Shown: positions 1-32,324 of the stretch, one piece after another
Layout of the letters: each line of letters opens with the position of its first letter
Position numbering within the stretch: position 1 is the first letter of the stretch
Assembly: GCA_018060515.1 (NCBI GenBank)
Contig: JAGOVY010000007.1
Span: forward strand, 1-32,324
From: Anaerolineaceae bacterium
GTDB taxonomy: Bacteria > Chloroflexota > Anaerolineae > Anaerolineales > Anaerolineaceae
DNA: 32,324 nucleotides
Direction: 5' to 3'
The notes under the pieces: generated by a model
The model's input: only the letters and a program-made list of their open reading frames with translations
The model's database searches: none
Told to the model about the DNA's origin: nothing
Translations under genes and position numbers: made by a program

Positions 1-884
1 GCGATCAGCGAAGAAAGGCTCCACCAGGTGCCGCAATTTAGCCCGCTGACCCACTCAATCAGCCGTTTTCGAGGCGGCAGCGGATCATTCATCCAGGTGC
101 CCTCAAAGATAAGCCCGGGAAGCATGTGTAATTCATTGAACTCAGCCGTGTTGAGCCAGGCTTTGAAGATGTCTGCCTGTACATCGGCGCGATTGGTTGA
201 GAAAAATTTTCTTAGCCCATCAGGAATCGGCTGCATATTTTTATCTGTCAGACCGGTTTCAAGCAGAAGCATTTGAAGAAAGGTACGCGGAACTCCCCAG
301 GTTTCAAAAACGGTATCCGGCATCTCACGCTGCATGCGCTGGGCAGCCAGCAAATCTGTCAGGTAATCAGGAATGGCTGATCTGGCTTGTTTTATGTGCC
401 TGGGATTTTGGCTCACTGCGGGACGAATTTCTATGCGTTCCGATTGTTGCGGATAAGGTGACGCAAATTTCAGCAATTCATCTGGAATGTATATGTATTC
501 CACTGGTTCGCCAGCAGATCTTAGAAAAGCAATCCCCGCCAATCCTGAATACCATAAAGCTTCGGCCGCCGAAATCGGCTTAAGGTCGGGCTGTTCGCGC
601 TCGCGCCTTCCGGGACCGAAATCGCGAATTTCACCATAGGTTCTGGAAAATTCAATCCAGGGAACCTTCCCCCCGTTTTGTGCCAGGCTTGTCCACGCCT
701 TACGGGTAGGTTCTTCAAGCGTCAGCCACATTTTTTGAAAATTTTCGATATTGTTAAGCTTTGCCTCTAAATCCGCTCGCGCGCTTACAACATCCCTCTC
801 GCTGATTTCCACATTCCAGCGTCTGGCGATTCGCTTTAGTAAATCCAGGTCATAGTTGGAAAGGGTTGTGGTTAATCCTGGCAT
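1..884 (-). CDS. Partial protein, XPB/Ssl2-like helicase-associated family (C-terminus beyond left edge)
   Basis: An open frame runs leftward from an ATG at 884 to the window edge without a stop (294 codons visible). The product begins MPGLTTTLSNYDLDLLKRIA and continues with an acidic, helical N-terminus, a segment reading KVPWIEFSRTYGEIRDFGPG, then ALWYSGLAGIAFLRS and EYIYIPDELL. From memory these blocks are typical of long Anaerolineae proteins annotated as helicase-associated or XPB/Ssl2 N-terminal-like (winged-helix repeats, no ATPase motor in this part). An AGAGG Shine-Dalgarno sequence lies five bases upstream of the start, inside a small hairpin. Function is unknown; DNA binding is inferred from the family name only. 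The frame is certain, the family call moderate. Confidence 0.72.
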   Translation of the reverse strand, partial: MPGLTTTLSNYDLDLLKRIARRWNVEISERDVVSARADLEAKLNNIENFQKMWLTLEEPTRKAWTSLAQNGGKVPWIEFSRTYGEIRDFGPGRREREQPDLKPISAAEALWYSGLAGIAFLRSAGEPVEYIYIPDELLKFASPYPQQSERIEIRPAVSQNPRHIKQARSAIPDYLTDLLAAQRMQREMPDTVFETWGVPRTFLQMLLLETGLTDKNMQPIPDGLRKFFSTNRADVQADIFKAWLNTAEFNELHMLPGLIFEGTWMNDPLPPRKRLIEWVSGLNCGTWWSLSSLI

Positions 885-904
885 GCTTGCCTCTGGCAAG
901 CATC

Positions 905-910
905 ATTATA
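905..910 (-). promoter_or_regulatory. -10 element for the leftward partial gene, followed by hairpin at 886-900
   Basis: On the minus strand a perfect TATAAT lies 20 bases before the ATG at 884, giving a predicted very short leader. That leader consists mostly of CTTGCC-AGA-GGCAAG, a perfect 6-bp inverted repeat (886-900) that contains the AGAGG ribosome-binding site. No good -35 box is visible. The -10 match is exact; a promoter role and any effect of the hairpin are inference. Confidence 0.45.
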
Positions 911-975
911 CCCAATTCATCAATATGCTGATCAGGCCTCGCTGCCATTAAAAAATGTGTACATTCTGATTAAAA

Positions 976-1004
976 TTGACGCAGATGCGGCTTGTGGGTA
1001 TAAT
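976..1004 (+). promoter_or_regulatory. Sigma-70-type promoter for the 1171 gene
   Basis: TTGACG (976-981) and TATAAT (999-1004) are separated by exactly 17 bases, which is close to the housekeeping consensus. Transcription would begin near 1011 and leave a leader of about 160 bases before the TTG start at 1171. I see no riboswitch or convincing small gene in that leader. Confidence 0.75.
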
Positions 1005-1170
1005 TTCTTGTCTCCTTACGGCATGGCATTTGGTTATTGCATTAACTGAAGGGAGTAAATACGGTCTGATGCTCCTGAAGCTTGGCAGCACACTGCCCGT
1101 CTGATCACATGCAGAATTTTCTACTTAAAGGTATAACGGCAAAAAGAGAAAAAGATTTTCAAGGATAAAT

Positions 1171-1719
1171 TTGAATTCTAAAGGTAAGCAAATAAGCGTG
1201 ATAAATTCTACATATCCTACGAAAACTCCCGAAGACCCGATAACAACATATCGTACACATGGTTTGGTTGAAATCCTTGGTGAACAAGGAGCAGCCGCCT
1301 TTGGTGAACAACTGGAAAGTGCGCCTGATGAAGCCTTCAGGCGCGGGGTGATGGTACGCGCAGGCAGAGCCGGCTTTCACTATTGGTTGCAGCATGAAGG
1401 GGAGAGCTTCAAGCAAATTGACCCTGATTTCCATTTCCTGCCCATCAAGAAAAAAATCAGCACCGGATTGGTACATATTTGTTCTGTTTTTACCAACGCA
1501 AACCAGTGCAGCCTTTTGTTCAAAGATCATCCACAATGGTGGGAGTTGGAGTTTTCAGGGTGTGATGCCAGCACACTTCCTGCATACCAATGTTGTTTCA
1601 TACTTGGTTTTGTGCAGGAATTTGCCGGTTGGGCTGGAATGGGTAAGCTTTATCAGGTGAGCGAAAGCTCGGGCACATGTTGTAATTCCATTATCATCAA
1701 AAAAGAACCTGTTGAATAA
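1171..1719 (+). CDS. V4R-like (4-vinyl reductase / hydrocarbon-binding) domain protein
   Basis: The 182-residue product starts at TTG 1171, with AAGGA five bases upstream. After a short polar N-terminus it has a helical block (GLVEILGEQGAAAFGEQL), a RAGRAGFHYWL segment, then a C-terminal half with CCFILGFVQEF and GTCCNSIIIKKEPVE. This layout (helices, a Cys-containing turn, then a beta end of the type C-x-I/F-x-I-x-K-E-P-V/I-E) resembles V4R proteins common in Anaerolineae, which have a small-molecule pocket related to haem-NO-binding and vinyl-reductase-associated domains. Several cysteines (CC twice near the C-terminus) could bind metal. Ligand and role are unknown. It has its own promoter and lies 51 bases before the exonuclease gene, so the two may be cotranscribed. 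Confidence 0.6.
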   Translation: MNSKGKQISVINSTYPTKTPEDPITTYRTHGLVEILGEQGAAAFGEQLESAPDEAFRRGVMVRAGRAGFHYWLQHEGESFKQIDPDFHFLPIKKKISTGLVHICSVFTNANQCSLLFKDHPQWWELEFSGCDASTLPAYQCCFILGFVQEFAGWAGMGKLYQVSESSGTCCNSIIIKKEPVE

Positions 1720-1770
1720 CCATGAGCAGGATGTTCAGGCAAATTTAAGGGTTAGGAGTGCGTAAAACCG

Positions 1771-2328
1771 ATGGCTGAAGAGATCTTAATTTGCGTGGAT
1801 GTTGAAACATCAGGTCCGATTCCTGGGAAGTATGCCATGCTTTCAATAGGCGCCTGCCTGGTGTGGGATATCTGGCAAAATTTTTACATCGAATTAAAAC
1901 CCGATCGCGACGAGGTTCAACCCGAGGCTCTTGCCATAAGTGGTTTGCAAATGGACGTTTTGCGTGAACACGGAACAGCACCTGCCGATGCCATGAAAGC
2001 CTTCGCTCAGTGGATTGCATCCGTTGCCCCAGCACCAGCCAGACCGGTGTTTGTGGCTTTCAACACCCCATTTGATTGGATGTTCATCAACGATTATTTC
2101 CACCGTTATATGGATGAGAACCCATTTGGGCACTCCGCCCTGGACATAAAAGCTTATTACATGGGACAGTTTGGCACAAGCTGGGAGGATACCTCAATGC
2201 AGCGTATCTCTTCATTCTTCCTCGATGAACGAAAGCTCACCCATAACGCCCTACAAGATGCCAAAGATCAGGCAATAATTTTCCAAAAAATTGTGCGGGC
2301 AAATCCAAGAACATTACATAACGAATAA
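1771..2328 (+). CDS. DEDDh-type 3'-5' exonuclease (DnaQ/RNase T-like)
   Basis: This 185-residue protein is a single exonuclease domain. The ExoI motif is VDVETSG (Asp9 and Glu11), ExoII is in NTPFDWMF, and ExoIII is HNALQDAKDQA, in which the His and Asp of the DEDDh subclass are both present. The enzyme should remove nucleotides from 3' ends of DNA or RNA using two metal ions. There are no BRCT, GIY-YIG or helicase partners attached, so whether it works in RNA turnover, repair or proofreading cannot be decided. AGGAG at 1754-1758 is a slightly distant ribosome-binding site for the ATG at 1771. Confidence 0.88.
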   Translation: MAEEILICVDVETSGPIPGKYAMLSIGACLVWDIWQNFYIELKPDRDEVQPEALAISGLQMDVLREHGTAPADAMKAFAQWIASVAPAPARPVFVAFNTPFDWMFINDYFHRYMDENPFGHSALDIKAYYMGQFGTSWEDTSMQRISSFFLDERKLTHNALQDAKDQAIIFQKIVRANPRTLHNE

Positions 2329-2351
2329 TATAAAAAACCTCCGATTTTTTG

Positions 2352-2378
2352 TATACTGTTAACAGAATCGTGTTAACA
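2352..2378 (+). promoter_or_regulatory. Twin TGTTAACA palindromes overlapping a -10-like box
   Basis: A TATACT hexamer (2352-2357) overlaps a perfect 10-bp palindrome CTGTTAACAG (2356-2365). A second TGTTAACA palindrome sits at 2371-2378, 14 bases centre to centre. The arrangement looks like a repressor operator covering the promoter of the 2404 gene. The palindromes are seen directly; the operator role is inference and no matching -35 box was found. Confidence 0.4.
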
Positions 2379-2403
2379 GGTTTTCAGATACAAGGAGGAA
2401 AAA

Positions 2404-3732
2404 ATGACGCAAAAACAAGATTCAAATCAAGCTGATCTTAACAGAATAATTGAATCATCAAAAAGGCTTGGCGTTGAGATCGACGAAGAAGAAGCGCTGC
2501 AGTGGCTGACAAGTATGGCTTCTTACAAAGAAGCCGGACAAATCTCGATGGATACCCGCACAGGAGTGTTCGGGCACAACATGACCATGCTCGATTTCAG
2601 TGACAAGGAGTTGGAGTATTTCCGCCGGGTCGGCAAGATCGTCGAATTTGAAGATATTCCAGGGAAAGTTGAAACCGCGCTGGCTTTATCAGGCTCCTCT
2701 GCCCAGTCGAAGATACAAACCTACCCCGGCGATTGCGATTACTTTGAACGCCTGAATATTATCGCTGCAACGCGTGAAGAAGCCTGCGATATATTGGCGA
2801 AAATTATGCGTGATAAAGCGCTTGAGTTCGCCCAAGGATCCAATTATCAGTTAATCGAAGTGAAATTTGGCGCATACCCGCACGATATGGTTATTGGCAA
2901 CCGTGAAGTTAAGGCAGGGTCACCGATTGGGTGGCAGCCCGCTCAGATTAATGCAGGCAAGATTGAGGGATTTACAAAAGGCGGCACAGCCGTGAGCGTG
3001 CATTGGAATGATGTAAAAACCGAGCCAGGCTGGTGCAAGTTGGATTGGGTGGTTGCCGACCCAATCCGCAGGCAATTGGCAAACGCCAGCAATATGCTGG
3101 ATGTCACTTGGGAAGCACCTAACGGCGGGATTATCCCACTCGATGGCTTTCTCGACCCTTACTTTCAGGAAGTCTATCTCGAGGCTGCTTCTGTGCCAAT
3201 TTTCTCAAAACTCGCACAGCATGTCTCTGCTAACGCACTTGATGATTATGTTTCCGCCTTGGAGCGTGAGGTACATAAGTACCTGACAAAAGACCTCAAT
3301 TATGGCAAGGTCGCCAAACGCATGTACAACATCTTCCGCCTTACCGGTAAGTTCGAAGAGGCGACCTTCTTGCGCGAGTTGTTTGATGAACCCACAACCA
3401 TCCTTTATCAAATCTGGTCATTGATCCGCACGATAGATGATGCCTACATCCCGGGTTCTTCGATCACAAACGAGGAGATGATCGCATCAACAGATAACCT
3501 GATTATTGAAGTGATTCGCGTGCTTGAGGGGGAAGAGGAAACCGAGATTGTGAAACACCTGTTGAACTTGCGCTCAGCACTCGCACAACCTGAAGCCAAG
3601 ATGATGTTCACCGATGAAGCCGAAGCTGCACGCGCGCGCGTGATCAATATTGTCAACAACTTCTTCTTCGAAAAACTCATTGCCTATCCAACCATCAAGG
3701 ATTACATGGACAAAGTCATTACCAACGTGTAA
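2404..3732 (+). CDS. Uncharacterised 442-residue protein with nucleotidyltransferase-like motif
   Basis: ATG start at 2404 with a strong AAGGAGG site upstream. The soluble product has an acidic helical N-terminus (1-80), then LSGSSAQSKI (about 95-104) followed by YPGDCDYFERLN (107-118). The spacing G-S, eleven residues, D-x-D fits the signature of the DNA polymerase beta-like nucleotidyltransferase fold, with EVKFG (152-156) as a possible third strand. Residues about 190-260 hold a small beta-rich segment (GWQPAQINAGKIEGF, VSVHWNDVK), and the C-terminal 170 residues are helical. I do not recognise the family by name. Nucleotide or RNA-end modification is a hypothesis from one motif. The gene is monocistronic, with a terminator immediately downstream. 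Confidence 0.8.
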   Translation: MTQKQDSNQADLNRIIESSKRLGVEIDEEEALQWLTSMASYKEAGQISMDTRTGVFGHNMTMLDFSDKELEYFRRVGKIVEFEDIPGKVETALALSGSSAQSKIQTYPGDCDYFERLNIIAATREEACDILAKIMRDKALEFAQGSNYQLIEVKFGAYPHDMVIGNREVKAGSPIGWQPAQINAGKIEGFTKGGTAVSVHWNDVKTEPGWCKLDWVVADPIRRQLANASNMLDVTWEAPNGGIIPLDGFLDPYFQEVYLEAASVPIFSKLAQHVSANALDDYVSALEREVHKYLTKDLNYGKVAKRMYNIFRLTGKFEEATFLRELFDEPTTILYQIWSLIRTIDDAYIPGSSITNEEMIASTDNLIIEVIRVLEGEEETEIVKHLLNLRSALAQPEAKMMFTDEAEAARARVINIVNNFFFEKLIAYPTIKDYMDKVITNV

Positions 3733-3754
3733 TGCTCTATAAGCTTCATTTCTG

Positions 3755-3793
3755 AAAAGCAAGCCTCTGCAAATTCAGCAAAGGCTTGCTTTT
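3755..3793 (+). terminator. Rho-independent terminator after the 2404 gene
   Basis: AAAAGCAAGCCT (3755-3766) pairs perfectly with AGGCTTGCTTTT (3782-3793) around a 15-base loop. The 3' arm ends in a T run. It lies 23 bases after the stop codon. Confidence 0.8.
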
Positions 3794-3843
3794 ATGCAAC
3801 AGAATCATTCATATCACGTATATTACTTCAGAGACTGTCAAAC

Positions 3844-3916
3844 AATCTCTGCTTATGTGCGTGATGGTAGAATATTGAATAGATTACTTGGTTCTTAAAA
3901 CCACTAAGCAGAGATT
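3844..3916 (+). repeat. 12-bp perfect inverted repeat framing the leader of the 3928 gene
   Basis: AATCTCTGCTTA (3844-3855) and its exact complement TAAGCAGAGATT (3905-3916) are separated by 49 bases. The second arm ends three bases before the ribosome-binding site (GAGGA, 3919-3923) of the 2H phosphoesterase. If both arms are in the transcript the leader would fold into a long stem next to the start site. Alternatively they are two sites for one DNA-binding protein. Confidence 0.6.
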
Positions 3917-3927
3917 ACGAGGATGAA

Positions 3928-4485
3928 TTGAATAAAAATCACCACAGTATCACCGAAGGACTCGCTGTAGAACTTTATCTGGATACCGCTGCAGAAGAGC
4001 AAGTGCTTGAGTTTCGGGACAAAATATACGCTGCAGGAATCAAACCGGTACAGGGATCAATGAAGGACAAGCCTCACGTCAGTTTGGCGGTTTTTCCTTC
4101 TAAAGAATCTGCGCAGCTCATATCGATCACCAGAGAATTGGCGCTAACCATTCAGCGCTTCAACTTCCGCCTGAGCGCTTTGGGAACTTTCCCCACCACA
4201 GACAATGTGCTTTTTCTCTACCCTTCCCCCAGCGTTGAATTGCTCCATGTTCACGCTGCCTTTCACAAACTCATTCAACAGGCTGGCCTCAAGAGCTCAC
4301 CTTATTATTATCCCGGTGTGTGGGTACCTCACCTGACTTTAGAACTTGAGATTTCCAGCGATGAAATGTGCCAATCGATGCACGTTTTTAAAGATGCCTT
4401 CACCCCAATCGAAGGGCACTTCACTCAATTGGGTTTGGTTGGCTTTCGCCCGATTGAGTACCTGGACCAATTTGATCTGCAATAA
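3928..4485 (+). CDS. 2H phosphoesterase / 2'-5' RNA ligase family protein
   Basis: The 185-residue product carries the two H-x-S/T-x motifs of the LigT/2H superfamily, HVSLAVF near residue 51 and HLTLEL near residue 134, at the usual spacing of about 80 residues. Such enzymes act on 2'-5' linkages or 2',3'-cyclic phosphates of RNA or nucleotides; the substrate here is unknown. The start is taken as TTG at 3928, four bases after GAGGA. The ATG at 3923 is in another frame and stops after two codons (ATG AAT TGA), so it overlaps the true start as a dipeptide frame. The gene is followed after eight bases by the DUF1232 gene, so the two are probably translated from one mRNA. Confidence 0.85.
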   Translation: MNKNHHSITEGLAVELYLDTAAEEQVLEFRDKIYAAGIKPVQGSMKDKPHVSLAVFPSKESAQLISITRELALTIQRFNFRLSALGTFPTTDNVLFLYPSPSVELLHVHAAFHKLIQQAGLKSSPYYYPGVWVPHLTLELEISSDEMCQSMHVFKDAFTPIEGHFTQLGLVGFRPIEYLDQFDLQ

Positions 4486-4493
4486 GGATTCCG

Positions 4494-4943
4494 ATGTCAC
4501 AAGCTTTCTACAACCCGCAACAGGATGCTGCAAACAATAAAGTACATCACCATAAATCAAGGGTAGATGATTATTTTCATAACCCTGACAAAACAAGGCT
4601 TTTGTATGAAGAAGCAGTTAAAAAAGCCAACGCAGATGATAATCCGCAAGCGGCTCAAGCTGATTCATGGCTGCGCACCAAGGCATTTTTCCGTATGCTG
4701 AAAGCCTATGCCAAGGGAGAATACACATCCATTCCCTGGGGATCGTTTTTACTCTTCGCTGGTGCAATTCTTTATTTTATCTCTCCCATTGACCTGCTGG
4801 TAGACTGGGTGCCCGTGGCGGGTTATATCGATGACGTGGTCGTGGTTGTCTTCGTAATCCGTCAGTTCAAACGAGATATCGATACATTCATTTTTTGGGA
4901 AGAAAGTCGTAAGCACCCCGGAGAACAGATCATAGATTTGTAA
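4494..4943 (+). CDS. DUF1232 (YkvA-like) membrane protein
   Basis: The 149-residue protein has a hydrophilic N-terminal 75 residues followed by a hydrophobic segment containing YFISPIDLLVDWVPVAGYID and DVVVVVFVIRQF. The SPIDLLxDxxPxxGxxDD pattern is the hallmark of DUF1232. Members are small proteins with one or two membrane helices and no proven biochemical role. The ribosome-binding site AAGGA (4484-4488) overlaps the stop codon of the upstream 2H gene, which supports coupled translation. Confidence 0.87.
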   Translation: MSQAFYNPQQDAANNKVHHHKSRVDDYFHNPDKTRLLYEEAVKKANADDNPQAAQADSWLRTKAFFRMLKAYAKGEYTSIPWGSFLLFAGAILYFISPIDLLVDWVPVAGYIDDVVVVVFVIRQFKRDIDTFIFWEESRKHPGEQIIDL

Positions 4944-4967
4944 AGCAAATTTCCTCTCGTAAATTAG

Positions 4968-4984
4968 TATAATTTGGATATAAT
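4968..4984 (+). promoter_or_regulatory. Two overlapping -10-like boxes before the small lipoprotein gene
   Basis: TATAAT occurs at 4968-4973 and again at 4979-4984 in an AT-rich stretch 32-48 bases before the ATG at 5016. Neither has a clear -35 hexamer. The region probably holds the promoter for the lipoprotein. Confidence 0.35.
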
Positions 4985-5015
4985 TTATATAAATATACCT
5001 GAGGAGGTAACTTAA

Positions 5016-5387
5016 ATGAAAAAACATGTGGTTCTTGTTTTATCGGTCGCGCTGGTGCTCATGCTGGCATTAACTGCTTGCGGCGGGCTCAAAGACGTTG
5101 GGCAACTTGGCGACAAATTCATGAAGGCATTAAGTACTGGCGACCATGCCACTTCTTTCAGTATGCTTTCCCCTGATATTCAGACGGAAGTCGGAGGCGA
5201 AGCGGGTTGGGCTGATTGGGCGAGCATTCGCAATTTCGACGATTGGAAGTTCAACAGCAACACGATCGAAAATAATGAAGCAACGCTTTTGGGTACCGCT
5301 ACTCTGCTAGGAGAAGAATACGACGTTACCCTTGTTTTCGACAACAACAATGATCAGTGGGAAATTATTACGATAATTTTTGAATAA
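5016..5387 (+). CDS. Small secreted lipoprotein, NTF2/DUF4878-like
   Basis: The 123-residue product begins with a charged MKKH, a hydrophobic core and the lipobox LTAC at residues 19-22, so it should be exported by Sec, lipidated and anchored to the membrane. The mature part (FMKALSTGDHATSFSMLSPD) is followed by beta strands ending YDVTLVFDNNNDQWEI. This resembles NTF2-like DUF4878/DUF4864 lipoproteins, which often carry the phrase 'fxxAlxxgDyexAyxllsp'. No catalytic role is evident. GAGGAGGT lies five bases upstream of the ATG and is one of the best ribosome-binding sites in the window, suggesting abundant expression. A strong terminator follows, so the gene is its own unit. Confidence 0.82.
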   Translation: MKKHVVLVLSVALVLMLALTACGGLKDVGQLGDKFMKALSTGDHATSFSMLSPDIQTEVGGEAGWADWASIRNFDDWKFNSNTIENNEATLLGTATLLGEEYDVTLVFDNNNDQWEIITIIFE

Positions 5388-5393
5388 ACTCCC

Positions 5394-5424
5394 AAAAGTG
5401 GAGGCAGCCGCCTCCACTTTTTTT
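5394..5424 (+). terminator. Strong rho-independent terminator
   Basis: GTGGAGGC (5398-5405) pairs perfectly with GCCTCCAC (5410-5417) around an AGCC loop and is followed by seven T. Flanking AAAA/TTTT extends the stem. Confidence 0.95.
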
Positions 5425-5512
5425 ATTAATCAAACCGATATCCATTCAACAAATTTAGCAGCGGCACCATTCAGTTAACAAATGTCCTGAACAACCCGCG
5501 TCTGAGATCAGC

Positions 5513-5541
5513 TTGCGCCGCCATATTGCCCGTGATACACT
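5513..5541 (+). promoter_or_regulatory. Extended -10 promoter, probably giving a leaderless mRNA
   Basis: TTGCGC (5513-5518), a 17-base spacer, then TGA-TACACT (extended -10; hexamer 5536-5541). The ATG at 5548 is six bases after the hexamer, which is where transcription would start. There is no Shine-Dalgarno sequence before this ATG. Both facts point to a leaderless transcript covering the pseudo-receiver gene and polA. Confidence 0.65.
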
Positions 5542-5547
5542 TTTGCT

Positions 5548-6543
5548 ATGAAGCGCTCACTCTTGGCTTACTCAACCTCTGCTGCCTTCCACGCTCATTT
5601 TGATTCGCTTAATCAGCACAGCAACAGCATTGCTATCCACTGCGTGAGTGCGATACAAACCTTTTTCGAGTGCATTTCTCATCAGCCATACGACGCAGTG
5701 CTCATTGATGCCTCTAACCGCGATCTCCCACTCAGCTTGATTACTGTGGATCTCTTGGAACAAAACCCTGACATTAAGATTCTTCTCTTGTCACCTGATG
5801 ATGGTTTTGCCGATGAGGAACTTGATGAGGTGATCTATCATGCTGTGCTGTCTAACCCTATCAACAACGCTGAGATTGAAGCCTCGCTGCTTTTGTTTTT
5901 TCCGGCGCCAAACACCCGCCCAGAAGAGACCACAGTCCCTGCTGAAACCATTGCTGCACCTGAAAGCCAGCCGCCTGAAGAGAATGAACGCAGCCTGATT
6001 GAAATCATCGATGCTGCAGTTTTTGGCTTAGAACCCGCTGAAGAACCCATGGCGTTAATTACAAATTCAGATACCCCTCAAACCAGAAACAACAGCCAGC
6101 ATCCCATCAGCGGAGCAGAAGCCATTGCTCAGCCCGATTTTTCGACTTTGCATTTTGATTATTGCTGTGTGCTGATCCCGCAAAAGCCACAGTATTACCT
6201 GACACGCAGCCTCGCAGCTTGTATCGCCGCCGCTCTTCCTCTAACTCACCAGGCGCGAGGTTGGCGCGTCACAGCGATATCCGTGAGGCCTCAATACCTG
6301 CAATGGATTGTTGCGCTGCCTGCTGAAACCTGCCCTGTTGAAGCTATCTGTGAAATTCGCCAGGCTACTTCTTCATATTTATTCGAACAGTTCCCAGAAT
6401 TAAAAGGGAAAGACGATCAGACAGATTTCTGGGCTCCAGGATACCTGATGCTGAGCGGGTGTAATCCAATCTCCATGAGATTCATACACCAGTTTATTGA
6501 CCGTGCAAGTCTCACTGTCTCAACGACAGTAATTCCAGAATAA
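5548..6543 (+). CDS. Pseudo-receiver fused to IS200/REP-type transposase-derived domain
   Basis: The 331-residue protein has three parts. Residues 1-118 look like a response-regulator receiver: VLIDAS places an Asp (54) at the end of strand 3, but the acidic pair after strand 1 and the Lys after strand 5 are absent (SNPINN). Residues 119-200 are a Glu/Pro-rich linker. Residues 204-320 resemble the Y1 (IS200/REP-associated tyrosine) transposase fold, with ISVRPQYLQWIV at the HUH strand, ICEIRQATSSYLF and TDFWAPGYLMLSG. The HUH histidines are replaced by YLQ, so nicking activity is probably lost, although single-strand DNA binding may remain. I recall similar DFWAPGYL proteins in other Anaerolineae, which suggests a domesticated family. 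It is 11 bases upstream of polA, hinting at a link to DNA repair or replication. Confidence 0.72.
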   Translation: MKRSLLAYSTSAAFHAHFDSLNQHSNSIAIHCVSAIQTFFECISHQPYDAVLIDASNRDLPLSLITVDLLEQNPDIKILLLSPDDGFADEELDEVIYHAVLSNPINNAEIEASLLLFFPAPNTRPEETTVPAETIAAPESQPPEENERSLIEIIDAAVFGLEPAEEPMALITNSDTPQTRNNSQHPISGAEAIAQPDFSTLHFDYCCVLIPQKPQYYLTRSLAACIAAALPLTHQARGWRVTAISVRPQYLQWIVALPAETCPVEAICEIRQATSSYLFEQFPELKGKDDQTDFWAPGYLMLSGCNPISMRFIHQFIDRASLTVSTTVIPE

Positions 6544-6554
6544 CAGGAACCGCT

Positions 6555-9335
6555 ATGCCCCCGATACTCTATTTAATTGACGGTCACGCCCTTGCCTACC
6601 GTACTTATTTTGCCATCACTGCGGGGATGAATGACCGTATGCAAACGGCCAGCGGAGAACCCACCGCTGGAGTTTACGGTTTCGCCAATGTGCTCTTACG
6701 CCTGCTGGAGCAGGAGAGACCAGAATACCTGGCAGTTGCGTTTGATACCGGCAAAACCTTCCGTAACGAGCTCTTCCCTGAATACAAAGCCACCCGAGCG
6801 AAAATGCCCGATGATCTCAGACCTCAAATTGAGCGTATCCGTCAAATGATAGACACCTTCAATTTACCGCGGCTTGAAAAAGAAGGCGTTGAGGCGGATG
6901 ATGTGTTGGGTTCCATAGCCAGACAAGCCACTGAAATGGGTTTGGCGGTAAAAATCATCACAGGCGACCGCGACCTGCTGCAGCTGGTGAACGACCGGGT
7001 GAGCGTCGTTCTATCAGGCTCTAAACTTGCTGATTCAAAGGGTTTTTCGCCAGCTGAAGTTAAAGAATCGCTTGGGGTGATGCCTGATCAGGTTGTTGAT
7101 TACAAAGCACTGGTAGGTGATACCTCCGACAACATCCCTGGCGTTTCAGGGGTTGGTCCAAAAACTGCCATCAACCTGCTTGAAACATATGAGACTCTCG
7201 ACAATATCTATCAAAACTTGGAATCAATCCCTGGCAAACTTGGAGAGAGACTTCGCAATGAAAAAGAAATCGCCTATCTCAGCCAGGATCTCGCGCGCAT
7301 CAGAACAGATGTTGGCGTAAAACTTGTGCTTGAAGACGCCCGCACCAACCACCTCGATATCGCTGGCGTCGAAAAACTCTTCCGCGAATTGGAATTTCGC
7401 ACCTTAATCCCGCGGCTGCGTACCATCGCCGCGCCCCTCATCCAACAGCCGAGCCCGCAGCTTTCTCTCTTCGGTGAAGATGTGAAAGAAATTGTCGTGC
7501 CGACTTCTTATGCACTTGAGGTAAAACTGGTAGATACCCGCGAGAAACTGCAAAACCTGGTGCAGGTGCTTTCAGGCAGTGATTTAATCGCATTTGATAC
7601 AGAAACCACCGCGCTCGATCCTTTGCGTGCACAATTAGTAGGGATTTCGCTGGCGCACCGCGAAGGTGAAGGGTACTACATCCCGCTTGGTCACAAAAAT
7701 CATCAACCACAATTGCAGACAGCCGAGGTAATTGAGGCGCTCAGCCCCTTGATGACGAACCCGGCTATCGCTAAGGCCGGACACAACCTCAAATATGATG
7801 CGCTCGTTCTGGCGAACCACGGTCTCATGGTATCGCCGTTATCGTTCGACACCATGATCGCTGAGTGGCTGACCGACCCGGCCTCGCGCAACCTGGGCTT
7901 GAAAGATATGGCGGATACCTTGCTGGGCATCAGCATGACCCACATTGAAGAACTGATTGGCAAAGGCAAATCTCAAATCAGTATGGATCAGGTACCAGTC
8001 GCCGCCGCTGCCCCTTACGCAGCAGCAGACGCAGAAGTGACCTTGCGCCTCATCCCACTGCTCAAACAGAAGATGGAAAAACACAACTGTGCCAAAATCT
8101 TCCAAACCATTGAAATGCCTCTTGTACCGGTGTTGATGGATATGGAGCTGGCAGGAATTACGTTGGATGCCGCCTTTTTCACCCGTTTCAGCGCAGAAGT
8201 AGGCGAACGGCTCAACCTCATCGAAGGTGAAATCTACCAGGCAGCCGGACACCCATTTAATATCAACTCAACACAGCAGTTGTCCAAAGTCCTCTTCGAA
8301 GAACTCAAACTGGAACCGCCCGACCGTAATAAGAAAACCTCCAGCGGTCATTATTCTACTGCGGCAGCCGTGCTGGATGAGCTCAAAGGTCAACACCCGG
8401 TGATCGATCGGTTATTAGAGTATCGCGAGTTATCCAAATTAAAATCTACCTACCTTGATGCACTGCCCTTGCAAATAAACCCGCGCGACAACCGCGTGCA
8501 CACCAGCTTCAGCCAGACAGGTTCAGTAACCGGCAGGCTGGCATCTTCTGACCCTAATTTGCAGAACATCCCCACCCGTACCGAAATCGGCAGACAGGTG
8601 CGCTTGGGCTTCATTGCCCCAGCGAATCACAGCCTGCTTTCGGTTGATTATTCGCAAATTGAGCTGCGCATTGTAGCGCACATGTCAGGTGACCAAGCTA
8701 TGCTCAATGCCTTCCGTGACGGGCAGGATATCCACGCCGCTACCGCCTCCGCTATTTACGACGTGCCCCTCAACGAAGTCACCAAAGATCAGCGGCGGCA
8801 TGCCAAGGCTATTAATTTTGGTTTAATTTACGGTATGAGCGCCTTTGGTCTCAGCCGCTCAACTGACCTCACCTTGGGAGAGGCCGAAAATTTCGTTAAA
8901 GACTATTTCGAACATTTCCCAGGTGTGAAAAAATATCTCGACAATATCCGCGTCACCGCCGCCAAACAGGGTTACGTAGAAACCATGCTCGGTAGAAGAC
9001 GCTACTTCCCCAACCTTTCAAACCCGGTGAACCAAATGATTCGCAACCGTGAAGAACGCGAAGCTATCAATGCCCCCATCCAGGGCACCGCCGCTGACAT
9101 TATGAAAATTGCCATGATTCGGTTAAAGCAAGCCCTCGCGGCAAGCCCGTATAAAGCCCAAATGCTGTTACAGGTGCACGATGAATTGGTGCTCGAAGTT
9201 CCAGATGACGAACTGGAACCGGTCGCGGTGCTGGTACGCACAACAATGGAAGATGCCCTGCAACTGGATATCCCTTTGCTCACCGAAGCCAGAAGCGGGA
9301 AAAACTGGGGCAGCCTGCAAGTGATCTCTTTCTAA
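6555..9335 (+). CDS. polA: DNA polymerase I with 5'-3' and 3'-5' exonuclease domains
   Basis: The 926-residue product is a full-length family A polymerase. The 5' nuclease (about 1-290) shows FDTGKTFRNELFPEYKATR, GVEADDVLG and TGDRDLLQL, followed by GDTSDNIPGVSGVGPKTA. The proofreading domain (from about 325) keeps all acidic residues: FDTETT, GHNLKYDALV and YAAADAEVT. The polymerase has motif A (VDYSQIELR, about 697), motif B (RRHAKAINFGLIYG, about 746) and motif C (QVHDELVLEV, about 873). It fills gaps, removes RNA primers and serves excision repair. Unlike many thermophile and actinobacterial PolA proteins, proofreading looks active. AGGA precedes the ATG and the gene sits 11 bases after the transposase-derived gene, so they share an mRNA. 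Confidence 0.98.
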   Translation: MPPILYLIDGHALAYRTYFAITAGMNDRMQTASGEPTAGVYGFANVLLRLLEQERPEYLAVAFDTGKTFRNELFPEYKATRAKMPDDLRPQIERIRQMIDTFNLPRLEKEGVEADDVLGSIARQATEMGLAVKIITGDRDLLQLVNDRVSVVLSGSKLADSKGFSPAEVKESLGVMPDQVVDYKALVGDTSDNIPGVSGVGPKTAINLLETYETLDNIYQNLESIPGKLGERLRNEKEIAYLSQDLARIRTDVGVKLVLEDARTNHLDIAGVEKLFRELEFRTLIPRLRTIAAPLIQQPSPQLSLFGEDVKEIVVPTSYALEVKLVDTREKLQNLVQVLSGSDLIAFDTETTALDPLRAQLVGISLAHREGEGYYIPLGHKNHQPQLQTAEVIEALSPLMTNPAIAKAGHNLKYDALVLANHGLMVSPLSFDTMIAEWLTDPASRNLGLKDMADTLLGISMTHIEELIGKGKSQISMDQVPVAAAAPYAAADAEVTLRLIPLLKQKMEKHNCAKIFQTIEMPLVPVLMDMELAGITLDAAFFTRFSAEVGERLNLIEGEIYQAAGHPFNINSTQQLSKVLFEELKLEPPDRNKKTSSGHYSTAAAVLDELKGQHPVIDRLLEYRELSKLKSTYLDALPLQINPRDNRVHTSFSQTGSVTGRLASSDPNLQNIPTRTEIGRQVRLGFIAPANHSLLSVDYSQIELRIVAHMSGDQAMLNAFRDGQDIHAATASAIYDVPLNEVTKDQRRHAKAINFGLIYGMSAFGLSRSTDLTLGEAENFVKDYFEHFPGVKKYLDNIRVTAAKQGYVETMLGRRRYFPNLSNPVNQMIRNREEREAINAPIQGTAADIMKIAMIRLKQALAASPYKAQMLLQVHDELVLEVPDDELEPVAVLVRTTMEDALQLDIPLLTEARSGKNWGSLQVISF

Positions 9336-9339
9336 AAGA

Positions 9340-9361
9340 GCTGCAGCGATAATCGTGCAGC
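9340..9361 (-). terminator. Hairpin between convergent polA and MFS genes
   Basis: GCTGCA (9340-9345) and CGA pair with TCG and TGCAGC (9353-9361), with one bulged base and a TAA loop. On the minus strand the stem is followed by CTCTTTT, so it suits the transporter best; it may stop both genes. Confidence 0.5.
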
Positions 9362-9368
9362 AGGCGCA

Positions 9369-10595
9369 TTACTGAATCAGATATTCTGCTTCAGGCATTT
9401 TACGATTCTTCGCCCTTGCCACCCACCAGAAAACGCCAAAGCCAGCCAACCCGATTAACCCGGCAGCGTACCACATCGCCTGCGGTGAAATATAGTCGTT
9501 GGTGAAACCGGCAATCAACGGACCAAGCGCACTGCCAATGCCCCATGTAAGCGCGTACAGGCTCATGTAGCGGGCGCGCATCTCCACCGGCGCGAGCCTT
9601 GAAGTGTATGTGGTTGTTGTAGGTACGAGAATCATCTCGCCGACGGTTGCAAGCACCATACACAGCCAGAACCACCAAAAACCAGTACCAAAAGCGATGC
9701 TGAAAACTGCGATGGCATAGATCAACGACCCTGCGATCATTGCTTTTTCTGCTCGAAAGCGGTTAACCTGTTTGGTGACCATCAATTGAAAAACTATCAC
9801 CATTACCGCATTAGTGGTGGGAATGAAACCAAACATACTTTCAGACAAGCCGTAATTATGCTTGGCATATACCGCCAGCATTAACCATAATATTGAGGTG
9901 CACACACGGTTCAGAGTAAACCCGCCGAGCAGGATGATAAAAACCCGGTCTTTGAGGATTTGAAGATACCCTCCCTTCACAGCGACGGCCGCAGTCGGGT
10001 TTTCAATGGTACTTGGTTTTGACTCAAGGATGAGCAACGCCGCGAGCAGAGCGATCACCGCAAAACCCACTCCAATCACGGTAAACGCAATGCTATACGA
10101 GATATAGGCGAGGTAACCACCAATTGCCGGACCGAGCGCAACACCGAGGTTGTTACCCATGCGCACCACGGAATAAGCATCCAGCCGCTGTGAATCTGGC
10201 ACCAGGTCAGCAATCATGGCGTCTGTGGCGATGCGATAGAGCGGACTGGAAGCTCCTGTGATCATCAAGAGCAGCGCAAAAACCGGCAGCGTATCAGCAG
10301 TGCGGAAGAAGAACCAAACAATGGCGGTAATAGCCAGCGACAGTACAATAACCCATTTGCGCCCAAATCTATCGGCAATGAAGCCGCCAAGAAACGTGGT
10401 TCCCATTCCTACAGCGGCATTGAGCGTCATCAGCCAGGTAACATTTGAAAGCTGCAACCCAAGCTTTTCGCTGATATAAAGCATGATATATGGCCACATC
10501 AGGCTCTGGAATAGCCAAGTGAACATCACCAAACTGGTAACCAGCCAAAACTGGCGTGGATAGAGGTTGAACCAAGCTTTTACTTTGGGAATCAC
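9369..10595 (-). CDS. MFS transporter (12-helix drug/metabolite efflux type)
   Basis: The 408-residue protein has about 12 hydrophobic helices and the MFS loop 2-3 signature GGFIADRFGRKWVI at residues 75-88. A charged central loop (LILESKPSTIENPTAAV) splits the two halves, and RLAPVEMRARYMS is a second MFS-type loop in the C half. The family includes proton-driven multidrug exporters of the MdtG/MdtH type; the substrate cannot be read from sequence. The start is GTG at 10595, with no Shine-Dalgarno but with an extended -10 element seven bases upstream. An in-frame ATG at codon 24 lies inside the first helix and is unlikely. The gene is divergent from mscL. Confidence 0.9.
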   Translation of the reverse strand: MIPKVKAWFNLYPRQFWLVTSLVMFTWLFQSLMWPYIMLYISEKLGLQLSNVTWLMTLNAAVGMGTTFLGGFIADRFGRKWVIVLSLAITAIVWFFFRTADTLPVFALLLMITGASSPLYRIATDAMIADLVPDSQRLDAYSVVRMGNNLGVALGPAIGGYLAYISYSIAFTVIGVGFAVIALLAALLILESKPSTIENPTAAVAVKGGYLQILKDRVFIILLGGFTLNRVCTSILWLMLAVYAKHNYGLSESMFGFIPTTNAVMVIVFQLMVTKQVNRFRAEKAMIAGSLIYAIAVFSIAFGTGFWWFWLCMVLATVGEMILVPTTTTYTSRLAPVEMRARYMSLYALTWGIGSALGPLIAGFTNDYISPQAMWYAAGLIGLAGFGVFWWVARAKNRKMPEAEYLIQ

Positions 10596-10602
10596 GGGGA
10601 TA

Positions 10603-10631
10603 ATTCTATCACGCGGCTGACGATTCTATCA
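10603..10631 (-). promoter_or_regulatory. Repeated extended -10 element, likely leaderless promoter for the MFS gene
   Basis: On the minus strand TGATAGAAT (10611 to 10603) ends seven bases before the GTG start. A second TGATAGAAT lies upstream (10631 to 10623), giving direct repeats 20 bases apart. The proximal copy would start transcription at or beside the GTG. No -35 box is apparent. The second copy may be an alternative start or a regulator site. Confidence 0.5.
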
Positions 10632-10703
10632 GATGCTTGTTTTACCGCCGCATGCAATTCAGATAGGATATACTTGGATAAACAAATCTCATAAGGAGCA
10701 ACT

Positions 10704-11144
10704 ATGCTGCAAGAATTCAAGAAATTTGCCCTGCGCGGAAATGTGATTGACCTGGCAGTGGGTGTAATTATCGGCGGGGCTTTCGGTAGCCTCGTGTCTT
10801 CCATCGTTGAAGATATCATCTTGCCGCCGATTGGTTTGTTATTGGGTAATGTGAATTTTTCTGATTTATTCATCAGCCTTTCGGGTGAGAAGTTCGCCAC
10901 CCTGGCTGAAGCACAGGCAGCCGGAGCGCCAACCATTAATTACGGCCTCTTTTTCAACAATGTGATCAACTTTGTAATTTTGGCTTTTGTAATTTTTTGG
11001 ATGGTACGCGTGATAAACCGCTTGACCCAAGCCGAAGCTGAAGCGGCGCCGACAACCCACGAATGTCCACACTGCCTCAGTCAAATCCCGCTCAAAGCCA
11101 GCCGCTGCCCAGCCTGCACCTCTGAAGTTGAACCCGCAGCCTGA
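10704..11144 (+). CDS. mscL: Large-conductance mechanosensitive channel MscL with C-terminal zinc ribbon
   Basis: The 146-residue protein begins [20 protein letters not shown], the classic MscL amphipathic helix and TM1 entry, followed by [23 protein letters not shown]2 is [20 protein letters not shown]. The channel opens on membrane tension to release solutes during osmotic downshock. The tail differs from E. coli MscL: after residue 115 comes [18 protein letters not shown], two CxxC pairs that should form a zinc ribbon. I recall the same tail in other Chloroflexota and some other phyla, so it is a lineage trait and not damage. AAGGAG lies seven bases upstream of the ATG. Confidence 0.96.
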
Positions 11145-11179
11145 AACAATTCGTCTCCCTCCATTTGCCATAAACCAAT

Positions 11180-11206
11180 ATCAGGCAGGTGTTTGCCCTG
11201 CCTGAT
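11180..11206 (+). terminator. Hairpin between convergent mscL and the DnaC-like gene
   Basis: ATCAGGCAGG (11180-11189) pairs perfectly with CCTGCCTGAT (11197-11206) around a seven-base loop. There is no long T run on either side, so it may be a weak or bidirectional terminator. Confidence 0.5.
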
Positions 11207-11238
11207 TGTAAAATCAGATTATTTTTGGTTGAAGCAGG

Positions 11239-12582
11239 TTAAGTGCGCTTGCGCTGGGGAGCGGGTGTTCTCAATGCTCCACCGCGGTACGATGGCGCCA
11301 ATATTTCAAAAATGGTACATACCCGTGTATCCAGCATGCGGCTGCGAATACGTGCATCCAAATCTTCGAGGTTGCTCGACATGGTAATCACAGTGGGCAA
11401 CTTGGCATTGTAACGTTCGTTAAAAATCTGATAAAGCTTCTCGCGCGCCCAAGGTGTAGCGCTCTGTGTGCCCAAATCATCCAATACCAATAACGGAGCA
11501 GATTTCACCCGATTAAACAATTCATCGTAAGAGGCGTTGCTCGTTGGGCTGAAAGTGGCGCGCAGGTGGTCAAGCAGATCTGGTACCACTACAAAGACCG
11601 GACTTTCACCCATCCCTCTACGGTAGTTGCCGATCGCAGCAGCAAGATGGGTTTTACCGCAGCCATAAGTGCCAGTAAGCACCAGCCAGCCTCGTGGGTT
11701 TTCCGCAAAATCCTGTGCAATACGAAATCCCCTTTCAAGGTTAGTGGATGCTTCAGGAGAGAGTTTCTCGGGTTCTCGTAAACTGAAATTGCCAAAAGAG
11801 CGATCTGCCAGCAGTTGAAGTTGGTAGAGCAGCGGATCGCGGCGCTCCTTTACCGGCATGCGGTAGTCTGGCGCAGTTATCCGAACGGTTGTAACCAGGT
11901 CGGGATCCTGCAATCGCGATCGGATGCGGTCATCCAGATCTTCAAGATCAAGGTTGGTGGTCACCACTGTGGGAAGTTTTCTCGTATAACGATAATCAAT
12001 GATCTGGAAAAGTTTCTCCGCTGCCCAATTGGTAGCGTTGTGTGCGCCGAGGTCATCCAAAACCAAAAGCGGAATACTGCGAATTTCCTCGAAACGTTTT
12101 TCGAAGGAAGAATCGGTTGCCCCATATGAATAGCGCAGCCAATCCAGCAAGTCAGGTACGGTGAGGAAGATGGTGTTCATACCAAATTCAACACAGGTAT
12201 TGGCCACCGCCGCCGCCAAATGCGTTTTCCCGCAGCCGTAAGAGCCCATCAGCGTGAGCCAGCCTTGCGGTTTGGCTGCAAACTGCTGCGCCTGACTGAG
12301 CGCATATTGCAATGAATTTATATGCTCGTCAGCCAGCCCGAGCCTGCCCTGCACTGAAAAAACCGAAAAGGTCATGGGCTTGTAAACTTCAAGGTTGCTC
12401 ACCTGATACAGGCGATTTCGATCAGCTTGCATATTTTCATTCTGGCGGCACACACAGAGAACCAGTTTGCCAAAATTCGGGTCGCTAACCGGCAAAGATT
12501 GGTGAAGATACCCCACACCGTTACAAATTGGGCAGACCGGAGCGTTAGCGTCAGATTTGTCAGTGATTGATGAAGTCGGCAT
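11239..12582 (-). CDS. Tandem AAA+ DnaC/IstB-like helicase loader with N-terminal zinc finger
   Basis: With the ATG at 12582 the product has 447 residues. It opens with a CPICNG...CVCR zinc-binding pair (Cys17, 20, 43, 45), then two complete DnaC-like ATPase domains. Domain 1 has Walker A GSYGCGKTH (113-121), Walker B LLVLDDLG (172-179) and sensor TTN; domain 2 has GTYGCGKTH (304-312), LLVLDDLG (364-371) and SSN. Both are followed by D-D/A-RIRSR. Usual DnaC/DnaI loaders have one ATPase. It should load the DnaB hexamer at forks or stalled forks. An in-frame GTG/ATG at 12642 is possible, but AAGGGA four bases before 12582 and the 23-base overlap with dnaD favour the shorter form. Last gene of the replication operon. 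Confidence 0.9.
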   Translation of the reverse strand: MPTSSITDKSDANAPVCPICNGVGYLHQSLPVSDPNFGKLVLCVCRQNENMQADRNRLYQVSNLEVYKPMTFSVFSVQGRLGLADEHINSLQYALSQAQQFAAKPQGWLTLMGSYGCGKTHLAAAVANTCVEFGMNTIFLTVPDLLDWLRYSYGATDSSFEKRFEEIRSIPLLVLDDLGAHNATNWAAEKLFQIIDYRYTRKLPTVVTTNLDLEDLDDRIRSRLQDPDLVTTVRITAPDYRMPVKERRDPLLYQLQLLADRSFGNFSLREPEKLSPEASTNLERGFRIAQDFAENPRGWLVLTGTYGCGKTHLAAAIGNYRRGMGESPVFVVVPDLLDHLRATFSPTSNASYDELFNRVKSAPLLVLDDLGTQSATPWAREKLYQIFNERYNAKLPTVITMSSNLEDLDARIRSRMLDTRVCTIFEILAPSYRGGALRTPAPQRKRT

Positions 12583-13252
12583 ATTTCCCTTCACTATCTC
12601 TTTTGCGCTTTTCTTCAATGGCTTTTCGATCGGTTCCATCACGCCCTTTCTCTTTCCAGGCTCTCAATATGGCCTCAACATACTGCCAGTGCCGTACGTT
12701 GCGGGTGACCGCAATTTTTATCGCTTCAGCGATCCACTCAGGGGAAAAGGAATTTTCCGCCTCCTGCAATGTCTCGGCAATGATGGGGGTCAGCGGCCCG
12801 ATATTCTCCTCATACAATGCGTAAATATTCGGTCGTTCCTTCTGCAGCCGCAGTGGGAAAGGCGGATCAATACCCGGATGCCACTTGCCTTTGAGCAAAC
12901 CATCCAGCGCCTCCCGACCGCTTTCTGAATTAAGAAAATACAGGGCATCATTCTCATGCTGCGCCCGAATCAGGGTTCCCCGATTGCAGGCGCGTTCCAG
13001 CGCATCTGTCAGATTGTTTTTCTGCGTTTCTTTATCGCTGCCTAAAACTGCAAGGAAAAGATCATCTTTTAGAATTTCAGAAAACAGAAGATAGCGATAT
13101 TCACTGACCTGCCCGCTAAGGTACCAGAAAGCATAAAGTGAAACGCGTAATTCATTAAGGTCGTCAATCGCCGTCAACAAAGAGGAAAAAAAGGTTGCGG
13201 GTATCGATACTGCATCCTGATTTTCTGAGGAGAAGCCTTTGAAGTCTGACAT
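12560..13252 (-). CDS. dnaD: DnaD-like primosome protein
   Basis: The 230-residue protein has a winged-helix-like N-terminal half (FFSSLLTAIDDLNELRVSLYAFW). Its C-terminal DnaD domain runs IYALYEENIGPLTPIIAETL, then FSPEWIAEAIKIAVTRNVRHW and YVEAILRAWKEKG, matching the DnaD/DnaB2 pattern (YxxN-G-lTp, then W-Y-x-x-ILxxW). In Firmicutes such proteins bridge DnaA or PriA to the helicase loader. The same order is seen here, between dnaB (8 bases upstream) and the DnaC-like loader (overlapping), which supports a primosome role. The C-terminal tail is highly charged. Confidence 0.86.
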   Translation of the reverse strand: MSDFKGFSSENQDAVSIPATFFSSLLTAIDDLNELRVSLYAFWYLSGQVSEYRYLLFSEILKDDLFLAVLGSDKETQKNNLTDALERACNRGTLIRAQHENDALYFLNSESGREALDGLLKGKWHPGIDPPFPLRLQKERPNIYALYEENIGPLTPIIAETLQEAENSFSPEWIAEAIKIAVTRNVRHWQYVEAILRAWKEKGRDGTDRKAIEEKRKRDSEGKYADFINH

Positions 13253-13260
13253 GGTGCTTG

Positions 13261-14646
13261 CTACCTTTTCTTCGCAGTGCCAGCGTCTCTCACACTTAAG
13301 GCGTTTTCAAATTTCGCCAGGTTTTGACGGAAAACCAATTCGATGCCGGGGTGAGTAGGTCCATTGCGGTGTTTGGCCACAATCAAGTCGGCGATAACAA
13401 TTGGGTTGGACGCTTTTTCATCCTCTTCTTTTCTGTGAATGAACATGACGATGTCAGCGTCTTGTTCGAGGCTGCCTGAATCTCTGAGATCAGAAAGAAC
13501 CGGACGCTTGCCTTCGCGTTGCTCCACAGCACGCGAGAGCTGAGCTGCAGCCAGCACAGGTACATTAAGTTCGCGGGCAAGCACTTTCAAACTGCGGGAA
13601 ATATAAGAGACTTCCTGAACACGATTTTCAGTTCTCGTATCACTGCCCATCAATTGCAGGTAATCCACCAAGATGAGGTCAAGCCGGTGTTCCATGTGCA
13701 AACGGCGGCATTTGGTTCGCATGGCCATCGGCGTGATGGCGGGGGTGTCATCGAGCCAGATATGGGCGCCAGAAAGTACCGCCGTCGCCTGGGTAAACAG
13801 ATCCCATTCATTGTCGAGTAATTTCCCGGTACGCAGGCGATGCGTATCGATGGCGGTTTCTTGCGCAATGAGCCGCTGCACAAGCTGCATGTTCGACATT
13901 TCCAGAGAAAACATGGCTACATTTTTCTTATGCTTAAGAGCGGCGTGTTTTGCTACCGAAAGCAAGAAACCTGTTTTACCGGTACCCGGTCTGCCTGCGA
14001 TGATTAACAAATCGGATTTTTGTAAACCATTGAGTTGTCTATCCAGATCAGTTAATCCCGTCTGGATGCCCGAAATCTCTTCGTCTCTTTTTGAGAGTTC
14101 ATCGACATGGTCATAATACTCACTAACCACAGTATTGATGGACTCCAGATCATGGCGCACCCTTTTTGCACTGAGGGCGAAAATTGATTTTTCAGCCTCA
14201 TCGAGAACGGTTTTAATTTCTTTGCCCTGATCATAAGCCAATTTCGCCATTTCATTGGCAGAAGCCAGCATGCGCCGCCTGATGGCGGTTTGCTCAACGA
14301 TTTGAGCATAATCTTCCCCATGCAATGACGAAGGGGTCTGGTTCACCAGCGAAAGCAGGTAGGGCATCCCGCCAATTTCGGCAAATTGTCCCTGTTCCTC
14401 AAGGTCATTGCTAACTGTGACCATATCAATGGAGATTCTACGATCATGTAAACGTGCAAACGCATTCCAAATCCACTGGTTGCGGATGATGTAAAAATCG
14501 TTCGGTTCAATAATCTCGGAAATATCTAAATACGAATCGGGGTTGATTAATACTGAGCCCACCACCGCTTCTTCTGCTTCGCGGCTGTAAGGCTGTGATT
14601 GAATCACCTTTGAAGTGTCGTCGTCATAGGGAGGGAAATTGCCCAT
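13261..14646 (-). CDS. dnaB: Replicative DNA helicase DnaB
   Basis: The 461-residue protein has the DnaB N-terminal domain (AEEAVVGSVLINPDSYLDIS) and a RecA-like motor with Walker A GRPGTGKTGF (about 218), Walker B LILVDYLQLMG and the RDSGSLEQDADIVMFIHR block, including the arginine-finger region. It unwinds DNA at forks as a hexamer. There is no intein. It lies 30 bases downstream of the bfn-like gene and 8 bases before dnaD, so helicase, DnaD and loader are produced together. Confidence 0.97.
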   Translation of the reverse strand: MGNFPPYDDDTSKVIQSQPYSREAEEAVVGSVLINPDSYLDISEIIEPNDFYIIRNQWIWNAFARLHDRRISIDMVTVSNDLEEQGQFAEIGGMPYLLSLVNQTPSSLHGEDYAQIVEQTAIRRRMLASANEMAKLAYDQGKEIKTVLDEAEKSIFALSAKRVRHDLESINTVVSEYYDHVDELSKRDEEISGIQTGLTDLDRQLNGLQKSDLLIIAGRPGTGKTGFLLSVAKHAALKHKKNVAMFSLEMSNMQLVQRLIAQETAIDTHRLRTGKLLDNEWDLFTQATAVLSGAHIWLDDTPAITPMAMRTKCRRLHMEHRLDLILVDYLQLMGSDTRTENRVQEVSYISRSLKVLARELNVPVLAAAQLSRAVEQREGKRPVLSDLRDSGSLEQDADIVMFIHRKEEDEKASNPIVIADLIVAKHRNGPTHPGIELVFRQNLAKFENALSVRDAGTAKKR

Positions 14647-14676
14647 AGTTTCTCTCTTATTTCCTGATATATCCAG

Positions 14677-15297
14677 TTAATCGTAACCCTGTGGCGGGTT
14701 TTCGTCTTCATCAGACGATGGGTTTTCTCCACGGTCTTCAGGATCGTCCAAATCTTCAAGATTAACATTTTGCAAAAAATCTTCATAGATGGAAAGTCTG
14801 TGTAACGCTTCTGCCTGCTCTGCTGGTTCGATTGTTTCGGTTGGCGGCTTGCTGCTCTCTCCATCGAGTACTTCACATTGTATATCTTCTTCTGGAGTAA
14901 TGCCCGCGTCATGTAATACCCTGGTATTCACCAGAATTGGTATATGTGCTCTCACCGCAAGTGCAATTGAATCAGACGGACGGGCATCAATGTCGTGAAT
15001 TTTTCCATCCACCTCCACCACCAAATTGGCAAAAAAGACTTCCTGCTTGAGATCCAAAATCTCCACCCTGATAAGTCGGGCGCCGAGGGCAGTAAACGAT
15101 TGCAGCAATAAGTCATGCGTTTGAGGGCGCGCCAGCTCAACCTCTTGCAGAGAGATGGTAATGGCTTCAGCTTCAAACGGTCCGATCCAGATAGGCAGGT
15201 AGCGCTCACGCCCGGGTTCTCTCAGCATCACAATCCGCTGCTGACTCATCAGACTGATTCTTATACTGTCTATTTTCACTTCCACCATGTCAGACAC
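14677..15297 (-). CDS. Bifunctional nuclease (BFN, DUF151) family protein
   Basis: The 206-residue product starts at GTG 15297, six bases after GGAGG. Residues 1-135 form the BFN domain: VMLREPGRERYLPIWIGPFE, ARPQTHDLL, then DIDARPSDSIALAVRAHIPI, the most conserved block of DUF151. Plant and archaeal relatives have RNase/DNase activity, but most bacterial members are untested. The last 60 residues are very acidic (DDPEDRGENPSSDEDE) and replace the UvrB/C motif seen in some relatives. It is first in the dnaB operon and has its own promoter upstream. Confidence 0.92.
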   Translation of the reverse strand: MSDMVEVKIDSIRISLMSQQRIVMLREPGRERYLPIWIGPFEAEAITISLQEVELARPQTHDLLLQSFTALGARLIRVEILDLKQEVFFANLVVEVDGKIHDIDARPSDSIALAVRAHIPILVNTRVLHDAGITPEEDIQCEVLDGESSKPPTETIEPAEQAEALHRLSIYEDFLQNVNLEDLDDPEDRGENPSSDEDENPPQGYD

Positions 15298-15335
15298 AGA
15301 TAACCTCCACGACCCTTACATCTATTCTATTGATT

Positions 15336-15364
15336 ATTCTAACACGGCGGAAAATGCGGCGCAA
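15336..15364 (-). promoter_or_regulatory. Promoter of the bfn-dnaB-dnaD-loader operon
   Basis: On the minus strand TTGCGC (15364 to 15359), a 17-base spacer and TAGAAT (15341 to 15336). Transcription should begin near 15329, about 30 bases before the GTG start. Confidence 0.6.
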
Positions 15365-15433
15365 CGAAGTAAAACATAATTGTTGATTTCTTAAGTATTA
15401 AAAAACATGTGAAAGAATTTTTTAAGTTTGGTG

Positions 15434-15501
15434 TATAATGATGGCACTTGAATGGGCGGGGTAGATATCAAACACCCTCGTCGGGTTTTTACCCTGTCGA
15501 G
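15434..15501 (+). promoter_or_regulatory. -10 box and leader hairpin before the OmpR-type regulator
   Basis: GTGTATAATG places a perfect TATAAT at 15434-15439; no good -35 is seen. The leader of about 150 bases contains a hairpin at 15477-15501 (CTCG/CGAG and GGGT/ACCC around a T loop). It does not match any riboswitch I know. Confidence 0.4.
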
Positions 15502-15593
15502 CATCACTGAAATCAAAGTATCAACTAAAACCCATGTTCTCTTATTATTTATCAGAAACAGTAATTTATCAAACGATCGATTAAGGTGTGGAT

Positions 15594-16295
15594 TTGTCAA
15601 AACCAAGAGTATTAGTAATCGAAGGTAAGCGCACAGGTCACCCTTCCTTTACTGCTGGATTAACCAAGAAATCATTTCTGGTTGAAAGTGTTTCCAGTGG
15701 CGCGGCCGCGCTTGCCCAATTGGATACGACTGTCCCCAGCCTGATTATTGTAGATGCATCTTCAATGCGCAGCAGTGGTAAGCGAATTTGCCAGGCGATT
15801 CATCAGAAACAACCCAACCTGCCACTCATTCTTGTACTCGACAGCAACGCCGACCCCAGCGATCATTACGAAGCGGATGTCGTCCTCGTGCTCCCATTCA
15901 CCCTGCAAAAATTGGTGAACCGTGTTCGGATCCTGCTGCCACTCGAGAATAAATCCAGTTTGCAGACTGGTCCAATTTCATTAGACGTCGTGCAAAAACG
16001 CGCCATCATCAACGGCAGGCAGATTCAATTAACCCCACGCTTGAACTTACTCCTGCGCATTTTAATGGAACGCGCCGGCGAGGTGGTTGATCGAAATTCG
16101 CTTTTCCGCGAAGCCTGGGATACAGATTACACCGATGACACACGTTCATTGGACGTGCACATCAGTTGGCTGCGTCAGGCAATTGAAGAAAATCCCCGTT
16201 ATCCAAAATACCTCATCACCATACGCGGTGTCGGCTATCGCTTAGATACAGAACCTTCAAAAAAACAACGCTCAAAAAGAAGTACCAACCAATAA
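15594..16295 (+). CDS. OmpR/PhoB-type regulator with degenerate receiver
   Basis: About 233 residues. The C-terminal half is a PhoB-like winged helix (LTPRLNLLLRILMERAGEVV, SLDVHISWLRQAIE, ITIRGVGYRLD). The N-terminal half folds like a receiver and keeps the strand-3 Asp (IIVDAS), but strand 1 gives VIEGKR without the acidic pair and strand 5 gives LPFTLQ where K-P-F is normal. Phosphorylation is therefore doubtful and no histidine kinase is nearby. The TTG at 15594 is preferred because AAGG lies seven bases upstream; an in-frame GTG at 15588 is only one base from that site. The gene has a long leader and converges on the DUF92 gene. Confidence 0.85.
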   Translation: MSKPRVLVIEGKRTGHPSFTAGLTKKSFLVESVSSGAAALAQLDTTVPSLIIVDASSMRSSGKRICQAIHQKQPNLPLILVLDSNADPSDHYEADVVLVLPFTLQKLVNRVRILLPLENKSSLQTGPISLDVVQKRAIINGRQIQLTPRLNLLLRILMERAGEVVDRNSLFREAWDTDYTDDTRSLDVHISWLRQAIEENPRYPKYLITIRGVGYRLDTEPSKKQRSKRSTNQ

Positions 16296-16298
16296 ACC

Positions 16299-16324
16299 GT
16301 TGTTTTACAACAGCCCGCTTTTTT
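16299..16324 (+). terminator. Weak terminator-like hairpin
   Basis: GTTGT-TTT-ACAAC (16299-16311) is followed seven bases later by six T (16319-16324). The stem is short and the spacing poor, but it lies right after the stop codon. Confidence 0.35.
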
Positions 16325-16330
16325 GTATTA

Positions 16331-17152
16331 TTAAACTATCCGCGTTAAGATCAATGCAGTCACCGTTGCACTCAGGGTACAAGCCAAGTTGATCACATCA
16401 TTGTTCAACCAACGCCAACCCCTTAATCGCACTGTTGGGCTGCCGCATGAATGCACGGGTGATTTCTCTGTTTCTTTCTCGCAGTTTGGGCACCAGTAGA
16501 TTTGCTGCACCGTCGCACCCAGCAAACTATCCAGCAGACTGCCGAGAAACCCGGCAAGGAAGATGATTGCAGCATACCCCCATCCATCAGTTTTACCATC
16601 AACGCTGTGCGGCCAAAGATAAACAGCTCCCAGCGCAATCACCAAAGACCCTGCCGCCGCGGCCAGAGTACCTACCGCGCTGACACCGCCCGATGTGCCG
16701 GGAGGAACAGGTTTTAGGGTGGTAATTTTTCGCGGCCAACTTTCACTCATCGCGCCGACTTCGGTAGCCCAGGTATCTGCATTGGCGGCAGCGAGAGCAG
16801 CCGCAAACAGCGCCCAGGGGAGCGGTGATGTGGGGTGTAGCCCATGCAAAATTACCATCACTCCGGCAATTCCGCCATTCGCTCCCACCTGCCAGGCATC
16901 CCGTTGGCTGCCTTTGGCATATTGATCACCCACAGTATTCTTTTTCTTCAGCTGAAACGACAATCCAGTGGACGTGATGAAGAAGAGCAACAGCAGCACA
17001 GCCCAAGGCAGACCGCCCAGCCCAAATACAATTGAGCCTAACAAAAACGCAGCCAGCCCGCCGCTGAGGTTGAGCGAGCGCATGCGATATGCGGCATAAG
17101 CTACCACTGCAGCCAGAAGAACGCCAAGAAGGGTTTGAAATGGTTGGGGCAT
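16331..17152 (-). CDS. DUF92 (TIGR00297/VTE6-like) integral membrane protein
   Basis: The 273-residue product has six or more hydrophobic helices and the DUF92 blocks GSQRDAWQVGANGG (about 81-94), NADTWATEVG (about 124-133) and KPVPPGTSGGVSAVGT (about 147-162). GSLLDSLLGATVQ follows near residue 209. Plant VTE6 of this family makes phytyl diphosphate from phytyl phosphate, so bacterial members may be prenyl-phosphate kinases, but this is not established. A short CPNC...C motif is inserted after the DSLLGA block. It lies seven bases after the PH-domain gene and is last in the bactofilin-proS operon. Confidence 0.92.
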   Translation of the reverse strand: MPQPFQTLLGVLLAAVVAYAAYRMRSLNLSGGLAAFLLGSIVFGLGGLPWAVLLLLFFITSTGLSFQLKKKNTVGDQYAKGSQRDAWQVGANGGIAGVMVILHGLHPTSPLPWALFAAALAAANADTWATEVGAMSESWPRKITTLKPVPPGTSGGVSAVGTLAAAAGSLVIALGAVYLWPHSVDGKTDGWGYAAIIFLAGFLGSLLDSLLGATVQQIYWCPNCEKETEKSPVHSCGSPTVRLRGWRWLNNDVINLACTLSATVTALILTRIV

Positions 17153-17159
17153 TTCCGAC

Positions 17160-18071
17160 CTAAACAGGGTTTAAGAAGATCAGCAATACCGACACAAATA
17201 AGAGCAGCGGTGTCAAAATCCCGGCTGCCCAAACAAAGTAGGTGATCGTTCTTGTTTCTTTGCGGCGGTAAAAGAAAAAACCGCTGATTACATTCACTAC
17301 CATGAAGAAAAGCGCAAGAATCGGCAGCATTAACAAACGGTTGGCAGGCACCGCTGGCAGCGAAACAGCGTTGAAATCATACCCTATGGAAACCATGCTG
17401 CGGAAGGGGATGAGTATGCTGGTTACAATCAGGAAAAGTAGTGTAAGAAGGATGCTGATCGCGAGCAGCGTTTTAGCCAATTGATCCTGAAAAACGGACT
17501 GCATGTAAGCCGCCGGGATTGTCGTGTAAGGAGCAATTGGCGCCAGGCTGCCCATTTCTATTACACGCTGAAAACGGCGCGAAAATTCCTCGGGATCTTG
17601 AGGAGAAAGAACCAACGTTTTTTCCACCGCAGCAACAATCACAAGATCGGCTGTTTTGCTGGCAATAAACTCAAGCTCGCCAAGCTCTTTGTGGCTGGAA
17701 GTGCCCAGAATCGCCCCCGGCATGGAGAATTTCGGGAGTGTCAATGGAGTAATCAGGTCAGAAGCTGGACGGACCCACAGCACCTCAGTGAGTGGCAAAT
17801 CTTCTGAGCGTAACCCCCAGCGCACACGCAGCCCATCGCGCTCGATGACGTACAGCGCCCGATAGAGGGCATATCCGCGGTAGGCGATAAGGGGCAGCAG
17901 CGCCAGCAGCAGCAGTGTTACTAATAGGTATATGGCCAGCGGCCAACCTGCCGGGCGCGAGAAAACCAGAAATAATAAAAAGCCAATCCCCCCAAGCAGA
18001 ACCAAAACAAGCAGGAGATGCAATGCAATCCCTGTCTTCTTGTAAGGGTAGTATTCCTGACCTTCGCTCAT
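17160..18071 (-). CDS. Membrane protein with bacterial PH domain
   Basis: With the ATG at 18071 (24 bases after the aminotransferase gene ends) the product has 303 residues. Two N-terminal helices are followed by a PH-like beta domain (YVIERDGLRVRWGLRSEDLP to VIVAAVEKTLVLSPQDPEEF), then two helices, a loop and two more helices. This pattern fits bPH/YdbS-related membrane proteins of unknown role. An upstream in-frame start at 18131 would overlap the aminotransferase gene and adds a sequence that is unlike the family, so it was not chosen. The Shine-Dalgarno is weak. Confidence 0.78.
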   Translation of the reverse strand: MSEGQEYYPYKKTGIALHLLLVLVLLGGIGFLLFLVFSRPAGWPLAIYLLVTLLLLALLPLIAYRGYALYRALYVIERDGLRVRWGLRSEDLPLTEVLWVRPASDLITPLTLPKFSMPGAILGTSSHKELGELEFIASKTADLVIVAAVEKTLVLSPQDPEEFSRRFQRVIEMGSLAPIAPYTTIPAAYMQSVFQDQLAKTLLAISILLTLLFLIVTSILIPFRSMVSIGYDFNAVSLPAVPANRLLMLPILALFFMVVNVISGFFFYRRKETRTITYFVWAAGILTPLLLFVSVLLIFLNPV

Positions 18072-18093
18072 TGGTGAAATGCCAAATCCATTT

Positions 18094-19284
18094 CTATATA
18101 CAATCAGCCAAAATGCCGCACACCAGCTCAACCTGGTCTTCTGTCATCAAGCCCGAAAAAGGCAGTGCCAGCCCGCGTTTGCCAAGGTCCTCTGTCACTG
18201 GGAAGTCACCTGCCTGGTAACCGAATTTTTCAACCATATATGGCTGCAGGTGGATGGGCAGGAAATATGGCCGCACAGGGATACCCTTCTCATGCAGCCG
18301 GGCAGCCACAGTATCTCGATTCAACTCTTCATCCAGGCGGATGACGTAAACGAACCAGGAAACCCGGGTGGTCTCAGGAACGATGCATGGAGCCTGAATG
18401 CCGGCAATACCGGCAAGCCGCGTTTCGTACCAATCTGCCACCTGCTGTCTTTTTGCCAGCAATTCTTCAATTCGTGAAAATTGCACCAGCCCCAGCGCAG
18501 CGCTCATTTCATCCAGGCGGTAGTTATAGCCCAAATGGGTGTGCTGCAGCCAGGTATCGCCTGAAGCCCTTCCTTGGTTGCGCAGCGCGCGCATATATTC
18601 AGCTGCTTCGTGGTCATCGGTAACGATCATGCCACCTTCGCCAGTGGTCATTTGTTTGTTCGGGTAAAAGGCAAAAACAGCGTGATCTCCAAGCTGGCCA
18701 GCCGGTCGGGTTTTATATTCAGCGCCTAACGCCTCACAAGAATCTTCAATAAGTTTAATCTTGTGCCGGTCAGTTATAGGTCGTAATCGGTCATAATCCG
18801 CCGGCTGCCCAAAAACATCAACGGGCAGCATGGCTTTAATAGAACCGACTTCAGTTGCGCCTTTACGCGGCAGCCAACGCCGCGCTGCCACACCACCTTT
18901 GGCCAGGTCTTCCGCCGCTTGCGCTGATTGTTCAGGATCCATGTTTCCGGTCAGCGGGTCAACATCCACATAGACGGGGATGGCTCCTTCAAAGAGGATG
19001 ACATTGGTGGATGCCACAAAAGAGAACGGCGTAGTTAACACCAGATCGCCGGGTTGAATGCCCGCCGCCCGGATGCAGAGGTGCAATCCGGCGGTGCCTG
19101 AATTCACCCCAATGGCTTCTTTTACACCGGTATACTCAGCGATTGCCTTTTCAAATGCGGTGATGTTTGGCCCCATACTGAGGTGGGGTGTGTGCAGCAC
19201 GGCCATCACGGCTTCGCGCTCGGCATCGGTGAGGTCGGGTAATGACATTGGTACGATCGGTTCAAAAGTTTTCATGGTTATCAA
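18094..19284 (-). CDS. DegT/DnrJ/EryC1 family sugar aminotransferase
   Basis: The 396-residue PLP enzyme has NSGTAGLHLCIRAAGI, the SCEALGAEY block and the active-site Lys in AFYPNKQMTTGEGG. Family members transfer an amino group from glutamate to a keto-sugar nucleotide, giving amino sugars for O-antigen or glycoproteins. An extra segment (AARRWLPRKGATEVGSIKAM) before PVDVFGQPADY is larger than in many relatives. A TTG at 19284 has the better ribosome-binding spacing (GGAAG eight to ten bases upstream); the ATG three codons in (19275) is the alternative. It lies 37 bases after proS and 3 kb from the acyltransferase cluster that could use its product. Confidence 0.93.
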   Translation of the reverse strand: MITMKTFEPIVPMSLPDLTDAEREAVMAVLHTPHLSMGPNITAFEKAIAEYTGVKEAIGVNSGTAGLHLCIRAAGIQPGDLVLTTPFSFVASTNVILFEGAIPVYVDVDPLTGNMDPEQSAQAAEDLAKGGVAARRWLPRKGATEVGSIKAMLPVDVFGQPADYDRLRPITDRHKIKLIEDSCEALGAEYKTRPAGQLGDHAVFAFYPNKQMTTGEGGMIVTDDHEAAEYMRALRNQGRASGDTWLQHTHLGYNYRLDEMSAALGLVQFSRIEELLAKRQQVADWYETRLAGIAGIQAPCIVPETTRVSWFVYVIRLDEELNRDTVAARLHEKGIPVRPYFLPIHLQPYMVEKFGYQAGDFPVTEDLGKRGLALPFSGLMTEDQVELVCGILADCI

Positions 19285-19321
19285 CTTACTCTCTTCCTAC
19301 AGTGCGGATAAACCGTTCGGG

Positions 19322-21052
19322 TTAGTTTATATTTTCCAAACAGGCTAGAACTTCTTCAACAACCTTCTCAGGCGCAACCGTGCGTACAACGCCATTACGA
19401 CGGATTTTAATTTCCACTCCGCCAGCTTTGAACGCTCGTTCGCTCACTGTCAACCGGATGGGCAAGCCAATCAGGTCAGCATCATTAAATTTTACCCCCG
19501 CAGATTCTTCGCGGTCATCTACCAATGACTCTAATCCGGCAGCAGTCAGCGCTTCTTCCACCTGCATGAGGATGGCATCCGTATCAAGCTCTTTTCCTTT
19601 GAGACTCACGATATGCACCGGGTAAGGCGCCAACGAAACCGGCCAGATGAGGCCATAATCGTCATGGTGCTCTTCGGCAACGCAGGCGATGAGCCGGACC
19701 AAGTCGATGCCATATGAACCCATGATCACGGGCCTGGTTTCGCCTTTTTCATCAACAAAAGTACCGCCCTGCGCATCCGTATATCGTGTTCCAATCTTGA
19801 CGGTATTTCCAATTGCTACACCGTTTGCCAGGCGCAGCGCTGACCCGCACTCAGGGCAAAGGTCGCCCGCACGTGCAGCGGTGATGTCGCCGATATAGAC
19901 TGCCTGGTAATCACGCCCATAGTTCGCATTGAGCAAATGGAAGCCCTCTTCGTTTGCCCCAGTTACCAGGTTGGCAGAGCGAACGACCAGTTCATCTGTT
20001 ACTACGGTGATGCCACGTAAGCTACACGGAGAGGCGTAACCAGGCACCGCGCCGCTGGCAAGTATCTCTTCTTCTGTGGCCGGCCGCAGCTCGCTGGCTT
20101 TCACAAGGTTGGCCAGTTTGGTTTCATTTACTTCCATGTCACCGCGCACAACGGCGAATAATAATTTCTCGCATTGCCCGTTTTCACTATCAGGGAGAAG
20201 CGCCGTAAAAAACGCGATTTTCGCGGTGCGCTCATGCGTAATATTCAAAAAAGCAGCCAATTTCTCAATGGTTGAAGCACCAGGCGTGGCAATTTTGGTC
20301 AGCGGCAGCATCTCTGCCTGTTCGGGTTCAGGTTTGCGCACGGTTGCCACCTGGCGGTTTGCAGAATAACCGCAAGCCTCGCAAATCATCAGGCTGTCTT
20401 CTCCGATTGGCGTGAGATACATAAATTCTTGCGCATCATTGCCGCCCAACGAGCCGCTGTCTGAGCGCACTGAAATGGCTGGCAACCCGCACCGGGCAAA
20501 GATGCGGTAAAAAGCTTCATGATGCGCCTGGTAGCTGGCATCCAGCGCCTGCCAATCGCCATCGAGACTGTATGAATCCAGCATAGAGAATTCACGAAGA
20601 CGAATCAACCCCGCGCGCAGGCGCGGGTCATCACGCCATTTGGTTTGAATGTGGAAAACGATTGCAGGAAGCTGGCGGTAAGAATGAATCAAGGCTCGCG
20701 TCAGGTCTGCCAAAACTTCTGCATGCGTCATCGCCAAGGCCATTTCATGATTGGTGTGATTGCGAAACCCGCTCATCTCGCTGCCCAACTGTGGGTTGCG
20801 CCTGGTTTCTTTCCACACCTCGGCGGGCTGAACCACCGGCATCAACAGCTCCTGTCCGCTAATGGCGCTCATCTCCTCACGCATGATGCGTTCTACGTTC
20901 CGTAGAACCCGCAGACCAAGCGGCAAGTAGGTGAAAATCCCAGCCCCCGATTGGCGGATATAGCCGGCCCGCAGCAGAAGCTGGTGACTGACCACCTCAG
21001 CCTCAGCGGGTTTTTCTCTGAAAGTTTGGCTGAAAAGGCGTGATAATCGCAT
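19322..21052 (-). CDS. proS: Prolyl-tRNA synthetase (bacterial type with editing domain)
   Basis: The 576-residue class II synthetase starts MRLSRLFSQTFREKPAEAEV and shows motif 1 (RQSGAGIFTYLPLGLRVLRN), motif 2 (FHIQTKWRDDPRLRAGLIR) and motif 3 (GSYGIDLVRLIACVAEEHHD). Between motifs 2 and 3, residues about 220-400 hold the YbaK-like INS domain that clears Ala-tRNA-Pro. The C-terminal anticodon-binding domain (PYPVHIVSLKG...DDREESAGVKFNDADLIGLP) is complete. It charges tRNA-Pro with proline. No T-box leader is possible, as only 25 bases separate it from the upstream gene. Confidence 0.98.
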   Translation of the reverse strand: MRLSRLFSQTFREKPAEAEVVSHQLLLRAGYIRQSGAGIFTYLPLGLRVLRNVERIMREEMSAISGQELLMPVVQPAEVWKETRRNPQLGSEMSGFRNHTNHEMALAMTHAEVLADLTRALIHSYRQLPAIVFHIQTKWRDDPRLRAGLIRLREFSMLDSYSLDGDWQALDASYQAHHEAFYRIFARCGLPAISVRSDSGSLGGNDAQEFMYLTPIGEDSLMICEACGYSANRQVATVRKPEPEQAEMLPLTKIATPGASTIEKLAAFLNITHERTAKIAFFTALLPDSENGQCEKLLFAVVRGDMEVNETKLANLVKASELRPATEEEILASGAVPGYASPCSLRGITVVTDELVVRSANLVTGANEEGFHLLNANYGRDYQAVYIGDITAARAGDLCPECGSALRLANGVAIGNTVKIGTRYTDAQGGTFVDEKGETRPVIMGSYGIDLVRLIACVAEEHHDDYGLIWPVSLAPYPVHIVSLKGKELDTDAILMQVEEALTAAGLESLVDDREESAGVKFNDADLIGLPIRLTVSERAFKAGGVEIKIRRNGVVRTVAPEKVVEEVLACLENIN

Positions 21053-21077
21053 CTGCTAACCGTGCCTGTAACCTGAA

Positions 21078-21836
21078 TCAGAGTAGCATAAGCCAGGTTG
21101 AAACCGCGCGGAAGAGCGCCGGCGCGGCAACATGGTAGGTTTTTCGCATAATCCAACCCAACAACAACCCCTGCACCAGTGTAATCAACACCTCAGGCCA
21201 CAGCGTTGGAAACTGGCTGAGCCATAATCTGCCTGGGAGCTGCCATAAGAGGTAAAGCAGTGTGGTTGCCAGCCATCCCCAAGTGGTGCCAATGAAAGAC
21301 ATGAGCCGTAATTGGATATAGCCACGAAAAATCGTTTCTTCTGCCAGACAAAGGACGAGTAAAACCAACAGTAAGTTGCCCTGTGCAACACTGATTCCGC
21401 TGACCAGCGTGATAAACTTTCCTCGTAAAAATATCACCAGAAAGACAAGCAGCAAACCAAGCATCAGGCTGGCGCGTGTATTTTCTTTACTCCAACCGAT
21501 ACTTTTTATAGGCTGACCGCGCGCCAGGAGCAAGACAATGGCAGGCAACAGAGCAATTACCGCAATGAGCATTCGCAGCGAGAGCTCGCCGCCGGCAAAG
21601 GTTAAAGCTGCTGTTTTAAGAAAATTGAAAAGCTGATTGTCGAAAACCTGGAATGCAAACAGAAAGATCAGCGCGAACAAGATAAGGGCAAAGGTGGCTT
21701 CACGGCGCGGAAAGCGGAAGTCAATACGCCTGATCCGGCGCAGAAGCGGGCTGGCTCCTGCAATCATCACTACTGCGATTACCCCCAGCCATTCACTCGC
21801 AAACCCCAACCAATACTTAAGATCCAAATTGTTCAT
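21078..21836 (-). CDS. CPBP (CAAX protease-like) membrane protein, probably inactive
   Basis: The 252-residue protein has about seven hydrophobic helices. The CPBP motif 1 is clear: LAEETIFRGYIQLRL (about 165-180) has the E-E-x-x-x-R of intramembrane glutamate proteases. The helix that should carry F-x-x-x-H reads LLYLLWQL, and the last motif, normally H-x-x-x-N/D, reads FRAVSTW, so both metal- or water-positioning histidines appear to be missing. It may therefore be a non-catalytic member. It overlaps the bactofilin stop codon by four bases (ATGA), so the two proteins are translationally coupled and may work together. Confidence 0.8.
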   Translation of the reverse strand: MNNLDLKYWLGFASEWLGVIAVVMIAGASPLLRRIRRIDFRFPRREATFALILFALIFLFAFQVFDNQLFNFLKTAALTFAGGELSLRMLIAVIALLPAIVLLLARGQPIKSIGWSKENTRASLMLGLLLVFLVIFLRGKFITLVSGISVAQGNLLLVLLVLCLAEETIFRGYIQLRLMSFIGTTWGWLATTLLYLLWQLPGRLWLSQFPTLWPEVLITLVQGLLLGWIMRKTYHVAAPALFRAVSTWLMLL

Positions 21837-22315
21837 TCTTTTGCCACCTGCCTGCCTTTTAAGGGTGGTTTTGTTCCATCTTCCGGTGGTTGCTGGTCAA
21901 TTTCTTCCGGCTCGGGTGCAGAAGTTAAATCCTCCAGGTTGAGTTCAACTTTTTCTTCCATTCTCACCTGCCCGCGCAGAAAAGCTCCTTCTTCGGTGGC
22001 GAAGGCAATCGTCACCACATCTCCCCATACCCTGCCCGTGGAGCGGATTTCAAGCTTCTCAGCGGTAACGTTACCGCGCAAAGCACCAGCAACAATCACA
22101 CTATTGGCGCGCAGGTTTTGACAGGTCACCCGCCCGGTTTCACCAATGACAACCAGCCCACGGATGCGAACCTCTCCTTCAAAAGTGCCCTCGATTCGGA
22201 TGCCGCCTTTGCCGCCCAGGTTTCCCGCCCAGTTGATGCCAGGCCCAAGCACGGAGGTGACCCGCTCAATTGGCGCCGTCTGTTCTTGCTCAGGTTGGGT
22301 TGATCTCTTAAACAT
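21833..22315 (-). CDS. Bactofilin-family cytoskeletal protein
   Basis: The 160-residue protein begins MFKRSTQPEQEQTAPIERV and contains the bactofilin beta-helix: LGPGINWAGNLGGKGGIRIE, FEGEVRIRGLVVIGETGRV, then VIVAGALRGNVTAEKLEIRS and GRVWGDVVT. These right-handed beta-solenoid repeats polymerise without nucleotide and help position envelope enzymes. The acidic, Pro-rich tail is not part of the solenoid. GGAGG lies five bases before the ATG at 22315, which settles the start over an upstream in-frame ATG at 22360. It is first in the operon running to DUF92. Confidence 0.92.
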   Translation of the reverse strand: MFKRSTQPEQEQTAPIERVTSVLGPGINWAGNLGGKGGIRIEGTFEGEVRIRGLVVIGETGRVTCQNLRANSVIVAGALRGNVTAEKLEIRSTGRVWGDVVTIAFATEEGAFLRGQVRMEEKVELNLEDLTSAPEPEEIDQQPPEDGTKPPLKGRQVAKE

Positions 22316-22437
22316 AAATACCTCCACGTGGCGGTTGCCTGCCGGATTCCTTTCGATCATGCCGTTTCGCAGCTTCTCAGTGCGAACCTTACCATTTTAC
22401 CATTTACAGATGGAGCTGCAGTTACCGCCTCTTGGGC

Positions 22438-23526
22438 TTAGTTTTCAGGCCAGGTTGCGCCTGCCCGTACAATGCCGTTTTCTGGGACGTCTGTTTTTAC
22501 GACAGCGCTGTTGCCAATCCGTGCGCCTGCCCCCACTCGTACGCCCAGGTTGATGGTGACGCCCATTCCCACAAGGGCGCGGTCGCCCACCAGCACCGCA
22601 CCAGCAAGGATAGCCCCCGGGGAGATATTGACGTATTCACCTAACTGACAATCATGAGAAATTATGGCGCCGGTGTTGATGATACTGCCAAATCCAACAT
22701 TCACCTCGCTGCCAACGTAGGCGTTGAAGAAAACCTGGCAACCCGCAGCCAAATTGGCGCTTGGTTCGACAAAAGCGTGGGGATGAATAACGGTAAGGCA
22801 TTCGAAGCCGGCAGCGGCAAGCTTTTCATAAACCACCAGGCGGGGCGTGATGCTTCCGATTCCGCCGACTGCATTCACAGCGAGACGCACGCCGGAACGA
22901 TACAGCCCGGGCAGCAGTTCACCACCGCCAAGCACCGGTATACCCATGATGTTTGTTCCAGCCGGAATGCCGTCATCCAAGATACCGCGGATATGATGCT
23001 CACCTGCCAGGCGAACGAGATCAATCAATGATTTGGCATGTCCGCCGCCGCCATAGATAAGCATATCACCCGGATTTGCCGCACTGGTTTGCACGGAGAG
23101 CAGCTCTCGAACCATATCTTCGGTCACCAACACCCCTTTAGGCAGCAGTGACAGATCAAGCGCCTGTTCCTCAGCCAACAAGCGCGCACGGTTTGTGATG
23201 CGCAGCCCATCAGGAATATCACTTTCACTGGGCAACGGATCTACTGGATTTTTAGCGGGCTCTAAAGTTAATCTGTGTGCGGCAGAATCTGCAATAGCGC
23301 ACAAACGCTCTCCCGCACGCAAGGGTTCTCCCACTTTGCATTTCAAACCGATGATGTAACCATCGCTTGCGGCGGTTAAGTCATATGTCGATTTTGTGGT
23401 CTCAAAACTGGCAATCACCTGCCCCTTCGCGACCCTGTCACCGTCTTTAACCAACAAAGCTGACAACAGTGATTCAGGCTCATTGGGATTAACCAACGGC
23501 ACCAACACTTCGACTGGATTATTCAT
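22438..23526 (-). CDS. Fusion of lipoyl domain, E3-binding-like segment and PglD/NeuD-type sugar acyltransferase
   Basis: The 362-residue protein has three parts. Residues 5-80 form a lipoyl/biotinyl domain whose modified lysine would be Lys45 in FETTKSTYDL (lipoyl-like, not the biotin A-M-K-M). Residues 108-143 (LRITNRARLLAEEQALDLS, then LVTEDMVREL) resemble the peripheral-subunit-binding domain of E2 proteins, with a shortened glycine loop. Residues 155-362 are a PglD/NeuD acyltransferase: Rossmann start YGGGGHAKSLIDL, then a left-handed beta-helix with the catalytic His291 in NTGAIISHDCQLGEYVNISP. The usual E2 acyltransferase domain is absent. It overlaps the E1-beta gene by eight bases. 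The likely role is moving an acyl group from the E1 enzyme through the lipoyl arm to an amino sugar; this is inference. Confidence 0.88.
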   Translation of the reverse strand: MNNPVEVLVPLVNPNEPESLLSALLVKDGDRVAKGQVIASFETTKSTYDLTAASDGYIIGLKCKVGEPLRAGERLCAIADSAAHRLTLEPAKNPVDPLPSESDIPDGLRITNRARLLAEEQALDLSLLPKGVLVTEDMVRELLSVQTSAANPGDMLIYGGGGHAKSLIDLVRLAGEHHIRGILDDGIPAGTNIMGIPVLGGGELLPGLYRSGVRLAVNAVGGIGSITPRLVVYEKLAAAGFECLTVIHPHAFVEPSANLAAGCQVFFNAYVGSEVNVGFGSIINTGAIISHDCQLGEYVNISPGAILAGAVLVGDRALVGMGVTINLGVRVGAGARIGNSAVVKTDVPENGIVRAGATWPEN

Positions 23527-24565
23527 TTTGACGAACCACCTTTCTCACCTTATTCAACAGGTCATCCAGTTGCGGCAAAATTGCCGCTTCCAGCGTTGGC
23601 GCAGCTGCCACCGGCAAATCACGCGCGGCAACGCGTGCACAAGCCCGCAGCTTCATGTTGGGGGTTTCGCCGATGCGGGCCAATACTTCAGCTCCCCAAC
23701 CTCCGCTCAGGCTGCCTTCTTCAAGCGTCACCAATCTGCCGGTACGGCGCACTGAATCTGCCAGTATTGTGGTGTCAAAAGGCGTTAACCGGGTCGAGAC
23801 AACCAGTTCGGCAAAGATTTCCTCTTCATATGCCAGCCTGAGAATTGCCTGGCGCGCAAGTTCCGCCATATACCCATATGCGGTCAGCGTAACATGCGCT
23901 TTTGGTGCGCCCTTAACACTCACAAGGTACGTCGGGGTGTTCAACATCCCCGCTGCAGAGGGTAAGGCCAATATTTGAAGATCGGGTAACTCGGGCATGG
24001 AATACAGCGGCAGCAGGTATTGCAGCTTGTTCTCAAGAAAAAGTACCGGTTCAGCAGCTTTTAGGATGATGTCGGTCAGTAAATCACCTGGTGACTGTTT
24101 GATTGTATCATCCATAAAATTGAGCGGTGCGATGAGCGTCAGCCCCGGTACACCGATAAACATTTTTTCCAGCGTCTGTGAGTGTGTCGGTCCATATCCG
24201 CGCCTGCCGCCCATAGGGGTGCGGATGACAAGCGGCAGGTTCACCGTGTTGTTGTACATCCAGCGAAATTTGCTGATATGGTTGACAAGCTGGTCTGCGG
24301 TCAGCGTGATAAAGTCGCCGAACATAATTTCAAGCACCGGTTTTAACCCGCGCAGCGCCATACCGGCTGCCAGGCCGGCCAACCCCGCCTCAGAGATGGG
24401 TGCCCCCAGCACCCGTTGAGGGTAGGCAGTCGAACAGCCCTTCGTCACTTTAAATGCCCCGCCGTAAGGGTCGAGAATATCTTCGCCGAGCAGGAATACA
24501 CGTTCATCTCGCTGCAAGGCTGAATGCAAACCCGCATTCAAAGAGGAAAGGACGGTCGTTTTCAC
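23519..24565 (-). CDS. 2-oxoacid dehydrogenase E1 component, beta subunit
   Basis: The 348-residue protein matches pyruvate/acetoin dehydrogenase E1-beta: LGEDILDPYGGAFKVTKG, APISEAGLAGLAAGMALRG, LEIMFGDFITLTADQLVNHI and RTPMGGRRGYGPTHSQTLE. The C-terminal transketolase-like domain has LTAYGYMAELARQA, then RRTGRLVTLEEGSLSGGWGA. With E1-alpha it binds thiamine diphosphate and decarboxylates a 2-oxoacid, passing the acyl group to lipoyl lysine. Residues about 165-200 are less conserved than normal and may affect substrate choice. It overlaps E1-alpha by four bases (ATGA) and the acyltransferase fusion by eight. Confidence 0.94.
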   Translation of the reverse strand: MKTTVLSSLNAGLHSALQRDERVFLLGEDILDPYGGAFKVTKGCSTAYPQRVLGAPISEAGLAGLAAGMALRGLKPVLEIMFGDFITLTADQLVNHISKFRWMYNNTVNLPLVIRTPMGGRRGYGPTHSQTLEKMFIGVPGLTLIAPLNFMDDTIKQSPGDLLTDIILKAAEPVLFLENKLQYLLPLYSMPELPDLQILALPSAAGMLNTPTYLVSVKGAPKAHVTLTAYGYMAELARQAILRLAYEEEIFAELVVSTRLTPFDTTILADSVRRTGRLVTLEEGSLSGGWGAEVLARIGETPNMKLRACARVAARDLPVAAAPTLEAAILPQLDDLLNKVRKVVRQNE

Positions 24566-25461
24566 TCTGTCTCCTCAAGGGTTGCCAGCGGATCTGCCAA
24601 AGCATGTTCAAACGCCCGCGTCACTTCTTGCTCAACTTCGTTGTGCAACTGTTCCAGAGTCTCCAACGGCAATCTGGCGGCAAGTATTTTCAGTGGGTCG
24701 CGTGTGGAGCGAAGCTCCCTGATCACAGCCTCCGAACGGGTATCATCACCTTTGGAGTGCGGACCAAAGCGCACGGTGTTTAGCACCAGCGCCTGAGGCA
24801 GAGAGTTTTTAAGGATGCTGGTAACACACTTCAACGATGCTTGTTGAACTTCGCTCACATCACTCGTATTCAACTCTGTCACCTGAATATCGAAAGCCTG
24901 CAATCGTTCGGGAATTCTGCCTGCCATCACGAGCGCAGTGGGCGTGGTTTGCGCGATGTGATTGTGCTCCACTACTATGAGCAGCGGTACACGCCACAAG
25001 GAAGCCATATTGCATGCCTCGTATAAAGCGCCCTCGCCAAACGTACCATCACCAACAAACAAAGTTACAAGCGCGCCAGATTGTTTTTCTTTTTCAGCCA
25101 GCGCCATCCCTGCGGCGATCGGAACAATACCACCCTGAACGCCGTTGGAATACAGGTTGCGCCAGTGAATATGCTGTGAGCCTCCTCTGCCGCCGCAAAG
25201 CCCGGTTGCCTTTCCCATCATTTCAGCGAAGAGTGAGCGCATATCACCGCCATAAGCGATAAAGTGACCATGGCAGCGGTGGTTGGTTACAATTACATCG
25301 TCCGGCTGCAGCACGCTAATCACGCCGGCGGCGTTGGCTTCTTGCCCAATCGAGGTATGGGTTGTGCCGGCAAACACCCCACGCGAGAATTCTTCCAACA
25401 CAGTTTCTTCAAAACGGCGAATACGGAACATGGTACGGTAGAGTTCAATCTCGTTCAGCAT
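24562..25461 (-). CDS. 2-oxoacid dehydrogenase E1 component, alpha subunit
   Basis: The 299-residue protein is slightly shorter than usual E1-alpha (about 320-330). It shows THTSIGQEANAAGV, HRCHGHFIAYGGDM, GRGGSQHIHW and the thiamine diphosphate motif GDG (137-139) to Asn167 (VVEHN), followed by IAQTTPT. Near the end GPHSKGDDTR marks the phosphorylation-loop region of the family. It forms the ThDP-dependent decarboxylase with E1-beta. The substrate could be pyruvate, a branched 2-oxoacid or another acid. Its start overlaps the 3-methyladenine glycosylase gene by seven bases. Confidence 0.94.
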   Translation of the reverse strand: MLNEIELYRTMFRIRRFEETVLEEFSRGVFAGTTHTSIGQEANAAGVISVLQPDDVIVTNHRCHGHFIAYGGDMRSLFAEMMGKATGLCGGRGGSQHIHWRNLYSNGVQGGIVPIAAGMALAEKEKQSGALVTLFVGDGTFGEGALYEACNMASLWRVPLLIVVEHNHIAQTTPTALVMAGRIPERLQAFDIQVTELNTSDVSEVQQASLKCVTSILKNSLPQALVLNTVRFGPHSKGDDTRSEAVIRELRSTRDPLKILAARLPLETLEQLHNEVEQEVTRAFEHALADPLATLEETE

Positions 25462-26045
25462 GTGCCAACCTCATTGGTGATCGTAAATCGCCAAGGAATG
25501 GAACGCCAGGGTTCTGGTGTGGAATCTATCCCGATACGTGCTGATGTATGGATGGATTTGTCTTCTACCTTTATCCCCTCTTCTATGAAAAGAGGGTTTG
25601 ATGAATCTGTCAACAATGAACCATTCAGTTCACCATCAACATTAAACGCTTTACAAATTTTCGCCGGTCCGTTACACCAAAGCGCCGGCTTTACTCCCGG
25701 CCGGTGAGCGGTGATTAAATCCAACCCTTCTTCCGGTTGGAGGGCACGAATTAATACTGCCGCAGGGTAGCCTTCGGCGCCGCAGACTGCATTGAGGCAC
25801 CAATGCATGCCATAGGTAAAGTAAATATATGCCCGCCCTCCATTGGCATACATCACAGCATTACGGCGGGTTTTTCCCCGGTGGGCATGACACGCCAGGT
25901 CATCCTCTCCGCGATAGGCTTCTGTCTCGTTGATTATTCCAGAGATACGTCGTCCGTTCAGTCGGCGCACCAGACGCTTACCCAGCAAAGCGCGTGCCAC
26001 CACAGTAGGATCGGACAGAAAGAATATTTCAGACAGGCATTTCAT
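25455..26045 (-). CDS. 3-methyladenine DNA glycosylase (AAG/MPG family)
   Basis: The 196-residue enzyme starts MKCLSEIFFLSDPTVVARAL, as family members do, and has the catalytic Glu in INETEAYRGEDD, HAHRGKTRRNAVMYANGG, IYFTYGMHWCLN and the ALWCNGPAKICKAF block. It removes alkylated purines and hypoxanthine by flipping the base. An in-frame ATG eight codons upstream (26069) adds a sequence unlike the family. A TATAAT (26057 to 26052) ends six bases before the ATG at 26045 and there is no Shine-Dalgarno, so a leaderless transcript is likely. Its end overlaps the E1-alpha gene, an odd partner for a repair enzyme. Confidence 0.93.
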   Translation of the reverse strand: MKCLSEIFFLSDPTVVARALLGKRLVRRLNGRRISGIINETEAYRGEDDLACHAHRGKTRRNAVMYANGGRAYIYFTYGMHWCLNAVCGAEGYPAAVLIRALQPEEGLDLITAHRPGVKPALWCNGPAKICKAFNVDGELNGSLLTDSSNPLFIEEGIKVEDKSIHTSARIGIDSTPEPWRSIPWRFTITNEVGTC

Positions 26046-26124
26046 ACTGGTATTATACTCAAACGGCATCCGCTCGCAGCAGGTTGGAGGAATTAGAATC
26101 GGATCTTCGCTGGCAGCCTAAACG

Positions 26125-27072
26125 CTAATCAGCGCTGGTGTTATTGTGTTGAGCTTTCCCGTTGATAAAGGCCAACGTTTTCGCCAGCCCGTCTGACAAC
26201 TCGATTTTTGGTTCGTAGTCGAGAAGCTGCCGCGCCGCGCTGATATCTGCGCACAGACGGCTCAAGCCGCCCTCGCTGCGTGGATTGTAGACAATTTCAG
26301 GTTTGCCGCCAGTCAACTCGACAGCCAGACGTGAGAGCTCTTTAACGGAAGTTTCTGTTCCACTGCCGATGTTAATCGTGAGCTGGTTTACATCCGGCGC
26401 GTCCGCCGCCGAGATCATTCCCTCAACCACGTCATCCAAATACACATAGTCGCGCGTTTGGCTGCCGTCGCCATGAATGACGATCGTACCGTTTTCCGCT
26501 GCCTGGCGTAGAAAAGAAGGGATAACCGGCGTATGTACCGGCGGGATGTGCTGCCCGGGACCATAGGCATTGAAAACCCGCAGGCACACGGTTTCAATCC
26601 CCCATAGACTGCCAATTGATTTTACATAGTATTCTGCAGCCACCTTTGAAACGGCATAAGGCGCCCGCGGGTTGGGTATGGCGCTTTCATTCACCGGCTG
26701 CTGCGGCTGATTGCCATATACCGTTCCGGAGGAAATAAAAACCACACGCCGCACACCAACATCGCGCATGGCTTCCATGAGTGTGACGGTACCGCCAACA
26801 TTGACATGATTGTATTCACGAGGATAAAGTACAGATTCCTGTACGCTTACCATGGCGGCCAGGTGATAGACACAATCTACCCGCTGCAATAATGACCACA
26901 GCTTGGGGCGGTCGTTGACATCGCCAACTGTGAGCTGAACCTGCTGGTTTAAGGAGTTCGGGTCACCGGTGGAAAGATCATCGAGCCCCAACACCACATT
27001 ATCAATTGCCGCCAAACGGTTGGCAAGAGCAGAACCCAGAAAACCGGCAGCCCCTGTGATGAGATATCTCAT
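26125..27072 (-). CDS. NAD-dependent sugar epimerase/dehydratase (extended SDR)
   Basis: The 315-residue protein begins MRYLITGAAGFLGSALANRL (GxxGxxG NAD site), with DDLSTG after strand 2, the catalytic Ser in FISSGTVYG and Tyr-Lys in APYAVSKVAAEYY. The C-terminal half has FNAYGPGQ and GDGSQTRDYVYLDDVVEG, typical of UDP-glucose 4-epimerase-like enzymes. It should epimerise or dehydrate a nucleotide sugar. It is the first gene of the leftward acyltransferase cluster, with a 79-base gap to the glycosylase. No aminotransferase is adjacent, but one lies at 18094. Confidence 0.94.
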   Translation of the reverse strand: MRYLITGAAGFLGSALANRLAAIDNVVLGLDDLSTGDPNSLNQQVQLTVGDVNDRPKLWSLLQRVDCVYHLAAMVSVQESVLYPREYNHVNVGGTVTLMEAMRDVGVRRVVFISSGTVYGNQPQQPVNESAIPNPRAPYAVSKVAAEYYVKSIGSLWGIETVCLRVFNAYGPGQHIPPVHTPVIPSFLRQAAENGTIVIHGDGSQTRDYVYLDDVVEGMISAADAPDVNQLTINIGSGTETSVKELSRLAVELTGGKPEIVYNPRSEGGLSRLCADISAARQLLDYEPKIELSDGLAKTLAFINGKAQHNNTSAD

Positions 27073-27101
27073 GGTCGCGCTTTCATAAATCGAGTTTCTG
27101 C

Positions 27102-27131
27102 ATTATAGCACAGCGAGTTTTCATAGGTCAG
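27102..27131 (-). promoter_or_regulatory. Promoter for the sugar epimerase gene
   Basis: On the minus strand CTGACC (27131 to 27126), an 18-base spacer and TGC-TATAAT (extended -10; hexamer 27107 to 27102). The -35 lies in the last codons of the adenosine deaminase gene. The leader would be about 23 bases. Confidence 0.6.
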
Positions 27132-28126
27132 GTTTGTTTTTGAGCGCGCAAAGATGCTTTTTCTTCCGGAGAAATAAAAGCGGTCTCGAGAGCGTTGATT
27201 TGCGCCTGACGGATTAACTCCGGCTTTAACCCTGCTTGCGGCGCAGCGATGGTGTATTCGTAGTTCAGGTCAATCGCGCTGATCCCCGGATCATCTGTGT
27301 TGAGCGATGCCAGTAGCCCTCTCTCCAGAAATCGCCGCATCGGGTGAGAGGCATAATCAGTCACCGTGCTGGTTTGAACGTTGCTGGTCAGGTTGCATTC
27401 GATGCCAATTTGGTTGTCGTAGAGAAAATCCATCAGCGCTTCATCTTCTGGCGCGTGCACAGCATGCCCGATGCGCTCAGCGCCAAGCTCACGCACTGCC
27501 TGCCAAATGGAAGCCGGACCGGCGGCCTCTCCGGCATGCGCGGTGATTTTCCAGCCGGCAGCGCGCGCTTTCTGAAAATGCGCTGTAAACAAGTCTCCGG
27601 GATAATGCGCTTCATCACCCGCCAGATCAAGCCCTACGAATTCATCAGCAAAACGCAGTTCAGCCTGCAATTCCTTCATCGCAATTTCAGGTCCATAATG
27701 ACGCGAGAGAATGCCCAGTTGATTCACCAGAATCGGGTACGCTTTACAGGCAGCGTGGATTCCCGCGGTCACTGCTTCCACCACTCCTTCCGGATGAAGC
27801 TGGTGGGCTTCTGCCATAAACCATGGGCTGTAGCGCAATTCGATATAGTCAATGTTCTCGCGCTGGGCATCTTCAACACATTCGTAGGCTACACGGAAGC
27901 AGGCATCATAATCTACCAGAATGCCAGTCATCCATTTAAATTTCTCGATAAACGCCATCACCCCTGGTTGAGGCGAGGAGACCTGCACAAATGGGCGCAG
28001 CGTTTCAATAGTTTTTGCGGGCAGCGGCAGGTTATGCCGCAGCCCAAGCTCAAGGATGGTTTCAAGGCGTACACTGCCATCCAGATGCCGATGCAGCTCA
28101 ACCAGCGGTAAATCAGTAGAAATCAT
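27128..28126 (-). CDS. Adenosine deaminase family protein
   Basis: With the ATG at 28126 the product has 332 residues and begins MISTDLPLVELHRHLDGSVR, carrying the first metal-binding H-x-H. AHAGE (about 197), RIGHAVHA (about 222) and SLNTDDP (about 276) complete the zinc site and catalytic Asp pair. It deaminates adenosine or a related purine to the inosine form; adenine or aminofutalosine cannot be excluded by eye. AGGAG is eight bases upstream of this start. A longer in-frame version would run through the lipoprotein gene and is rejected. It is the last of four tightly packed genes. Confidence 0.95.
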   Translation of the reverse strand: MISTDLPLVELHRHLDGSVRLETILELGLRHNLPLPAKTIETLRPFVQVSSPQPGVMAFIEKFKWMTGILVDYDACFRVAYECVEDAQRENIDYIELRYSPWFMAEAHQLHPEGVVEAVTAGIHAACKAYPILVNQLGILSRHYGPEIAMKELQAELRFADEFVGLDLAGDEAHYPGDLFTAHFQKARAAGWKITAHAGEAAGPASIWQAVRELGAERIGHAVHAPEDEALMDFLYDNQIGIECNLTSNVQTSTVTDYASHPMRRFLERGLLASLNTDDPGISAIDLNYEYTIAAPQAGLKPELIRQAQINALETAFISPEEKASLRAQKQT

Positions 28127-28137
28127 CTTCAGCTCTC

Positions 28138-28644
28138 CTATGGTGTTCCCAGCATGGTGATGCTCACACCTGCCACTTCGGCGCTTTGCAAAATTCTCTC
28201 CACATCCTCTGCGGGCGGGTAAGTGAAATAAGCGGTGCCTTCGCTCACTTGCCCCGCAAGGTTGATGCCACCCCAAAAGATTTCTTCGCCGGCGGGCATG
28301 CGTTCGATCAGCTTCAGTAAATCTTCAATATTTGTCAGGGTGATTTTGATTAATTCTTCGTCATTGATGGTTGTGTCTGCGCTGGTAATCTCTTCAAACG
28401 ATTTATTACGATTTGTGGCAGTGACAATTGTGTAAGCCCAACCAAAATCGGTCTTCCAGCAGAACAGCTCATAACCTTTGAGCGACTGCGGCAAAGGATT
28501 CGGGATACTGTCCCAATCCAGCGGTACATCATCCAGAGCTGGTGTTTCAGCGCTGTCCGTTAATGGAGCAGCCACACCGCAGGCAGCTAAACTCAGAAGG
28601 CAGAGGATGCCATAACAAAGTGTGAAGATCCTTTTTAGATTCAT
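28138..28644 (-). CDS. Lipoprotein of unknown function
   Basis: The 168-residue product has a signal peptide (MNLKRIFTLCYGILCLLSLA) ending in the lipobox LAAC at residues 19-22. The mature part is acidic, with YELFCWKTDFGWAYTIVTATN and IERMPAGEEIFWGGINLAGQ as the most distinctive segments. I do not recognise a family. It overlaps the GNAT stop codon by four bases (ATGA) and precedes adenosine deaminase by 11 bases, so all are cotranscribed. Confidence 0.82.
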   Translation of the reverse strand: MNLKRIFTLCYGILCLLSLAACGVAAPLTDSAETPALDDVPLDWDSIPNPLPQSLKGYELFCWKTDFGWAYTIVTATNRNKSFEEITSADTTINDEELIKITLTNIEDLLKLIERMPAGEEIFWGGINLAGQVSEGTAYFTYPPAEDVERILQSAEVAGVSITMLGTP

Positions 28645-29120
28645 GCCGTTTCACCGCTGAGCGTGGGAACATCGCGCGATAACAAGACTATCTCAGGGCG
28701 CCGAACCCAGCCCCCCTGCTGCCAGAACGCCAGCCCGGTCTGATTGACAGCATACACCATGATATGACACTTGTGTATTCCTTGTCTCCGCAGTGCGCCC
28801 AAGGTGCGCTCCACCAATTCACTGCCAATTCCCCGCTTGCGGCACCTTGCATCTATCGCAAGGTGATAGAGATAGCCGCGCCTGCCATCCGTCCCGCAGA
28901 GGCATGTTCCGATCAACTCTCCGTCCTCAATGGCGCTAAACGAAAGCCCAGGGTTTCGCTGTAAGAAGCTTTTCAACGCCTCAGGCTGGTCTGCATCGCT
29001 CAGCCCCATCCCTTCGCAGCGGTGCCAAAGATCCAGCGCAGCGTCAATATCTTCAACAGTCATTTCACTGCACTGCGGCATTGTCATTTTCATTCGATTC
29101 TTTGGCGTTGATTTCATCAC
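28641..29120 (-). CDS. GNAT-family N-acetyltransferase
   Basis: The core begins with MTVEDIDAALDLWHRCEGMG and contains the acetyl-CoA loop CRKRGIGSELVERTL (Q/R-x-x-G-x-G/A type), the beta strand GYLYHLAIDA, then YAVNQTGLAFWQQGGWVRRP. It transfers an acetyl group to an amine; the substrate is unknown. The start is uncertain. A GTG at 29120 has GAGGAGG nine bases upstream but overlaps the nitroreductase gene by 56 bases; ATGs at 29093, 29087 and 29081 lack such a site. Product length is about 160 residues with the preferred start. It overlaps the next gene by four bases. Confidence 0.86.
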   Translation of the reverse strand: MMKSTPKNRMKMTMPQCSEMTVEDIDAALDLWHRCEGMGLSDADQPEALKSFLQRNPGLSFSAIEDGELIGTCLCGTDGRRGYLYHLAIDARCRKRGIGSELVERTLGALRRQGIHKCHIMVYAVNQTGLAFWQQGGWVRRPEIVLLSRDVPTLSGETA

Positions 29121-29676
29121 GTTTTGAAACCTCCTCATCGCCTTTTTCGCCGCTTTCACCCTGAAACGGACCCCAATGAACGCGCTTCTCATCATATTGC
29201 GTGCGCGCCTCTTTTGATTCAGCAGGGTAGCCAATGTAGATAAGATTCAGCGGAGTAACTCCGGTAGGGAGATTAAGAATACTTTTTACCTGGCGTTCAA
29301 ACAGCGCAATCGGATGCACACCCACCCAAACCGACCCCAAACCGAGGGCTGTAGCAGCCAACAGAATATTCTCAGTGGCGGCGCTGCAATCCTGCACCCA
29401 GAACTTATCGCCGACCCTGCTCTTTTGCATCCGCCTGCTGCCCAGCACGCAGATAACCAAGGGGGCAGCCATTTTAGCGAACATGAGCGCGCCGCGGAAT
29501 TTCTCCAGGATCGGTTTCTCTGTAATCACCACAAACTCCCAAGGCTGGGCGTTGACGGCACTCGGACCCGCCATACCTGCTTCGAGCAGCAGGCGGATCT
29601 TTTCTTCTTCAACGGATTCTTCTGTGAAAAGCCTGATGCTGCGGCGCTTCAGAATCACCTCTATAGTTTCATTCAT
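29065..29676 (-). CDS. Nitroreductase-family FMN oxidoreductase
   Basis: The 203-residue protein begins MNETIEVILKRRSIRLFTEE, with the FMN-binding RRSIR typical of the family, then GPSAVNAQPWEFVVI and LGLGSVWVGVHP near residue 125. The enzyme reduces nitro compounds, quinones or flavins with NAD(P)H. The last 30 residues are a charged, Glu/Asn-rich tail whose DNA also holds the start of the GNAT gene. The ATG at 29676 has GGAG seven bases upstream and fits the family; a GTG ten codons earlier does not. First gene of the four-gene unit. Confidence 0.93.
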   Translation of the reverse strand: MNETIEVILKRRSIRLFTEESVEEEKIRLLLEAGMAGPSAVNAQPWEFVVITEKPILEKFRGALMFAKMAAPLVICVLGSRRMQKSRVGDKFWVQDCSAATENILLAATALGLGSVWVGVHPIALFERQVKSILNLPTGVTPLNLIYIGYPAESKEARTQYDEKRVHWGPFQGESGEKGDEEVSKRDEINAKESNENDNAAVQ

Positions 29677-29730
29677 CGTTTCACTCCAATAAACCCCGCC
29701 CAACACTGCATGGCAGGCTCCTATTCATTG

Positions 29731-29736
29731 ATTATA
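29731..29736 (-). promoter_or_regulatory. -10 box for the nitroreductase operon
   Basis: A perfect TATAAT on the minus strand (29736 to 29731) lies 55 bases before the nitroreductase ATG. No convincing -35 box was seen. The gap 29677-29865 separates it from the divergent MFS gene. Confidence 0.4.
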
Positions 29737-29865
29737 AAGGGATTTCAAATTAGATTCATCTCTCGCAGCGGCAAATTGTTGCCTCAGTAGTGAATACTCA
29801 ATCAATACCCCTCGATTACCGCCCAATTTTTGCGGGTTATGATTTAATACAATCAGGTATTCAAA

Positions 29866-31083
29866 TTGAAATATTCTCGCACGTTTGCTTCTTTGAAACA
29901 TCCCAACTTCCGCCTGTGGTTCAGCGGACAGGTTGTCTCACTGGTCGGTACATGGATGCAATCTACCGCTCAGGGATATCTGGTTTACCAACTGACTGAA
30001 TCTCCTGTGATGTTGGGCTTGGTGGGGTTCGCCAATGGCATTCCGGTGTGGTTGTTTTCTCTGCACGCCGGTAGAATCGCTGACCGAATCTCACGACGCA
30101 AGATGCTGATCATCACCCAGGCTTCGATGATGCTCTTGGCGTTCATCCTTGCCTTCCTCACCTTCACCAACCTGGTCAAGCCCTGGCATATAATCATCCT
30201 GGCGCTTCTGCTGGGGACGGCAAACGCTTTTGATGCCACCGGACGACAATCCTTTGTCATCGACCTGGTGCCGCGGGAAGACCTCACGAATGCCATAGCG
30301 CTCAACAGTTCCGTCTTCAACCTTGGCACAATTGTTGGGCCCACCATCGCTGCGGTGGTGTACGCCTGGCTCGGTCCGGGGTGGTGTTTTACCATTAACG
30401 GCATTTCATTCATTGCGGTTATCGCTGCCCTCGGCTTAATGCACCTTCCTCCGAGAAAACCCGTCAAACCCGATGAGGGTTCTGGGTTTGGTAAATTGAC
30501 TGACGGGCTTCAATTTTCGTTTCAAGACAAGAACATTCGTGTCTTACTGATAATGCTGACTGTAACCGCCATTTTTGGTTACGGGCTCTTAACTCTGATG
30601 CCGGCTTGGGCAACGAACGTTTTAGGCGGTAACGTCACCACAAATGGTTTACTCCTGTCTGCCCGTGGACTGGGATCTCTGATCGCTGCATTAATGATCG
30701 CATCGATTGGCGCGCAAATCACCCGGGGCAAATTGTGGACAATCGGGGCGCTTGTTATGCCGGTATCCTTGATCATCTTCTCCCTCTTCAGGGTTTTACC
30801 TGTGTCGTTGATGATGCTCGTGGTGATGGGCTGGAGCTTGATGTCAGTGGTGAACCTGACCAACGCGCTCATTCAAACTCACGTACCAGATGAGCTGCGC
30901 GGGCGGGTGATGAGCGTTTATATCCTCCTCTTCCAGGGCGGGTTCCCCATTGGCTCGCTGGCTGCGGGTTGGCTGGCGGGTATCACCAGTGAAGCCATCA
31001 CTGTTTTTGCATTCGCATGCGTCATTCTATTTGTTGTGATAATTATCCAGATTCGCCAGCCATCAATCAGACAATACAATTAG
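29866..31083 (+). CDS. MFS exporter, EntS-like (MFS_3)
   Basis: The 405-residue protein begins SRTFASLKHPNFRLWFSGQV, the usual opening of the MFS_3/EntS group, then GTWMQSTAQGYLVYQLT and the loop signature GRIADRISRRKML. About 12 helices follow, with FDATGRQSFVIDLVPREDL and HVPDELRGRVMSVYILLFQG, both highly characteristic of the family. EntS exports enterobactin; other members export drugs or siderophores, so the cargo is open. The start is TTG at 29866 with AGG eight bases upstream. It is divergent from the nitroreductase unit. Confidence 0.93.
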   Translation: MKYSRTFASLKHPNFRLWFSGQVVSLVGTWMQSTAQGYLVYQLTESPVMLGLVGFANGIPVWLFSLHAGRIADRISRRKMLIITQASMMLLAFILAFLTFTNLVKPWHIIILALLLGTANAFDATGRQSFVIDLVPREDLTNAIALNSSVFNLGTIVGPTIAAVVYAWLGPGWCFTINGISFIAVIAALGLMHLPPRKPVKPDEGSGFGKLTDGLQFSFQDKNIRVLLIMLTVTAIFGYGLLTLMPAWATNVLGGNVTTNGLLLSARGLGSLIAALMIASIGAQITRGKLWTIGALVMPVSLIIFSLFRVLPVSLMMLVVMGWSLMSVVNLTNALIQTHVPDELRGRVMSVYILLFQGGFPIGSLAAGWLAGITSEAITVFAFACVILFVVIIIQIRQPSIRQYN

Positions 31084-31288
31084 TACTTCAAGGCAGCCAG
31101 CCAAGTAATTCTCCATCCAGGCGCATCGTACAGCGAAATTGACTTTGATGGAAAAGTCATCTATTCAGAAACCATCAAGGGAGCGTGCCGTGAGCCTGAT
31201 ATGAGGTGCCTGGGTGGTCAGAGTATTATGTTATAGTATTCCCTGATTCGCTTGGCGTAATTTGACAATAAATTAAGAGGGTTCATTA

Positions 31289-31909
31289 GTGCAGTTCAAT
31301 AAAAAACATCTAAAAAGCTACGGCTATCTGGCCGCGGGGATCATCTTCTTGCTGCTGGCTGCAGTTTTTCTGGCAGGCGGCATGGGGCGGAACCCGCTCT
31401 ACACGCTCCAATTGCTCACTGGCCGCATCGCCATCTTCTTTTTACTGGCCTGCCTGAGCATCACCCCATTGCGTACGATCACCGGATGGATCGCTGTCTC
31501 CCCATTGCGCATGGCGTTTGGGCTAAATGCGTTCTTTTTTGCTCTGGCCCATGTGCTGGTAATGATTGCGCTGGAGTATCCCCTAAATTTCAACCAATTC
31601 ATTCAAACCCTCGAATACCGGCGATATATCGTACCTGGAGCTCTGGCGTTCATAATTCTGCTGGTTCTGGCGATCACATCGTTGAATCGGGTTAAAAAAT
31701 TCACTCGCACCATCTGGAAGAAGATTCACAAATTCGTGTACCTTGCCGCAGTTCTCGCACTGCTGCATTACATGTGGATTGCCAATGCGGGCGGTATCAA
31801 AGTAATCCCAACCCTCAGCGCGATTTATTTAGTGGTTCTTTTCATCCTGCGTGTGAATGTTATTAAAGAAGCAATCATAACCAGAAGGTTAAAGAAGACC
31901 AGCGCTTGA
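31289..31909 (+). CDS. MsrQ/YedZ-like haem membrane protein (ferric reductase-like domain)
   Basis: The 206-residue protein has about six helices. LTGRIAIFFLLACLSITPLR is the hallmark entry of the YedZ/MsrQ family, followed by FALAHVLVMIALEYP, then WKKIHKFVYLAAVLALLHYMW, which supply His residues for b-type haem. MsrQ passes electrons from the quinone pool to the periplasmic methionine sulfoxide reductase MsrP, but no msrP is present here, so the partner may be elsewhere or different. The start is GTG at 31289 with AGAGGG seven bases upstream. Confidence 0.87.
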   Translation: MQFNKKHLKSYGYLAAGIIFLLLAAVFLAGGMGRNPLYTLQLLTGRIAIFFLLACLSITPLRTITGWIAVSPLRMAFGLNAFFFALAHVLVMIALEYPLNFNQFIQTLEYRRYIVPGALAFIILLVLAITSLNRVKKFTRTIWKKIHKFVYLAAVLALLHYMWIANAGGIKVIPTLSAIYLVVLFILRVNVIKEAIITRRLKKTSA

Positions 31910-31922
31910 TTTTTGGGTTTAT

Positions 31923-31950
31923 TTGACAGCGTTTTCTTTTAAGATATAAT
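31923..31950 (+). promoter_or_regulatory. Near-consensus promoter of tRNA-Lys
   Basis: TTGACA (31923-31928) and TATAAT (31945-31950) with a 16-base spacer, both hexamers perfect. Transcription should start about eight bases before the tRNA. Confidence 0.88.
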
Positions 31951-31964
31951 AATCCGCGTAGGTT

Positions 31965-32019
<55 letters not shown>

Positions 32020-32037
<18 letters not shown>

Positions 32038-32324
32038 CTTTTCCTTTAACAACACAAACTATCATTACAACACAACCTATGGTTCAGCTATCCCATCGAG
32101 GGACTGCGCAAGTCCCTGGTGGATCACTTTTCCTTTAACAACACAAACTATCATTACAACACAACCTATGGTTCAGCTATCCCATCGAGGGACTGCGCAA
32201 GTCCCTGGTGGATCACTTTTCCTTTAACAACACAAACTATCATTACAACACAACCTATGGTTCAGCTATCCCATCGAGGGACTGCGCAAGTCCCTGGTGG
32301 ATCACTTTTCCTTTAACAACACAA
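32020..32324 (+). repeat. 89-bp exact tandem repeat starting in the tRNA-Lys 3' end, running off the right edge
   Basis: The block starting CAAGTCCCTGGTGGATCA at 32020 recurs at 32109, 32198 and 32287, exactly 89 bases apart. Three units are complete and the fourth is cut by the window end; by eye all are identical. The first 18 bases of each unit copy the 3' end of tRNA-Lys. The rest is AT-rich without a gene. Just before each new copy, AGGGACT-GCGCA-AGTCCCT forms a 7-bp hairpin (32099-32117 in the first junction) that imitates the T arm. The bases between the tRNA and the window edge hold nothing else. It could be an attachment-site array or a sequence-assembly loop. Confidence 0.95.

Follow-up and report, generated by a model that had tools for sequence, protein, structure and literature searches.

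The window, a stretch of 32,324 nucleotides from an Anaerolineaceae bacterium, carries three minus-strand genes in the order E1-alpha, E1-beta and a fusion of a lipoyl domain, a PSBD-like segment and a PglD-type acyltransferase (Table 1). The overlaps of 4 and 8 bases between these genes, claimed in an earlier, sequence-only reading of the same DNA, were borne out by the ORF coordinates. The unit is flanked by a bactofilin gene and by a gene for an MPG glycosylase (25455-26069), the latter lying upstream of E1-alpha and overlapping it by 7 bases. That reading had also described a complete ThDP-dependent E1 (GDG...N motif in alpha, conserved blocks in beta), which Pfam matches and residue conservation upheld, and had pointed in the fusion to Lys45 and to a catalytic His in SHDC; Lys45 (in ETTKST) and His291 (in SHDC) are both present as claimed.

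Table 1. Coordinates of the three-gene unit, its domains and key codons, and an aminotransferase gene of the window
Feature	Position	Strand	Description and basis
E1-alpha	24562..25461	-	299 aa; ThDP-dependent 2-oxoacid dehydrogenase alpha subunit; Pfam E1_dh 154 bits, 4.4e-45
E1-beta	23519..24565	-	348 aa; Pfam Transket_pyr + Transketolase_C; distinct subfamily, PMGGRRGYGPTHSQ block
Lipoyl-PSBD-like-PglD fusion	22438..23526	-	362 aa
Lipoyl domain, residues 1-80	23287..23526	-	Pfam Biotin_lipoyl; AF2 model
Codon of Lys45 (ETTKST), presumed lipoylation site	23392..23394	-	Alignment of homologues
PSBD-like segment, residues 105-147	23086..23214	-	Sequence pattern and two predicted helices; weak Pfam E3_binding in 2/73 homologues
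PglD_N UDP-sugar-binding domain, residues 153-240	22807..23070	-	GxGGH motif, D184-D185
Left-handed beta-helix acyltransferase domain, residues 241-362	22441..22806	-	Hexapep; C-terminus AGATWP replaces GxPA
Codon of His291, catalytic base	22654..22656	-	Homologue alignments
DegT/PseC-type aminotransferase	18094..19284	-	Pfam DegT 8.1e-110; NCBIfam PseC 299 bits, below the cut-off of 423.5

Across 83 homologues of E1-alpha, the GDG motif (137-139) with N167, together with His64 and His235, was invariant or nearly so, and these residues were also kept in a 15-row alignment that included divergent types. In E1-beta, Glu59 and His128 were conserved in an alignment of 84 rows. The roles of these residues were assigned from established E1 enzymology. 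The closest solved E1 relatives by sequence are the pyruvate and branched-chain E1s, that is, 2-oxoacid dehydrogenases. The E1-beta belongs to a subfamily standing apart from canonical E1-beta, both by bit score and on the tree, and both subunits fell below the NCBIfam cut-offs for pyruvate dehydrogenase (acetyl-transferring), with 224 bits against 393.85 for E1-alpha and 184.5 against 321 for E1-beta. At several of the listed loci the two subunits are fused as a single protein.

The lipoyl domain of the fusion was recognised by Pfam (Biotin_lipoyl, PF00364; 41.8 against a cut-off of 22.1), as it was in 73 of 73 fusion homologues. Both Lys45 and E42 were invariant across 77 fusions, and the lysine was present in all 30 further members. 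An AF2 monomer model of the fusion (mean pLDDT 84, the beta-helix being modest and weaker) gave matches to both lipoyl/biotinyl and PglD-family structures. The E3-binding-like segment of the sequence-only reading stood in part: residues 109-146 follow a PSBD pattern by eye and form two helices in the AF2 model (helix-loop-helix), but Pfam did not recognise the segment in the window protein, and PF02817 (E3_binding) matched only 2 of 73 homologues, weakly (best E = 0.042). It is presumed to be the docking site for E1 (and E3). The PSBD assignment is the weakest part of the observation, the other domains being backed by Pfam or NCBIfam.

The remainder of the fusion is a PglD/NeuD-type acyltransferase. 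Pfam matches to PglD_N (36.8, cut-off 23.4) and Hexapep (45.6, cut-off 27) were accompanied by a score of 164.6 with the NCBIfam model NeuD/PglB/VioB (TIGR03570), above its cut-off of 160.8, and PglD_N was found in 73 of 73 homologues. The closest solved relatives of this part by sequence are N-acetyltransferases of the perosamine/bacillosamine type. D184, D185 and H291 were all invariant in alignment A3; histidine occupied position 291 in 96% of 77 rows, incomplete sequences included, and it lines up with the part of PerB/PglD that holds the catalytic His. In Pcryo_0637 the equivalents of the Asp pair bind uracil and ribose, and in that enzyme as in PglD the UDP-amino sugar is served by the Asp pair together with the catalytic His (PMC8040287). 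At the C-terminus, GxPA was missing from 73 of 73 full-length fusions, with AGxxWP in its place, and it was retained by most NeuDs outside the fusion clade. The proline of GxPA isomerises on CoA binding in characterised enzymes. As a sequence feature the AGxxWP end fits an altered donor site, although it is not decisive; taking the loss of GxPA as proof of CoA independence was rejected, since lipoyl-less members of the same clade share AGxxWP and the type B fusion described below ends in GVPAK. A CoA-acyltransferase core (PF00198) was detected by Pfam neither in the window unit nor in the 72 further fusion homologues scanned. Judged by these family models, the trio is not a pyruvate dehydrogenase, with the cut-offs missed and PF00198 absent, and it should work like one as far as the acyl-lipoyl stage.

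The trio is a conserved unit and not a one-off, being found in many bacteria from the environment, most of them Chloroflexota. An alignment scan with E1-beta against one genome per species (GTDB 220) confirmed at least 556 relatives, and the best 80 of these at least 556 were kept; nearly all of the 80 come from Chloroflexota, the other labels among them belonging to the metagenome-assembled genomes L094 (Myxococcales), L111 (Lujinxingiaceae) and L102 (Acidimicrobiia). Among the matches listed, 83 related loci have E1-beta, with E1-alpha in 82 and an intact, same-strand fusion in 76, the other seven being cut by contig ends or broken. The unit recurs in many genera at about 40-70% identity per protein. 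Within the order, 89 of 251 genomes carried a full-length fusion, and in 85 of these 89 the E1-beta subfamily lay upstream, sharing contig and strand with the fusion, at a distance of no more than 150 bases in 72 of the 85. Two further fusions had an E1-beta truncated where the contig stops (87/89 in total), one sits at a contig end, and the last, in genome G301, showed no E1 over the preceding 6-7 kb and had Gln in place of the catalytic His291. Chance adjacency of the three genes was rejected, given the recurrence of the unit with near-perfect linkage.

Loss of the lipoyl domain followed the same linkage. Fifteen genomes carried a lipoyl-less PglD of the fusion clade, and the E1-beta subfamily was found in none of the 15, anywhere in the genome. 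These lipoyl-less members branch from within the fusion clade, and the number of groups that they form varies from one to three with the tree used. The fusion is therefore probably the ancestral state of the clade, with E1 and the lipoyl domain having been lost together. The association of lipoyl domain with E1-beta gave a Fisher p of 8e-15, but the losses represent one to three events and not fifteen independent ones. At one locus (L027), the PglD protein has an N-terminal domain that can be aligned to the lipoyl domain but is without the Lys; there is no E1 nearby, and the gene order MPG–PglD–bactofilin is that of the window. It looks like an intermediate with a vestigial lipoyl domain. The lipoyl-less relatives retain PglC, DegT and bactofilin neighbours, and therefore it is the supply of the acyl group that differs between the two states and not the pathway. 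The invariance of Lys45 and the joint loss together point to the lipoyl arm as the E1's partner.

Related arrangements were found outside the window clade. Locus L190 (type B), from another family of the phylum (genome G668), has the order PglC, MocA-type oxidoreductase, lipoyl-NeuD, E1-alpha, E1-beta and DegT; its lipoyl motif is ETDKV, its C-terminus GVPAK, and its E1s are near canonical pyruvate dehydrogenase. A fusion of the same kind adjoins PglC at L189, where no E1 was found on the 7.5-kb contig. A third, very divergent E1-alpha–E1-beta–lipoyl-NeuD unit (L175, type C) occurs in the family of the window. In the NeuD tree, neither type B nor type C groups with the window clade. As to whether type B was an independent recruitment, the NeuD tree sets it apart but the E1-beta tree, in which L190 is placed between canonical and window-type E1s, does not settle the point. 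A search of plasmids gave partial matches only, to the NeuD domain. The sequence-only reading had suggested tabulating how often such fusions adjoin E1 genes, and the answer was the opposite of the never-adjoining case that would have counted against it: near-perfect linkage, joint loss, and divergent fusions that also lie beside E1.

The genomic setting is that of amino-sugar metabolism. Of the 83 listed loci, 33 have a PglC-type bacterial sugar transferase (PF02397) near the trio and 29, by clustering, a DegT/PseC-type aminotransferase. The large neighbour clusters viewed by eye contained no recognisable PglF-type dehydratase. The aminotransferase of the window probably makes a 4-amino sugar. 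With the Asp pair and the catalytic His retained in the fusion, and with PglC and DegT as frequent neighbours, the acceptor is most likely a UDP-4-amino sugar; the conserved UDP-site residues and these neighbours support the class of acceptor, an amino sugar, that had been proposed from the sequence alone.

Provision for the lipoyl cofactor is found elsewhere in the genome, which encodes LipA (364 bits, above the cut-off) and an LplA/LipB-family protein. Apart from the trio the genome has an E1–E2 pair whose E2 core is normal, and contig C72 holds the genome's single PF00198 match. The earlier remark that an E3 would be needed and is missing was correct in that no E3 gene lies beside the trio, but this is probably no real obstacle, as a lipoamide-dehydrogenase-like ORF occurs elsewhere in the genome (385.7 bits with TIGR01350 across model positions 128-461, against a cut-off of 408.8, the ORF being cut by a contig end).

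As far as can be read from the sequences, the parts, their catalytic residues, the linkage, the joint loss and the pathway neighbourhood are in place, and from them we infer that Lys45 is lipoylated, that the lipoyl arm passes its cargo straight to the sugar, which acyl group and which sugar are involved, and that the E3 is shared. The trio is probably a dedicated complex of the 2-oxoacid dehydrogenase type, in which the CoA-acyltransferase core of E2 has been replaced by a PglD/NeuD-type nucleotide-sugar acyltransferase, acting as a relay to sugar. The E1, with its ThDP, would decarboxylate a 2-oxoacid and reductively acylate the lipoyl arm on Lys45, and the swinging arm would bring the acyl thioester to the active site of the beta-helix, where His291 would activate the amino group of the UDP-linked 4-amino sugar supplied by the DegT-type aminotransferase. 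The N-acylated sugar would then pass to the PglC-type phosphoglycosyl transferase, and the dihydrolipoyl arm would be reoxidised by the general lipoamide dehydrogenase of the genome. Direct donation from the acyl-lipoyl arm to the sugar amine is the simplest reading, because the unit has no CoA-acyltransferase core and its sole acyltransferase is joined to the lipoyl domain. It appears rather likely that acyl groups take a CoA-free route from 2-oxoacid through lipoyl-lysine to UDP-amino sugar, one that is widespread among Chloroflexota and may have been put together more than once.

It is unlikely that the PglD domain is a conventional N-acyltransferase that depends on acyl-CoA, with the E1 and lipoyl domain merely raising acyl-CoA locally and a housekeeping E2 core transferring the acyl group in trans from this lipoyl arm to CoA. 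The genome does have a canonical-type E2, type B retains GVPAK, and the lipoyl-less relatives, which keep the same catalytic domain and AGxxWP end, presumably use acyl-CoA, so the domain is presumably able to use a free donor. Such a scheme, however, leaves a unit that has no E2 core of its own and a lipoyl domain covalently joined to the sugar acyltransferase, and it would have to accommodate the absence of GxPA from every full-length fusion, although the lipoyl-less relatives share that absence. A relay through the same lipoyl arm could instead be fed by a ketose phosphate, the E1 working like a transketolase and the product being an N-glycolyl sugar. For this there is the precedent of two-component transketolase-type enzymes such as NapB/NapD that deliver a C2 unit to ACP (PMC7570522), and the E1 subfamily scores far below the pyruvate dehydrogenase cut-offs, but the closest solved relatives are 2-oxoacid dehydrogenases and no phosphosugar-specific feature was identified, which makes this donor quite improbable. 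That the E1 is a C-C carboligase placing a branched two-carbon chain on a keto sugar, with the lipoyl-PglD protein acting separately, is very hard to credit: PDH-like AviB1/AviB2 and Pau11/Pau12 have been proposed to add such branches to sugars (PMC4425429), with a comparable proposal for everninomicin (PMC10338323), but Lys45 is invariant, E1 was lost with the lipoyl domain, and the setting is one of an aminotransferase and an N-acyltransferase.

Should the relay from lipoyl arm to sugar operate as proposed, it would be a route of sugar acylation without free acyl-CoA, of which no description was found, and it would tie the 2-oxoacid pools of central metabolism directly to glycan building. 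Lipoyl-borne acyl groups go to CoA and reportedly also to acyl carrier protein; the sugar amine would be a new class of acceptor for them. N-acyl groups that annotation based on acetyl-CoA would miss would be predicted on the glycans of Chloroflexota. The literature search found no paper describing a lipoyl-PglD/NeuD protein or such a combination, and a 'lipoyl' match in the literature on enterobacterial flagellin islands was discarded, as it concerns fatty-acid genes and not a lipoyl-NeuD protein. The trio is easily overlooked, even with hundreds of E1-beta relatives, as the fusion fits a family model whose name says acetyltransferase and nothing more.

Among known systems, the 2-oxoacid dehydrogenase complexes with heterotetrameric E1 (PDH, BCKDH and acetoin dehydrogenase) share with the trio a ThDP-motif E1-alpha and E1-beta with catalytic His and Glu, an E2-like chain with a lipoyl domain and, after it, a segment of PSBD-like pattern, and adjacent, overlapping genes. 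The trio differs in having a PglD-type beta-helix in place of the 2-oxoacid_dh core, no adjoining E3 gene, and E1s that lie under the PDH equivalog cut-offs. With the PglD/NeuD/PerB N-acetyltransferases (C. jejuni PglD, Pcryo_0637 and Caulobacter PerB), the fusion has in common the GxGGH motif, the Asp pair, the catalytic His and the beta-helix, and the PglC and DegT genes that often neighbour the trio are as in bacillosamine pathways. The fusion adds N-terminal lipoyl and PSBD-like domains and a dedicated E1, and AGxxWP replaces GxPA.

The AviB1/AviB2 and Pau11/Pau12 proteins are, like the E1 of the trio, PDH-like E1 pairs in sugar biosynthesis, but they were described without a lipoyl-acyltransferase fusion and are proposed to form a C-C bond on a keto sugar (PMC4425429). 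NapB/NapD of naphthyridinomycin (DinS/DinU in dnacin) are E1-like enzymes that likewise channel a C2 unit out of central metabolism to an acceptor other than CoA. That system is said to use a lipoyl arm. The C2 unit is there transferred from a ketose phosphate to ACP, in a peptide synthetase pathway (PMC7570522). NapB/NapD differ from the trio in their acceptor (ACP), their donor (ketose phosphate) and the lack of a sugar acyltransferase.

LpxA and LpxD are left-handed beta-helix enzymes that transfer an acyl group from a protein-bound thioester, carried on ACP, onto a UDP-sugar. Their carrier is the phosphopantetheine arm of ACP, whereas in the trio it would be a fused lipoyl arm loaded by the E1.

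In five loci (L063, L071, L072, L073, and L095), an extra gene separated E1-beta from the lipoyl-PglD fusion gene; its product, of about 425-430 aa, had a Cys-rich N-terminal start that was zinc-ribbon-like by eye. The fusion genes of L141 and L142 each carried one in-frame TGA, which may represent an assembly error, a pseudogene, or a frameshift.

The fusion of genome G301 (locus L185) was full-length and had kept the presumed lipoylation lysine, with no E1 upstream. Its catalytic SHDC was changed to SQDC, and this substitution in the sequence suggests that the gene is in decay. At L027, where E1 was absent, the N-terminal domain of PglD could be aligned to the lipoyl domain but lacked the lysine, an apparent intermediate of loss.

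Coordinates of the features discussed (within the locus or window named)
Feature	Location	Remarks
Fusion, no E1 upstream	L185:6977-8188	G301
Lys-less lipoyl-like PglD	L027:10130-11113	
One-chain E1 (837 aa) and E2	L030:548-5775	genome of the window, contig C72
PglC, MocA-type oxidoreductase, lipoyl(ETDKV)-NeuD ending GVPAK	L190:1145-7353; L189:1093-4124	second architecture
E1-alpha, E1-beta, lipoyl-NeuD	L175:657-9533	third unit, very divergent
Putative DnaC/IstB-like ORF	window 11239-12642	
DnaB-like helicase gene	window 13261-14646	

The separate E1/E2 pair adjoins the gene for a ferredoxin-NAD reductase-like flavoprotein that is not clearly a lipoamide dehydrogenase. In the window, inspection by eye suggests that one ORF, near the DnaB-like helicase gene, encodes a tandem pair of DnaC/IstB-like ATPase halves.

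The second architecture occurred in only 2 of the 158 genomes of the class containing L190 and L189, and at L190 the set is followed by E1-alpha, E1-beta, and DegT genes. The cluster of the third unit also holds genes for APS kinase, PAPS reductase, a SIS-domain protein, and a MocA-type oxidoreductase.
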